From an uncultured Fidelibacterota bacterium (GTDB lineage Bacteria > Fidelibacterota > Marinisomatia > Marinisomatales > UBA1611): a stretch of DNA of 64,000 bases. Both the position numbers and the translations under genes were made by a program. The stretch is taken from assembly GCA_902562835.1 (NCBI GenBank), contig CACEUX010000001.1, positions 1 through 64,000 on the forward strand. The letters are read 5' to 3'. The notes below the pieces were generated by a model. The model did no database searches, was not told the origin of the DNA, and worked only from the letters and a program-made list of their open reading frames with translations. Shown here piece after piece: positions 1 through 64,000 of the stretch (position 1 is the stretch's first letter; the number at the start of each line of letters is the position of its first letter).

Positions 1-429
1 TGCAAAGAGACAGACGGTCCTGTTGCGGCTATTTTCCATGCTGGATTAACTAAAATGAGTCGAGGCCTGGAAGAGGTTGAAAAAGCAATCCAGAATGCAG
101 GCGCGATTGAAATGGCATTTTTAGAAAAGAATATGATCTGGTTAAATGCTGTTATAACAATTGCTCCAATGCTTGGTTTTACAGGAACTGTGGTTGGTAT
201 GATTGCTGCATTCGATGCAATTAAAGCTGCAAATGATATTTCACCTGCAGTTGTAGCAGGTGGGATATCACAAGCACTACTAACAACCGCATTTGGACTT
301 GTTGTTGCTATGATTATCCAAACATTTCAAAATGTTTTTGTTGCCAGAATCGATAAGCTTGTATTGGATATGGAAGAGCAGTCCATAAAAATTATGGACC
401 ACCTGCAAGAACAAGAATCCACAAAATAG
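1..429 (+). CDS. exbB: ExbB/TolQ/MotA-family proton channel, 5' truncated by window edge
   Basis: Frame is open from base 1 upstream of the listed Met; TM segments 'APMLGFTGTVVGMIAAF' and 'GGISQALLTTAFGLVVA' are typical of ExbB; followed by two ExbD genes and TonB. Confidence 0.88.
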   Translation, partial: CKETDGPVAAIFHAGLTKMSRGLEEVEKAIQNAGAIEMAFLEKNMIWLNAVITIAPMLGFTGTVVGMIAAFDAIKAANDISPAVVAGGISQALLTTAFGLVVAMIIQTFQNVFVARIDKLVLDMEEQSIKIMDHLQEQESTK

Positions 430-433
430 AACT

Positions 434-832
434 ATGACAAAAAAAAGAAGATTTAAAGGTGGTGAAATTCCTACATCCTCGATGGCGGACATTGCTTTTC
501 TACTTCTAATATTTTTTCTTGTAACAACAACTATTGATACGGATAAAGGACTGGGGATTGTATTGCCTCCACCAGGAGACATGGAAATAGAAATCCGTAA
601 AGAAAATATCTTAAACTGCCTTATAAACTCACAAGGTAGGGTATTGCTAGATGAGGAACCCACAAATGTGGAACAAATACATCGCGTTGTGGGAGAACGA
701 ATGAGAGCAAATGACAAGTTAGTTATATCAGTTAAGGCACACCCAAAGACAGCATATAGTGATTATGTCAGAGTTATTGATCAGTTGAAAATGGCAGATG
801 CAAAACGTATATCTATTGCAAATAGCAATTAA
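434..832 (+). CDS. exbD: ExbD/TolR biopolymer transport protein (copy 1)
   Basis: N-terminal 'PTSSMADIAFLLLIFFLVTT' TM with conserved Asp; operon context. Confidence 0.88.
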   Translation: MTKKRRFKGGEIPTSSMADIAFLLLIFFLVTTTIDTDKGLGIVLPPPGDMEIEIRKENILNCLINSQGRVLLDEEPTNVEQIHRVVGERMRANDKLVISVKAHPKTAYSDYVRVIDQLKMADAKRISIANSN

Positions 833-834
833 AG

Positions 835-1245
835 ATGAAATTCAGTAAAAAAACAAAGATATCAAGTGAGATTCCTACAGCCTCAATGCCAGATATTATA
901 TTTATGCTCCTTGTCTTTTTTATGGTAACAACTGTACTCAAAGAATATTCAGGTCTGCCTGTAAATCTGCCTAAGGCAAAACGAATTGAAAAATTGAAAT
1001 CGAAAAGACATACGGTTCAAGTATGGGTATCAAAAGAGGGTTTGATTTCTATTGATGATCGTTTGATGGGCGTCGATGATGTTTCACTGGTTATGTATGA
1101 TAAACGTGTTGCAGACCCCCAAATTGTTGTATCTCTTAAAGGAGATGAGGAAGCTGAGATGGGTCTTGTATCAGATATACATGAGAATCTGCGTGAGGTT
1201 GAAGCTTTAAAATTAAATTATTCTTCAAAAACATTAGTTGACTAA
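835..1245 (+). CDS. exbD: ExbD/TolR biopolymer transport protein (copy 2)
   Basis: 'PTASMPDIIFMLLVFFMVTT' TM with Asp; adjacent paralogue. Confidence 0.88.
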   Translation: MKFSKKTKISSEIPTASMPDIIFMLLVFFMVTTVLKEYSGLPVNLPKAKRIEKLKSKRHTVQVWVSKEGLISIDDRLMGVDDVSLVMYDKRVADPQIVVSLKGDEEAEMGLVSDIHENLREVEALKLNYSSKTLVD

Positions 1246-1859
1246 TGAAATTTATAAATCCGCTCAAAGCAAAATATCCAATTGTCATTAGAGTTACATC
1301 CTTACTTGGTATTGGTTTGATTATTGTTAATTTTCTATTATTTCCAAGGTTTGGCAACAGTCTAGAGTTTGAAGATATTGATCAGGTTATTATTGAAAAC
1401 ATTGATATCCCTCAAACCCAGCAAATTGATAATACACCACCACCCGCAAGGCCCTCTATTCCGGTGCCGTCAGATGATGAAGATATTGCGGATGATTTAA
1501 CGTTAGATGAGTTAGATTTTGATGATTTTTCTAATTTAGATGCTCCACCGCCGCCACCTTCAGGGCCAAAAGTTGTATTCATTCCTTATGATGACCCTCC
1601 TGTTCCTATGAGCGCAATAAGGCCAACATATCCAGAGATTGCCCAAGAGGCTGGAATAGAAGGAGTTGTAGTAGTTCAGGCTTTCATAGATCAAAAAGGA
1701 AGAGTCAAAGAAACTCTTATCCTTAAGGGTGTCCCCAACACAGGACTCGATGAAGCCGCAATGGAGGCAATCCGAAGAACTCGATTTAAGCCAGCAAAAC
1801 AGCGAGAAAGAGCTGTTGGAGTATGGATTTCCATACCAGTGAATTTTAAATTAAAGTAG
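1245..1859 (+). CDS. tonB: TonB-family energy transducer
   Basis: N-terminal TM, Pro-rich linker, C-terminal 'RPTYPEIAQEAGIEGVVVVQAFIDQKGRVKETLILKGVPNTGLDEAAMEAIRRTRFKPA'. Confidence 0.9.
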   Translation: MKFINPLKAKYPIVIRVTSLLGIGLIIVNFLLFPRFGNSLEFEDIDQVIIENIDIPQTQQIDNTPPPARPSIPVPSDDEDIADDLTLDELDFDDFSNLDAPPPPPSGPKVVFIPYDDPPVPMSAIRPTYPEIAQEAGIEGVVVVQAFIDQKGRVKETLILKGVPNTGLDEAAMEAIRRTRFKPAKQRERAVGVWISIPVNFKLK

Positions 1860-1878
1860 ATAGAAAAAAAGAACCTCA

Positions 1879-2631
1879 CTAACCTTTAATATTGCTACGG
1901 TGATATTCCCAATTCAATTTTCTAATATACTCTACCGAAATTTCTTTAGGGCATTCCGCTTCACAAGCTCCGGTGTTTGTACAATGCCCAAAGCCTTCTT
2001 GATCCATCTTTGAAACCATATTAACAACACGATCATCTCTTTCTGCTTGTCCTTGAGGCAGTAGTGCTAATTGAGAAACCTTTGCTGCAACAAACAAACT
2101 AGCTGATGCATTTTTACATGCCGCAACACACGCTCCACAACCTATACATGCTGCGGCATCAAAGGCTTCTTCAGCAACCTCTTTACCAATAGGCATAGCA
2201 TTACCATCTGGAGCACTGCCAGTATTAACAGAGATATAACCCCCAGCCTGAATAATTCTATCAAATGAGCTTCTATCTACAACCAAATCTTTTATAACGG
2301 GGAATGAATTTGCCCGCCAAGGTTCAATTGTAATAGTGTCTCCATCATTAAAATGGCGCATATGTAACTGACATGTGGTTGTCCCCTTTAACGGACCATG
2401 GGGACGACCATTAATAACCATAGAGCACATTCCGCAAATGCCCTCTCTACAATCATGGTCAAAAGCAACAGGCTCACTATCTGATTCTATTAATTGTTCA
2501 TTTAGAACATCAAGCATCTCTAAGAAAGACATATGTGTATTAAGCCCATCAACCTTGTAAGTTTTGAACTCGCCTTTATCTTTTGGGCTGTCTTGTCTCC
2601 AAATCTTTAATTCTAACTTTAATGTATCCAT
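1879..2631 (-). CDS. sdhB: Succinate dehydrogenase/fumarate reductase iron-sulfur subunit
   Basis: Cys motifs '[11 protein letters not shown]', '[13 protein letters not shown]' and '[12 protein letters not shown]'; next to sdhA and sdhC. Confidence 0.95.
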
Positions 2632-2632
2632 A

Positions 2633-4549
2633 CTATTTATAACTTCTTTGGGTTAAGCGCACTGTATCAAAAGTTAATTCTTCTTTATTGAGGAGAGGTG
2701 GAGTATTATCGCCTTTAAATTCCCATGCCGATGAGAAAGTAAAATTTTCATCATCCCTCAAAGCTTCACCTTGTTGAGTTTGATGTTCTTCACGAAAATG
2801 GCCACCACACGACTCATCTCGCCCAAGGGCATCTCTCATCATAAGTTCACCTAATTCAAAAAAATCTGCAACCCGACCTGCTTTTGCTAGCTCAGGATTT
2901 AAAACATCATCGCGACCTGGTACTTTGACGTTATCCCAAAAATCATTCCTTAATGATTTTATATCTTCAATAGCCTGTGTTAAGTTTTTTGTGTTTCTAG
3001 ACATCCCACAATGGTCCCAAACTATCTTACCAAGTTCTCTGTGAAAACTTTCTACAGATCTACTACCATTATTCTTTAAGAGCTTTTGATTTCTTTCTCT
3101 AGCATTTTTCTCAGCTTTTAAAAAATCATCATGATCAGTTTTAATAGAGGGGGTTCTTATATCTTCCGATAGATACTTCCCTATGGTATAAGGTAAAACA
3201 AAATAACCATCCGCCAGGCCTTGCATTAAAGCAGATGCTCCTAGTCGATTCGCTCCATGATCAGAAAAGTTACATTCCCCTATTGCATATAAACCCGGTA
3301 CCGTGGTCATCAAATCATAATCTACCCATAGACCACCCATTGTGTAGTGTACTGCCGGGAATATTTTCATGGGCATTAAGTATGGATTATCTCCGGTAAT
3401 TTTTTCATACATCTCAAAGAGATTTCCGTAACGAGCAGATACTACATCTTTCCCTAGTCGGTCTATCGCATCTTTAAAATCCAAATAAACTGCGAGCCCC
3501 GTTTCACCCACGCCATAACCACCATCACATCTTTCTTTTGCAGCTCTTGAAGCCACATCCCTTGGAACGAGATTTCCAAAAGCAGGATAACGACGTTCTA
3601 AATAATAATCTCTCTCACCCTCTGGGATATCTACAGGTGATCGATTATCGTCTTTATTTTTGGGAACCCATATCCTGCCATCATTACGTAAGGACTCTGA
3701 CATTAGAGTGAGTTTTGACTGGTATTCCCCTGATACAGGTATACATGTTGGATGTATTTGTGTAAAACAAGGATTCGCAAACATCGCCCCTTGTTTGTAA
3801 GCTTTCCAAGCTGCAGTCACGTTACTACCCATTGCATTGGTAGATAAATAGTATACATTACCATATCCACCTGTGGCTAGGACGACCGCATGCCCAAAAT
3901 GCCTTTGGTATTCGCCAGTGACCAAGTCTCGAACAATAACACCACGAGCTTTTCCATCTATTTTTACTATATCTAGCATTTCATGCCGATTATACATTGC
4001 AACATTACCTTTGGCAATTTGCCTGCTCAAAGCGCTATACGCACCTAATAGAAGCTGCTGACCTGTTTGGCCCCTAGCATAAAATGTTCTAGATACCTGG
4101 ACCCCTCCAAATGATCGGTTATCTAGAGTGCCACCATACTCTCTCGCAAAAGGGACCCCCTGAGCTACGCACTGATCAATAATATTAGCACTAACTTCAG
4201 CCAATCGATAAACATTTGCCTCTCTGGAACGATAATCTCCTCCTTTAATGGTATCGTAAAATAAACGAAAGACAGAATCTCCATCATTCTGGTAATTCTT
4301 TGCAGCATTTATTCCGCCTTGTGCTGCAATAGAGTGTGCCCTACGTGGACTATCTTGAAAACAAAATGTTTTAACCCTATAGCCCATTTCCGCCAATGAA
4401 GCTGCCGCTGAACCACCTGCCAGTCCTGTACCTACAACGATAATCTCTAGTCGACGTTTATTTGCAGGACTTACTAGTGGGACCTTTGATTTATAGTTTG
4501 TCCATTTTTGGTCAAGTGGCCCTTCTGGAACTTTATTATCTAATGTCAT
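2633..4549 (-). CDS. sdhA: Succinate dehydrogenase/fumarate reductase flavoprotein subunit
   Basis: '[17 protein letters not shown]' FAD motif and '[14 protein letters not shown]'; start trimmed to the ATG at 4549, which overlaps the sdhC stop as ATGA. Confidence 0.95.
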
Positions 4550-5217
4550 AATTGTGTGACATAAATATAAATCGGAATACAAGCAAAGGCCGTTGGGATA
4601 ATTAAGGCAAAGCCAAATGCTGTATTATGAATTAATGAAAAGTAGCGGCGAGTCTTAACACCTAGTGTTTGAAAAACTGACTCAACTCCGTGCTTTAGGT
4701 GGACACCTAAAACTCCCATACTACAAACATAAAAAAGCACATACCATAGTTCTTTGAATGCTGTAACAGTAACTGTATGTAAATCTTTATTTCCCCATGA
4801 GTCTAAGCCAATTGCACCAAAATGCATCTCATACCAGAAGCTTCTAAGGTGAATCACAATAAAAACCAAAACCAATGTTCCCAGGATAGCCATATTCTTA
4901 GAAGCCCAAGTGCTATTTGCATTACCACTTTTATGCAAATACTGAACATCTCTTGCTTTTGATGATTGCCGGACTAAAATTATGGTTGTCAGTATATGCA
5001 GTATGATGCACGTGTATGTTATAATGGATAGAAGCTTTACAGCTGGATTGGTTGTCATAAAAAGAGCGTACTCATTAAATTGTTTTTGTCCAGCATCGCC
5101 AGGGATAAACAATTGTAAGTTTCCTACAAGGTGTCCAATTAAAAATACCACAAGAAATAGTCCTGAGGCACCTGCAAGAGTTTTTCTAAAAAGTGTTGAA
5201 TTAAAATATGAGTTCAT
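4546..5217 (-). CDS. sdhC: Succinate dehydrogenase cytochrome b subunit (single-subunit, B-type-like)
   Basis: Multi-TM protein with conserved His; 4-nt overlap with sdhA; no separate sdhD. Confidence 0.85.
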
Positions 5218-5294
5218 TCTATATATATGTAGAAATTATAGAATCGAAATTAAAACAATAAATCAATTTGGGCACAAAGAATCGCAATCTCCCC

Positions 5295-5744
5295 TTAATC
5301 GCCTAGTCTTCTAGAAAAATAAACACTACAAGATAAAAGAAGAGTAAAACCATAAAGTATGGGCACAAATGGTGACTTTGGAATGAAACTAAAAACGAGA
5401 TAGTAGAGACCAACCAAAACTATAAATAAAACCATGTTTATGGAATCCCTCGCAAATTTAGTCCCCATTCGTGTATTGAGTATATACGTTATAATTAATA
5501 GGCCCAATGCAATCAACCACCAACCAAAAAACCTGTATATCATTATAAGGTAATCTGGCAAACGAACATTAATATTTGCTGAAAAAAGCTCTGAGAATTT
5601 GGTTTGTAAAAGAATCTCATTCGGCAATTGGTCCAATAACCATGGTTCTGGATGTAAACACCACAAGCCGCCTAGCCCAACAGACACTATACCTACAATT
5701 AATATAGGCAGCCAAGTTAAATTATGTATTGTACGTCGATTCAT
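5295..5744 (-). CDS. Small integral membrane protein, unknown function
   Basis: Four predicted hydrophobic segments; start overlaps the end of the upstream gene. Confidence 0.6.
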   Translation of the reverse strand: MNRRTIHNLTWLPILIVGIVSVGLGGLWCLHPEPWLLDQLPNEILLQTKFSELFSANINVRLPDYLIMIYRFFGWWLIALGLLIITYILNTRMGTKFARDSINMVLFIVLVGLYYLVFSFIPKSPFVPILYGFTLLLSCSVYFSRRLGD

Positions 5745-6960
5745 TATGCTGTACTTGTAAACTAAAAGGCCCCAAAGAAATTACATTATTAAAAAACTTA
5801 TCAAATAAAACTTCCTCTTTTAACCCTCTTCTTCTTAAACCATTTAGAGCCAATTCTCCACCCCATTTGATCCATTCCTCATAAGTTTTCCCCTTAGGTC
5901 CTGGTAGACTTTTATCCAATGATAATCCTGCTTTATTAAATAATTTTCTGTCATTGTTATTCCATGTCATCAAAACCTTAAGAGCATTTGTCCTTGTCAT
6001 CCTTTCCATTAAGAGCCCTGTCCAAAATGCTACTGGAGCCATTTCATAACCTCTAGGTGTACGGTCTGCCCCCCTTATCTCAACAAGATTTTTTAATCGT
6101 ACGTTTGTAAAAATCTGATGAAGAGCTGCTTGAATATCTTTATCCCTCAGGCATTTTTTATCGTATAAATTCTGTAATACTTCACCATGACTTTTGTCTG
6201 ATGATTCAACCTCTCCTCGAAGATTTAGTTTAAAAATACTTTGTACTTTAAGTATATATTCAATGTAACAATCGACTAATCCATTTGGAATGCCAATTCC
6301 ATGGTCAAATAAACTTCTACATCTTTTCTGATCTGTGTTTTCCCAAATAATATTACGGATGTTTTTTGATTCTGTTGCTTTTCCATTCTGGTATGGACTA
6401 TTTGCAAATAAATATGCAGCTATGGGATGTAAGCAATCAGCGACAAAAACCATTTCTTCAATGTCCCTTTCACTTATTGCATCAAAACTCACTTGTATAC
6501 TAGCTGTGTTTCTCATCATCCATTTACCCATCGAGCCATTTTTCTCCATGCTCTTATCCATGAGTTGGTATTTTTTATTATCAATGAGGTTTATTTCTTC
6601 AGGTGTAGTAATAGGGTCTAGGCCATAATCAATTAGCTTTAAATTATTATCGAGGAGAACATCGCTAAGCAAAGCATGATGGGCTCCCATTGATAGTTGT
6701 AAATCGTTTAAATTCAAAAAGGGGGGACTAGACCATTCTAGCTGCCCGCCAGGCTCCAAGGAATACTGTCCATTGGATCCTATTTTATCATTCATAATAT
6801 GAAGCAGGTCAGTTGCTGAAAACTCTTCCCCTAGATTGACAGGGATTCTTTTGCCCTTTTGATTATGTAAAATACATTCTTCTTCCATCCCAATCAGTCT
6901 ATTATCAGGATTTGTAAGGTTTGATAAAATAAATGAACGAGTTCTACGATGAATAGACAT
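5722..6960 (-). CDS. Glutamate-cysteine ligase GCS2-like (carboxylate-amine ligase) family
   Basis: 'GMEEECIL', 'YSLEPGGQLEWSSPPF', 'RNTASIQVSFD', 'EIRGADRTPRG' motifs of the GCS2 superfamily. Confidence 0.78.
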   Translation of the reverse strand: MSIHRRTRSFILSNLTNPDNRLIGMEEECILHNQKGKRIPVNLGEEFSATDLLHIMNDKIGSNGQYSLEPGGQLEWSSPPFLNLNDLQLSMGAHHALLSDVLLDNNLKLIDYGLDPITTPEEINLIDNKKYQLMDKSMEKNGSMGKWMMRNTASIQVSFDAISERDIEEMVFVADCLHPIAAYLFANSPYQNGKATESKNIRNIIWENTDQKRCRSLFDHGIGIPNGLVDCYIEYILKVQSIFKLNLRGEVESSDKSHGEVLQNLYDKKCLRDKDIQAALHQIFTNVRLKNLVEIRGADRTPRGYEMAPVAFWTGLLMERMTRTNALKVLMTWNNNDRKLFNKAGLSLDKSLPGPKGKTYEEWIKWGGELALNGLRRRGLKEEVLFDKFFNNVISLGPFSLQVQHNESTYNT

Positions 6961-7000
6961 CTGGAAAGAAGTTACTTAGAGTCGTCAAGGCAATTCTTAA

Positions 7001-9265
7001 TCACATGGCCCATGTAATCATACCGATTAGAAGGATAAACATTGGGGCCCCAATATTCATCCCGCCTTCCATTTCTGACCATTTTTTAGGCTTATCACCC
7101 ATTTTATTAAATCGTAACTCAACAGTTTCCAGTTTACCTGCTTCAGTATATACCGTCTTTGCTCCATACATTTCATTATTTTGAATGATTGAGTCATAGG
7201 CCACAAACTGCAACCCCTGTGCTGATGCTAGATGTGTGTAAACAGGGGAAAAACCACTGACTTGATGCCAGCCTGGCTCAACTTGGATTGGTCGTGCTAG
7301 GGGGGTCTCTCCTACATAGTTACCATCAATATAAATAGGGACCCCTGCCATATTAGCTTGGACCCGTATACCCCCATTATAATAGTACATAAAGCCAGGG
7401 TCCGATTGACGATCGACAATTTGTTTTGTCTGGTTATCCGGGTATGAATCTTTCCATCTATATTTACCATTGTCACTTGAAGAATAATCTAGAACTTCTT
7501 TTTGCGTTTGCAAAAAGGGGGGGACTTGGCTTTCTTCTTTAAAATCCCATTTTAAAGATTCTTTCATAGAGTCGCTTTGGTCAGAAAAAAAGCTCAACCA
7601 TGTATTACTTTCCTTTGTATTGGGTTGGAAAGGCATATCCTTATTTGACTTTGGTTTAAGAATTAAATCCTTATTTTTATATCTGGTCTTCAAACGTTTA
7701 TCCAAAACAGGTGGGTCGGTAAATTCTGGATCTAGGGGAAAAGATTCACGTAAGAATGAATCTTCTAGTGGAATAATAGTCATATTATTAATATTATTTC
7801 TTGATGGAACATGTTGCGTTTGAAGGTGCCGCGCATCATAATCATCTGGAATTAGATCTTCATCTGTAAACCAAGCTTCAATGATATTTGTGTCCGGCTC
7901 CTGCGTTGAAGGTTCATAGAGTTGAGAAAATGCTGATGTATCTTGCTTATAGTATAATTCTTTTGGAATATATTCTTTTTGTAGCTCATGAAAAGTATTC
8001 CTTTCAGATTCAGAAAAATCTTTTAATTCTAATATTTGTACAATATTAGTGTCTGATAATTGGGTCTCTGAAATAACATAACCTGATTGGTCAATGGCTT
8101 CCATTTTTATATTTTGGTTATTTGGTGGAATAAATTTTGTTTGAAAATCTGAAAAGTTATTGCTTAACGAATCCGCTATATCATTTGCCGTGGCAAGTTC
8201 AACGGGATTTAAATCACTATTAATATTTTTTTCTAACTCATCATTATTTTGAGATATGGCTTTCTCTCTTTTAAAAATATTAAAAATGTTTTTCCAATTT
8301 TTCTTTTTAGTCATTTCCAGTTTGGGGGATGATTCAACTAGCACAGGTTTTTGATTTTGAATTATCGTGTCTTTTTGTACTGGAAATTGTTTTTCAATAA
8401 CTGGTTTATTTGTTGTTTGACTGTATGTTGGGAAATCGCCACTGAACCACCCATCGTCTTTATTGGCACTTTCTTCTGATTGAGCCTTTATATCATTATT
8501 GGCAATAGATAAATCTTCAATTGTTTCAGTTAGGGTTTCTCCCGTTGATTTATTGATGTATACTTCTTTAATCAGGCTATCTGTAACACTGTTTTCACTG
8601 AAGTTTCGTATTGTAAAATTATCAAGCTCTCCATTTTTAATTGGACCTACTGATTTTTTCATTAGAATAGATTTTGCTAAAACCTCCTTCTCCCCTGGAT
8701 GATTAGTCGTGTATAACTTCCCATGATATTCAAAAATCGCATTTGGGCCTAATTCATTTCTTGCCTCATCAAAAGCATTTTTAAAATTCGTATTATATTT
8801 TGGAAACCCAGATGATTTTGCAACATTAAATACAGATGTCCCTTCTTCTTCAATATGCTGTTTTAAAGAAGCAACTTCTGATTTTTTCATTTCGGTATGA
8901 ATAAAAACTATTGTACTTGGAGAGGTTTTCGAATTGATAATATCATACCCCAAGATAGGCCTTCTTATAAGGATAGCAAGTTGAGTGGATTCGTCAAAGT
9001 CATCTATGACTATTTTTTTGACATCTCCAGAAAAGTTTTGATTAGCAACTTTGTTTTTAGGGGCCCGCACTCCTAATAAAGTTAAATAAACCCAACCCCT
9101 GTCTGATTTCCAACCAATAATATCATCATCATCTATTGCATCGGTATAGTCTAAGTTGACCATGATACCATTTTGTTTAATGCTATAGCTAACATCCTTT
9201 AGGGTTGACCCTATTAATGATGATGCAATAAGCACCATTGCACATTTTATAAATGTATAATTCAA
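7001..9265 (-). CDS. Secreted or membrane-anchored PEGA-domain protein with long low-complexity centre
   Basis: C-terminal 'GVPIYIDGNYVGETPLARPIQVEPGWHQVSGF' PEGA-like; N-terminal hydrophobic segment; hydrophobic C-terminal tail. Confidence 0.65.
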   Translation of the reverse strand: MNYTFIKCAMVLIASSLIGSTLKDVSYSIKQNGIMVNLDYTDAIDDDDIIGWKSDRGWVYLTLLGVRAPKNKVANQNFSGDVKKIVIDDFDESTQLAILIRRPILGYDIINSKTSPSTIVFIHTEMKKSEVASLKQHIEEEGTSVFNVAKSSGFPKYNTNFKNAFDEARNELGPNAIFEYHGKLYTTNHPGEKEVLAKSILMKKSVGPIKNGELDNFTIRNFSENSVTDSLIKEVYINKSTGETLTETIEDLSIANNDIKAQSEESANKDDGWFSGDFPTYSQTTNKPVIEKQFPVQKDTIIQNQKPVLVESSPKLEMTKKKNWKNIFNIFKREKAISQNNDELEKNINSDLNPVELATANDIADSLSNNFSDFQTKFIPPNNQNIKMEAIDQSGYVISETQLSDTNIVQILELKDFSESERNTFHELQKEYIPKELYYKQDTSAFSQLYEPSTQEPDTNIIEAWFTDEDLIPDDYDARHLQTQHVPSRNNINNMTIIPLEDSFLRESFPLDPEFTDPPVLDKRLKTRYKNKDLILKPKSNKDMPFQPNTKESNTWLSFFSDQSDSMKESLKWDFKEESQVPPFLQTQKEVLDYSSSDNGKYRWKDSYPDNQTKQIVDRQSDPGFMYYYNGGIRVQANMAGVPIYIDGNYVGETPLARPIQVEPGWHQVSGFSPVYTHLASAQGLQFVAYDSIIQNNEMYGAKTVYTEAGKLETVELRFNKMGDKPKKWSEMEGGMNIGAPMFILLIGMITWAM

Positions 9266-9434
9266 TTAGAACTCCGCATGAGTAAGCCAAATGAAGCTTA
9301 TTGAATTTTAGCCTACAATTTAGATTTAAAGCAAGAGATAACTAAAATTGGATATCTCTTATTATATAATACTTTAGTGCTTATATTTTCTATTAAAATC
9401 AGATATAAGATTATGCTAAGATTATGGAAAGTGT

Positions 9435-10187
9435 ATGAAAATAAATGTTTTTAGAAAAATGGAAACCTTCGTTTATAAACATCTTGTTGTCCCTCTGCAG
9501 GGGAGTAATATTTATGATTTTGTAAGCGGATTTTATACTGAAGGGGATAGTGTTCTTGATTTTGGTTCGGGTATTGGAACGAACTCAATTCTCTTCCACC
9601 CTAAAGACTACACTGGTGTAGACGTAGATAAGAGCCGTGTTTTAGAATCTAAACATGAGTTCCCCAGTTATCGATTTCAAGAGATCTCTTATATATCAAA
9701 TGAAGATGACCAATTGTCCTTTCAAGATAAATCATTTGATATAATCTTTATTTCATTGTGCTTACACCATATTGATTCAAGCAAGTGTAAGGTTCTGTTT
9801 AAGGAGTTTAGGCGATTATTAAAGGTGGATGGTTTCATTATTGGAATTGAACCCGTAATAACATCAAATAAGCTATCGAATATCTTTATGAACCTAATTG
9901 ATGGTGGTGATCATATAATCGGCTATGATAATTACCATAAAATGTATTTAAGCGAGTCCTATGAAACTAAGACAATCAACTCCGTTACTACTTTCGGATA
10001 TCACTTATGGCAATATACCGCCAAACCAATGGATTCAAAAAGTCACCCTTATTCATCTGATATGACCAATTATAGAAAAACTATTAAGCCACTTAATACA
10101 GGGATATTATATGGTAAATGGGTGGGCATTTTTTATGGATGTTATCTATTAAGTAAATACACCTTTGGGTTAAAATTCAACATTTGA
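9435..10187 (+). CDS. Class I SAM-dependent methyltransferase
   Basis: 'VLDFGSGIGTNSILF' motif I, 'FDIIFISLCLHHI', 'EFRRLLKVDGFIIGIEP'. Confidence 0.8.
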   Translation: MKINVFRKMETFVYKHLVVPLQGSNIYDFVSGFYTEGDSVLDFGSGIGTNSILFHPKDYTGVDVDKSRVLESKHEFPSYRFQEISYISNEDDQLSFQDKSFDIIFISLCLHHIDSSKCKVLFKEFRRLLKVDGFIIGIEPVITSNKLSNIFMNLIDGGDHIIGYDNYHKMYLSESYETKTINSVTTFGYHLWQYTAKPMDSKSHPYSSDMTNYRKTIKPLNTGILYGKWVGIFYGCYLLSKYTFGLKFNI

Positions 10188-10217
10188 TTTAAATAACAGT
10201 CTTAATAAAATTTTAAT

Positions 10218-11288
10218 ATGTTGACCAATTCAAAATATTGTTTTTATATCTTTTTATTATCGGCTTCTATTCTCAGCGGTTCGAGATCAATTACGATAAA
10301 AGTTTTTCATGTTTTTGAAAGTTTTGGTACCGAAACACAAGAACTGAAAAATTCAATTGTTATATCTTTTGATTCAAATGGACTGATGACCGACAGCACA
10401 ATTTATAGTCACACTCTTCCTTTAAGTAAAAAATATGTATACGTTTCTGGCCCCAATGAAGGTCTTAAACTAAAGCGTAGCTATGATAAAGAAATCGTCT
10501 TATCCTATGGCTTTGAATATGATAAGCAAGGCAATAGAATCAGCACAACGCTATCTGATGCCAATGATAGCGTTTATTGGAAAGAGTACCAGAAATACGA
10601 TGATTCTGGTAATCGTATAAAGCGAATACGGTATAACCCCCTTCACGCTATTAATACCGACATGATGACCAAAAAGGGTGACTCTGGCAAAATGATTTGG
10701 GGTGAAAGCTATAGTTATGACTCTACTGGTACTGTTTTAGAAAGAAAAGAATTATACAACAATTATGTTTTAGTTATTTCTACCTATGACCTTGACCCTT
10801 TTAAAAAGCCTATAAAAAGAGGAGAATATTTTGACCCTTCAGTAATATTTCAAACTGTTTATTTTCACAATGAATTCAACCAATTAACTCAAGAGGTATC
10901 CGTTGGTAGACTTGGCCAAGCGTTTGGATCCAGGACCTACGAATATGACATACTAGGTCGTCGTGTTGGCACAACCTCATACAATGAATATGGAACAATT
11001 GAAGAAAGGCTAAGCACAGTGTTCGATGATGATAATTTTAAAACATACGACTATCGCTCAGATTCCCTTTTAACACTAAGTGCTTTAAGAGAAGTGCTAT
11101 TAGATAATGAAGGGCGTTTGTATATCGAGGCAATCCTAGATGGAAAAGAAAAAGTGTTAGAAAAAAATGTATATTACTATGATGGTAAAGGTAGAGTTTC
11201 AGAGATAAGACAGTATGATATGGTAAGACGCGGAAGGACTGGAGACCGAGAAATTCCTATTAGGGTTAATACCTATGAATATGATTAA
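10218..11288 (+). CDS. Secreted YD/RHS-like repeat protein
   Basis: Signal-peptide-like N terminus; repeated 'YEYDxxGRRVGTTSYNEYG' / 'YDSTGTVLERKELY' units. Confidence 0.6.
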   Translation: MLTNSKYCFYIFLLSASILSGSRSITIKVFHVFESFGTETQELKNSIVISFDSNGLMTDSTIYSHTLPLSKKYVYVSGPNEGLKLKRSYDKEIVLSYGFEYDKQGNRISTTLSDANDSVYWKEYQKYDDSGNRIKRIRYNPLHAINTDMMTKKGDSGKMIWGESYSYDSTGTVLERKELYNNYVLVISTYDLDPFKKPIKRGEYFDPSVIFQTVYFHNEFNQLTQEVSVGRLGQAFGSRTYEYDILGRRVGTTSYNEYGTIEERLSTVFDDDNFKTYDYRSDSLLTLSALREVLLDNEGRLYIEAILDGKEKVLEKNVYYYDGKGRVSEIRQYDMVRRGRTGDREIPIRVNTYEYD

Positions 11289-11333
11289 ATTAGCCAGTGG
11301 ACAATCAATTGCAATTAATCACCGGAGATAATT

Positions 11334-12155
11334 ATGAAAGTCATTGATCCAAAAAGTATGTTAATTGGTGCTTTAGCAATACTTCTCATATATACTACTT
11401 TAGGATTAAGACCGAAAACTGACGAATTAGGTCATTTAGTTGTGCGCAGTCTTACAATAGAGGATGACCGTGGCGTAATTATGGGTTATTTAGGTAATGG
11501 ATATATGCAAACCTATAATCAATACGGAGAGCCAACATTATTTATTGGTACAGGAAAAGATGGCGGTGGCTATATGAGGGCATATAATGGAAATGGGGAT
11601 GAGTCAGCATATGTTGGCACAGGCCGTATGGGTGGTGGATATATCCGGACCTATAACAATTCTCAGAAAGAAACCTCTTATTTAGGTACTGGATCAGATC
11701 ATGCTGGGCAGCTTCGAATATACAATAAAGATGGTGAAACATCATCCTATCTTGGAGAAGGATATTATCAGGCTTACAACCAATTTGGAGAAAGAACCCT
11801 TTTTCTAGGAACAGGAACAAGTGGTGGTGGTTATTTACGTACTTATAATTTTAATGGCCAAGAAACTGTTTATTTAGGCACTAGTGCAGATAGCTCTGGT
11901 CAATTACGTGTTTATGATGCGGCAGGAGAAACTGGCACATTCCTTGGTAGTGGTTATTTTAGAACATACAACCAGTTTGGTAAGATGACTACCTATCTAG
12001 GCAATGGCCGTGATGGAGGCGGTTATCTAAGAACAAATAATAAGTTTGAGACAGAGACTGCCTTTTTGGGAACAAATAATTCAAATGAGGGACTTATAAA
12101 TTTGAATGACAAGTTTGGTCAAAGCTTCTGGATACGCTTAAATAAGGGTGATTGA
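11334..12155 (+). CDS. N-terminally anchored tandem-repeat protein (about 23-aa Tyr/Gly-rich units), predicted beta-solenoid
   Basis: About ten degenerate repeats of the form GGYLRTYNxxGxETxYLGTGxxx after a single TM (MLIGALAILLIYTTLGL). Confidence 0.75.
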   Translation: MKVIDPKSMLIGALAILLIYTTLGLRPKTDELGHLVVRSLTIEDDRGVIMGYLGNGYMQTYNQYGEPTLFIGTGKDGGGYMRAYNGNGDESAYVGTGRMGGGYIRTYNNSQKETSYLGTGSDHAGQLRIYNKDGETSSYLGEGYYQAYNQFGERTLFLGTGTSGGGYLRTYNFNGQETVYLGTSADSSGQLRVYDAAGETGTFLGSGYFRTYNQFGKMTTYLGNGRDGGGYLRTNNKFETETAFLGTNNSNEGLINLNDKFGQSFWIRLNKGD

Positions 12156-12280
12156 TTTTTTATAAATTTTTTTGACTTTAATGTCTCTTAGTCTTAATAT
12201 TGGGAACAAAAGGTATCCGAGAGGGGGATAAATCATCCTCAAACCCTTTTTTTACATACTCAGATAATGAGGATTTGACC

Positions 12281-15200
12281 ATGCGGAAAATACTGGTTAG
12301 TTCGTTCATTCTATCGTCAATGGCTCTTGCCCAGAACGATGGATTAGTAAAGACATATTACCCTAGTGGGGCACTCGAAACAGAAGGCAATTACACCAAT
12401 GGTGTTCGGGATGGCCTCTGGACATTTTGGTATGAGGGTGAAGTATATGAAGACTATGGCGAAGATGGAGAACCCAACACGCAAGATGAAGGGGAAAACA
12501 ATGGCCAATGGGACTCCACAGAGACTGTTATCCGCGACTTAGATGGTGATACCTTTTACGACCCCCCTGAAAAACAAATGGAAGGCTCTTACGCATTAGG
12601 AAATAGAGAGGGTCTATGGACAAACTGGTATATCAATGGTATGCGTAAAGAAGAATCAAATTATCTTTCTGGAAAACTCAATGGTACCATAATTCGATGG
12701 CATGAGAACGGCAACAAATCTGAAGAAGGCGTGTATGAAACTGGCAAGCAAAATGGGACCTGGGTCTGGTATTACGAAACCGGGATTAAAAAAGAGCAAA
12801 CGCGATTCTTAGATGGACAACAAGACGGTTTATGGATCCAGTGGTTTAGCGATGGAGCAAAAAAATCAGAAAGAAAGTTTTCTAGTGGCGAGCGAGATAG
12901 TGTGTGGACTTCCTGGTTCGACAATGGAAACAAAAAATTTCAAGCTACTTATAAAAATGGAAAACTTAATGGTGAATGGACATCTTGGTATGAGGGTGGA
13001 ATAGTTAAAGAAAAAAGTGGTGCCTACTTAAATAATAAGTTAGATAATAAGTGGACATACTGGGAGGATGATGGAAGAAAAACAGAAGAAATAACATATA
13101 GTAATGGGATTAAAAACGGGTCATATGTATTTTGGAATTTTGATAATTATAAGACCCTTGCAGGGGAGTATTTAAATGGCGTAAAACATGGACTTTGGAC
13201 ACTATGGTATGATGATGGAATTATAAAAGCTGAGGAAAATTATGCCAATGGCGAAATGGATGGTCTGTGGAGCTGGTGGAGGCCTGACGGCGTAAAAGAT
13301 AAAGAAGGCAACTATAAAAACGGTGTTAAACATGGATTGTGGATATCTTGGAGTACAGCTGACCGTAAAAAAGGAGAAGAAACTTATGTAAATGGAATTC
13401 TTGATGGCTTAGTAACTGTTTGGCATGAGAATGGAAATAAAGACCGAGAGGGAATAATCCGTGGTAATGAACCAGAGGGAAGCTGGACATATTACTTCGC
13501 TGATGGAAAAGAAGATTTTAGATTTGATTATGGTTCTGGACTCGATCGAGTCCGTATTGCAGAATTAGAGGAGCGTGATGGTACTTTTTATAAGATAGGT
13601 AAACATAAACCCTATACTGGAATAGTTGTCGAATCAGGAGGTCTTAAAGATTATTTATTACTGGGTCGTTTTCAAGCAGGCCGGAGAGATGGACAATGGG
13701 TTCAATGGTATCGAAACGGACAAAAGGAAGTAGAAGGAATTTATTATAGAGGTAAAAAACATGGGGATTGGACTCTCTGGTACGAGGATGGCACCCTTAA
13801 GGAAAAGGGGGCATTCGATATGGGTGTTGCTGATGGAAATTATCAATATTGGTACCCTAATGGTCACCTACATATGGAGCAATCTTATAACAAAGGAGAA
13901 CCACAAGGAAGATGGACCTGGTGGTTCGAGCACGACCACAACCTAAATTTCACAGATGGTACATGGTCCTATAATGGAGTAACATACAAAGCAGAAAATG
14001 ATGAGGAACTATGGAACTGGTGGTGGTATCTCAATGACAATAAAGAAATGGAAGGGTATTATGTGGATGGCCGAAAAAATGGCGTCTGGACCTGGTGGTT
14101 TGATACTGGCGTGAAACAATCAGAGGGCAACTACCTTGATGATGAGCAGAATGGCTTATGGGAATATTTCGCACCTGATGGCTCGGTTGCAGAAGAAATA
14201 ACTTTTTCAGGTGGTAAAAGAGATGGACGGTCTACCTTATGGCTTACACCTGAAGAAAAACAAGAAGAGAAATTTTATAAAAATGGAAAACTTGATGGGC
14301 CAAGTACATTTTGGGAAAATGGATATCGCAGTACTATGACAACTTATAAATCGAATACCCCAGAAGGGCCATGGGTTATTTGGTATTCAAATCTTGACCA
14401 AATCAAGGAACAGGGTTTCCATCAAAACGGGGTCAGAGAAGGCCTTACAACCTATTACTATGATGATGGGAAAATGCAACGTGAAGGATTCTTCCAAGAA
14501 GGTCTTCCAGAGGGGGTTTGGACGTATTGGAATAAAGAGGGTGATAAAGATTTTGACTTTGATTTTGGGTCTGGATTAGAACATATCTCCTTAGAAGACC
14601 TAGTAGAAAGAGAGTCTATGTTTTATAAATTAGGCGAGGATAACCCCTTTACAGGAATTATTACCCAAGAAAACCCTGAGGCTGACTATCTGTTTTTAGG
14701 CAGAACCAAAGATGGTAAAAAAGATGGACAGTGGGTGAAGTGGTTTCCAAGTGGAAAAGATGTGCCTGAAATTATTTTAGTTGATGTGCCTAAGCCTGAG
14801 CCAACTATTCCGTGGAGTGGTGGCAAACAAGAGCAGGGTGGCTTCAAAGGCGGAGAGAAGCACGGAAAGTGGACCGAGTGGTATGACAATGAACACATTA
14901 AGTCTCATGGGACATATAACGAAGGCATCATGGACGGGGCCTGGACATTTTATCATCAAAATGGCGTGAAAGAAAAAGAGGGGTCGCTCATAAATGGAAA
15001 TGCAGATGGTTTATGGATATTTTGGAATGATGAAGCAAATAAGGTACAAGAGGGTACTTTCTCTAATGGTATAAAAGAGGGACAATGGACAGCCTGGTTT
15101 GAAGATGGTCGTCTTACAGAAGGATATTATGCTGGTGGTAAAAAAGATGCAACCTGGACAAGCTGGTGGGATTTTGATAGGGCAAGAAAAGAGATGCAAG

Positions 15201-15295
15201 GAGCATACAAAAAAGGTAAGATGGTTGATAAGTGGTTCTTTTATGATAAAAGCGGAAACCTTAAAGAGATAAGATACTTTTCTCCCGACTTCTAA
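12281..15295 (+). CDS. Giant secreted MORN-variant (YwqK/toxin-antitoxin-like repeat) protein
   Basis: Signal peptide MRKILVSSFILSSMALAQ starts at the ATG at 12281 (internal to the listed ORF); dozens of 'GxWxxWYxxGxxkxegxYxxGxxdG' repeats. Confidence 0.82.
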   Translation: MRKILVSSFILSSMALAQNDGLVKTYYPSGALETEGNYTNGVRDGLWTFWYEGEVYEDYGEDGEPNTQDEGENNGQWDSTETVIRDLDGDTFYDPPEKQMEGSYALGNREGLWTNWYINGMRKEESNYLSGKLNGTIIRWHENGNKSEEGVYETGKQNGTWVWYYETGIKKEQTRFLDGQQDGLWIQWFSDGAKKSERKFSSGERDSVWTSWFDNGNKKFQATYKNGKLNGEWTSWYEGGIVKEKSGAYLNNKLDNKWTYWEDDGRKTEEITYSNGIKNGSYVFWNFDNYKTLAGEYLNGVKHGLWTLWYDDGIIKAEENYANGEMDGLWSWWRPDGVKDKEGNYKNGVKHGLWISWSTADRKKGEETYVNGILDGLVTVWHENGNKDREGIIRGNEPEGSWTYYFADGKEDFRFDYGSGLDRVRIAELEERDGTFYKIGKHKPYTGIVVESGGLKDYLLLGRFQAGRRDGQWVQWYRNGQKEVEGIYYRGKKHGDWTLWYEDGTLKEKGAFDMGVADGNYQYWYPNGHLHMEQSYNKGEPQGRWTWWFEHDHNLNFTDGTWSYNGVTYKAENDEELWNWWWYLNDNKEMEGYYVDGRKNGVWTWWFDTGVKQSEGNYLDDEQNGLWEYFAPDGSVAEEITFSGGKRDGRSTLWLTPEEKQEEKFYKNGKLDGPSTFWENGYRSTMTTYKSNTPEGPWVIWYSNLDQIKEQGFHQNGVREGLTTYYYDDGKMQREGFFQEGLPEGVWTYWNKEGDKDFDFDFGSGLEHISLEDLVERESMFYKLGEDNPFTGIITQENPEADYLFLGRTKDGKKDGQWVKWFPSGKDVPEIILVDVPKPEPTIPWSGGKQEQGGFKGGEKHGKWTEWYDNEHIKSHGTYNEGIMDGAWTFYHQNGVKEKEGSLINGNADGLWIFWNDEANKVQEGTFSNGIKEGQWTAWFEDGRLTEGYYAGGKKDATWTSWWDFDRARKEMQGAYKKGKMVDKWFFYDKSGNLKEIRYFSPDF

Positions 15296-15342
15296 AAACA
15301 AAACATATAAAAACTCTAATTTTTAACATAAGGATGAAATAA

Positions 15343-18045
15343 GTGAAATACGTATATCTATTTGGTAATGAATCAGCAGATGGAACTGCTGAAATGAAGA
15401 ATACTTTAGGCGGTAAAGGAGCAAACCTTGCTGAAATGAATCATCTTGGAATCCCGGTTCCTCCTGGATTTACGCTGTCTACTGATGTCTGTGGCTATTA
15501 TTATGATAATAATATGACATTTCCTGAAGAATTAAATGACCAGCTTAAGAATGCTCTTGTTGCAACTGAAAATATAATGGGCTCAAACTTTGGTGACCCT
15601 GGAGACCCACTCTTACTGTCAATAAGGTCAGGCGCTAGACAATCTATGCCGGGGATGATGGAGACTGTTTTAAACGTTGGCCTAACCTCCAAAACAATTC
15701 CTGGTCTAATCTCAAAAACCGGAAATGCGCGCTTTGTATACGATGCTTACAGAAGGTTAATTATGATGTATGCCGATGTGGTTATGGAAAAAGCAGCTGG
15801 TGTTGAGCCTGAAAACAGTAAGGGTATAAGACACAAATTAGAATCCTTAATAGAAGACCACAAACGAAGTAAACAATACAGTAATGATACTGACCTTTCC
15901 GGTGATGACTGGAAAGAATTGTCAGAGATGTTTAAAGATGAAATTGAAAGAACTCTGGGAAGCAAGTTCCCAGATGATCCAATGGAACAATTATGGGGTG
16001 GTATAAAAGCTGTATTTGCAAGTTGGAATGGAGAAAGAGCGATCAATTACAGACGTATTGAAAACATACCCCATGAATGGGGGACTGCTGTCAATGTCCA
16101 AACTATGGTTTTTGGCAATATGGGCGAAGATTCTGCTACTGGCGTTGCATTTACTCGTAATCCCGCCACTGGAGAAAATATTTTTTTTGGAGAATGGCTT
16201 GTAAATGCACAAGGTGAAGATGTAGTTGCTGGACTTCGCACACCGAATCCTTTGAATGAGGATACAAAAACTGAAGAAACAAAAAATTTGACCTCCCTTG
16301 AATCGAGCATGCCAGATATCTATGCTCAGTTAAATAAAATTCGTAAAGATCTTGAAAAGCATTACTCTGATATGCAGGATATAGAATTTACCATTCAGGA
16401 AGGCAAACTTTGGATGTTGCAAACCAGGGTTGGAAAACGAAATGGCTCAGCGGCTATAAAAATGGCTGTTGAAATGAAACATGAGGGAATGCTTGATAAA
16501 GAAACTGCTTTAGCAAGGGTAAAGCCTGAACAATTAGATGAACTTCTGCACCCAATGCTTAATACAGAATCAGAAAAAAAAGCAACATTGCTTGCTAAGG
16601 GACTACCCGCAGGACCCGGGGGTGCTACCGGTCGTGTGGTTTTTACTGCTGACGATGCAGAAGAATGGCACAAGAGAGGAGAAAAGGTTATTCTAATTCG
16701 AGATGAGACATCTCCTGAAGATGTTCATGGGATGCATGCCGCAGAAGCCATCCTAACAGCCAAGGGGGGTATGACCTCCCACGCTGCACTAGTAGCTAGA
16801 GGTTGGGGAAAGTGCTGTATCGTAGGTTGCAGCGCAATTCAAATCAACACTCAAGATAGGGAGGTGAAGATTGGTGATACCAAACTAGAGGAAGGAGACT
16901 GGATCACGATGAATGGCACATCTGGTAACATATACAATGACCAGCTTGACCTTATTCCTGCAGACCCCGATACACATCCTGAATATAAGGAGTTAATGGT
17001 TTGGGCTGATGAAATAAGAAAAATGAAAATTCGTACTAATGCTGAAAGTCCTGAAGATGCTGCCCAAGCAATAAAGTTTGGAGCAGAAGGGATTGGGCTT
17101 TGTAGAACAGAACATATGTTCTTTGATGAGTCACGTATTCTGGCAATTCGAAAAATGATTTTTGCGGATAATGAGACAAGTCGACGTGATGCGGTTATGG
17201 AGCTACTCCCATTTCAAAAAGAAGATTTTAAAGGCATATTAGAAGCCATGGAAGGGAAACCTGTAACAATAAGACTTTTGGACCCTCCACTACATGAATT
17301 CATGACTCTCACAGAAGAACAACAAAATGAACTTGCAAAAAGTCTTAATGTTGAAATAAATACTGTAAAAAGTAGAATATCAGCTTTACATGAACTTAAT
17401 CCAATGCTTGGACATCGGGGATGTAGGCTGGGTATCGCATATCCTGAAATAACAGAGATGCAGGTTACTGCAATTCTAGAGGCCACCGCCGAGTTAACAC
17501 AAGCAGGAAAATCTGTACTGCCTGAAGTCATGATTCCGCTTGTAGGAACGGTTTCAGAATACACAGACCAAGAAAAAATTGTCCGCAAGGTTGCAGATAA
17601 AATAAATAACGAGTATAAAATAGAGCTTAAATATTTAGTGGGTACAATGATTGAATTACCACGAGCTTGCCTAACTGCAGATGAGATTGCAGAACATGCA
17701 GAGTTTTTCAGCTTTGGAACCAATGACCTTACACAGACTACATTTGGTTTTAGTCGTGATGATATAGGCTCATTTCTTCCTGATTATTTAGAGCGAAATA
17801 TTCTTCCGGAAGATCCATTTCAAAGCTTAGATACAAATGGAGTTGGTAAATTAGTAACAATGGCTGTTAAATATGGGCGCGGTGTTAATGATAATCTAAA
17901 AATTGGTATCTGTGGTGAGCATGGTGGAGACCCAGCATCAATCCTCTTTTGTAAAGAGAATGGACTAGACTATGTTAGTTGCTCACCATATAGGGTGCCA
18001 ATTGCTCGTCTAGCTGCAGCTCAAGCTGAATTAAATAATAACTAA
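15343..18045 (+). CDS. ppdK: Pyruvate, phosphate dikinase
   Basis: 'LGGKGANLAEMNHLGIPVPPGF', 'GGMTSHAALVARGWGKCCIVG' phosphohistidine motif, 'GICGEHGGDPASI'. Confidence 0.96.
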   Translation: MKYVYLFGNESADGTAEMKNTLGGKGANLAEMNHLGIPVPPGFTLSTDVCGYYYDNNMTFPEELNDQLKNALVATENIMGSNFGDPGDPLLLSIRSGARQSMPGMMETVLNVGLTSKTIPGLISKTGNARFVYDAYRRLIMMYADVVMEKAAGVEPENSKGIRHKLESLIEDHKRSKQYSNDTDLSGDDWKELSEMFKDEIERTLGSKFPDDPMEQLWGGIKAVFASWNGERAINYRRIENIPHEWGTAVNVQTMVFGNMGEDSATGVAFTRNPATGENIFFGEWLVNAQGEDVVAGLRTPNPLNEDTKTEETKNLTSLESSMPDIYAQLNKIRKDLEKHYSDMQDIEFTIQEGKLWMLQTRVGKRNGSAAIKMAVEMKHEGMLDKETALARVKPEQLDELLHPMLNTESEKKATLLAKGLPAGPGGATGRVVFTADDAEEWHKRGEKVILIRDETSPEDVHGMHAAEAILTAKGGMTSHAALVARGWGKCCIVGCSAIQINTQDREVKIGDTKLEEGDWITMNGTSGNIYNDQLDLIPADPDTHPEYKELMVWADEIRKMKIRTNAESPEDAAQAIKFGAEGIGLCRTEHMFFDESRILAIRKMIFADNETSRRDAVMELLPFQKEDFKGILEAMEGKPVTIRLLDPPLHEFMTLTEEQQNELAKSLNVEINTVKSRISALHELNPMLGHRGCRLGIAYPEITEMQVTAILEATAELTQAGKSVLPEVMIPLVGTVSEYTDQEKIVRKVADKINNEYKIELKYLVGTMIELPRACLTADEIAEHAEFFSFGTNDLTQTTFGFSRDDIGSFLPDYLERNILPEDPFQSLDTNGVGKLVTMAVKYGRGVNDNLKIGICGEHGGDPASILFCKENGLDYVSCSPYRVPIARLAAAQAELNNN

Positions 18046-18060
18046 TTATAAACCATGAAT

Positions 18061-18088
18061 AAAAAGCCCCTGCTTGGAGGGGCTTTTT
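18061..18088. terminator. Bidirectional intrinsic terminator between convergent ppdK and fliG-like genes
   Basis: AAAAAGCCCC-TGCTTGGA-GGGGCTTTTT: perfect 10-bp inverted repeat with T-tract on either strand. Confidence 0.88.
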
Positions 18089-18122
18089 ATATACAGCTAG
18101 TTAATTTTGTATTGAATAAATC

Positions 18123-19058
18123 TTATTCTATCATTTCTCCACCAGAAAGAATATCCTCTAGGTTTATAGCGCCGTCTTTTTCCATCTGTTTCACAGCATC
18201 AACAAATAATTTCCTGGCATTATCAACCTCTCTTTTTGGTTGAGGTTTTGAAGCTAAATCTTCATTATACATTGCCTGTTTTTTCTGAGGAAGCATGTCT
18301 TTTAATTCATTTATCTTTTCTTCTTCCAAACCTTTAAAAGCAATTGGAAGGGTGTCTAGTTCAATTGAATTTAAAAGAGTTCGAACTTGATCTTCTGGGA
18401 ATTTTTCCATGATATCTTCAAATGTAAGAAATAAGACCTTTACAGCAGCGTAAAGCTCAGGATCCTCATTTTGAAGGGTCTGCATATATCTTTCTTGGTC
18501 ATTTGATGACATATCACTCAACATATCGGCTATTTCTTTAGCACCGCCTCTTGAAAAGTCAGCAGTGCGTGGAAGATAGGTTGATTTTTCTTTTAATCTT
18601 GCTCCAACCTCTATAATTCCCTCAAGCGGAATATCATCCAAAGAGCCTAATTCAATTAGGACCTGACCTTTTAATTCTGGTTCTAGTTTGTTTAACACGG
18701 TCATTTTTTTATCAGCTTCTAACTGAGCAAGTATCATGGCAATAACTGGAGGCTCTTCTTTATCAAGGAGAGCAAACATTTGCTCATCATTGAGATCTTC
18801 TAAAAAATCAAATGGCTGAATGGGACCATCTTCTTTCGTCTCATCCTGTTCTGCTAAGAACCCAAAATAGAATTCTTCCATCACACGTTTTTTTACAAGA
18901 AAGGATACCGTCCCCATTGATCTTACTGTAGAGCGTATTTTTCTAACTTCTGTTTTAGACAAACCTTTAATTAATGACATTGCTAAACTTTCTCCAACAA
19001 CAGAGAAAAGAATTGCAACTTTTTGAAGGCCTGAAAGCATATGATAATCGTTAATCAT
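18123..19058 (-). CDS. fliG-like: FliG-like motor switch protein (non-flagellar context)
   Basis: N-term 'LQKVAILFSVVGESLAMSLIKGLSKTEVRKI'; middle 'EEPPVIAMILAQLEADKKMTVLNKLEPELKGQVLIELGSL'; C-term 'GGAKEIADMLSDMSSNDQERYMQTLQNEDPELYAAVKVLFLTFEDIMEKFPEDQVRTLLNSIELDTLPIAFKGL' line up with the FliG N, M and C domains. Confidence 0.85.
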   Translation of the reverse strand: MINDYHMLSGLQKVAILFSVVGESLAMSLIKGLSKTEVRKIRSTVRSMGTVSFLVKKRVMEEFYFGFLAEQDETKEDGPIQPFDFLEDLNDEQMFALLDKEEPPVIAMILAQLEADKKMTVLNKLEPELKGQVLIELGSLDDIPLEGIIEVGARLKEKSTYLPRTADFSRGGAKEIADMLSDMSSNDQERYMQTLQNEDPELYAAVKVLFLTFEDIMEKFPEDQVRTLLNSIELDTLPIAFKGLEEEKINELKDMLPQKKQAMYNEDLASKPQPKREVDNARKLFVDAVKQMEKDGAINLEDILSGGEMIE

Positions 19059-19078
19059 GGTCTATTTCCTTAACTTTT

Positions 19079-20887
19079 TTATTCGCTACTTTCTTCTTCA
19101 TCTCCGCCGCTATCGCCACCTGATGACTCTTCGGGTTCGGGAGAGGGCGCTTCAGGAGCGGGTTGCTCAAGCCACTCTTTAACAATAGTAGATGTCCTTG
19201 TAGGCTGGCCAACACTCATAGAAACGACAGATTTTCGTATATCATCTATTTCACTTTTTAAAACATTTGGATCATCTTCAAGCGAATGCTGCTCGCCATC
19301 ATTTTCCTCTGATGATACGATATCTTCAGAAGTAGTTTCAGCAGCGACCTCTTCTTCTTTTACTTCTGGCTTCTCTGATGGCTCCTTTGGTTTTTGTTCC
19401 TCCTCTTTCTTTTCTTCCTTCTGCTCTTGTTGAGCAGCAGGTTTTTTCTTTTTTCTTCTCTTTCTGGGCCTAGGAGGAGGATAAGGAGGATAGGGCATTG
19501 GCGGATAGGCTTGCTGTGGCCCTGACCTACGTTGTAGAACCATCATTGCAATAAGCGCAGCTATCACGGCACCAAATGCAAATAACATAATTGTCTTAGT
19601 ATCCAATCCTGAAGAAGTTTCAGCTTCGAGAGCATCTAAGTCAGCTTGGACCGCATCTAGAGCTGCAATTTTTTCTGCTATTAACGAGTCCCTTTCTGCT
19701 TTCTCTTTTTCACGTTCTTGTAGTTCTGCTTCTATCTGAGCCTGCGCTTGATTTTGCGCTTCTAGAGAATCCTGCAACATTGCTTGGAGTAACATCTTTC
19801 TTAGGCTTTGCAATTCATTATCAAGCATTGCAAATCGAGTGGAGTCTAATGCGGTTGCTTTTGCTTTTTCTGTAGACTGGTTTACTGCTAGCATATCTTT
19901 TAAGGCATTAATTTCTGATTCCAGTTTAGAATTTCTAATCGAGTCTTTCCTGGATAGTTCTCTTTTCTCATATTCAGCAGCTTCTTGTAAACGCTTTTTA
20001 TCTAGTTCTTCAAGCTGGGTCTCTAAAAGGGCAAGGTCTTCTTCTCTTCGCACAGATATCTCTTCTTTATAATTTTCAATATCTTCTCTCCAGTTTGTGG
20101 ATTCAGATGCTCTTTTTTGTTCTAGAAGATCTATCTTTTCAGCAATATTCTTTAGCATTATTTGTTCTGCCGATCTTTGGTCTCTGCGCTCTTTAAAACT
20201 CGCTGTCATGATTGTTAGCTTATCACCACGGTCTCTATCAAATTTTGAAGCGGCCATTGTGAGCTGTCTAATATTTTCTATTAATTCGGGTGCTGCCCCC
20301 TCTTGAAGTATCAGAGATAGCTCCATACGCTTCACAATTGCTCGAGAAGGTCGCTTTCTTGAGAGAACCTTGTCTACAACATCTCTATCTTCTTCAGCAG
20401 AATCTTGTGATGGACTATCCATCGGGTCCATAGTTTTTGGAGAAATTGGATTGCTTTCAGTCAAGGGCCTTGAACTAGGTGTTTTTGGACGAACCACATC
20501 TACTTCAAAACCTGGAATAGGCAATCCAATAGAAAAACTTTCCTGCTCAGTTTGATTATCTTGAACCATTTTATTTTGAATCTTTACAAGAGCCTCTGCT
20601 GTTCTTTCTGCTGGAGAACTTTCTACCGGTTGGCTACGACCTGATTCTCGTGGTGCAAAAACTGTTATCTGCTCATTAACCTCATCAAGGATCTCCAAGT
20701 CAACATCTACATTGATCACATACTTGTGAGAGTCGATTACTTTTGAAAGAGCCTCTTTAACTCGATCTCTGATATCATTTTCGACCATTAGTTTTTGAGA
20801 GAGATATCCGCTCGCCTGCGCAGAAAGCAAGGCTACACCAATAACCACTCCAATAATGGCTTTAATATGTTTTTTACCCTTGTTCAT
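19079..20887 (-). CDS. fliF-like: FliF-like MS-ring-related protein with inserted coiled coil
   Basis: TM1; 'IRDRVKEALSKVIDSHKYVINVDVDLEI' and 'IVKRMELSLILQEGAAPELIENIRQLTMAASKFDRDRGDKLTIMTASF' resemble the FliF RBM3/YscJ_FliF_C region; coiled coil; TM2 'TIMLFAFGAVIAALIAMMVL'; tail 'IDDIRKSVVSMSVGQPTRTSTIVKEWLEQ' like the FliF FliG-binding C terminus. Confidence 0.72.
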   Translation of the reverse strand: MNKGKKHIKAIIGVVIGVALLSAQASGYLSQKLMVENDIRDRVKEALSKVIDSHKYVINVDVDLEILDEVNEQITVFAPRESGRSQPVESSPAERTAEALVKIQNKMVQDNQTEQESFSIGLPIPGFEVDVVRPKTPSSRPLTESNPISPKTMDPMDSPSQDSAEEDRDVVDKVLSRKRPSRAIVKRMELSLILQEGAAPELIENIRQLTMAASKFDRDRGDKLTIMTASFKERRDQRSAEQIMLKNIAEKIDLLEQKRASESTNWREDIENYKEEISVRREEDLALLETQLEELDKKRLQEAAEYEKRELSRKDSIRNSKLESEINALKDMLAVNQSTEKAKATALDSTRFAMLDNELQSLRKMLLQAMLQDSLEAQNQAQAQIEAELQEREKEKAERDSLIAEKIAALDAVQADLDALEAETSSGLDTKTIMLFAFGAVIAALIAMMVLQRRSGPQQAYPPMPYPPYPPPRPRKRRKKKKPAAQQEQKEEKKEEEQKPKEPSEKPEVKEEEVAAETTSEDIVSSEENDGEQHSLEDDPNVLKSEIDDIRKSVVSMSVGQPTRTSTIVKEWLEQPAPEAPSPEPEESSGGDSGGDEEESSE

Positions 20888-20931
20888 GTGAAACTCCTTG
20901 GTATGTGTTTACACTCCGCATTGTAAAGTCT

Positions 20932-21876
20932 TTAATCATCCATATAACTTGTGGCAGAACGATCTCTAAGTTCCGCATCCTTAGCCGCCTTGCCTTTTAG
21001 GCCTTTCTTTTTACCATGGTGTGGTGGATTAATAAATGTAATCTGAATTCTTCTATTTGCTGATTTTTGCTTTTTTGTAGAGTTTAATGATAAAACTGTT
21101 GGCATAATTGTTTCATTACCTTGCTTGTCTACCCTAACTATTGGATCTTCCCATGTCAATGTTAACGGATTATACATCGGGTTTGCTTTTTTTACACTAT
21201 CAATGCCCCTTGGATACCAATCGCCATATCCTGCCGCTAAAAGCCTTGGAGCTGGAACACCTTTTTCAATCATATACCTTACCACGGTTGCACCACGAGC
21301 CGCAGAAAGCTCCCAGTTACTCTTGTAGAATTTTTGCCATTTTTTTGGCATTGGGTCACTATCGGAGTGCCCAGCTACTTCAACCTGAAATGGGCTGGCT
21401 TGAATCCTTGGAATAATTTCTGTATCTAATAATTCTTCAAGCTCTTTCTTCATATCTGCCTTCCCAGATGGAAAAGCAAAATCTCCTTTGATATTCACGA
21501 TGAGACCCTTTGCACTAGTTTCAATATCAATAGGCGGGTCTCCAGCGGGATTTTCTTTTTTCATTTCTTCGATGGCTTCTTTCATCTCTTTTTTCATAGC
21601 TGCAAGATTTTTTATTGGCTCAAACTCTCCTTCTTCTTCTGCTTTCCCCTGAGCCTTTATTTTACTACCTAATGATTTCCCCTGTGAGTTTGCCATCTCC
21701 TGCAGTTTTACAGGATCCATAGTAGATATAGCCGCTAGAAGCACAAAAAAAGCAAAGAGAAGCGTCATCATATCAGCGAAAGTTCCAAACCATCCTGGAA
21801 GTCCTTCTTCAACAGAATTTACTCCTTCTTCAAAGCCTTTATTCCAGGCCTTCTTTTCTCCAGCTGTCATTCCCAT
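20932..21876 (-). CDS. motB-like: MotB-like stator protein with OmpA-like peptidoglycan-binding domain
   Basis: 'LPGWFGTFADMMTLLFAFFVLLAAIS' (MotB TM with ion-binding Asp); 'VEVAGHSDSDPMP...LSAARGATVVRYMIEKGVPAPRLLAAGYGDWYP...ANRRIQITF'. Confidence 0.92.
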   Translation of the reverse strand: MGMTAGEKKAWNKGFEEGVNSVEEGLPGWFGTFADMMTLLFAFFVLLAAISTMDPVKLQEMANSQGKSLGSKIKAQGKAEEEGEFEPIKNLAAMKKEMKEAIEEMKKENPAGDPPIDIETSAKGLIVNIKGDFAFPSGKADMKKELEELLDTEIIPRIQASPFQVEVAGHSDSDPMPKKWQKFYKSNWELSAARGATVVRYMIEKGVPAPRLLAAGYGDWYPRGIDSVKKANPMYNPLTLTWEDPIVRVDKQGNETIMPTVLSLNSTKKQKSANRRIQITFINPPHHGKKKGLKGKAAKDAELRDRSATSYMDD

Positions 21877-21881
21877 TTAGA

Positions 21882-22667
21882 CTAATCTCGTTTCCACTCC
21901 GCAGGTGGGATAAAAGAATTTAGTTTTTCTCGTACAATAATTGGATGTTTTTTCTGGTGAATGAGACGTGCTGCTTCCACAAGTAAGTTTGCAGACATGG
22001 AGGTCTGTGTGGTTTTATTTCCCATCTTTTGGGCCATAGGTAAGAAGAATAGGTTTGCAGCAACAGCACCATAAAGAGTAGTTATCAACGCTGCAGCCAT
22101 ACCACCACCAAGGTTATCAGCACCACCCTCTCCGCCAAATCCAGCCAACATAAGGACAAGACCAATAAGGGTCCCAACCATACCCCAAGCAGGAGAGAGA
22201 TCACCCATCGCTTTTAGCATATCTGTTTGAACCTTCTCACGCTTTTCGCGATATTCAATTCTTGTTTCCAAAATATCTGTTACTTCATCTAAAGAGTACC
22301 CATCTACTACCATTTGTACCCCATCTTTAAAGAAATAGGTTTTTATTGTATCAACAGATTTTTCCAAATCAGCTGGCCCTTTTCTTGCATACTCAGCAAC
22401 ATCACAAGCCTCATCTACCAATGGACCCATTTTATCATCTGCTGGTTTCAGTACAGCACCAATCGCCTTACCAAGCGCAGCTACATGATACATAGGAAAA
22501 GCTACCATGACTGAAGCTATCATTCCTCCGATTACAATGCCAAAACTTGGGATAGAAACAAAATTTCCAAAGCCACCTGCTGCACCCTCAACAAATAACG
22601 CATAGGCAATACTGCCTATCATAAAGACCATTCCTAAAACAACACCTATAATGAGAGCAATATCCAT
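21882..22667 (-). CDS. motA-like: MotA/PomA-like stator protein
   Basis: 'PSFGIVIGGMIASVMVAFPMYH', cytoplasmic loop 'AEYARKGPADLEKSVD', 'PAWGMVGTLIGLVLMLAGFGG', 'MAAALITTLYGAVAANLFFLPMAQKM'. Confidence 0.94.
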   Translation of the reverse strand: MDIALIIGVVLGMVFMIGSIAYALFVEGAAGGFGNFVSIPSFGIVIGGMIASVMVAFPMYHVAALGKAIGAVLKPADDKMGPLVDEACDVAEYARKGPADLEKSVDTIKTYFFKDGVQMVVDGYSLDEVTDILETRIEYREKREKVQTDMLKAMGDLSPAWGMVGTLIGLVLMLAGFGGEGGADNLGGGMAAALITTLYGAVAANLFFLPMAQKMGNKTTQTSMSANLLVEAARLIHQKKHPIIVREKLNSFIPPAEWKRD

Positions 22668-22671
22668 AAGG

Positions 22672-24087
22672 TCACTCCTCCATAATGCTTGTAGATTTTA
22701 ATTTATTTTCGTTCAGAGCTTTCAGAATATTACGAACATCTGTATACTCTGGATCGAGGCGCAACGCCAGATTCCAGTTTATAGTAGCTCTCTGTACATC
22801 TCCTAATTTATAGTAGATTGACCCTCTTCTGGCATATGCTAATGCTAAATCAGGATTTAATTCTAAGGCGAGGTCTACCTCTTTTAAGGCCTCTCTATAG
22901 TCCCCAGCATAGAAGAACCTTAATGATCGAGATAAGAATCTCATCGCTTCATTCATGTTTTTTTCAGAAACATTAGTTTCCAATTTAAGGGATGTTAATG
23001 AATCAGATAAAAACTTACTATTTTGTTCCATTGCATTAAGACGAACAAGTAGGTTCCTCATTTCATTATTCATTAGGGCCATAGAATCCCTAAGTGTTGA
23101 TACTGCTACATTTGCCATAGCAACAGTGGAATCTCTATGTATTGGTATGCTATCATCAAATCTTTTATTAATACCACCACTAGGCCCATATATATTGGTA
23201 GGACTAGAAGGTCCACTTTGAACTCGCTGCCTAGGGTCTCTAGGTACAGCCATATCAAGTCCCAAGGTAAAGCCTGGATGGCCAGACCAATAGCGATTGC
23301 CCCATTCTGGTAATTTTTCCATGTGGGTGAACCCTAGGTTCAGGCGGTAATCCGAGGTAAGGGGGATGCGGAGTCCCACATTGACACCTGTCCCGTCGAA
23401 TTCACCCACAATATCCATTCCACCCCGCCTTGCAAAGTACGGGGTTTTCATTAAAAAGCCTACAAATACGCCCGCATTATTTTCAGTGGAGTCAGTAATG
23501 ACAGCTCCATTAGCATCTAATAATGCTGGAAGAGTATCTGCAGCAACTGGTGCTAATCCACCAGTTCCAAAACCAAAATATGTATCAAACTTATACTCGC
23601 CCAAGTCTTTTTGACTTGATAATACAACAAAGGCAGAAAGAAGAGAGGTGTTCAAGCTAAGCATTTCTTCTGAGGTCTGTTCGCTTTGGAAAACCACATC
23701 TTGAAGACCGACTGAAACAGAGATATCATTATACTTATAAACTCGCTGTTGAAAATGAAAACCAAATTCAGCAGGAGCGTCATACTGAGACTCTTCTAGG
23801 TTACTTAACCTTGTTGTGTCTCCAGGTATAACAGCGGAAAAACCAGCACTAAACCCTTTACCAACCTCCATTTCAAAGAACGCACCTTTTGCAGTATTAA
23901 AAGGATTAAGGTTGTGATATTCAACCGATACTCCTGTTCTAAATAGATATGGGGTCTTTTTATTGCTTGATGTAGGAATGCGCATCATCAATCCTGGGCG
24001 TGTATATGCAACTCGGGTTCCTCCTATTAATAAACAAGAAAGAACCAGGGCTGAAATAATAGCAATGTGTCTGCGATTAAAATCCAT
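22672..24087 (-). CDS. Predicted outer-membrane beta-barrel protein with C-terminal TPR domain
   Basis: Hydrophobic N terminus, alternating beta-strand-rich first ~240 residues, then 'FYAGDYREALKEVDLALELNPDLALAYARRGSIYYKLGDVQRATINWNLALRLDPEY' TPRs; 4-nt gap to motA-like. Confidence 0.68.
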   Translation of the reverse strand: MDFNRRHIAIISALVLSCLLIGGTRVAYTRPGLMMRIPTSSNKKTPYLFRTGVSVEYHNLNPFNTAKGAFFEMEVGKGFSAGFSAVIPGDTTRLSNLEESQYDAPAEFGFHFQQRVYKYNDISVSVGLQDVVFQSEQTSEEMLSLNTSLLSAFVVLSSQKDLGEYKFDTYFGFGTGGLAPVAADTLPALLDANGAVITDSTENNAGVFVGFLMKTPYFARRGGMDIVGEFDGTGVNVGLRIPLTSDYRLNLGFTHMEKLPEWGNRYWSGHPGFTLGLDMAVPRDPRQRVQSGPSSPTNIYGPSGGINKRFDDSIPIHRDSTVAMANVAVSTLRDSMALMNNEMRNLLVRLNAMEQNSKFLSDSLTSLKLETNVSEKNMNEAMRFLSRSLRFFYAGDYREALKEVDLALELNPDLALAYARRGSIYYKLGDVQRATINWNLALRLDPEYTDVRNILKALNENKLKSTSIMEE

Positions 24088-24129
24088 TAAGCGATATATA
24101 ATTTTATTTTCATCTACATTAGAGAGGTA

Positions 24130-25302
24130 TTATTGATATTCTTCCCAATCTATTACATAAGAATATCCAATGAACGCTCCAAAATCCTGGGGAACATAAA
24201 GATCAAATTTACCTACGGCTCCAGGAAGAAGGCTCGCATCTGAAACAATCCCTGTGTCAAAAGTGTTATATGAACCCTTAACAAAAGTGGTCAGAGTTTT
24301 TGTTTCACCACTCCAGTTCTTCCTAAAAACAAAGTCTACTTTTACAAAATCTGCTCTACGTCCACCTATGTTTTTAATTTCACCATCAAATATTATGTTT
24401 CCCTGCCCATCCTTTTTTTCTGAAATATTACCAACCAAGACACAATTGCCAGAAAATTTTGCGCTAGCATTGCTTGCAGAGTTATTTGAAGATGTATATC
24501 GTGGTTGTGCTAGCTTAGGCATCGGTGGCGGAGTATAGCTTTCGCGTATCTGCTCTGGTACATACTCTTGCGTGTCTTCTGTAATGACATTATCGACAAT
24601 TCGCACAACCTGCGCCCTATCGACAATTAAATATCCAACCAGGGTCTCTACTTTGAGCGATTTATCATCCTGGTAAATAATCTTACCAAAAACAGTACTA
24701 CCGTTTTTTAGAATTATTTCTTTTGAATAAATAGTAAGAGGGTTAACCCACATCTTACTTAAAGCCTTTAAATCATCCATTTCCTGAGAAAGGTGTTTGA
24801 ATTCTGCAGAAAGCTTTTTTATTTCAAAGTTTAGCTCATTCAGAATGAAATCCTTACTTGGACTCCCCATTGCCTCCATGGTTTGTGGAACCGTCACTGA
24901 GATGCGCTCTGGCTGTCCGCTTGGCGCTGCCTTAACCTGAGATTCCGCAACTGGGGCACTAGGTTTTTTAGTTGAGAGCGCTATGTCTCCTATGTTTTCT
25001 TTTCCAGTTAGTGTGACAATTTTTTCTGCTGATCCCAAATTATCATGTGATGCCTGCAGCACATAATCACCCTCTTCTAACTTTTTGAATTTAAACTTCC
25101 CATTGCCGCCCGTTTTTTCTTCATCAACAACTTCGCCCCCTGAAAGCAATGTGACTATGGCCTTTTTAACCTTCTTGCCATCTGAATCAACTATCCTTCC
25201 TGATAGGGTGAGTTTTCCTTTAGCATATAGAGTGGACCCTATAAGCGTAAGGACGACTGTAGCGAGCAGTGCTCGCTTTTGTAGGCTATTAATTAGTGTC
25301 AT
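24130..25302 (-). CDS. Secreted protein with carboxypeptidase-regulatory-like N domain and FxLYD-like C domain
   Basis: 'LSGRIVDSDGKKVKKAIVTLLSGGEVVDEEKTGGNGKFKFKKLEEGDYVL'; 'GSTVFGKIIYQDDKSLKVETLVGYLIVDRAQVVRI'; 'GEIKNIGGRRADFVKVDFVFR...'. Confidence 0.65.
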   Translation of the reverse strand: MTLINSLQKRALLATVVLTLIGSTLYAKGKLTLSGRIVDSDGKKVKKAIVTLLSGGEVVDEEKTGGNGKFKFKKLEEGDYVLQASHDNLGSAEKIVTLTGKENIGDIALSTKKPSAPVAESQVKAAPSGQPERISVTVPQTMEAMGSPSKDFILNELNFEIKKLSAEFKHLSQEMDDLKALSKMWVNPLTIYSKEIILKNGSTVFGKIIYQDDKSLKVETLVGYLIVDRAQVVRIVDNVITEDTQEYVPEQIRESYTPPPMPKLAQPRYTSSNNSASNASAKFSGNCVLVGNISEKKDGQGNIIFDGEIKNIGGRRADFVKVDFVFRKNWSGETKTLTTFVKGSYNTFDTGIVSDASLLPGAVGKFDLYVPQDFGAFIGYSYVIDWEEYQ

Positions 25303-25432
25303 GTTTTACCTCGGATTATGAACACTTTTAGCAACAAAATGCGCTAAAGCTAGAGGATTTTAATGCAAAATGGGCAATGTGTCAAGAATTTATAGAATGT
25401 ATTGAATTTGATAGAAAACTATATAAAAGTGA

Positions 25433-26074
25433 TTATTTCCAAAAATCTTTTAGACGTTTTTCTCGTTCTAACGCTAGCGATAATTCCTCTTTAGTTTTTT
25501 GCATTATCTCTGGCCTCAATGAAAGGCCCAGGGCCTTTTCATATGATTCTATAATCAGATCAAAATCAGTATCTCCGATCTTATGATAAGAAAGACCAAT
25601 ATAATAATGAGCCTCCCCTAGCCGAGGTTTAAGCTGAGCGGCTTTATTATATTTTTGGATAGCATCCCAAAGCCCATTTTTATTGCCTTTTTTATAAAGA
25701 GAGTGTCCTTCTGCCAATAATAAATTGTATTGTGATAAAGTATCTCCATCAGAAAGTTTTAACGCATGTGAAAAATGAACAATAGCTGCTTCATAGTTGT
25801 TTGTCTCCAGTTCCTTACTCCCAAGTCTATTGTGTGCAAATGCCAATGACCTTGTGATCGATGGTGATAACCCATATATAGACAAAGAATCTTCTAAGGC
25901 AACTAGAGCAGCCGGGTTATTGTGAGCCATATTTTGATATTTATTACCGGCACAACTAAAAAAAGCCATAGCTAATGGAAAAAGGAGTGGCAAATAACTA
26001 ATTGATCTAACCCTCAAATAAAAAAATCTCTTTATTTTCTCTAAATGACCGGTATAGCTCTTCCATTGACTCAA
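25433..26074 (-). CDS. TPR-repeat lipoprotein
   Basis: 'YLPLLFPLAMAFFSCAG' lipobox-like; TPR motifs 'NNYEAAIVHFSHALKLSDGDTLSQYNLLLAEG'; listed start overlaps the upstream gene by 68 nt, a TTG start nearer the signal is plausible. Confidence 0.65.
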   Translation of the reverse strand: MSQWKSYTGHLEKIKRFFYLRVRSISYLPLLFPLAMAFFSCAGNKYQNMAHNNPAALVALEDSLSIYGLSPSITRSLAFAHNRLGSKELETNNYEAAIVHFSHALKLSDGDTLSQYNLLLAEGHSLYKKGNKNGLWDAIQKYNKAAQLKPRLGEAHYYIGLSYHKIGDTDFDLIIESYEKALGLSLRPEIMQKTKEELSLALEREKRLKDFWK

Positions 26075-26954
26075 TCACATAATAGCGGTCTTGTATGTTG
26101 CTATAATCAAAACAGGTCATCACTATCTCTTCAATATCATAAGGTAAAAATATAGACCGACCAGATTTCCCTTTTGCACATTCAACCACATTTGTTACCT
26201 CATCAAAAGAGGATATAATTCCCGCACCATATATCTCATATTGGATGTCATTGTGTACTCTTCTAAAATTATCAGATGCTCCATTATTTTTTAACAGGCC
26301 ATATTCATAGGTCCACCATGCAAAGTTTTGTAGTCGCTTGAGGTTATGAGTAACAAGATCGGAACCTAGCTTACGATGGTCTTTTATTATCTCATCTCCC
26401 AAAATACCAATTTCCCACATGAACTTTGCATACTCTTTGTTCATTAGAAATGGCACATGGGCTTGTATATCATGGAAAATATCTGGCTCCGGAGTATAGC
26501 CTTTATTATTTTTAATATCTGCACCAGAATATTTCTCATCAAACCTAGGTGACTTCCTAATTATCTCTGTTACAGGGAATTGTCTTTTCTTATTTATCTC
26601 AAAAAACAACTCTTCATCTAAAAATCCCGCAACCGATAATAGCGTCCACCCTGTTGAGTTTTCAAGCAATGGGGATATTGCGCTAAAATCAGGGAACATA
26701 TTATTAGGTATGGGAAGAGCTCTTAGGCCTAGTAGGTATTCACTGGAAGCGTATTGATCAAGAAGTAATTCAAGATTTTGATAGAGCTCCGCCCAGATTC
26801 TATTCTCTAGGTTGTTTACAGCATCGTAGTCTTGAGGCTTAACATACTGGTCTTCAACCCCAAATATCTTAATACCATCGATGCTGTTAGGAATCAGGTT
26901 TTGAAATAAATGGTCGTATCCTTGGGGCTTAGAAATCATATGATATTTTAACAA
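26007..26954 (-). CDS. Biopterin-dependent aromatic amino acid hydroxylase (phenylalanine 4-monooxygenase-like)
   Basis: 'YTPEPDIFHDIQAHVPFLMN' (two Fe-ligand His) and 'FAWWTYEYGLLK' (Fe-ligand Glu). Confidence 0.82.
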   Translation of the reverse strand: MLKYHMISKPQGYDHLFQNLIPNSIDGIKIFGVEDQYVKPQDYDAVNNLENRIWAELYQNLELLLDQYASSEYLLGLRALPIPNNMFPDFSAISPLLENSTGWTLLSVAGFLDEELFFEINKKRQFPVTEIIRKSPRFDEKYSGADIKNNKGYTPEPDIFHDIQAHVPFLMNKEYAKFMWEIGILGDEIIKDHRKLGSDLVTHNLKRLQNFAWWTYEYGLLKNNGASDNFRRVHNDIQYEIYGAGIISSFDEVTNVVECAKGKSGRSIFLPYDIEEIVMTCFDYSNIQDRYYVIESMEELYRSFRENKEIFLFEG

Positions 26955-26981
26955 AGTTTTTCGGAATAAAGATCATATATC

Positions 26982-27317
26982 CTACCAAAGCCATATATAG
27001 GTCACTGCCCTGTTATTGCGGCCAAAGTCTGAATCTTTAGATATGTTACAATCCGCCCTCATATCTGAGGCATTCTTATTGAAAATGTTATAGTCTTCAC
27101 CATAAATAACTGCTTGAAAGCGACCGTCTTGGTCAATGCACCATTGACGGATCAGCTCTCGCAATTTCCCAGTACCATGACCTGTAATAACTTTTATAGC
27201 GCGAACTTGGCCCTCAAAGGATGTTTGGCTTATCGTCGTTTCAAGAAGAGATTGTGCATCTTCAATACTTAGACCCGAATGGCCAATATCAAGAATTTTT
27301 AGTTTGCTACTGCTCAT
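26982..27317 (-). CDS. Smr-domain protein
   Basis: 'LDIGHSGLSIEDAQSLLETTI...RAIKVITGHGTGKLRELIRQWC'. Confidence 0.8.
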   Translation of the reverse strand: MSSSKLKILDIGHSGLSIEDAQSLLETTISQTSFEGQVRAIKVITGHGTGKLRELIRQWCIDQDGRFQAVIYGEDYNIFNKNASDMRADCNISKDSDFGRNNRAVTYIWLW

Positions 27318-27376
27318 AATCTTGCAGGAAGTTACTTGGCTTTTTAATAATTTTGTAATTCAATAAATAGGTTGTT

Positions 27377-28339
27377 ATGAGAAAAATTGTTTTAGGACGC
27401 ACCAATGAATCAGTTTCAGCTATTAGCCTGGGGACCTGGGCTTTTGGAGGAGCCAATATGTCCGGCAAGGTTTCGGTTGGCTGGGCAAACCAAAATGATA
27501 ATGACTCTAAGTCCGTTCTAATAAAGGCATGGGAAAGCGGCATAAACCACTGGGATACTGCTGATGTATATGGAGAGGGTAAGTCTGAACAATTAATTGG
27601 AGGGGTTTGGGAAACCGTCCCCAGGGAAGAAATCTTTATTGCAACAAAAGTTGGGTGGGATAAAGGCCCCCATTCTCACTGGTACAATCCCAAACATATG
27701 CTTAAGAATATGGAGAGATCACTTATCAACCTTAGGACGGACTATGTTGACCTGATTTACTTTCACCACTGCAACTTTGGAAATCAGGGGGAGTATTTCC
27801 AGGATGCTCTGAATATAATAAAGAAGTTTCAAAATGATGGGTATGCCCGCTATATAGGCTTATCGGACTGGTCCTGTAATAAAATATTAAACTATATTGA
27901 GGCGTGTGACCCTGATGTTGTTCAGCCATATAGAAATGTTATGGATGATATGTACCAATCATCAGGGCTAAAGGACTATGTAGACAGTAAAAACATCGGT
28001 GTATGTTTCTTTTCGCCTATTAAGCATGGCCTACTTACAGGGAAATATAATAAGCCGGCAACTTTTGAAACTGGAGATCATCGCTCTGGGCTTAAGCAAT
28101 TTGTAAATGAGTCCGTTATAGAAAAAATGAAACAAAATAAAGAAAGGTTAGAGCATAGATATAAAAATCAAGAGTCCCCGGTTATGTATGGTGTGGTTAA
28201 CGCCCTTTTTAATGACGCCCCAACAGGATGTGTTTTGCTAGGGCAAAGAAATGAAGAACAGGTCAAGGTTGCCGCATCTCTTGGAGATGTTTTATCGGAA
28301 GAAGAGAGCGAATGGATCAAAGCTCTATATTCTTCATAG
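27377..28339 (+). CDS. Aldo/keto reductase
   Basis: 'SAISLGTWAFGG', 'INHWDTADVYGEGKSEQLIG', 'YVDLIYFHH', 'FFSPIKHGLLTGKY'. Confidence 0.9.
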   Translation: MRKIVLGRTNESVSAISLGTWAFGGANMSGKVSVGWANQNDNDSKSVLIKAWESGINHWDTADVYGEGKSEQLIGGVWETVPREEIFIATKVGWDKGPHSHWYNPKHMLKNMERSLINLRTDYVDLIYFHHCNFGNQGEYFQDALNIIKKFQNDGYARYIGLSDWSCNKILNYIEACDPDVVQPYRNVMDDMYQSSGLKDYVDSKNIGVCFFSPIKHGLLTGKYNKPATFETGDHRSGLKQFVNESVIEKMKQNKERLEHRYKNQESPVMYGVVNALFNDAPTGCVLLGQRNEEQVKVAASLGDVLSEEESEWIKALYSS

Positions 28340-28551
28340 ATCGATTTAAACAATAATGCCCACATACCAGTCAGGCCAATTAAGAGCCATCCAGATTCTC
28401 CCGTTAATCAAGCTGAGAGGGCAACTATCCAATAACTCAGCTACTTACCGCCAACATATTAATCAGAAATATTAGAAACTTTTTTTAATGCGAAATAGCC
28501 TATTAATAAGGAGGGTACTGAAATAAAAAGCAAGAGCAACAAGTTTTACTA

Positions 28552-29619
28552 TCACAGATTACTTTCTGATTCGCCTGGCATTAAAACATTCATTGTTGGA
28601 AAAGGAATCGAAATATTCTGCTCTTCAAAGGTTTTATAAATCTCTGTATTAACAGAATCAACTGTTCTTCCCCTTATCTCTGGCTTGTGTATCCAAAATA
28701 ATAACTGTAGCCTTAAACCATGGTCCGCAAATTCACGAAATCGAACTCTAGGTTCTGGCGAGCTCAGGACATTTTCATTTTTCTTTGCTATATCAACTAA
28801 AATTGCTTTCACCTTTACTATGTCAGTTTTATAGGAAATTTGTATATTGACCCTAACCCGCTCTGTCTCTCCTGGCCCACCACTTTCATTTACAATCTTC
28901 GATGCTGCTATCACTGAGTTGGGTATTGTTATTTCAATATCATCCCGAGTCATGAACCTTGTTGACCTTAAGCCCATTTTCTTTACATATCCCCTTTCGC
29001 CTGTATCCAGAAGGATATAGTCTCCCTCCTTAAATGGGGCATCAGCCATAAGGAAGATTCCTGCAAAAAAATTGGAAACTGTATCTTTTGCTGCTAAACC
29101 CAAAACCACACCCAAGACACCAGCAGATGCCAAAATACCATTAATGTTAATATCCCAACTAAGGAAGATGAAGTAAGCGCCAAAAAGTCCTATACCTATT
29201 TTCCCTAGGTTGTTAAACAATGGCAGTGTGTTTTTTTGTAATACATTACTGGATGCTGTCTGCCTTGATGCCCAGTCCATCGACATAACTAGGATTTTTG
29301 AAATAACAAACAACCAAATAATGGTTGTAACGGTTTTAAAACATCCAACCATAACAAATTCAACATATTCTGGAAGCGCTATTGTTTTTATCGATAAAAT
29401 AAATCCAACAAATAGAATGGAATAAAAAATTGGTTTATGCAAAAGCTGGAGTATTTTATCGTCCAGTGTTGTTTTTGTTGTTTTTACTACACGTTTAAAA
29501 ATTAAAGAGAAAATTATATCGACAAGTTTCGCGCTGACGATTGACATCGCTATAAGAGCCAGTCCTTTTAGGGCTGTGTTGGATAGGATAAGGTTATAAT
29601 ATTCTTTGAAATCAAACAT
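28552..29619 (-). CDS. mscS: MscS-family mechanosensitive ion channel
   Basis: 'LASAGVLGVVLGLAAKDTVSNFFAGIFLMADAPFKEGDYI' TM3/beta-domain signature. Confidence 0.9.
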   Translation of the reverse strand: MFDFKEYYNLILSNTALKGLALIAMSIVSAKLVDIIFSLIFKRVVKTTKTTLDDKILQLLHKPIFYSILFVGFILSIKTIALPEYVEFVMVGCFKTVTTIIWLFVISKILVMSMDWASRQTASSNVLQKNTLPLFNNLGKIGIGLFGAYFIFLSWDININGILASAGVLGVVLGLAAKDTVSNFFAGIFLMADAPFKEGDYILLDTGERGYVKKMGLRSTRFMTRDDIEITIPNSVIAASKIVNESGGPGETERVRVNIQISYKTDIVKVKAILVDIAKKNENVLSSPEPRVRFREFADHGLRLQLLFWIHKPEIRGRTVDSVNTEIYKTFEEQNISIPFPTMNVLMPGESESNL

Positions 29620-29657
29620 ATATGCAGCCTTTTTCTTTTACTAAAAAATTCAATTTA

Positions 29658-30470
29658 TTAATCCTCATTGCGATAAACAGAGAATAATTGTGTGTTTTGA
29701 AAAAAATCTTTTAGGGGGTTTGTTACTCCTGCGATTCCCCTCTCTCTTATAAGACGTACTCTATCAAAGTCAATTATAGCGGTTTGCAGATATGGCCCCT
29801 CACCCGACTCTTGGAGCGTAGCCCCTTCAGGGTCAACAATAATAGAACCTCCTACACCCCCAAATCCAACGCCATTACAAGAAACGACATAGCACTGTTG
29901 CGTTATGGCCGTTGCTTTTGCAATAATCTGTTCTTGAGGTCTGTCTCCCGTAGTTGTCATGGTCGGAACAATGATAAGCTCTGCCCCTTGATTAACCAAA
30001 TCCCTTGCAACTTCCGGAAACCAAATGTCATAACATATCATAATTCCAACGCAACCAACCCCCTCAATATTGAACACAAATGGCTCTTTCCCCGGTGTTG
30101 ATTTCTCATATGGGTACCATGGATACCTCTTGCGGTACCGGCCTACCATTTTTCCATCCGGTGAGAATATCGGAGTTGTGTTGAACACATCCTTTTTAGA
30201 ACTTTCATAAATGCTCCCAGGAATTAACCAAAGCCCATGATTTTTAGCCAAATTGGAAAAGGCGGTGGTTAACTCTCCAGGAATCTCTACTGATGCCTTG
30301 ACGCTGTCTTCAACAATACCATGGACTGCCAGTTCAGGAAAAACAACCATAGAGATATCGGGAAATATGTTCTTAATATGTTTTAAGTGTTTTTCAATTT
30401 GAATAAGATTCTTTTTTTGCTCTTGGTGGACATACATCTGAACTGATGCGATTGTAATTTGATTTGCCAT
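29658..30470 (-). CDS. Carbon-nitrogen hydrolase (nitrilase/amidase family)
   Basis: Glu 'VVFPELAVHG', Lys 'GRYRKRYPWYPYEK', Cys 'GIMICYDIWFPEVAR'. Confidence 0.9.
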   Translation of the reverse strand: MANQITIASVQMYVHQEQKKNLIQIEKHLKHIKNIFPDISMVVFPELAVHGIVEDSVKASVEIPGELTTAFSNLAKNHGLWLIPGSIYESSKKDVFNTTPIFSPDGKMVGRYRKRYPWYPYEKSTPGKEPFVFNIEGVGCVGIMICYDIWFPEVARDLVNQGAELIIVPTMTTTGDRPQEQIIAKATAITQQCYVVSCNGVGFGGVGGSIIVDPEGATLQESGEGPYLQTAIIDFDRVRLIRERGIAGVTNPLKDFFQNTQLFSVYRNED

Positions 30471-30489
30471 TGAAGAATTTTCCTATCAA

Positions 30490-32064
30490 TTATTTAATAT
30501 TCTGTTTCCACATTGAAGACGCAATCAAGTTTTTTGTATAATCCTGCTGTGGATTATTTAAAACTTCTGCAACATTTCCCGTTTCAATTATTTCACCCCT
30601 GAATAACACTGCGATCATATCTGCCATTTTTGATATAACAGCTAGGTCATGTGATATGAAAAGATATGATAATTTTTTGTGCTTTTGTAGTGATTTGAGC
30701 AAAGCCAGTATTCTATGCTGAATGTGGATATCAAGGGCAGATGTTGGCTCATCTAGAATCAGAATCTTTGGATCTAACATCATTGCGCGAGCAATAGAGA
30801 CCCTCTGCCTTTCACCCCCTGATAGAGAATGCGGATAACGTGATAACAAATCAAGGTCAAGGTCTATATCTGCCATTATTTGATTAATTTTTCTTTCAGT
30901 TGATTCCGAATCTCTAACACCAACTAGCCACAGGGGCTCTAATAAAATTTGAGAAATTGTCATTCTGGGATTGAATGAGGCCATATTGTCTTGAAAAACA
31001 GCCCCAATCTTTTTAGTCGACCGATACAGATTTTTTGGAGAATCCTTATCAGTTTTTATCTCCATTGTTCCAGAGTCGCGATCTAATATGTTCAATATCA
31101 TTCTAGCCAGTGTTGTTTTGCCACTCCCAGACTCCCCCACAAGGCCTAGGGTGGTTGATTGATACAAATCTACTGAAACGTTATTTATGGCTGTGTTTAT
31201 TAACCCGTTATTAAAATAGCTTTTTTTAAAATTGTTTATTGATAGTATCAGCTCCTTTTTATTTTTACCTCTAGGCGCATTTAACCTACTATTTGTTTTA
31301 TCATAAGCTTTAATTATTGAGCTTGAATAGCCATTTTTTTGATCAGAAAAAACGTTATTGGTCCTACCTTCTGTGACAATACTTCCAGAGCGCATCACAG
31401 CAACCCTTTTGCAATAGTGCTTAACAGTTCCAAGGTCGTGAGTTATTAACAATATTCCAATATCAAGCTCGCTTTGAATTTCAAACAATAAGTCCATAAT
31501 CTCTATTTTATTATTTGCATCGAGACCTGTTGTTATTTCATCTGCAATGATGAATTCAGGAACTACTGATAATGCGAAAGCAATCATTACCCTTTGCATT
31601 TGTCCACCAGAAAGTTGATGTGGAAAACGATCTAGGATATCATTCACACTATCAAGGCGAACCCTTTTTAGCCATTTTTCTATATTGGATTCAGCATCTT
31701 TGTGTGTATAACCACTTTTCCTTTTAGCAATAATGGTAAATTGTTTACCAATGGTTTGAATGGGGTTTAAAGATTGCATCGGATCTTGAAAAATCATTGC
31801 TGTATGCTCGCCTCTTGAGGAGGATAGGTCTGTTTCTGTTTTCCCATCTCTAGTTATGTTTCCACTTGTAATTTTACACCCCACTGGTAACAAGTCGATT
31901 AATGACCAGGCGAGCATGCTTTTACCAGATCCCGTAGGGCCTACCAGCCCCAGTGTTTCTCCTTTGTTAATTGTTAGGTCAACATTTTTCAAGATATTTA
32001 TGGGGCCACCAGGTGAATGAGACTCCACACTAAGACCACAAATCTTATAAAGATTCTTTTTCAC
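30490..32064 (-). CDS. Fused dipeptide/oligopeptide ABC transporter ATPase (two ABC domains)
   Basis: Two Walker A (GPTGSGKS, GESGSGKT) and two signature motifs (LSGGQMQR, LSGGERQR). Confidence 0.93.
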   Translation of the reverse strand: MKKNLYKICGLSVESHSPGGPINILKNVDLTINKGETLGLVGPTGSGKSMLAWSLIDLLPVGCKITSGNITRDGKTETDLSSSRGEHTAMIFQDPMQSLNPIQTIGKQFTIIAKRKSGYTHKDAESNIEKWLKRVRLDSVNDILDRFPHQLSGGQMQRVMIAFALSVVPEFIIADEITTGLDANNKIEIMDLLFEIQSELDIGILLITHDLGTVKHYCKRVAVMRSGSIVTEGRTNNVFSDQKNGYSSSIIKAYDKTNSRLNAPRGKNKKELILSINNFKKSYFNNGLINTAINNVSVDLYQSTTLGLVGESGSGKTTLARMILNILDRDSGTMEIKTDKDSPKNLYRSTKKIGAVFQDNMASFNPRMTISQILLEPLWLVGVRDSESTERKINQIMADIDLDLDLLSRYPHSLSGGERQRVSIARAMMLDPKILILDEPTSALDIHIQHRILALLKSLQKHKKLSYLFISHDLAVISKMADMIAVLFRGEIIETGNVAEVLNNPQQDYTKNLIASSMWKQNIK

Positions 32065-32903
32065 CTGGGGGTTGTCTCTTTAGGGTTTAAATAGGACCTT
32101 AATTCATCACCAATGATATTGAAAGAAATGACAGTAAGCACTATGAACAGGCCCGGGAAAAAACCTTCCCACCAATGATTAATGAATTGTGCACGTGATT
32201 GTGTTAAAAGGAGACCCCATTCTGTTTCAGGGTGTTGTGCCCCTAGACCAATGAATGATAGACCAGCAGCTGCTAAGATCGCATAGCCCGCATCTAATGT
32301 TCCCTGGATAATTACTGGTACAGCGCTATTGGGGAAAATATGTTTTCGTATGATATGAAATCTCCCTGCTCCCATACTCTTAGAGATAGAAACATAATCA
32401 GTGTTTTTGATAATCAATGCCTGTGCTCGAGCAATACGAACATACCAAGGAAACCAAGATACAGAAATCCCAATAATAACATTATTTAAAGATGGGCCAA
32501 GAGCTGCAGTTATTATCAGTGGCAATATCAAAGGAGGAAAAGATAAAAAGGCATCTGTAATTCGCATAATTATCTCATCTGTTCGTCGGCTTGAAACGCC
32601 TGACAACATACCTATAGGAACCCCAATTAAAATGGACAAAAAAACAACTCCAAAAGCTACTTTTAAAGAAGACAACCCCGCTCGAATTGTAAGGGTAAAC
32701 ATATCGCGTCCAGCAGAGTCAGTTCCAAACCAGTGTCGAGAGGAAGGCGGTTGCCCACCTCTTTCAAAATGAACAGCGCCATATATATCTTCTGCGTATT
32801 GACTAACAAAGGGAATCAATAGTGAAAAGACAATAAGAGCAAAAAGAAATACAACAGCTAATGGCGCTATTGTTTTTTTCAATGATATGAAGTGCGAAAT
32901 CAT
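32061..32903 (-). CDS. Peptide ABC transporter permease, DppC/OppC type
   Basis: 'HWFGTDSAGRDMFT', 'AAGLSFIGLGAQHPETEWG'. Confidence 0.92.
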   Translation of the reverse strand: MISHFISLKKTIAPLAVVFLFALIVFSLLIPFVSQYAEDIYGAVHFERGGQPPSSRHWFGTDSAGRDMFTLTIRAGLSSLKVAFGVVFLSILIGVPIGMLSGVSSRRTDEIIMRITDAFLSFPPLILPLIITAALGPSLNNVIIGISVSWFPWYVRIARAQALIIKNTDYVSISKSMGAGRFHIIRKHIFPNSAVPVIIQGTLDAGYAILAAAGLSFIGLGAQHPETEWGLLLTQSRAQFINHWWEGFFPGLFIVLTVISFNIIGDELRSYLNPKETTPR

Positions 32904-32907
32904 TTAT

Positions 32908-33921
32908 CTACCTTTGAATCCTTGGGTCGATCAATGGATAAATAATATCTAATATTAGATTAATCAGTATATACACAAAGGTATAAAAAAGGGTTACACC
33001 TATTATTGCCGGAAAGTCGTTTGTTAAAAGCGACAAGACACTAAACTGGCCCAAGCCGGGCCAATCAAAAATCGACTCAACCAAGAATGTGCCACCAAGC
33101 ATTAAACCAAAGCTTAATCCTGCAACTGTAGAAACTGGGATAAGGGTATTTTTATATGCCGAGCTCATTGCAATCTCATTGGGCGAAAGTCCGTATGCGA
33201 GATAAGTCTTAAAAAATGGCTCACTCATGGTTTCTATTAATGCCGAACGAGATGTCCTTATTATAATACCCAACACACCAAAAGCCATCGTTAGCGCTGG
33301 AAGAAAGATATGCCTTATGCCGTCCAGCATTAGTGCCCACTCTGCAGATAAAAAAGCATCTAGTAAGAACAAGCCGCTATTGTACGGCAAATCAATATTC
33401 AAAAGATCAAAACCTGAATATCTACCTTGAAGCGGCAACCACTGCAATACCCCAAAAAATATAAGTTGTAAGATCATCCCCAACCAAAACACAGGAATGG
33501 ATATCCCAAGATAAGCAAAACCCCTTATTAGATAATCATGCTTTGTATTTGAGTATAGCGCTGCTTTTATTCCTAGAAACAACCCAAGTAGAGTCGCAAG
33601 GAACATTGATATAAATACCAATTCAAATGTTGCAGCTGACCTGTGAAATATTTCTGCGGTCACGGGTTGTCTGGTTCTTAAGGATACTCCCAAATCAAGG
33701 GTGAGGGTTTTTTTTAGAAAAGAAACATATTGCTTATAGATGGGCCTATCAAGGCCGAGCTCTTTTTTTGCGATCTCTAACTGCTCTTTGGTCGGGTGGT
33801 CCCCCACCCACAGTGCGGCAGGATCGCCAGGTAACCAATGGGCTATTAAAAATGTAATGGAACTAACAATTATTAAAATTAAAAAGGTGTAGGTGACCCG
33901 CTTTAACAAGTATCTGGTCAT
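32908..33921 (-). CDS. Peptide ABC transporter permease, DppB/OppB type
   Basis: 'MTRYLLKRVTYTFLILIIVSSITFLIAHWLPGDPA', 'VESIFDWPGLGQFSVLSLLTNDFPAIIGVTLFY'. Confidence 0.92.
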   Translation of the reverse strand: MTRYLLKRVTYTFLILIIVSSITFLIAHWLPGDPAALWVGDHPTKEQLEIAKKELGLDRPIYKQYVSFLKKTLTLDLGVSLRTRQPVTAEIFHRSAATFELVFISMFLATLLGLFLGIKAALYSNTKHDYLIRGFAYLGISIPVFWLGMILQLIFFGVLQWLPLQGRYSGFDLLNIDLPYNSGLFLLDAFLSAEWALMLDGIRHIFLPALTMAFGVLGIIIRTSRSALIETMSEPFFKTYLAYGLSPNEIAMSSAYKNTLIPVSTVAGLSFGLMLGGTFLVESIFDWPGLGQFSVLSLLTNDFPAIIGVTLFYTFVYILINLILDIIYPLIDPRIQR

Positions 33922-35507
33922 GACGGTCGCCCAAGAAAATAAATCAACAATGTTGAATATGCCGGATTACTCCTTAAGCCAGTTATATTACTTTTGTATA
34001 CTGACTGAACATTAATATCAACAACTGGAACCGCCACGCAATCCTTTATAAGTATATTCTGAATTGTTTTATATAGTTTTTTTGAGCTATCTGAACTGAA
34101 GGACTCTTGGTGCCAAGCCTCAGAAAGTAAAGAGTCTACAGACGAGTTACTATAGTGCGATAAATTAAAAAGAGGGGTTTCTTCAGTGCTATATAGACCA
34201 AAAAACCAATCAGATGGTGAAGAAAGAGTTGGCCACCATGCCATAGAAATAATATTTGGAGCCGTGTCTAGGTTTTTAGCCCTCTCCCAGTTTGAAGACC
34301 ACAGCCCTGGCTTTAGATCAAGATCAAGGCCGATCTTTTTTAAATTATCCATCCAAAGAAAAGATGTAAGTCGATATTCTTCAGAAGTGGAAATATATGA
34401 CAAATCCAGTTTCAGATCATTTAAACCAACCCTAGATCTACTTATAAACTTTTTACCCATCTCTTGGTCATAGGATACCAGGCTATCAGGGGCTTCAAAT
34501 AATGGCATGTTTGCAGGAATTAATCCTTTAGCCTCATCGCCTGAATCACCATAAATATATCTAGATACCGTTTCTCGATCCATACCAGCTGCAATAGCCC
34601 GACGTACCCAGATGTTGTTCGTGGGGGCTTTTTTTGTGTTAAGTAAATAAAAATGGTTGATCCATGAAGGATGATATGAAACACTAATGGACGGGTTCTT
34701 CTTTAGCCTATCTAATAACTGGACGGGTATTAGAAAAGAATAGTCTGCAAGCCCGCTCTCAATCATTTGTAAACGTGTTGATGCCTCTGAAACAACTTTT
34801 ATCAAAACAGATCTAAAGTGGTCATCTCTATTCCACCCCCCCCAATATTCCTTATAATCTTCCAACAAAATGTATTTGTTCTTAGACCATTTTTTAAGTT
34901 TATAGGGACCCGTTCCTGACGCATAACCCTGGCGCAAAGAATCAGCGGAAACCCCTTGAATGCCGGGGGAATAAATCCAGGCTCCATATTGTGAGCTAAC
35001 GACCTTATCAAGCGGGACCGGCTTTGACAAGTTAAATATTACTTTGTGGGGTCCATTTGTAGAAACACTGTCAACAGCCGACCATATAAAACTGGCTCCG
35101 CCATATAATCTTTTATTTCTATCTACAACGAACTTCACAGCCTTGGAATCAAACGCGATACCATCATGAAACCAAACTCCTTCTCTAAGATAAAACTCCC
35201 ACGTTAACCCATCAGCAGATTTTGAATATGAAGTTGCTAGCGCTGGCAAAAGTTTTGGGGGTACCGATCCAGCATCATACCACAGAAGGGGTTCGTAAAT
35301 GTTTGACATAGGCAACACCTCTAGCGAAAATGCAGTTCCCGGGTCCCAGTCCTTAACATCATCGTACGTAGCTATTACAAAAACATCTTCTGGTTTTTTT
35401 TGATGATAGCATGAGATTGACATTAAAACAGTTAGTGAGATGACACCCATGACAACGATTTCATTGCAAACTTTGGTCATTGCATATAGGAAGAGTTGGA
35501 AGCTCAA
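33918..35507 (-). CDS. Peptide ABC transporter substrate-binding lipoprotein (family 5)
   Basis: Lipobox-like 'LTVLMSISC'; 'DWDPGTAFSLEVLPMSNIYEPLLWYD', 'LREGVWFHDGIAFDSKAVKF'; adjacent permeases. Confidence 0.9.
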   Translation of the reverse strand: MSFQLFLYAMTKVCNEIVVMGVISLTVLMSISCYHQKKPEDVFVIATYDDVKDWDPGTAFSLEVLPMSNIYEPLLWYDAGSVPPKLLPALATSYSKSADGLTWEFYLREGVWFHDGIAFDSKAVKFVVDRNKRLYGGASFIWSAVDSVSTNGPHKVIFNLSKPVPLDKVVSSQYGAWIYSPGIQGVSADSLRQGYASGTGPYKLKKWSKNKYILLEDYKEYWGGWNRDDHFRSVLIKVVSEASTRLQMIESGLADYSFLIPVQLLDRLKKNPSISVSYHPSWINHFYLLNTKKAPTNNIWVRRAIAAGMDRETVSRYIYGDSGDEAKGLIPANMPLFEAPDSLVSYDQEMGKKFISRSRVGLNDLKLDLSYISTSEEYRLTSFLWMDNLKKIGLDLDLKPGLWSSNWERAKNLDTAPNIISMAWWPTLSSPSDWFFGLYSTEETPLFNLSHYSNSSVDSLLSEAWHQESFSSDSSKKLYKTIQNILIKDCVAVPVVDINVQSVYKSNITGLRSNPAYSTLLIYFLGRPS

Positions 35508-35521
35508 TCCTTAGGTGTTGG

Positions 35522-37225
35522 TTATTTGTTTAATAATAGTTTTTTTGTTATACTATTATCGCCAGAGACCAACTGATAAAAGTATATACCACTTGCAGCC
35601 GGCTTGTTGTTATTATTAACCCCTCTCCATGTTGCCCGATATGAGCCTGGTGTTCTTGTGCCATTATAAACCGTGTATATTTCATTACCCAAGATATCAT
35701 AAATTTTCAAAGACACATCATTCGTATGATAGATGGTATAATCAAACTTTGTATCTGGATTAAATGGGTTTGGATAATTCTGACCAATGGTAAATACTAG
35801 AGGTAATTGAAGCTCAGTATTATCATTGGTCAATAAGCCATCATTTTCTATCATGAATAAGTGTGGTTTGTCCGCCGCAAAACTTGCTGACGAAAAAATG
35901 ATGTCCCCAAGCCCATCATTATCAACATCACCAGTAAATAGCTTTGCAACTCTTACTTTACCCTGGTCATTGCCTGGGGTATAGTTATCTGTTGTGTCAT
36001 CCATAAAGATTGCTCGCTCTGTATAGCTTGCTGCTGTTAATGGGTCCCCGCCGTTAAACTCCCAATCGTATACCGCTTCGTCATAGTGTGCGGCCAGGTA
36101 AAGATTTGGGCTACCGTCTCCATCTGCATCGCCAATATTTATTTGTCTTAGACCACCGGTATAGCTCTTAAAAAAATTAAAATTAGCATACGATAAGTTG
36201 CTAACATCATCTATCCCTTCAACAACAAATAATGAACCAGGCGTTATTAAGTCTCCTGTCAGTGAATTCACACCAGATGTTGCACAGAATAATTCATTGG
36301 TTCCATTATTATCTATGTCCGCAACGACTATTCCCTGATTTGCTCTTTGGTATTGTTCTGAACAAACATAAAAGTCTGTTTGGTATTCATAGGTGTCTTC
36401 TCCGCTGTTTTCATGAATGATGAGATGAAAATAATTATAACCAACGGTGTAAATCTCTTTTAACCCATCATTGTCAAGGTCTCCCGTTGAAATATTATAC
36501 CCACTCCAATTGCTCCATGCGTTATCTTCATATTCAATGTGAAATATTGCAGAATCATTGATAATTGTATCTAATTCAAATATCATTAAACGGCTACTAC
36601 CACCCGTACCTAACTCGGCCCATGGGCCATCCATTATAGAAACGATTATTTCTTGTTGTGGGTCACCATCAAGCTCGTCTACATATATTTGTGCGGCCTC
36701 CCAAACACTATCTAGCCCCATATCCCAAGTATAGGTTGGTGTGGATAAAAAGGACATTGAATCTGTGTTCCATTCAAATATCTGTAAACCTTTTTGTCCG
36801 GGCGCCCCTGGGCTTGTGTCCACCAGTGATAAAATCTCATGATTTTGATCTCCGTCAATGTCTCCAACAGCAACGCTTGAATAAGCATCATAAGTGCAAC
36901 TTAGATCATAAAAGGTATACACCCATTGTAGCTCAATGGAATCGTTGCTTGTTGCTTCGTAATGGTAAACCCCATTGCAAAACTCCCCTGCGTATGAGCT
37001 CGAGACAACAAAGTCCCCAAAACCATCTCCATCAAAATCGTAAGGACCAATCATATTCCAAGGAGGACCAGCAGGAATCAAACCACCAGAACCCCAAGGC
37101 TCATTGTTCCACTTAAGTGAAAATGAGCTATCGATTTCTGTTGCAGGTAGTTGAATAAACGCGAAAAAACAAACACTAAAAAACAAAGCCTTTGATCTCA
37201 TTTTTTGACCTCTAATAAGTTTCAA
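35522..37225 (-). CDS. FG-GAP/VCBS-repeat secreted protein with type A (T9SS-like) sorting domain
   Basis: 'DFDGDGFGDFVVSS', 'DIDGDQNHEILS', 'DADGDGSPNLYLA' repeats; C-term 'GQNYPNPFNPDTKFDYTI...SGIYFYQLVSGDNSITKKLLLNK'. Confidence 0.85.
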   Translation of the reverse strand: MKLIRGQKMRSKALFFSVCFFAFIQLPATEIDSSFSLKWNNEPWGSGGLIPAGPPWNMIGPYDFDGDGFGDFVVSSSYAGEFCNGVYHYEATSNDSIELQWVYTFYDLSCTYDAYSSVAVGDIDGDQNHEILSLVDTSPGAPGQKGLQIFEWNTDSMSFLSTPTYTWDMGLDSVWEAAQIYVDELDGDPQQEIIVSIMDGPWAELGTGGSSRLMIFELDTIINDSAIFHIEYEDNAWSNWSGYNISTGDLDNDGLKEIYTVGYNYFHLIIHENSGEDTYEYQTDFYVCSEQYQRANQGIVVADIDNNGTNELFCATSGVNSLTGDLITPGSLFVVEGIDDVSNLSYANFNFFKSYTGGLRQINIGDADGDGSPNLYLAAHYDEAVYDWEFNGGDPLTAASYTERAIFMDDTTDNYTPGNDQGKVRVAKLFTGDVDNDGLGDIIFSSASFAADKPHLFMIENDGLLTNDNTELQLPLVFTIGQNYPNPFNPDTKFDYTIYHTNDVSLKIYDILGNEIYTVYNGTRTPGSYRATWRGVNNNNKPAASGIYFYQLVSGDNSITKKLLLNK

Positions 37226-37270
37226 TTCTTGAAGATGTTGATAGTATATTCAAATAGAAGTTAGAGCTCA

Positions 37271-38704
37271 ATGAAAAATTTATCCATTATATCATACTTA
37301 TTTTTATTTTTACATAGTGCAGTATTTTTATTCTCCCAAAATCCCTTCTTAGAGATAAGACCATTTGCCCTTCCAAGCTTTGAACAGTATCCCGCATCAC
37401 AGTACGTAGACCATCACCATCCATACTCTAACCAAACTGACAATTTGTTCTTGAGGTTTGATGGAAGAGAATTTAGTGATGATGTTATTTACCCAAGTTG
37501 TTTATCTGGCTCTTCATGCTACGATGGTCATGCGGGGGTTGATTATTTTATGCCGTATGGAACACCTCTTTTAGCCCCGGCTAGTGGCTATGTTTTGTGG
37601 GCATCTTTTTCTGAGGCTGCAGATCCCTGCCCTGGGGGAATTACTCCAAACGGTGAACAGGGTACGATAATCATAGCACATGGGAATGATTATTTTACAG
37701 TTTATCTACATATGAGCCCTCCTCTGAATGTTGCTGTGGGACAGAACGTAGAAACGGGAGACACATTAGGTTTTGCCGGAAATAGTGGATGCGCTATCAA
37801 CACACACTTACATTTTGAAATTAGAAAAGGAAATTGGTTTTTTGATACAGTCGAACCATACGCTGTCGACCCCTTTGGCTGGTGGCATACCAGCTTTGAC
37901 CCCATCGAGAATTTCCGCGGTAACAGAAGTGAGTGGCTCTGGGTATCCAACGACCTAATAGATGATGGGGACAATGGTTTTCAAAGATTTCAGGGTCCCG
38001 ACTGGAGCTATTTGAACACCGGTTTCAACAATGATTCGTGGTCCGCACCTACCGCAAACAACATGGAAGAGAGTAGGCACTATGCTATCTGGGTTCCTTT
38101 TTTGGAGGACTCTGGAGAACACAATATTGATATATATATCCCTGAAGGCATTGAGGTTTCAACAGAAGCTATTTATGAGATAAGGATAAAAAGCTCATAT
38201 GGTACAAGCACAAAAACAGATATAGTTGTTGACCAAAGCCTAAACCAGGGGAGTTTCCAAACAATATCAACCCTGAGTCTACCTGCTGGTTCACAATCTA
38301 GCATTGTACTTCGAGACGTTGTTGGCGAATCATCAGAGGGGTCACGTGTGGTTTTTGACGCGATTCGATTTTCTCCAAACTTTACCACATCTACGCTCGA
38401 AGAGCCTAATAGCGGAGCCCAAAAAGGTAATGCGCTTGTTAAATCAGTTTTCCCCAACCCCTTTAACTCTATAGCTATAATTAATTATGAAACCACCATT
38501 GGAGGAAACATCATAATTAACATAGTAGATGCCCTTGGACGCAGAGTTTACAATGAACAAATATTTTATAGCAAACCTGGAAAACATTCCTTTATTTGGA
38601 ACGGTAAAACTGAATTTGGTAAAGAACTACCATCTGGGGTTTATTTAATTTCTTTTAGATCGAATGAGGCATTCTCAGCGGAAAAAGTATTATACCTAAA
38701 ATAG
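37271..38704 (+). CDS. M23 family metallopeptidase with T9SS-like sorting domain
   Basis: 'HAGVDYFMPYGTPLLAPASG' and 'THLHFEIRKG'; C-term 'VFPNPFNSIAIINYETT...GVYLISFRSNEAFSAEKVLYLK'. Confidence 0.88.
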   Translation: MKNLSIISYLFLFLHSAVFLFSQNPFLEIRPFALPSFEQYPASQYVDHHHPYSNQTDNLFLRFDGREFSDDVIYPSCLSGSSCYDGHAGVDYFMPYGTPLLAPASGYVLWASFSEAADPCPGGITPNGEQGTIIIAHGNDYFTVYLHMSPPLNVAVGQNVETGDTLGFAGNSGCAINTHLHFEIRKGNWFFDTVEPYAVDPFGWWHTSFDPIENFRGNRSEWLWVSNDLIDDGDNGFQRFQGPDWSYLNTGFNNDSWSAPTANNMEESRHYAIWVPFLEDSGEHNIDIYIPEGIEVSTEAIYEIRIKSSYGTSTKTDIVVDQSLNQGSFQTISTLSLPAGSQSSIVLRDVVGESSEGSRVVFDAIRFSPNFTTSTLEEPNSGAQKGNALVKSVFPNPFNSIAIINYETTIGGNIIINIVDALGRRVYNEQIFYSKPGKHSFIWNGKTEFGKELPSGVYLISFRSNEAFSAEKVLYLK

Positions 38705-38719
38705 GTTAAATTTGTTCAA

Positions 38720-41083
38720 ATGAAGACTGCTGTTTTGTTAGCTCCCTCACTGTTTATTTTAGCTTGTAGCCTGGGCTACATTTCTAATGTATCTGAAAAC
38801 AATAACCTAAATACGCATATGAAAGACATTAATATAGTTCCAAAGCCCACATCCATTAAGGCCAAAGGTGACTATATAGACATTAATAAAGTGGAAATAA
38901 TCATTGTTGAGAATAATTCGATCGAAGAAATAAATATTGCTGAATTGTTTCAATCCTTCTTAAACCCTATTAAAGGCTTAGGGATTTCTTCCATAAATAA
39001 AAGCAAGAAAAGAATACTGGTTTCTTTAAATACTCGTTACAATATACCAGAAGAAGGTTACACTCTGTCAATCAATGGCGATCAAAAAGTTGATTTAAAA
39101 GCATCTTCTGTCTCTGGTCTGTTTTATGGTTTTCAATCTTTTCGACAGCTTTGTGATCCAGAATTAGAAACAGGGTCAAGACCTACAAGCACAAAGGTTC
39201 CAATGTGCATAATTGAAGACTCCCCAAATTTCGGATATCGAGGCATGCACCTTGATGTATCAAGGCACTTTTTTGATGTACAGTTTGTAAAAACGTATAT
39301 AGACATGATAGCCCTTCATAAAATGAATGTATTCCATTGGCACTTGACAGATGATAACGGTTGGCGAATCGAAATAGATAAATACCCACTGTTAACCGAA
39401 AAATCAGCTTGGCGGGTTGATAGAAGACATGAACCATGGAAAAAACAGTCCCCTCCTTTAGAAAATGAGATCGCCACATATGGTGGGTATTATACCAAGG
39501 ATCAAATACGCGAGGTTGTTGAGTATGCATCCAAAAGAAATATTGCAGTTATTCCAGAGATTGAAATGCCAGGGCATACCTCTGAGGTGTTTTCCGCATA
39601 TCCAGAGCTTTCATGCAAAGGAGACTATATCCCTGTAAAGCCCGGTTCATACTGGCCCAACACTGATATTTTTTGCGCTGGAAACGACAAGGTCTTTACA
39701 TTTCTTGAAAATGTATTAGAAGAAGTAATTGACCTTTTTCCTGGGCGATATATTCATATTGGCGGTGATGAGGCAGATAAAATTAATTGGGAAAAGTGTC
39801 CCAAATGTCAAGATCGAATAGCGTCTGAAGGCCTAAAGAACGAAAACGAACTACAAAGTTGGTTCATCAAGAGAATTGAAAAATTTATTCTATCAAAAGA
39901 TAGAAAGCTTGTTGGCTGGGATGAAATTCTCGAGGGGGGCCTTGCAAAAACCGCCACCGTTATGAGCTGGAGAGGAATGGATGGCGGAATAGAGTCTGCT
40001 AAAAAAGGACATGATGTTATAATGTGCCCAACTTCACATTGCTACTTTGACTATTATCAGGCTAACCCTGAAACATCTCCGGAAGCTTTCGGCGGATACA
40101 CCACACTCAAAAAAGTTTACTCCTTTAATCCTGTTCCACCAGAACTTTCAAACGAAGAGGCTAAATTTATCTTAGGTGGCCAAGGCAATCTCTGGACCGA
40201 GTATGTTCAGACTCCAGACAGGGCCCAATATCAAGTTCTCCCGAGATTGTCAGCACTTTCAGAGGTGCTTTGGTCAGGACCGGGTTCTAATTCTTATGAA
40301 GATTTTTATTCTAGATTGAAAAAGCTGCTATTGAGGTTTGATATGATGGGGTGGGTATACGCTCCTGGGTCGTTTTTCGTAAACATTCTTTCCGAACAGA
40401 CAGAAGATAGCGGTTCCTATGCTATAAAACTGATTTCTGAAAAACCCGGAGAAGAAATAAGGTATACAACTGATGGGTCACCCCCGGCTAGCAATTCAGC
40501 TTTATATAAAAATCCAATTTTGTTAAACCAGAAAACAACAATAAAGGCTGCTTTGTTTATTGATCAATCGATAGCCGGAAAAGTTTCTGAAAAAACAATA
40601 TTCTTTAGCAAAGCAATCGGCAAAAAAATTAAATATCTTACATCCCATAGCAATAGATATACTGGAACCGGGATGCGAACACTTGTAAACGGTTTAACTG
40701 GAACCATTGCCCACAATGATGGATATTGGCAGGGTTGGCTTGAACAAGATTTAGAAGTGGTTATAGACCTTGAAGAAAGAGAAAGAATCATGGGTATTTC
40801 AATTGGTTTTTTAGAGTCGCACGGTGTTTGGATCTTCCTTCCAGTGGGTATCGAAATTTCATTTTCTAAGGATGGGGAATCTTATAAAAACCCTTTAATG
40901 ATTGAAGTAAAAGACGGTAAAAGAAATGGCTCAGCAAACCGTACTACGGTTCAAAGCCCAAAAATAAACCTGTCTGCGCGGTATATAAAGATCAAGGCTT
41001 TAAACAGGGGAACCTGTCCTGACTGGCATCATGGAGCAGGTAAAAAGTCATGGGTTTTTGCAGATGAGATATTTATTGAATAG
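38720..41083 (+). CDS. Beta-N-acetylhexosaminidase (GH20), lipoprotein-like N terminus
   Basis: 'YRGMHLDVSRHFF', 'FHWHLTDDNGWRIEIDKYPLL', 'HIGGDEADKINW' catalytic Asp-Glu. Confidence 0.93.
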   Translation: MKTAVLLAPSLFILACSLGYISNVSENNNLNTHMKDINIVPKPTSIKAKGDYIDINKVEIIIVENNSIEEINIAELFQSFLNPIKGLGISSINKSKKRILVSLNTRYNIPEEGYTLSINGDQKVDLKASSVSGLFYGFQSFRQLCDPELETGSRPTSTKVPMCIIEDSPNFGYRGMHLDVSRHFFDVQFVKTYIDMIALHKMNVFHWHLTDDNGWRIEIDKYPLLTEKSAWRVDRRHEPWKKQSPPLENEIATYGGYYTKDQIREVVEYASKRNIAVIPEIEMPGHTSEVFSAYPELSCKGDYIPVKPGSYWPNTDIFCAGNDKVFTFLENVLEEVIDLFPGRYIHIGGDEADKINWEKCPKCQDRIASEGLKNENELQSWFIKRIEKFILSKDRKLVGWDEILEGGLAKTATVMSWRGMDGGIESAKKGHDVIMCPTSHCYFDYYQANPETSPEAFGGYTTLKKVYSFNPVPPELSNEEAKFILGGQGNLWTEYVQTPDRAQYQVLPRLSALSEVLWSGPGSNSYEDFYSRLKKLLLRFDMMGWVYAPGSFFVNILSEQTEDSGSYAIKLISEKPGEEIRYTTDGSPPASNSALYKNPILLNQKTTIKAALFIDQSIAGKVSEKTIFFSKAIGKKIKYLTSHSNRYTGTGMRTLVNGLTGTIAHNDGYWQGWLEQDLEVVIDLEERERIMGISIGFLESHGVWIFLPVGIEISFSKDGESYKNPLMIEVKDGKRNGSANRTTVQSPKINLSARYIKIKALNRGTCPDWHHGAGKKSWVFADEIFIE

Positions 41084-41095
41084 CACTATGTGTTC

Positions 41096-41761
41096 CTAGG
41101 TGGGTTTAATTTCATCTGACTCTATTATATGAACACCATCTTGGAGTTTATCTAAATGATATATCATCCCCCTTGCAATGTTTTCAGCGTGAATTCCCCT
41201 GTATTTTTTTGCTACACCAATCATTAGTGGATTTAATATCGAAAAAACTACTTTCCACACTATTTCTCCAAGTCGAAATTCTTTGCGCTTACCCATAATT
41301 AGAGAAGGTCTAAATATATTTATTCTTGGAATCGAATATTCCTGAATCTGTTGCTCGACCTCCCCTTTTACTCTATTATAAAAGATGCTGGATGATGAAT
41401 CAGCTCCCATCGATGTTACAATTGAAAACGACTCTGCTTTATTCGATTCGGCCCACTTAGCAAGCTTAACCGGTAATTCAAAGTCAACAAAACGAAAGGC
41501 TTCCCTAGAGCCAGCTTTTTTAATAGTTGTGCCAAGGCAGCAAAACACGTGTTTACAGTGATCAAGTTTGGGGAAAGATTCTTCGTTTTTAAAATCGAAA
41601 ACAACCTCGGTCATCTTTTCTGAAGTTGGCAAGCCCTTTTTTCTCACTAGTGCTGTAACAGATGAATAGTCATCAGAGCTAAGAAGCTGGTCAACTAGAT
41701 GACCACCAACCAGGCCTGTTCCCCCAATAACTAAAGCATTCCGCATTAATTTGGAAACCAC
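41096..41761 (-). CDS. NAD(P)-binding Rossmann oxidoreductase (HTATIP2-like)
   Basis: 'LVIGGTGLVGGHLVDQLL', 'HVFCCLGTTIKKAGSREAFRFVD'. Confidence 0.8.
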   Translation of the reverse strand: MVSKLMRNALVIGGTGLVGGHLVDQLLSSDDYSSVTALVRKKGLPTSEKMTEVVFDFKNEESFPKLDHCKHVFCCLGTTIKKAGSREAFRFVDFELPVKLAKWAESNKAESFSIVTSMGADSSSSIFYNRVKGEVEQQIQEYSIPRINIFRPSLIMGKRKEFRLGEIVWKVVFSILNPLMIGVAKKYRGIHAENIARGMIYHLDKLQDGVHIIESDEIKPT

Positions 41762-41849
41762 AAAGGGTAAGCCCTAAATATTAAAGAGGTCTGGTTTTTG
41801 TTAATCATCATAATGGTGCTTAGATTTTAATAAATAAATTGAGCACATA

Positions 41850-42389
41850 ATGAATAGAATTTTCTTTTTATTATTTTTAATAATAGTTGGGTGTTCATCA
41901 AAGACACCTGTGGATATGGAAGACGTATTATATGACCGATCCGGTCAGTACATTACCGATGACAATTACGACCCTTCCTTTCTTGGATTCATCTATAACC
42001 AAAAAGTATATAATGGCCCAGGTTTTCTTCGCTACAGAACAGGAGAAAAAAGAGAACAGGGAACACTAAAAAATGGGTTTAAGTCTGGCGCTTGGACGGG
42101 TTATGATAAAGAAGGAAATAAAAAATTCATTGGTGATTATAAACAGGGCAAGGCGCATGGGAAGTGGACCGGGTATCACGCGAATGGAGAAAAAAAATAT
42201 GAAGGCATGTATGAACTTGGCTTTCAAACGGGAAAGTGGTCTTATTACAACTCTGCTGGAAATAAAAATTTAGAAGAAGCTTATTTTGTTTGTACTGATG
42301 AGTGTAAAGATGAGCACCCCCCAGATCGCAGAGGCACTAAATATATCTGTGAAAAACTTGGAAGACTAAAAGAGAGTAAAAAGATTTAA
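41850..42389 (+). CDS. Small MORN-variant repeat lipoprotein
   Basis: 'FFLLFLIIVGCSS' lipobox; 'GTLKNGFKSGAWTGYDKEGNKKFIGDYKQGKAHGKWTGYHANGEKKYEG'. Confidence 0.75.
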   Translation: MNRIFFLLFLIIVGCSSKTPVDMEDVLYDRSGQYITDDNYDPSFLGFIYNQKVYNGPGFLRYRTGEKREQGTLKNGFKSGAWTGYDKEGNKKFIGDYKQGKAHGKWTGYHANGEKKYEGMYELGFQTGKWSYYNSAGNKNLEEAYFVCTDECKDEHPPDRRGTKYICEKLGRLKESKKI

Positions 42390-43792
42390 TTTAGTTTTAG
42401 TACCGACAGGTAGTTTGTTGTCCCAGGAACCCCTACTGGAACACCACCAGTTATAACAAACTTTTCCCCCTCCTTCAAAAGACCATTATCTTTAAGAACT
42501 TTATTTGCGACTATAGGAATCTCGTCAGCCGATTCATATTCGTCAACCAATATAGGACTCACGCCCCATACAATTGAAAGCTGGCGACATATTTTTTTAG
42601 AGGGAGTCATAGCTATAATTCTAGAAGCCGACCTATACCGTGCGGCCATTCGAGCAGTGCTGCCACTGTGGGTCATGGTTACCAAAACATCAATATTTTG
42701 ATGAGTCGCAACCGAACATGCTGCTTGGCTTATTGCCATTGCAGTGTTGGTTGTTTTGTTTGTTGGCATCTCAATATTTCTCTGATAATTGATCGCAGAT
42801 TCTGTTTCTTTTATTACCCCCCTTAATACCCTTATAACCTTTTTAGGATGGTTCCCGATTGCAGTTTCACCAGTAACCATCAAAGCATCTGCTCCATCAA
42901 GAATTGAATTCGCAATATCACTAACCTCAGCTCGGGTCGGTACTGGGCGATTGGTCATAGAGTCGAGTATCTGTGTTGCGATAACAACAGGCTTACCAAG
43001 CTGATGTGCTTTTTCAACAACCTCCATTTGAACTAAGGGCACCTTTGAAACAGGAAGCTCTACCCCCAAGTCCCCTCTTGCAACCATGACAGCATCGAAG
43101 GACTCTATAATGCTGTTTAAGTTTTGCACTGCTTCCCACTTTTCTATTTTTGCCATGACGGGCGTGTTGTATCCAGCTTCTTTAATTTTGGAACTTATAA
43201 GAGAATAGTCAGATGGAGACCTAACAAAAGACAATGCTATCCAGTCTGCCTCTTTTTGCAGGGAAAGCAACAGGTCTTTTTCGTCTTGGTCAGTTAAAAC
43301 CGGTACATCTAGTGCTATTTCTGGGAAATTGACACCTTTTCCATTTTCTATAGCACCATCTTCTAAGGCTTCACATACCAGGGTCTGGTCTGTAATGTGC
43401 TCTAGGACCTTTAAGCTTACCCGACCATCATCAATTAATATTTGTGCTCCTGGGTTTACTTTTTGAAATCGCACTCTACTAGATACAGGTATTGTCCCAT
43501 TTTCAAATTTTTCATTGCTGAGTGCTATTTTATCCCCTTTTGTAATCAAAATTGGATATTCCAAATCTTTTACTCTTATTTTATGACCTGCAAGGTCAGC
43601 AAGAATAGTTGGCCGCAATCCAGAAGGCATTTCTAGGGACCTGATCAAATCAAAATAGCTTGCTTTATCGCGGGCTGAACCATGTGATAGATTAATACGA
43701 AAACAGGAAACACCATGGGAAATTAGTTTTTGCAATGTTTTTTTGTTTGCGCATGCGGGGCCCACAGTTGCAATGATCTTTGTTCGGTTCAT
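42386..43792 (-). CDS. pyk: Pyruvate kinase
   Basis: 'TKIIATVGPAC', 'MVARGDLGVELP', 'VMVTGETAIGNHP'. Confidence 0.97.
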   Translation of the reverse strand: MNRTKIIATVGPACANKKTLQKLISHGVSCFRINLSHGSARDKASYFDLIRSLEMPSGLRPTILADLAGHKIRVKDLEYPILITKGDKIALSNEKFENGTIPVSSRVRFQKVNPGAQILIDDGRVSLKVLEHITDQTLVCEALEDGAIENGKGVNFPEIALDVPVLTDQDEKDLLLSLQKEADWIALSFVRSPSDYSLISSKIKEAGYNTPVMAKIEKWEAVQNLNSIIESFDAVMVARGDLGVELPVSKVPLVQMEVVEKAHQLGKPVVIATQILDSMTNRPVPTRAEVSDIANSILDGADALMVTGETAIGNHPKKVIRVLRGVIKETESAINYQRNIEMPTNKTTNTAMAISQAACSVATHQNIDVLVTMTHSGSTARMAARYRSASRIIAMTPSKKICRQLSIVWGVSPILVDEYESADEIPIVANKVLKDNGLLKEGEKFVITGGVPVGVPGTTNYLSVLKLN

Positions 43793-43827
43793 GCTTTTAG
43801 GCTATACCAACTGGGCTTTTGTTGAAT

Positions 43828-44199
43828 TCAATTTAATACCTGAGGAGCAACAAGCTGGAACCGCTCAATGGGAACATCAAATTCTTTGCCTGACTCATCC
43901 AGCATTCTAAAAGAACCTTCCATAAACCCTAAAGGTGTTGGCAAGGGGCAAAAGCTGGTATATGTAAAAAGATCATTGGGCTTAAGGATTGGTGTCTTTC
44001 CTACGACCCCTGGACCATAAATATCCTCTGCCCTACCCTGCCCATCCACAATGTGCCAATAGCGACTTAGAAGCTGTATAGTTTCTACAGACCGGTTAAC
44101 TATCTTAATTTGGTATGAGAAAAAGAAGTAGGATTTAATCGGGTCGGACCGCTCTGGCAAGTAATCAGGGTGAGTGAATATTTCAATGTTGTTTTTCAT
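43828..44199 (-). CDS. apaG: ApaG family protein
   Basis: 'FFSYQIKIVNRSVETIQLLSRYWHIVDGQGRAEDIYGPGVVGKTPILKPNDLFTYTSFCPLPTPLGFMEGSF'. Confidence 0.93.
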   Translation of the reverse strand: MKNNIEIFTHPDYLPERSDPIKSYFFFSYQIKIVNRSVETIQLLSRYWHIVDGQGRAEDIYGPGVVGKTPILKPNDLFTYTSFCPLPTPLGFMEGSFRMLDESGKEFDVPIERFQLVAPQVLN

Positions 44200-44261
44200 A
44201 TAATAAAATTAGTTCCTTTATCTTTGTGATACGATTTATTCCATATAAATTTTAATTCCAT

Positions 44262-46055
44262 ATGAATGAAAACAGACAATCTCTTTATCTCTTTATTTTT
44301 ATAGCGTGTCTCGGATTTTTTTTAATTCAAGGCAATAAAACCGACTCATCTTTGGATATCACCCAAAATGAAATCATGGGACATATACGCTATTTATCTC
44401 ATGAGAACCGCGGTGGAAGGTATCCAGGCACACGAGGATCTAAAGATGTTATTTCATATATTATTAAACAGTTTAAATCGTATGGGTTAAAACCGGGGTC
44501 TAATGGATCATTTATACAACCCTTTGACATCACAACCGGCATAGAACTAGGTGAGGGAAACTATGCTGTTGCCAATGGCGACACACTCATTATAAATAGG
44601 GATTATATACCCCTAGCCTTTTCGGGCAGCTCTGAAACCTCAGGCTCTTTAGTTTTTGCTGGTTATGGTTTTAAAATCAACCAAGAAGACCTCCAGTGGA
44701 ATGATTACAAAGGCCTCGATGTTGATGGAAAATGGGTAGTAATAATGCGGCATAGCCCAGAGCGTCACACCCAACATTCTGTATATGCATCCCATTCCTC
44801 GCTTCACAAGAAAATGCTTGTTGCAAGAGACGAGGGCGCTGCTGGTGTTATATTTGTATCTCAAATAGAAGATGAAAACCTATATCCACTAACATATAAC
44901 CGTGGTTATAAAAACGCGGGTATTCCAGTTGTGCACTTATCCAATAAAGTTGCAGACAATTTATTTAAACCTTTCGGCTGGTCCAGGCAATCTATTCAGG
45001 AAACGATGAATCGCTCTTTGACATCAATTAATTTCAATTTGGGCAGCCTCACATTTTTTGCAAACGTTAAACTAACACACAAGACAACACGAGCGGCTAA
45101 TGTTGTGGGAACAATTAAGAGCGGAAATAGAAAATATAGAGATGAGTATATTGTTGTTGGTGCTCATTTTGACCATTTGGGAATGGGGGGCGCTGGGTCT
45201 GGGTCTAGAGATCCAGAGACACGATCCACTCACCCCGGAGCAGACGATAATGCATCTGGTGTTTCTGGTCTATTAGAGTTGGCACAAAAATTATCAGCTC
45301 AAAAAAGTAGGCTAAAACGTAGTATTGTTTTCATAGGTTTTGATGCTGAAGAAAAAGGATTGCTCGGGTCAAAACACTTTATAAAAAACTCCACAATCGA
45401 TATAAATAAAATAACCACAATGATCAACATGGATATGATTGGTAGAATGGTTGATTCCTCTCTTACTGTGGGCGGTGTGGGCACTTCGCCAGTATTTAAA
45501 CCACTGCTTGACAGTCTAAAGGCTGAAAGAACGTTTACCCTAGGGATGTCGAACGCTGGTTATGGACCGAGTGACCATGCTTCTTTTTATATAGAGGATG
45601 TTCCTGTCCTATTCTTTTTCACCGGTATTCATAATGACTATCACACACCCAGGGATACGTGGAAACAGATTAACCTTAGTGGAACAAAAACACTGCTTGA
45701 CCTTGTCTATGATGTTGTATTTCATCTATCAAGGGCAAAGAACCGGCCCGTTTTTTCTGAGGCTGGACCGAAGCAACGTCAAATGAAAAGCACATCTCTT
45801 AAGGTTACTCTTGGGGTCATGCCTTCTTATGTTGGAACAGAAATCGGGTTGAAAATAGATGGTCTTTCAGACCCTGATGGACCAGCAGCAAAAGCTGGAA
45901 TAAGAAAGGGGGATATTATTAAGGCGATTAATGGTAAGTCAATTAAAGATATATATGAGTACATGGAAAGGCTTGGAGAGCTTCGAGAAGGAATGACCGT
46001 GCCAGTAATGATTGATAGAGGCGATGAAGAAATAAAACTAAACGTAACTTTCTAA
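44262..46055 (+). CDS. M28 family peptidase with PA-like insert and C-terminal PDZ domain
   Basis: 'VVGAHFDHLGMGG', 'HPGADDNASGVSGLLELA', 'FDAEEKGLLGSKHF'; PDZ 'GPAAKAGIRKGDIIKAING'. Confidence 0.92.
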   Translation: MNENRQSLYLFIFIACLGFFLIQGNKTDSSLDITQNEIMGHIRYLSHENRGGRYPGTRGSKDVISYIIKQFKSYGLKPGSNGSFIQPFDITTGIELGEGNYAVANGDTLIINRDYIPLAFSGSSETSGSLVFAGYGFKINQEDLQWNDYKGLDVDGKWVVIMRHSPERHTQHSVYASHSSLHKKMLVARDEGAAGVIFVSQIEDENLYPLTYNRGYKNAGIPVVHLSNKVADNLFKPFGWSRQSIQETMNRSLTSINFNLGSLTFFANVKLTHKTTRAANVVGTIKSGNRKYRDEYIVVGAHFDHLGMGGAGSGSRDPETRSTHPGADDNASGVSGLLELAQKLSAQKSRLKRSIVFIGFDAEEKGLLGSKHFIKNSTIDINKITTMINMDMIGRMVDSSLTVGGVGTSPVFKPLLDSLKAERTFTLGMSNAGYGPSDHASFYIEDVPVLFFFTGIHNDYHTPRDTWKQINLSGTKTLLDLVYDVVFHLSRAKNRPVFSEAGPKQRQMKSTSLKVTLGVMPSYVGTEIGLKIDGLSDPDGPAAKAGIRKGDIIKAINGKSIKDIYEYMERLGELREGMTVPVMIDRGDEEIKLNVTF

Positions 46056-46061
46056 AATATA

Positions 46062-46856
46062 TTATTCAGCGCTAACTCTTTCTCGAATTTTTTCTGTTAA
46101 TTCTAAAACAGCCATTACATAATTGTCCGCATGGTTGTATGCATAGACCGCCTTATAAATGTCACCTTTTTTACCATAGTCCGCACTATTCGCCTTATAA
46201 CCATTCATCCTTAGATAGTTTGCTATGCTTCCCAAAACATCAGGCCAGCTGTATGGCTCTCGGACACCGTTTTCATTAAAATCTACAGAGTAATATGTGA
46301 AGCTTGATGGTATGAACTGACCAAATCCAAAGGCTCCTGCATAAGACCCACCTATTTCTTGAGTATCCAGGTTGTCATTATAGCAGTACTTTAAAAACTC
46401 TGCTAGTTCTTTAGTTGCCCACTTAGACCTTCTTGGCATTTCATGAATCTGGGAATACAGCGCATTAAACACAGAGTATTGAGAGTGATGAACACCATAG
46501 TTACTTTCAACGCCGGCTATTGTAACGATTATAAATGGGTCAACCAGATACTTTTTTGAAACGGACTGAATAAGGGTCTTGTTATCTTTGTAAAACTTCG
46601 CACCGGCCTTTATCCTTGATTCTTTTACAAAGATTTTTCTGTAATCTGACCATGATTTTTTCTCATATGGTTTAGCAAACCGCTCTGCAATTACTTTGTG
46701 TATTTCTACTTTATTGTGGGAGAATGCGTCTCTAACAAACTCTTCTGGGATTTCTCCGTTGAGTTTCTCAAGGACTAGGCGGTATGCTAGATCATCATCT
46801 GGCGACTTCGAAAAGGAAACTGCAATGATTAATAATAAATACTTTATGTTTTTCAA
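46062..46856 (-). CDS. MltB-like lytic murein transglycosylase
   Basis: 'IVTIAGVESNYGVHHSQYSVFNALYSQ', 'GSYAGAFGFGQFIPSSFTYYSVDFN'. Confidence 0.88.
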   Translation of the reverse strand: MKNIKYLLLIIAVSFSKSPDDDLAYRLVLEKLNGEIPEEFVRDAFSHNKVEIHKVIAERFAKPYEKKSWSDYRKIFVKESRIKAGAKFYKDNKTLIQSVSKKYLVDPFIIVTIAGVESNYGVHHSQYSVFNALYSQIHEMPRRSKWATKELAEFLKYCYNDNLDTQEIGGSYAGAFGFGQFIPSSFTYYSVDFNENGVREPYSWPDVLGSIANYLRMNGYKANSADYGKKGDIYKAVYAYNHADNYVMAVLELTEKIRERVSAE

Positions 46857-47929
46857 TTATACTTCCACTCTGCAACAAATAGGTTAGTGTCTCCTGCTTT
46901 CCTTTGGTTTCGGTTTGAAGCAAAGACCAAGAATTTGCCATCCGGGCTAAACATTGGGAACCCATCGAAACCGTCAAAGTAGGTGATTCGTTCTAGGTTT
47001 GAACCATCTACGCTTACAGCATAAAGGTCAAAATCCCTGCCCTTAGGGTCATGCAAATTTGAGGAAAAAATAATTCTATTACCATCAGGAAAAAAGTATG
47101 GTCCAAAGTTTGCAGCATCATTATCTGTTACTTGTTTCTTGTCTGACCCGTCTGCATTCATGGTCCATATTTGAAGAGCCATTGGGCGAATTGAGTTTTG
47201 TGATAATAAGAATTTGTAGTCCTTGATCTCTTTTTCTGTTTTTGGGTGGTAAACACGCCAGACAATTCTTGTCGCATCCATATTAAAAAAAGCTCCCCCG
47301 TCATAACCTAGGCGATTGGTGAGTTGTTTCTTATTTGTTCCTTCTAGGTCCATACTCCAAACCTCTAGGTCTCCACTAATTATTGATGTGTAAAGAATCC
47401 TACTTCCATTAAAAGCAACTGTTGCTTCAGCATCATAGCCTTCGGTTTTTGTCAGTCTTTTAAGATTGCCACCGCTTACATCGGCTGAAAAAATGTCATA
47501 GCCCGGATATAGCTTCCACACATAGCCCATACTATAATCAGGCTTTTCAGGGCAGTCCCTATCAGCAAGGTGTGTCGAGGCGTAAATAATTTTATCGCAG
47601 TCTGGGTATTGAAAATAACTACAAGTAGTGACCCCAAACCCAGTTGAGACCATTTCTGATTTACCAGAGGCTAGATCCATAATGTATATTTGATCACAAA
47701 GTGAGTCTCCATCATGGGCTTGAAAGATTAGCTGCTCACCGGTTGCGGAAAAATAAGCTTCCGCATTCTCACCCGTGAAGGTTAATTGTCTGATATTCAG
47801 TAAGCGATTCTCATTTTTTACATGAAGAGAGTTATGGGTGTTTGGTTCTGGTTTGTTTGGTCGAAAAAACAGAACACTCACAAACAAAGCTATCAAAAGA
47901 AAGAATTGTGTTTTGGACAAGGCTTCCAC
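46853..47929 (-). CDS. TolB-like WD40/PD40 beta-propeller protein
   Basis: 'IMDLASGKSEMVSTG', 'GPYFFPDGNRIIFSSNL', 'FPMFSPDGKFLVFASNRN'. Confidence 0.85.
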   Translation of the reverse strand: MEALSKTQFFLLIALFVSVLFFRPNKPEPNTHNSLHVKNENRLLNIRQLTFTGENAEAYFSATGEQLIFQAHDGDSLCDQIYIMDLASGKSEMVSTGFGVTTCSYFQYPDCDKIIYASTHLADRDCPEKPDYSMGYVWKLYPGYDIFSADVSGGNLKRLTKTEGYDAEATVAFNGSRILYTSIISGDLEVWSMDLEGTNKKQLTNRLGYDGGAFFNMDATRIVWRVYHPKTEKEIKDYKFLLSQNSIRPMALQIWTMNADGSDKKQVTDNDAANFGPYFFPDGNRIIFSSNLHDPKGRDFDLYAVSVDGSNLERITYFDGFDGFPMFSPDGKFLVFASNRNQRKAGDTNLFVAEWKYN

Positions 47930-47969
47930 TTAATTAAAGAAATGGGTTAGTAAAAACAATTACTAAAGT

Positions 47970-48524
47970 TTAAAACCAATCAATAAAACCTGGATAGTGA
48001 GGACCATTATTTTCACTAAAAGATTTTGAGCTGTACAACCTTTTAATAGGTATTCCTAACAGTGTAAGATAGACAGACTGCCCACTCCAGGCCGGTCGGT
48101 GGTAGGTCCTGGCGTTAATATCAAACAATCCGTTGTTCATTGGGGAATATTTAAGACCAGCATCCATGGCCATGTGTGGTTTCAGGTACATTTCGGACAC
48201 CCAGAGATCTTGATATGCAGGATTGATCATTACTCCGTGTACTTTTAAATCTGCTCGGAGGTCTTCGCGTATCTTGTATTCAAATATATTTGAGTATGCG
48301 TATGATGATATAGGGACTCCTTTATAAAAAGAAAAGCTTGCAGATAGTCGCTGTTGATGGCTAAACCGGCTATCTTCTATGTCTTCTTGGCCAAACGAAT
48401 CTATACCTTCAAAGGAGTCATCGCCAACTGGGTCTGGGTAAACATTCGGTCTAAACTGTGCTGTAACCATGGTTGCTACAAAAAAGACCGTGGTTATCAC
48501 ATATGTTTTTAGTGCTTTTTTCAT
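47970..48524 (-). CDS. Secreted protein of unknown function
   Basis: Signal-peptide-like N terminus; no family recognised. Confidence 0.55.
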   Translation of the reverse strand: MKKALKTYVITTVFFVATMVTAQFRPNVYPDPVGDDSFEGIDSFGQEDIEDSRFSHQQRLSASFSFYKGVPISSYAYSNIFEYKIREDLRADLKVHGVMINPAYQDLWVSEMYLKPHMAMDAGLKYSPMNNGLFDINARTYHRPAWSGQSVYLTLLGIPIKRLYSSKSFSENNGPHYPGFIDWF

Positions 48525-48782
48525 ATGCCCTTTTAGGAATATAATATTTTCTATGTATCTCTAGCACTTTATTTTTTTAATTGTTTTTCTGAAAAATTTT
48601 TTCAGGTTAACAAATTTTTTGTAAAGTGGTTATTTTTATACAAAATACTAATGTTCTGTTTTTACTGGAACCGTCTTGTTACTCCTTGTATATTCATATG
48701 ATGTGCTCATATTGCATAGATTATAAAGTGCGCTCAAAGAGACACTTCATTTAATAATTCACACTATATATACAGAGAAAAA

Positions 48783-49943
48783 ATGGCTGAAGAAAACAAC
48801 GGGAAGAACTCGTCAATTCCACGTGGTTATTTAACCGAGGATACTAAAGCTCGCCTTGAGTGGGTAAAAAAATATTCAGGTATTGAACTTGATGATAGCA
48901 TCAGTGACAAAGCAGAAGATCTACAGGGGATCATTGAAAATCACGTGGGTTTCATGAAGGTACCAATGGCTGTTGTGGGCCCTATGTCCTTGCAGGGAAA
49001 TTATGCAAAAGGTGATTTTTGTGTTCCCATTTGTACGCTTGAGGGCACGCTTGCGATGTCCATGAATCGAGGGATGTATGCTTCCTCACTATGCGGAGGA
49101 ACACAGGTTAAACATTTTAGGCAAGAACTTTCACGCGCTCCTGTGTTTATTTTTAACAATTTAGAAGAGAGCGCACAGTTTCAAACCTGGTTAAAGCAAA
49201 ACAAAGAGAAAGTTTCAGCTGCTGCTGAAAGCACAACCAACCACGGGAAAGTATTGAGGATAGACCAATACACCGTTCAGAACTATATTGTTCTTGATAT
49301 AGTAATGGACACAAAAAATGCTGCAGGTCAGAATATGGTCACATTGGCAGCAAAGGTTGCCTGTGAGCTTATTCGCAAAGAAACCGGATATAATTATTTT
49401 TTAGAATCAAATATAAACAGTGATAAAAAGGCATCCGTTAGAAACATGCTCCTTGGTAGAGGACACGGAGTTACTGCAGAAACAACAATCAAAAACAACG
49501 TAATGAAAAAAGTTCTGAAGGTAGACCCCGATGTTCTTTATGAAAACTGGGCATATTATCCGGTTTTTTCTAGTATGGTTGGTACGCATGGGGTTGCTAT
49601 TCATGAATCTAATGCGCTTACTGCCATATATTTGGCTACGGGCCAAGATACTGCCTGTGTGGCAGAAAACAGTATTGCACATTTTGACCTGGAAAAAAGA
49701 GGAGACGCTTTGAAGTTCAAACTAACCCTTCCTTCTCTTACGGTTGGAACTGTTGGCGGAGGAACACGTCTAAAGATGCAGAGAAACAACTTGGAACTAC
49801 TAGGATGTGCGGATGGTGAAAACTCTTCTAAAAAACTAGCTGAAATCATAGCTGGTGCAACTCTAGCGCTAGACATATCTCTTGTTTGTGCAATTGGCTC
49901 TCATACTTTTACAGATGCTCACATGAAATATGGTAGAAAGTAA
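48783..49943 (+). CDS. Hydroxymethylglutaryl-CoA reductase-like protein
   Basis: 'IENHVGFMKVPMAVVGPM', 'CTLEGTLAMSMNRG', 'SDKKASVRNMLLGRGHGVTAE', 'LATGQDTA', 'GTVGGGTRLKMQ'. Confidence 0.88.
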   Translation: MAEENNGKNSSIPRGYLTEDTKARLEWVKKYSGIELDDSISDKAEDLQGIIENHVGFMKVPMAVVGPMSLQGNYAKGDFCVPICTLEGTLAMSMNRGMYASSLCGGTQVKHFRQELSRAPVFIFNNLEESAQFQTWLKQNKEKVSAAAESTTNHGKVLRIDQYTVQNYIVLDIVMDTKNAAGQNMVTLAAKVACELIRKETGYNYFLESNINSDKKASVRNMLLGRGHGVTAETTIKNNVMKKVLKVDPDVLYENWAYYPVFSSMVGTHGVAIHESNALTAIYLATGQDTACVAENSIAHFDLEKRGDALKFKLTLPSLTVGTVGGGTRLKMQRNNLELLGCADGENSSKKLAEIIAGATLALDISLVCAIGSHTFTDAHMKYGRK

Positions 49944-49951
49944 TAATACGT

Positions 49952-50683
49952 ATGGATGTGCTTCAAAACCCCAGGTATTCTTATCTTGTGGGCAAGCAGG
50001 CCTTTTACTATAAAATATTCAAAGTTTTATTCTATTATTATTCCAAAATTGTATTTACCCTTTATGCCCCTCTCAAAGTTTTTGGTAGAGAAAACTTACC
50101 AGAGGGGTCATTTATTTTTTGCAGTAACCACAACAGCCATATGGACGTTGCGGTTCTTGCAGCATCCGCAAGGAAAAACTTTAATCACTTTGGAATGTTA
50201 GCAGCAAGAGACTACTGGTTTGATAGTTGGATAAAAAGAATGTTAGTAAACACTGTAATGAATTTGGTCCCCGTAGAACGCAAATCAAGTAAGATACGGA
50301 AACTTTCAACAGATGACACCATAAGCCTGTGCAGTTCTTTTATGGATTATGGTCAGCGTTCTTTAATAATGTTCCCAGAAGGGACACGAGGTGATCCGGG
50401 AAAGGTCCTACCGTTTAAAAAGGGTGCAGCAACTTTTTCAATAAAATTAGACAAGCCTATTCTTCCAGCTGTGATTTACGGCTCCCATAAAATCTGGCCA
50501 AGAGGAAAAATATTTTTTGGTTGGCCTACCAAAATTCATGTTTACATTCTTAATCCAATATACCCAGGTTCGTTTCTTGAAAGAGCCAACCCCTCTGAAG
50601 AAGAAGTTGGTGAAGCAATTGAGAAAATCACTATTCAGCTTGAGAAACAGATAAAGGAAAAGGCGAGTTTCTTATATGAATAA
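49952..50683 (+). CDS. 1-acylglycerol-3-phosphate acyltransferase-like (PlsC family)
   Basis: 'NHNSHMDVAVL' and 'MFPEGTRGDPGKV'. Confidence 0.88.
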   Translation: MDVLQNPRYSYLVGKQAFYYKIFKVLFYYYSKIVFTLYAPLKVFGRENLPEGSFIFCSNHNSHMDVAVLAASARKNFNHFGMLAARDYWFDSWIKRMLVNTVMNLVPVERKSSKIRKLSTDDTISLCSSFMDYGQRSLIMFPEGTRGDPGKVLPFKKGAATFSIKLDKPILPAVIYGSHKIWPRGKIFFGWPTKIHVYILNPIYPGSFLERANPSEEEVGEAIEKITIQLEKQIKEKASFLYE

Positions 50684-52433
50684 AAAGGGGAAATTCTTTG
50701 GTGTAAACAACACCAATTGGGGTCACAAGTGGGGTTTTAGGGACTCCGGCTTTATTGTCAATGAAGACAGGTCTGTTACTTTTGCAGGAAACCGGTATCC
50801 TATCTGTGGGAAAAAACTTTCAAAGTTCATCCCATTTGTTGAGGAGGTGTTAGGTATTGAATTCAAGATAAAACCCAAGGTTGAAGAGCTAGACAAAAAA
50901 CACGTTGATAAAGCTTTTGTAAACCATGATTTTATTAGTGAGCTTCGTTCAAAGTTTGACGAGGATCGCTTTACTGAAGAAGAGAATGAAAGGTTATTAC
51001 ATAGCCATGGTCAACACTCTACGGACGAGGTGTATAAGGTCTTATATGGCAAGCTTAAAAAGTTCACCGACCTTGTCTTTTACATTGAAAGCGAAGAAGA
51101 AGCCATTGAATTAATAGAACTAGCAAAGAAACATGATGTTTGCCTTATACCATATGGTGGAGGTACAAATGTGACAAATGCCTTACGGCCCCCAGAAGAT
51201 GAGCATAGAATGATTGTCACAGTTGACACAAGAAGGTTAAACAAAATTGAGTCCCTGGACAAAGAGAACCTAATGGTCACTGTTCAATCTGGTATAACAG
51301 GTAAAGACCTTGAGGAGGCTTTAAACAAGGAGGGGTTTACTGTTGGGCATGAACCTGATAGCTATGAATTTTCAACTGTTGGCGGATGGATATCTACTAA
51401 TGCAGCTGGTACGAAAAAGCACCGTTATGGAAACATAGAAGACATTGTACAAAATCTTACAATGGTCACGCCCTCTGGAACAATTAACCAGATCAAACCA
51501 CTCACAAGGTCATCTATTGGTATAAAAGCCCAAAACATCCTTTTTGGATCCGAAGGAAACTTGGGCATCATAACCAAGGCTACTTTAAAAATGCATCGCT
51601 TACCAGAAAAGTCTTCTTATGAATCAATTGTACTTAGTGATTGGCAAACTGGTGTTCAGTTCATGCAAGACCTATCTCGCTCTAACATGGTTCCAGCCAG
51701 TTCTCGATTGGCGGACAACCTACAAATACGCCTTGGCCAGGCGCTGAAAGAAGAAAAAAGCGGGCTTCCTAAGCTTCTTGATAAGTTTAAACAGTTTGTT
51801 CTTTTTAAAGTGAAGGGATTTGACCCAGAAAAATTTACCGTGGCAGTATTTAAGATAGAAGGTTCTGAGGTAGAGGTAAAAACTCAAAGACAAAACCTTG
51901 AAAATCTAGCGAAAAAGCATCGTGGTGTCCTTGCCGGTGAAAGCACTGGAAAAAGTGGGTATTTGGCAACAATGGTAATTGCCTACATAAGGGAGTTGAT
52001 CTTTACGCAAAACATTCTTGGCGAAACAATGGAAACTGCTGTCCCTTGGTCAAAAATCAACCAGGTAAAAGAAGAAGCTTCAAAGCTAATTGTAAAACTA
52101 CACAAGGAGCACAACCTCCCAGGAAAACCTTTTTTTACATCAAGAATTTCAAAGGTATATCACACGGGTGTTTGTATGTACAACACAATAGCAATGTGTT
52201 ATGATGGAGTAGAAAACCCTGAAGATGTTTTTACAGAAATCGAACATATTATGAGAGAAAACTTTATAGAGAATGGTGGGTCAATATCACACCATCATGG
52301 AGTCGGAAAGCTAAGAAAAGACTTTATGTCAAACACAATATCTGAGGGTAGTGTTGAAATGATAAAGGGCATAAAAAAAAATCAAGACCCTCACAATATT
52401 TTTGGAGTAAACAACAACATTGTAATGGACTAG
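50676..52433 (+). CDS. Alkylglycerone-phosphate synthase-like FAD-linked oxidase
   Basis: 'LIPYGGGTNVTNAL', 'GHEPDSYEFSTVGGWISTNAAGTKKHRYGNIEDIV', 'IAYIRELIFTQNILGETMETAVPW', 'GGSISHHHGVGKLRKDFM' match the eukaryotic AGPS pattern; 8-nt overlap with upstream gene. Confidence 0.85.
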   Translation: MNKKGKFFGVNNTNWGHKWGFRDSGFIVNEDRSVTFAGNRYPICGKKLSKFIPFVEEVLGIEFKIKPKVEELDKKHVDKAFVNHDFISELRSKFDEDRFTEEENERLLHSHGQHSTDEVYKVLYGKLKKFTDLVFYIESEEEAIELIELAKKHDVCLIPYGGGTNVTNALRPPEDEHRMIVTVDTRRLNKIESLDKENLMVTVQSGITGKDLEEALNKEGFTVGHEPDSYEFSTVGGWISTNAAGTKKHRYGNIEDIVQNLTMVTPSGTINQIKPLTRSSIGIKAQNILFGSEGNLGIITKATLKMHRLPEKSSYESIVLSDWQTGVQFMQDLSRSNMVPASSRLADNLQIRLGQALKEEKSGLPKLLDKFKQFVLFKVKGFDPEKFTVAVFKIEGSEVEVKTQRQNLENLAKKHRGVLAGESTGKSGYLATMVIAYIRELIFTQNILGETMETAVPWSKINQVKEEASKLIVKLHKEHNLPGKPFFTSRISKVYHTGVCMYNTIAMCYDGVENPEDVFTEIEHIMRENFIENGGSISHHHGVGKLRKDFMSNTISEGSVEMIKGIKKNQDPHNIFGVNNNIVMD

Positions 52434-52455
52434 GTGAAATGTTGAGACCTGTATT

Positions 52456-53265
52456 ATGTTATTAAAAGAAAAAGTATTCATCGTAACCGGAGCGTCTTCA
52501 GGAATTGGAGAAGAGCTTTGTAAGCAACTTTCTGCTAGTGGCTCAACCGTTGTTTGTGCCGCAAGAAGGCTAGATGAGCTTGAACGCGTCTCTGATATAA
52601 TAAATTCATCTGGGGGCAAATCAATTGCTGTTCAAACGGACATAACCATAATTGAGCAGTGTAATAGAATGATAGAGAAAACAATTGAAACATTTGGCCA
52701 AATTGATGGACTTGTTCTAAACGCGGGCGTCAGCATGTGGGCAAGATTTGAAGATATCGCAGATATTAGTTTTTTTAAAGATCTGATTAACACAAATTAT
52801 CTTGGCGCTGTAAACTGCGTGCATGCAGCTCTTCCTTATTTAAAAAAATCAAATGGAAAAATAATAAGCTGCTCAACAGGTCAGGCGCTCATGGGGTTTC
52901 CTAGTCATTCTGGCTATGCAGCATCAAAACATGCTCTTCATGGGTTTTTGTCAACCTTAGCTATAGAAAACAAAAACGAAATAACAATTTTAGAAGCTAT
53001 CCTTGGCTGGATACGAGATACTAATCTTCGTGGCAATGCGTTTGGGGCAGATGGGAAAAAACATTCAAGACCACCAAAGAAACATACAAAAGAATCTGTG
53101 GGACTCAATAATTGTGTTGAAAGAATTCTAACTGCGATGAAGAATGATTGGCGAACTGTGTATATCCCTCGCAAGTTACGCTTAATACCTTTTTACAAGG
53201 CCTTTTGGAGGTGGTATTTAGAATACCGGGCAGATCGAGTTGTTAAGAAACCAGCTAAGGGCTAG
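52456..53265 (+). CDS. Short-chain dehydrogenase/reductase
   Basis: 'TGASSGIGEELCKQL', 'LNAGVSMW', 'CSTGQALMGFPSHSGYAASKHAL'. Confidence 0.92.
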   Translation: MLLKEKVFIVTGASSGIGEELCKQLSASGSTVVCAARRLDELERVSDIINSSGGKSIAVQTDITIIEQCNRMIEKTIETFGQIDGLVLNAGVSMWARFEDIADISFFKDLINTNYLGAVNCVHAALPYLKKSNGKIISCSTGQALMGFPSHSGYAASKHALHGFLSTLAIENKNEITILEAILGWIRDTNLRGNAFGADGKKHSRPPKKHTKESVGLNNCVERILTAMKNDWRTVYIPRKLRLIPFYKAFWRWYLEYRADRVVKKPAKG

Positions 53266-53302
53266 TCGTGTCAGAGGCCTTACCTCTTAATAAGGGTTAA
53301 AC

Positions 53303-54109
53303 ATGATTCAAAAAGTCCTTGTTTGGTTTATACAGTTTGGGCCATCAACAAAACGATGGTTTTGGCGAAAATGGTATAACGCATTTGCTAACAAATCAAA
53401 AGACCATTCATTCCGATTTATGAACTATGGGTATGCAGAGGATGGATTTAATCCAGAAATACCAGAAGAGGACAAAGCGGAACGTTATCCTCTTCAATTA
53501 TACCACCACACCTCAACACAAATTGAACTGTCGGGTAAAAAACTACTAGAAGTTGGTTGCGGGCGTGGGGGTGGAGCCTCCTATGTCCAACGTCAACTTA
53601 AAACAGAGTCTGTTGTTGGGATGGACATCTCTGAGAGCGCAATTAGACTTTGTAAATCTTCACACGAAATAGATCGGTTAGAGTTTATTGTTGGCGACTC
53701 AGAAAATATTCCCTTTGAAAAAGAAACATTCGACGCTGTTTTGAATGTTGAATCCTCTCATTGCTATGGAAACCTTACTGCCTTTCTTTCTGAGGTTCAG
53801 AGAGTTTTAAACCCAGGGGGGTTTTTGTTGTGGTGTGATTTTAGATCTCACAATGAAATGAAAAAGTTTTTTAAACTTGCTGATGATGTGGGCCTAACCC
53901 TGATTAACCAAACAGACATTACTAAAAACATATTAGACGCCCTTGATCTTTTGACACCAGGACGTAAAAAGCAAATTGACACTCACGTCCCTAAAATAAT
54001 TCGAAACGTGTTTAAGTCTTACGCGGGATTGCGGGGAAGCAGTGTTCATAATGCGTTTTTAGCTGGAGAGCTTGTTTATAAAAGCTCAGTGTTTCAAAAG
54101 GAGACATAG
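53303..54109 (+). CDS. Class I SAM-dependent methyltransferase
   Basis: 'LLEVGCGRGGGASYVQRQL', 'VVGMDISESAIRLCK', 'VQRVLNPGGFLLWCDFR'. Confidence 0.87.
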   Translation: MIQKVLVWFIQFGPSTKRWFWRKWYNAFANKSKDHSFRFMNYGYAEDGFNPEIPEEDKAERYPLQLYHHTSTQIELSGKKLLEVGCGRGGGASYVQRQLKTESVVGMDISESAIRLCKSSHEIDRLEFIVGDSENIPFEKETFDAVLNVESSHCYGNLTAFLSEVQRVLNPGGFLLWCDFRSHNEMKKFFKLADDVGLTLINQTDITKNILDALDLLTPGRKKQIDTHVPKIIRNVFKSYAGLRGSSVHNAFLAGELVYKSSVFQKET

Positions 54110-54111
54110 GA

Positions 54112-55389
54112 TTGAGAACTTTTTGTGGTTTAATATTTTTTATATCCACGCTTCAAGCTCAATTAACCATCTTGCATTGTGGGGTATTAATAGATGGGTA
54201 TTCTAGTAAACCAAAAAAAGTGGTCTCTATCATAATTCAGGAATCTACTATCATTGACATAGCAGATGGATATGTGGACCCCGGTGATGGAGATGTTTTT
54301 TTTGACCTTAATCAATACACTGTTCTTCCTGGGCTGATGGATATGCACGTGCACCTTTCTGGTGAATCGAATCCAAAAAGGTATATGGAACGATTCACAA
54401 TGGACCTTGATGACTATGCTTACAGGTCAATTAAATACGCTGAACGCACACTAATGGCTGGCTTTACCACAGTAAGAGACCTTGGTGGACCAGTAAACAC
54501 CTCTTTAAGGGATGCAATTAATAACGACTTTTTGATTGGTCCAAGGATCTACAGCGCGGGAAAGTCAATAGCAACAACTGGGGGTCACTCAGACCCCACC
54601 AACGGTATGAGTTTTGAACTAATGGGAGACCCGGGTCCTAATAAAGGGGTCGTAAATGGTGTTCCAGAATCAAGGAAGGCTGTTAGGCAGCGATATAAAA
54701 ACGGTGCAGACCTCATAAAGATAACAGCAACTGGTGGCGTGTTGAGCGTAGCGAAAAGCGGAGAGAACCCTCAATTTAAAGAAGATGAGATCCGAGCTAT
54801 TGTTGAGACAGCTGCTGATTATGATATGCATGTAGCAGCACATGCTCATGGAGCAGAGGGAATGAAGCGGGCAGTTCGAGCTGGTGTCCGCTCAATCGAG
54901 CACGGTACACTCATGGATGAAGAAACTATAGAACTAATGAAAAATAGGGGCACATATTATGTTCCTACAATATCTGCTGGCGAATTTGTAGCGGAGAAGG
55001 CACTTATAGATGGCTACTATCCTGAGGTAGTTCGGCCTAAGGCAAAAAAGATTGGCCCCAAAATAAAAGAAACATTTAAGAAGGCTTATGATGCTGGTAT
55101 ACCTATTGCTTTTGGGACAGATTCTGGAGTTTCTTACCATGGTGAAAATGCGAGAGAATTTACCTATATGGTAGAAGCCGGAATGTTGCCAATGGAAGCA
55201 ATTCAATCCGCTACAAAAACAGCGTCTGAGCTCTTGGAGATAAATGAGTTTTTAGGGCTAATAAAAATCAACATGTTAGCAGACATCATTGCTGTAGGCG
55301 GTGAGCCTCTAAAAGATATATCAGCCTTAGAGAATGTAGTGTTTGTAATGAAAAATGGTGTTGTATATAAAGGTGTGGGAGAAAAATGA
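54112..55389 (+). CDS. Secreted amidohydrolase (imidazolonepropionase/prolidase-like)
   Basis: 'LPGLMDMHVHLSG', 'HVAAHAHGAEGMKRAV', 'SIEHGTLMD', 'IAFGTDSGV'. Confidence 0.9.
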   Translation: MRTFCGLIFFISTLQAQLTILHCGVLIDGYSSKPKKVVSIIIQESTIIDIADGYVDPGDGDVFFDLNQYTVLPGLMDMHVHLSGESNPKRYMERFTMDLDDYAYRSIKYAERTLMAGFTTVRDLGGPVNTSLRDAINNDFLIGPRIYSAGKSIATTGGHSDPTNGMSFELMGDPGPNKGVVNGVPESRKAVRQRYKNGADLIKITATGGVLSVAKSGENPQFKEDEIRAIVETAADYDMHVAAHAHGAEGMKRAVRAGVRSIEHGTLMDEETIELMKNRGTYYVPTISAGEFVAEKALIDGYYPEVVRPKAKKIGPKIKETFKKAYDAGIPIAFGTDSGVSYHGENAREFTYMVEAGMLPMEAIQSATKTASELLEINEFLGLIKINMLADIIAVGGEPLKDISALENVVFVMKNGVVYKGVGEK

Positions 55390-56795
55390 ACCTTAATAAA
55401 AAAGAACTAGAAACCTCAATTAATAAGTTTTGGGATGACAGTATCGTCCCAACGCTTATCGAATACATTAAAATTCCAAACAAGTCACCATCTTTTGATC
55501 CAGATTGGAAAAGAAATGGGCACATGGATAAGGTTCTTGTAATGGCAGTGGAGTGGGCAAAAAAACACATGCCGGAGGAGGCTGAATTAACAACGAAAGA
55601 AAGCCCGGGCAGAACACCAATTATTTTAATTGATGTCCCAGGTGAAACGGATGGAAACATCCTTATGTATGGTCATTTAGATAAGCAGCCTGAAATGGAC
55701 GGTTGGGATGGCGACTTGGGTCCATGGACCCCCGTTATTAAAGAAAACAAATTATTTGGTCGAGGTGGTGCTGATGATGGGTATGCCTTGTTTGCATCCT
55801 TATCTGCAATAAGATCTCTTAAGGAGCAAGGGGCAAAAACTCCTCGAATATTAATTTTAATAGAGTTTTGTGAAGAAAGCGGCTCTCCTGACCTACCCCA
55901 CTATATAGAAAGTTGTGAAAACCTAATTGGAGCCCCCGATTTAGTGATCTGTTTGGATTCAGGTGCGGGAGACTATAATCGTTTTTGGACAACAACCTCA
56001 CTTAGGGGGTTGATTGGTTGCTCTCTAAAAGTTGAGGTCTTAAAAGAGGGCGTCCATTCTGGTGGCGCCAGTGGGCATGTTCCATCATCTTTTAGGGTTG
56101 CCAGACAACTTCTCTCTAGGCTAGAAAATGAAAAAACAGGTGAAATAAGTCTCGCAGAGCTGAACACCAATATCCCAGAACACAGAATAGTAGAAACAGA
56201 AAAACTTGTTAGCATCCTTGGAGACGAAGTTGTAAATGAATTTCCCTGGAGGGGCGACATGCAGCCATCTACGGACAACAATGTTGAGGGGGTACTACGA
56301 AGAACATGGTTACCAAGCCTTTCGGTTGTTGGTGCCGGTGGATTACCACCTTCAAACAATGCTGGGAATGTATTGCGACCTTATACACAATTACAGCTTT
56401 CCATAAGGATTCCTCCTTTAGTAAACCACCTCAAGGCTCAAGAGGCAATTGGGGAAGCGTTGACAAAAAACCCACCTTACAATGCAAAAGTGACTGTTTC
56501 TTTTGATGAGCCTGCATCTGGTTGGAACGCTCCAGAAACGGTTGCATGGTTGGCCTCATCAATAAAAAGTGCATCCAGGAGTTATTATGGCGAAGATGCA
56601 TGCTCAATAAGTGAGGGTGGAACAATACCTTTCATGGCAATGCTGGGTGAACGATTTCCCAAGGCGCAGTTTGTTATCACTGGGGTTTTGGGTCCGGGCT
56701 CAAACGCACATGGACCAAATGAGTTTCTACATATTCCATATGCTAAAAAACTAACAGCCTGTATAGCATCAATCATCAACGACTTCCCAAGCTGA
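55386..56795 (+). CDS. M20 family metallopeptidase
   Basis: 'LMYGHLDKQPEMDGWDGDLGPWTP', 'GRGGADDGYALFAS', 'EFCEESGSPDL'; ATGA overlap with upstream gene. Confidence 0.92.
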   Translation: MNLNKKELETSINKFWDDSIVPTLIEYIKIPNKSPSFDPDWKRNGHMDKVLVMAVEWAKKHMPEEAELTTKESPGRTPIILIDVPGETDGNILMYGHLDKQPEMDGWDGDLGPWTPVIKENKLFGRGGADDGYALFASLSAIRSLKEQGAKTPRILILIEFCEESGSPDLPHYIESCENLIGAPDLVICLDSGAGDYNRFWTTTSLRGLIGCSLKVEVLKEGVHSGGASGHVPSSFRVARQLLSRLENEKTGEISLAELNTNIPEHRIVETEKLVSILGDEVVNEFPWRGDMQPSTDNNVEGVLRRTWLPSLSVVGAGGLPPSNNAGNVLRPYTQLQLSIRIPPLVNHLKAQEAIGEALTKNPPYNAKVTVSFDEPASGWNAPETVAWLASSIKSASRSYYGEDACSISEGGTIPFMAMLGERFPKAQFVITGVLGPGSNAHGPNEFLHIPYAKKLTACIASIINDFPS

Positions 56796-56802
56796 ATCTG
56801 TT

Positions 56803-57654
56803 TTGATCAGAACCTACTTGATTCTCCTGTTGGCTCTGGTCTCTGTTAGCTCATCATCTCTAGTTGTAAGATATGCTGCTTCTGTTCCCGCTGTTACATT
56901 GGCCTTTTGGAGAATGTTTTTAGCAAGCGGAATGCTGTGGGTTTATAGCATAAAAAAAACTGAGTCTCTTTCAAAGAAAAACAGAACTAGAGTTGTATTC
57001 GCAGGTCTGTTCTTGGGTCTTCATTTTATATTCTTTTTTATTGGTGTTCGGGAGGTTTCTGTTGCAAATGCTACGCTATTAGCCAATACGGGTCCATTTT
57101 TTACCGCTCTTTTTTCTATTGCTGTTAGAAAACCTATTCATAGATATGCCTTTTTAGGTCTTGTTTGTGCAATGGTTGGAATTTTGGTTGTACAGGGCTC
57201 TGAGCTAGACACGATTATGCAAAACTTTTACGGAAATTTCTTTTCTTTATTAAGTGGGGTGTGTATTGCCATTACATATGTTTTTGCTTCTAAAATACGG
57301 AAAAATACAAGCAATGTTATATATGGTCGTTCGTTATTTTTGGTCGCTGCTTTAACCATTGCACTTGTCGCAATTATTTTTGCTGTTCCTTTATTTGGTT
57401 TCAGCCTTGAACACTTCTGTTGGTTTCTGTTCTTGGGCCTTGTTCCAACAGTTTTGGGACACAACGTATTAAACTATGTAATTAAGTATTTGACACCCAC
57501 AGCCGTTGCCTCTGTGCCCCTTGGGGAGCCAGTTATCGCTTCTGTTTTTGCTTATTTTCTTTTTTCAGAGCTTATTCCCGTGAATGCATATTTTGGTGCA
57601 CCATTTATTTTTATAGGCATATATTTGATTTTAAAGAACTCGTCTAGCAGGTAA
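56803..57654 (+). CDS. EamA/DMT-superfamily transporter
   Basis: Ten hydrophobic segments; 'ANATLLANTGPFFTALFS', 'VPTVLGHNVLNYVIKYLTPTAVASVPLGEPVIASV'. Confidence 0.88.
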   Translation: MIRTYLILLLALVSVSSSSLVVRYAASVPAVTLAFWRMFLASGMLWVYSIKKTESLSKKNRTRVVFAGLFLGLHFIFFFIGVREVSVANATLLANTGPFFTALFSIAVRKPIHRYAFLGLVCAMVGILVVQGSELDTIMQNFYGNFFSLLSGVCIAITYVFASKIRKNTSNVIYGRSLFLVAALTIALVAIIFAVPLFGFSLEHFCWFLFLGLVPTVLGHNVLNYVIKYLTPTAVASVPLGEPVIASVFAYFLFSELIPVNAYFGAPFIFIGIYLILKNSSSR

Positions 57655-57657
57655 GGC

Positions 57658-58419
57658 TTACTCTTCGCTTAAGGCTTTAAAATATGGTTGAGGTTTTGGC
57701 GTTATAAGGTTTTCTTTTTGGTATTTAAAAACTTCCGCGCTTTCACTAAATGGGCCCTGCCTGCCTGGAGGCAATAGCGCAGCTATCCGACACATCATTT
57801 CATTACCAACCGCATTTAAGGCCTTAACTTTTTGTCCCTTATTGCCTTTTATATTAAATGGCCCAAACGGCTTTCCAATATTAATACAAATACGAGAGCG
57901 GATACCCTTAAACATTCCCTCCCATGCCCTTTCAGCCCCATAAATGCCAATTGGAACTATGGGTGCTTTTCCAAGCGTTGAGAGATAAACTGCGCCATTT
58001 TTTGGTTGGCTTAGCAGGTTATAACTAACCCCACCATCTGGAAAAATTCCCAACAGCCCCCCCCTTCTTAAAACCTCAAGGGATCTTTTAATTGTGGATG
58101 GAGAGAGATTTTGCCTATTAACTGGTATCCAGCCGTATATAATGGGAGCCCATACAAGCCACCAATCAAGTTCTTGGTCACTTGCTGCTATAAAATTGAT
58201 AGGTTTTTGGATTCCGTAACTAAAAAATAAGGGGTCATAGTCACTAAAGTGATTACTGGCTATAACATAGGGACCTTTTTTTGGTAGGTGGTATTTACCC
58301 CTTACAGAAACACGAGCAATTCCTGAGCCTAAAAATAATGCGACATAAGTTAACAGGTATCTAATTATATGTGGTTTGGGGGAAAGCGATGATAAAAATT
58401 CAGGTCCAAACTTTTTCAT
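57658..58419 (-). CDS. Lysophospholipid acyltransferase (PlsC family)
   Basis: 'SNHFSDYDPLFF', 'GIFPDGGVSYN'; start trimmed to 'MKKFGPEF' to reduce overlap with ssb. Confidence 0.8.
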   Translation of the reverse strand: MKKFGPEFLSSLSPKPHIIRYLLTYVALFLGSGIARVSVRGKYHLPKKGPYVIASNHFSDYDPLFFSYGIQKPINFIAASDQELDWWLVWAPIIYGWIPVNRQNLSPSTIKRSLEVLRRGGLLGIFPDGGVSYNLLSQPKNGAVYLSTLGKAPIVPIGIYGAERAWEGMFKGIRSRICINIGKPFGPFNIKGNKGQKVKALNAVGNEMMCRIAALLPPGRQGPFSESAEVFKYQKENLITPKPQPYFKALSEE

Positions 58420-58435
58420 TAAGACTGTCTGTTTT

Positions 58436-58822
58436 TTAAAAAGGAAGGTCGTCGTCGTCACTTACCGCGGGCTGGTTAGGTTGCGCCCCAGCTTGTTGTC
58501 CCCCACCCTGTTGGGAACCTCCCATCAATTCAACGTTGTTTACAAAAACTCTTAAGCTTGCACCGCCAGTACCATCTTTTTTTTCATATTGATTAAGGGA
58601 TATTTCTCCTTCAACCACTACTTGCTGCCCTTTTACCATGTAATCTTTAAGCCCACCCTCGGCTCTTTTGCCGAATAGGGAGCACTCAAAATAGTGTGTT
58701 TTTTGATTGTCACCAAAACCAGTATTGTTTGCAACACTAAAAGACATAACCGGAGTACCGCTAGGAATAAAGCGCACCTCAGCATCTCGGGTTAACCTAC
58801 CACTAATAATTAATTTGTTCAT
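58436..58822 (-). CDS. ssb: Single-stranded DNA-binding protein
   Basis: 'MNKLIISGRLTRDAEVRFIPSGTPVMSFSVANN', acidic tail 'SDDDDLPF'. Confidence 0.95.
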   Translation of the reverse strand: MNKLIISGRLTRDAEVRFIPSGTPVMSFSVANNTGFGDNQKTHYFECSLFGKRAEGGLKDYMVKGQQVVVEGEISLNQYEKKDGTGGASLRVFVNNVELMGGSQQGGGQQAGAQPNQPAVSDDDDLPF

Positions 58823-58892
58823 GTTAATACCTTTTCGTTAATAAAGTTTGTTTTTTTCTAAAGAGTGTTGAAATAGAGTTTTCTAGTGCAGG

Positions 58893-60230
58893 CTAAAAAG
58901 AGTATCCCAGTTCTTGTTTGACCACACTAAGCATATTTTTTATTCTTGTGTCACTTTCTATTTTATTGGTAATGGTGTTTACGGCGTGTATCACTGTTGT
59001 ATGGTCTCTGCCACCAAAAAACAAACCAATATTATTTAAAGACGTGCCTATGATCTCTCTGCTCAAATACATTGAAACCTGCCGAGCATCAGAGATTTCA
59101 CTTTTACGGCTTTTTCCAACGATTTCGTCTTCAGATATAGAAGAGATATTAGACACTTTTTGTATAATATCCTCCATGGATATATCACTGTTTAAGCGAC
59201 CCCCGGTTCTTTCTTGCACGACCTCTCTGACGAGGCTGTGGTCAATTTCTTTGTTCATCAGGGAAGACTTAGCCAGAATCCTGATTATTGTGCCCTCGAG
59301 GTCTCTTACATTGTTTTTGACGTGCCTTGCTATAAACTCGATAATATCATAATCTAGCGTCAGTCCATTTTGTTCAGCTTTTTCTAGGAGTATAGCAACC
59401 CTGACCTCAAAGTTTGGGGGCTGTACGTCAACGGACAAACCAGACTCAAAGCGGGAAAGAAGCCTGTCTTGCAACCCTTTCATTTCACCTGGATATTTAT
59501 CTGCAGTCATTACAATTTGTTTTCCAGCTTGATGTAGAGCGTTAAAGGTGTGAAAAAACTGTTCTTGAGTCTGTTCTTTACCTCTAAAAAACTGAATATC
59601 ATCAATCAGAAGAACGTCTGCCTTTCTGTATTTCTGAGCAAACTCAATGGTCTTGTTTTTTCTTAGGCCGTTCACAAAGTCGAGTGTGAATTTTTCGCTT
59701 GTAACTATTACAACATTAAGACTGTTATTAAGCTCAACCGCTCGGTTTCCAATGGCATGCATTATGTGGGTTTTACCCAGGCCGACACCGCCATATATAA
59801 TCAAAGGATTAAATCCGTTTTCTCCTGGATTGTTTGCAACCGACAGGGCAGCGTTTTTTGCAAACTCATTGTTTCCGCCCTCAATAAAGTTGTCGAACCT
59901 GTATAGTTTGTTAATGTTGTTTTGGTGAAGCGCCTTTGGTCGTTGTTGTGGTGTTGTGGCACTATCTGTGGCTATCTTCGAGGGGTTGCTATTTATAACG
60001 AACTTGAAGCCATAGTCCATGCCGCCAATTGAATTAAGCGAGGATTCGAGCTCCTTTTCATAGTGCGATTCTATCCACTCTGCGAAAAACTGATTCGGTA
60101 CCTCTAATAATATTTTATTATCAGAGAGGCCTATTGGCTCCACTGGCTCAAACCATGCGCTGAGGGCGTGCCCAGGCAGCTGGGCCTTAAGATACGATAG
60201 CGCCTCAGTCCATATCTGATTATGGCTCAT
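58893..60230 (-). CDS. dnaA: Chromosomal replication initiator protein DnaA
   Basis: 'NPLIIYGGVGLGKTHIMHAIGN', 'VLLIDDIQFFRGKEQTQEQFFHTFN', 'GLFFGGRDHTTVIHAVNTI'. Confidence 0.97.
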   Translation of the reverse strand: MSHNQIWTEALSYLKAQLPGHALSAWFEPVEPIGLSDNKILLEVPNQFFAEWIESHYEKELESSLNSIGGMDYGFKFVINSNPSKIATDSATTPQQRPKALHQNNINKLYRFDNFIEGGNNEFAKNAALSVANNPGENGFNPLIIYGGVGLGKTHIMHAIGNRAVELNNSLNVVIVTSEKFTLDFVNGLRKNKTIEFAQKYRKADVLLIDDIQFFRGKEQTQEQFFHTFNALHQAGKQIVMTADKYPGEMKGLQDRLLSRFESGLSVDVQPPNFEVRVAILLEKAEQNGLTLDYDIIEFIARHVKNNVRDLEGTIIRILAKSSLMNKEIDHSLVREVVQERTGGRLNSDISMEDIIQKVSNISSISEDEIVGKSRKSEISDARQVSMYLSREIIGTSLNNIGLFFGGRDHTTVIHAVNTITNKIESDTRIKNMLSVVKQELGYSF

Positions 60231-60408
60231 TTAAAAGTTATCCACATGTTATCCACACACTAAATCTGTCATAAATTACAAAAATGGGGGCCATTTAGTA
60301 AACAATATTTTAGACCCGCTGTGGTTTTTTAATCACTTATTGATTGATTAAATTTTTTGTGATGGGGCCATTGCGTTTGTAATTTTGACGTCAATACTTT
60401 AACTCATA
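60231..60408. promoter_or_regulatory. oriC: Candidate oriC / dnaA-rpmH divergent regulatory region
   Basis: Two perfect DnaA boxes TTATCCACA at 60238-60246 and 60249-60257 in the same orientation, plus an AT-rich stretch about 60325-60360, between divergent dnaA and rpmH. Confidence 0.65.
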
Positions 60409-60543
60409 ATGAAAAGAACATATCAACCCAGTAAAAGAAAAAGACGAAACAAGCATGGCTTCAGGTCTCGAAGGTCTTCTGTTGGTGGGCGATCAGTACT
60501 TCGAAGAAGAAGAAAGAAGGGGCGAAAACGCCTAGCCCTCTAA
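60409..60543 (+). CDS. rpmH: 50S ribosomal protein L34
   Basis: Translated here: [44 protein letters not shown]; below the ORF-track length cut-off. Confidence 0.96.
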
Positions 60544-60549
60544 AACCTC

Positions 60550-60789
60550 GTGTTTCTAATTAGGTCAATTGACCACCTACTTAAAGCTTTTATTATATTT
60601 TTTGTAAAAACATACCAGCTAGTATTGTCTCCCATGATAGGTCCGCAGTGTAGGTTTACCCCTACTTGCTCCAATTATGCACTGGAGGCCCTAAGAGCTC
60701 GGTCCTTTTTTATGGCCATGTATCTCATATCAAAAAGAATTATAAAGTGTAACCCCCTTTTCAAGGGCGGGCACGACCCGCTTGCCTAG
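60550..60789 (+). CDS. yidD: Membrane protein insertion efficiency factor YidD
   Basis: 'YQLVLSPMIGPQCRFTPTCSNYALEAL...GGHDPLA'; GTG start. Confidence 0.94.
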   Translation: MFLIRSIDHLLKAFIIFFVKTYQLVLSPMIGPQCRFTPTCSNYALEALRARSFFMAMYLISKRIIKCNPLFKGGHDPLA

Positions 60790-60791
60790 GC

Positions 60792-62450
60792 ATGGACAGA
60801 AATACCCTATTAGCCTTCTTTTTAATATCTCTGATATTGATTTTTACCCCAAAATACATGGAGCTGGTTTCACCTGCACCTGAAGCGCCGGAACAAAACA
60901 CAGAAGAGACCATAGAGGCGCCGGAACGGCAATACACAACTGAACCTGAAATCGTTTCTCAAACACCACAGCAAGCGACAACACCTGCTACCAAAACAAG
61001 CCTTAACGAAACAATTATAGAAATTGAGTCTGCTCTCTATATAGCAAAAGTTTCTTCTATGGCCGGTGGCACGATCACTGAGTTCAGCACAAAAGGCTAT
61101 TTAACGGCTGATAGCCAGCTTGTGAACCTGATACTTCCAAACCAAAGCCCTAACCTTTTGCTACAAGCAAAAGACCTTGACGGCAATAACCTAGACCTAG
61201 AATCGCCCTGGGAGTTCATTTCGTCGCAGCCGCCTAACATTATTAAAGAACCCTTTGTTCTAGAATTTAAAAAGGAAGTTTATAAGTCTCGATATATATA
61301 TAAAACCTTGCTGTTTGACCCATACAACTACACCGCCACTGTTGATATAGACCTCTCAGGTATAAGAAATGATATTTTTAGAGATGTGATGTTTGGCTGG
61401 CAGGGGGGTCTCGCATCTACAGAGAATAATAGCGTCGATGATAGGTCTTATTTTAAAGCGTATGCTTATATGGGTGGTGAGCTCGAGGAGCTCAAGGGAA
61501 AATCCGGAAAGGTCGAAGAGAAAAAGTTTTCTGGTGAAACAGAGTGGCTTTCAATAAGGACAAAATATTTCACCTCATCGCTAATACCACATTCTCCGGG
61601 AGACGTTAGAAAGTCTGCCCTTGTCTCCCCTGGTGACTCACTAGAAACATATGGTGCATATTTTATTCTAGACGCTAACGCTATACCCTCCTTCACACTG
61701 TTTCTTGGCCCGCTTGAATATGAACGCATTAAAAACCTTGGTGTTAACCTTGATTCAATAATGGACTTTGGCTGGGCGTTTATTAGGCCTATTTCAAAAG
61801 GTGTTTTATACTCGCTTAAGCTTATGCATAACCACATACCCAACTATGGCTTTGTTCTGATTGTTTTTGCCTTCCTAGTTAAGCTCCTGGTATACCCTTT
61901 GACCAAAAAAAGCTATCAGTCTACATCGGCAATGCAGGCGGTACAGCCAGAGGTAAACGCCCTAAGAGAAAAATACAAATCGAACCCAACCAAGCTTAAC
62001 CAGGCAACGATGGAGCTTTATAAGAAAAGAGGTGTAAACCCGCTTGGTGGGTGCCTGCCAATGCTTTTACAAATGCCCCTACTCTTTGCTCTATTTATCG
62101 TGTTTAGAACTACAATTGAACTTAGGGCTGAGCCATTTATTTGGTGGGTTAGGGACCTTTCGTCTCCAGACATAATAGTCAACCTCCCGTTCCACATACC
62201 GATATACGGGTCTCACATAGCAGCCCTGCCAATCTTTATGGTTGTATCTATGTTTGTCCAGCAAAAAATGATGATGACCGGTGGAGCACAGGCTGCTCAG
62301 CAAAAAACCATGCAATATTTTATGACTGCATTTTTTTTCCTGATATTTAACAGCTTTCCAGCTGGTTTAAATCTATACTACACGCTTTTTAATGTCTTAA
62401 CAATTGCTCAGCAGAAACTGGTTCCGACAGAAACCACCAAGACAGAGTGA
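60792..62450 (+). CDS. yidC: Membrane protein insertase YidC
   Basis: 'NYGFVLIVFAFLVKLLVYPLTKKSYQSTSAMQAVQPEVNALREKYK', 'MYKKRGVNPLGGCLPMLLQMPLLFALF'-type region. Confidence 0.96.
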   Translation: MDRNTLLAFFLISLILIFTPKYMELVSPAPEAPEQNTEETIEAPERQYTTEPEIVSQTPQQATTPATKTSLNETIIEIESALYIAKVSSMAGGTITEFSTKGYLTADSQLVNLILPNQSPNLLLQAKDLDGNNLDLESPWEFISSQPPNIIKEPFVLEFKKEVYKSRYIYKTLLFDPYNYTATVDIDLSGIRNDIFRDVMFGWQGGLASTENNSVDDRSYFKAYAYMGGELEELKGKSGKVEEKKFSGETEWLSIRTKYFTSSLIPHSPGDVRKSALVSPGDSLETYGAYFILDANAIPSFTLFLGPLEYERIKNLGVNLDSIMDFGWAFIRPISKGVLYSLKLMHNHIPNYGFVLIVFAFLVKLLVYPLTKKSYQSTSAMQAVQPEVNALREKYKSNPTKLNQATMELYKKRGVNPLGGCLPMLLQMPLLFALFIVFRTTIELRAEPFIWWVRDLSSPDIIVNLPFHIPIYGSHIAALPIFMVVSMFVQQKMMMTGGAQAAQQKTMQYFMTAFFFLIFNSFPAGLNLYYTLFNVLTIAQQKLVPTETTKTE

Positions 62451-62457
62451 TTACAAA

Positions 62458-63780
62458 ATGGAACACCAGACAATTGTTGCTCAAACAACCCCAGTAGGGC
62501 AGTCAGGGGTTGCCTGTATAAGGCTCAGTGGCCCAAGGGCTTTTTACCTGGCTAGAAAAATTTCCAACCTTAATAAAAAAACGCCACACCGAAGCGCTTG
62601 CTTTTCTCCAATCTATGATGAACACATGAACAAGGTAGACGATGGTGTCTTTGTTTTTTTTAAATCCCCCCTCTCTTACACAGGAGAAGATGTTGTAGAA
62701 ATATCATGTCATGGTAACCCATATATTTCTGATAGAATAATTCAAGCAACCACAGCGCTTGGAGCTAGGGTTGCGGAACCGGGTGAATATACTAAGCGCG
62801 CTTTTTTAAATGGTAAGCTGGATTTAGCCCAGGCAGAGTCTGTTGGCCTACTAATCTCTTCAAGGTCAAGAGAAGCCGCAGAACACCAAACAAAGAACTT
62901 AAGTGGGGCCGCATCAAACAGGATCAAAAAAATGCAGGAGGGGTTGGTGGCTCTATTGTCTCGTCTAGAGTTTGAGTTCGATATTTCAGAAGAGGAGGCA
63001 AACCTTAGTTCTCTTTCTAAAGGTTTACTTAGATCATTAAAAAACAATTACTTAGAAATCAACAAACTAATAGAAACCTTTGCGCTTGGACACGCATACA
63101 CAAGCGGTTTGAGGGTTGTTATTGTAGGTGAACCCAACGTTGGGAAGTCAACCCTTATGAACTCTATTTTGGGTAGCAACAGAAGCATAACAGACTTTGC
63201 GGCTGGAACAACTCGCGACACCATTACTGCAGAAATCATTATTGGTGGTATCCCAACAACCCTTATTGATACAGCAGGTATACACCCTACCAAAGACCGT
63301 GTAGAGCTTGCTGGTGTGGATAGGGCGTTGTCTGAACTAGGCCGATCCGACCTTGTTTTATCAGTGTTTAGCTTTGATGCTCAAGAGATTGAAAATATTG
63401 ATGATACACTAAAAATATCTGTTTACAATAAGTCCGATAGAAAAAAATATTCTGGGAACAAACGCTCTGTCGTTTCGGTCTCCGCCCTTAAAAACAAAGG
63501 AATTAATAACCTAATAAAAACCATTGAAAAGACCCTTAAGGACGCCCGGCCATACAGCGAAGACATATTAATAAACACGGAGCGCCAAAAGAGCGCACTC
63601 CAGCTCTGTTCTTCTAATTTAGAAAAAGCCATCGACAACCTTGACAGAACCCCCCCATCCCTGGAGCTTGTGGCGGCTGATCTTCGGGCTGCCATAGATA
63701 GCCTTGGGTCTTTTTTGGGGAAAACCACAACTGACGATATCTTAGATCAGGTTTTTTCAACTTTTTGTGTTGGAAAATAG
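62458..63780 (+). CDS. mnmE: tRNA modification GTPase MnmE
   Basis: 'VVIVGEPNVGKSTLMNSIL', 'TTRDTITAEI', 'IDTAGIH', C-terminal 'FCVGK'; start trimmed to the ATG at 62458. Confidence 0.95.
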   Translation: MEHQTIVAQTTPVGQSGVACIRLSGPRAFYLARKISNLNKKTPHRSACFSPIYDEHMNKVDDGVFVFFKSPLSYTGEDVVEISCHGNPYISDRIIQATTALGARVAEPGEYTKRAFLNGKLDLAQAESVGLLISSRSREAAEHQTKNLSGAASNRIKKMQEGLVALLSRLEFEFDISEEEANLSSLSKGLLRSLKNNYLEINKLIETFALGHAYTSGLRVVIVGEPNVGKSTLMNSILGSNRSITDFAAGTTRDTITAEIIIGGIPTTLIDTAGIHPTKDRVELAGVDRALSELGRSDLVLSVFSFDAQEIENIDDTLKISVYNKSDRKKYSGNKRSVVSVSALKNKGINNLIKTIEKTLKDARPYSEDILINTERQKSALQLCSSNLEKAIDNLDRTPPSLELVAADLRAAIDSLGSFLGKTTTDDILDQVFSTFCVGK

Positions 63781-63794
63781 TTTCACGTGAAACA
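63779..63794. promoter_or_regulatory. parS: Candidate parS (ParB/Spo0J-binding) centromere site
   Basis: AGTTTCACGTGAAACA versus consensus TGTTTCACGTGAAACA: one mismatch at the first base, perfect core palindrome TTTCACGTGAAA. Confidence 0.82.
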
Positions 63795-64000
63795 AAGCCT
63801 TTACGATATTATTGTAGTAGGCGGTGGACACGCCGGCATAGAGGCTGCCCTTATTGCATCTAAAATGAACTGCTCCGTTCTCCTCGTGACAATGGACACA
63901 AACGCAATAGGAAGAATGTCCTGTAACCCCGCTATTGGCGGACTTGCGAAAGGCCAAATGGTTCGAGAAATCGATGTGTTAGGCGGCGCCATGGGCCTTT
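63787..64000 (+). CDS. mnmG: tRNA uridine-5-carboxymethylaminomethyl modification enzyme MnmG, truncated by window end
   Basis: GTG start then [70 protein letters not shown]. Confidence 0.95.

Follow-up and report, generated by a model that had tools for sequence, protein, structure and literature searches.

A FliF relative reduced to RBM3, encoded together with FliG, MotA and MotB homologues and an outer-membrane TPR protein, suggests a gate-less envelope motor in Candidatus Marinimicrobia

The window, i.e., the whole stretch of 64,000 nucleotides analyzed here (positions 1 to 64,000 of contig CACEUX010000001.1, assembly GCA_902562835.1), carries on its minus strand a gene cluster that includes a FliF relative, referred to as mini-FliF (19079..20887, 602 aa, ATG start). 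Upstream of mini-FliF lie, in strand order, CPREG (24130..25302), an exported protein which was assigned by its CarboxypepD_reg domain and by synteny as the conserved first gene of the cluster; TPR_OM (22672..24087, 471 aa), which consists of an outer-membrane barrel, a long helix, and a C-terminal TPR; a MotA-type stator subunit (21882..22667); and a MotB-type stator subunit with a plug and an OmpA peptidoglycan-binding domain (20932..21876), while mini-FliG (18123..19058) is located downstream. The same order is present in 24 of 24 neighborhoods from 19 family-level groups of Ca. Marinimicrobia, with CPREG falling past the contig end in two of these neighborhoods. Most relatives also possess one or two extra genes between CPREG and TPR_OM, and those tested encode coiled-coil plus TPR proteins. 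Two of them were scanned against NCBIfam and fell near CpoB/YbgF (TIGR02795, E = 1e-21 and 3e-19), and lipoprotein-type signal peptides were recognized by eye on several, while no CpoB-like gene is present in the window's own operon. Elsewhere in the window, a 1031-aa exported-looking protein of MORN_2 repeats (12200-15295) adjoins another repeat protein (11334-12155), and a 754-aa PEGA-domain protein (7001-9265) is flanked by a glutamate-cysteine ligase and a methyltransferase-like gene.

The Pfam domain YscJ_FliF_C (PF08345) was matched over its full length on residues 47-231 of mini-FliF (all profile positions, 1 to 147; 26.9 bits, with the curated cut-off at 23.8), as well as in 60 of 61 homologues. 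The first half of this RBM3 (20687..20806, residues 28-67) is modeled as a helix and a strand and contains the conserved motif YLaQKlmlEN..R.Ri..AlsKi, while the second half (20183..20353, residues 179-235) contains the motif FDR.RGD. They are separated by a collar-like insertion with a conserved PGF motif (20354..20686, residues 68-178), which is 54 to 181 residues long across the family. Searching the single protein against the PDB with phmmer gave low-complexity matches only, and a family profile was required; the profile built from the 61 homologues matched solved FliF chains in RBM3 only (6scn residues 241-439, E = 4e-8), and a full-length profile comparison gave a strong match for the first half of RBM3 (E = 2.7e-7) and a weak one for the tail. 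Modeled with AlphaFold2, residues 28-252 reached a mean pLDDT of 72.9, with the RBM3 core blocks at about 86-95 and the collar insertion mostly at 40-66. The model begins with a helix, a strand, and a collar strand, continues with a long insertion of poor order and another collar strand, and ends with a strand, a helix, and a strand. Foldseek against the PDB returned 17 matches at E ≤ 0.001, all of which were FliF MS-ring/RBM3 chains (best 8z5v_A, E = 2.5e-7, probability 1.00), although low confidence in the collar arms kept the TM-scores modest (TMt no higher than 0.58). The sporulation ring protein SpoIIIAG, which is likewise RBM3-like without RBM1/RBM2, was matched at E = 0.2 only (5wc3) and, unlike mini-FliF, has no FliG or stator partner. 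No match to YscJ_FliF (PF01514), which would indicate RBM1/RBM2, was found in mini-FliF or elsewhere in the window's genome, and RBM3 starts only a few residues past the N-terminal hydrophobic segment. The original prediction, which described a FliF-like protein with a split RBM3 and without RBM1/RBM2, was thus borne out by profiles and by the structural comparison alike, confirming that the window encodes a FliF relative keeping only RBM3. According to a previous study, RBM3 of FliF alone assembles into rings in vitro (PMC8786727). As a separate observation, mini-FliFs of groups f15 and f16 (L128 7816-9177, L130 7929-9281, and L127 7050-8447) have lost the RGD motif and carry a conserved Cys pair in the second half of RBM3 (DC.DCI or QCSDCI), while the rest of their operon is intact.

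The prediction had also assigned mini-FliF the topology of FliF, which is probably not exact. The N-terminal hydrophobic segment (20816..20887, residues 1-24), regarded as TM1, is probably a cleavable Sec signal peptide, as inferred from its sequence pattern. The hydrophobic stretch closes with a small residue and then Q/E, shortly before the YLaQK motif, in 58 of 61 homologues. The phylum's true FliFs do not show this pattern, and their polar N-terminus ahead of TM1 is longer. Signal-peptidase sites in this part of the bacterial tree look the same, so the mature protein may possess a single transmembrane segment. The long coil expected before TM2 is matched in the window's protein by a stretch of about 200 residues between RBM3 and TM2 (19535..19591, residues ~433-451, hydropathy maximum), most of it charged, periplasmic, and probably coiled-coil judging by composition (19610..20182, residues ~236-426). 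However, this stretch varies from 43 to 210 residues across the phylum, with no more than 43-47 in group f18, which makes the long coil a lineage-specific elaboration and not a constant of the family. TM2 is followed by a Pro/Lys-rich cytoplasmic linker with the conserved motif ppwmy.pPr (19268..19534, residues 452-540) and by the C-terminal tail (19157..19267, residues ~541-577), which had been likened to the FliF helices that bind FliG. In a separate tail-only alignment, 31 columns of this tail were aligned with those of the phylum's flagellar FliFs (hhalign probability 92), and the score of 32.2 was well above the maximum of 18.9 among 100 column-shuffled controls, supporting, at the level of sequence profiles, a tail of the FliG-binding type. 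In known structures, the FliF tail co-folds with FliG_N (PMC6079021).

Mini-FliG possesses the N, middle, and C domains of FliG, all above the Pfam cut-off. The EHPQ motif, through which FliG binds FliM, is EEPP in the window's mini-FliG and has been lost in 58 of 58 mini-FliGs, while it is kept in nine flagellar FliGs of the phylum; this loss fits the absence of FliM/FliN. Among the torque residues, the position of K264 is Lys and that of R281 is Lys or Arg in all 58 sequences, while D288/D289 and R297 are not conserved, suggesting that the rotor interface differs from that of E. coli. Phylogenetic trees divided mini-FliG and flagellar FliG, E. coli included, into two clans with a support of 100/100, but E. 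coli sits on a long branch in them and the phylum's flagellar rows consist of fragments. On these trees, then, the module seems not to derive from the phylum's own flagellar fliG; the root could not be placed, and so neither could the order of appearance.

In the stator, the channel Asp of MotB is present in 61 of 61 sequences, and MotA retains the equivalent of E98 as well as Pro173 and Pro222 in all 61 and an Arg seven residues before the Glu in 60. Both proteins are closest to flagellar models, namely MotP/PomA and MotB, and not to TolQ/TolR; TolQ was reached at E = 0.04 only. In genome G017, a further MotA/ExbB-type gene (L047, 19147-19968) was observed downstream of the module, at a distance of about 7 kb.

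TPR_OM was modeled by AlphaFold2 with about 12 strands, a 75-residue helix, and a TPR at pLDDT 92-96, and Foldseek matched it to 12-strand outer-membrane barrels (NanC, OMPLA) and to TPR structures. Within the protein, conservation is highest in the TPR, which would suit a docking surface. All 103 genomes that carry mini-FliF possess TPR_OM, as do three others of the 149 phylum genomes; TPR_OM is associated with mini-FliF (p = 3e-34) and independent of flagellar genes (p = 0.67; Fisher tests treating species as independent). Such p-values are inflated by shared ancestry, whereas the one-to-one pattern seen across the phylum stands without them. In genome G012, TPR_OM is split into two overlapping frames (L038, 12556-14264), which might be a frameshift or an assembly error.

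Mini-FliF was found in 103 of 149 Marinimicrobia genomes; a 104th match in the phylum search was a flagellar FliF and was left out. Among the 149 genomes, FlhA was above cut-off in 33, YscJ_FliF in 33, and FliM/N in 32. At least one of these markers occurs in 27 of the mini-FliF genomes, and none was detected in the other 76, namely the window's genome (78% complete) and 75 more, which agrees with the earlier suggestion of a ring that does not house a type III secretion gate. As well, FlhA was not detected in the window's family, f1. Most genomes are incomplete, so that single absences are weak evidence, but the pattern over 76 genomes is not; moreover, G017, assembled as a single contig of 2.79 Mb, possesses the module and none of the three markers. 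In the 27 genomes that carry both, the two systems occupy separate loci where these could be located; for instance, on the single contig of G060, a FlhA lies at 1.02 Mb, the module at 2.42 Mb, and the flagellar FliF at 2.94 Mb. Mini-FliF was not found in any of the 11 small-genome members (0.8-1.0 Mb) of family f2, as expected of a dispensable motility device, though other dispensable functions would fit as well. A phylum-specific search pattern retrieved 40 public loci annotated as Candidatus Marinimicrobia / Neomarinimicrobiota or plainly as "bacterium"; several of the latter are records of phylum genomes already counted, and such a pattern says little about other phyla. A second set of TPR_OM (itself partial), MotA, MotB, mini-FliF, and mini-FliG was noticed on another contig (L131, G140:C52) of a genome from the window's genus, in which the second mini-FliF is 63% identical to that of the window and could be a paralogue or contamination.

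We read the homologies and gene order observed here, together with the retained motor residues, the missing flagellar markers, and the co-inheritance, as an operon for an ion-driven, flagellar-type FliG/RBM3 rotor, coupled to the outer membrane and lacking export gate, switch, and filament, which would build no flagellum (a probability of roughly 60%). Since RBM3 and the FliG-binding tail are conserved beside a complete stator, a MotAB-driven FliG ring on an RBM3 ring is the simplest reading. In the proposed machine, peptidoglycan-anchored MotA/MotB would push a mini-FliG ring that is attached to mini-FliF through the cytoplasmic tails of the latter. The RBM3 domains of mini-FliF would form a ring in the periplasm, which would lack the floor that RBM1/RBM2 provide for an export gate. 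A switch complex would be missing too, given the absence of FliM/FliN, and the motor is accordingly expected to turn one way. Rotation or force would cross the periplasm via the RBM3 ring, plus the coil where present, and would reach the conserved TPR at the end of the long TPR_OM helix hanging from the outer-membrane barrel, with CPREG and, in relatives, the CpoB-like TPR proteins as putative periplasmic links. TPR_OM, which is strictly co-inherited with mini-FliF, would be the natural output of the motor. Ring formation, rotation, the FliF-FliG contact, the TPR contacts, and the direction of force are all inferred, and no experiment supports them.

Among the closest known systems is the flagellar motor, with which the module shares RBM3 with a collar insertion, the FliG-binding tail, a three-domain FliG, the fliF-fliG gene order, and MotAB with the channel Asp and the torque-loop charges. 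The flagellar MS ring comprises about 33-34 FliF subunits. Unlike the flagellar motor, the module lacks RBM1/RBM2, the export gate, FliM/FliN, and EHPQ, has a probable signal peptide in place of TM1 and a TPR_OM partner, and often resides in genomes without flagellar genes. GldL/GldM of Bacteroidota, which serve type IX secretion and gliding, are similarly an ion-driven inner-membrane motor tied to outer-membrane parts, and a SprA homologue is found in the genomes studied here; however, GldLM is not known to have a FliG/FliF rotor. In Myxococcus, the Glt parts of the gliding machinery include periplasmic TPR and outer-membrane barrel proteins, a combination that recalls the module, whose TPR similarity to GltC/GltE is weak only; Agl/Glt is not known to include FliG or an RBM3 ring. 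The accompanying AglRQS is a MotAB-like channel (PMC9389320).

As all core genes are flagellar homologues, the operon could be a decayed flagellar operon or contribute a rotor component to the flagellum of the organism itself, but this is very improbable given the open frames and synteny conserved across the 19 family groups, the two FliG clans, the separate loci in genomes that carry both systems, and the outer-membrane partner retained in every mini-FliF genome. An operon left behind by flagellar loss was rejected on the FliG tree and the co-occurrence. A Tol-Pal-type role, in which MotAB-FliG-RBM3 would pull outer-membrane and CpoB-like proteins to tether or constrict the envelope and keep it together, is unlikely but stronger: the relatives' CpoB/YbgF-like TPR proteins, the outer-membrane barrel, and the peptidoglycan link through MotB all point that way. 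Nevertheless, the stator is of MotP/PomA and not TolQ type, Tol-Pal leaves no room for a FliG rotor, a CpoB-like gene is missing from the operon of the window, and absence from whole lineages, including the 11 f2 genomes, would be odd for a housekeeping envelope function.

Doubtful, and ranked below the Tol-Pal-type role, is a motor for the type IX secretion translocon SprA in place of GldL/GldM. SprA was matched in 146 of 149 phylum genomes and GldM in none of the 149 (a search without a positive control), and the CpoB-like proteins are weakly similar to PorW/SprE (E = 4e-7). This use is rated lower because SprA persists where the module is absent, namely in nearly all of the 46 genomes without detected mini-FliF, including every f2 genome; in addition, SprA is not encoded in the operon. 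The occurrence of SprA in so many Marinimicrobia, streamlined genomes included, is itself of note, since several papers call the type IX system confined to Bacteroidota. A Zorya defense system was also considered and rejected, as only the similarity of MotB to ZorB was found and ZorA was not matched.

Returning to the gate-less rotor, its most likely task, though still speculative and held at clearly less than even odds, may be the movement of surface components in a gliding-type motility. This is favored because f2 members lose the module and keep SprA, and because other ion-driven, outer-membrane-coupled motors (GldLM, Agl) drive gliding (PMC9389320); it rests only on this analogy and loss pattern, and the operon encodes neither an adhesin nor a filament. 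A role in secretion, or one resembling that of Tol-Pal, is still possible.

The main text of a survey published in 2025, which covers MotAB together with its non-flagellar relatives, mentions neither FliF nor Marinimicrobia (PMC12505986), and our literature search found no account of such a module, although its coverage was partial and an earlier description elsewhere is not excluded. More tentatively than the gliding role, FliG, an RBM3 ring, and MotAB might constitute a separate class of envelope-spanning motor that has been present since early in Marinimicrobia, is used for filament-free surface movement, and possibly reflects a rotor-stator pair that predates type III export or stands apart from it. 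Assembly of the flagellar rotor goes together with that of the export gate, and whether a rotor-stator half can exist by itself bears on the origin of the flagellum; a phylum-wide, apparently vertically inherited FliG-FliF-MotAB without gate, switch, or filament makes this question testable, and gives structural studies a small ring, perhaps consisting of RBM3 alone, to work on. The findings suggest an undescribed rotary machine spanning the cell envelope in most of the Marinimicrobia sampled. This phylum has become known chiefly through environmental genomes, and the findings thereby provide an abundant marine group with almost no cell biology with a candidate motility or envelope motor.
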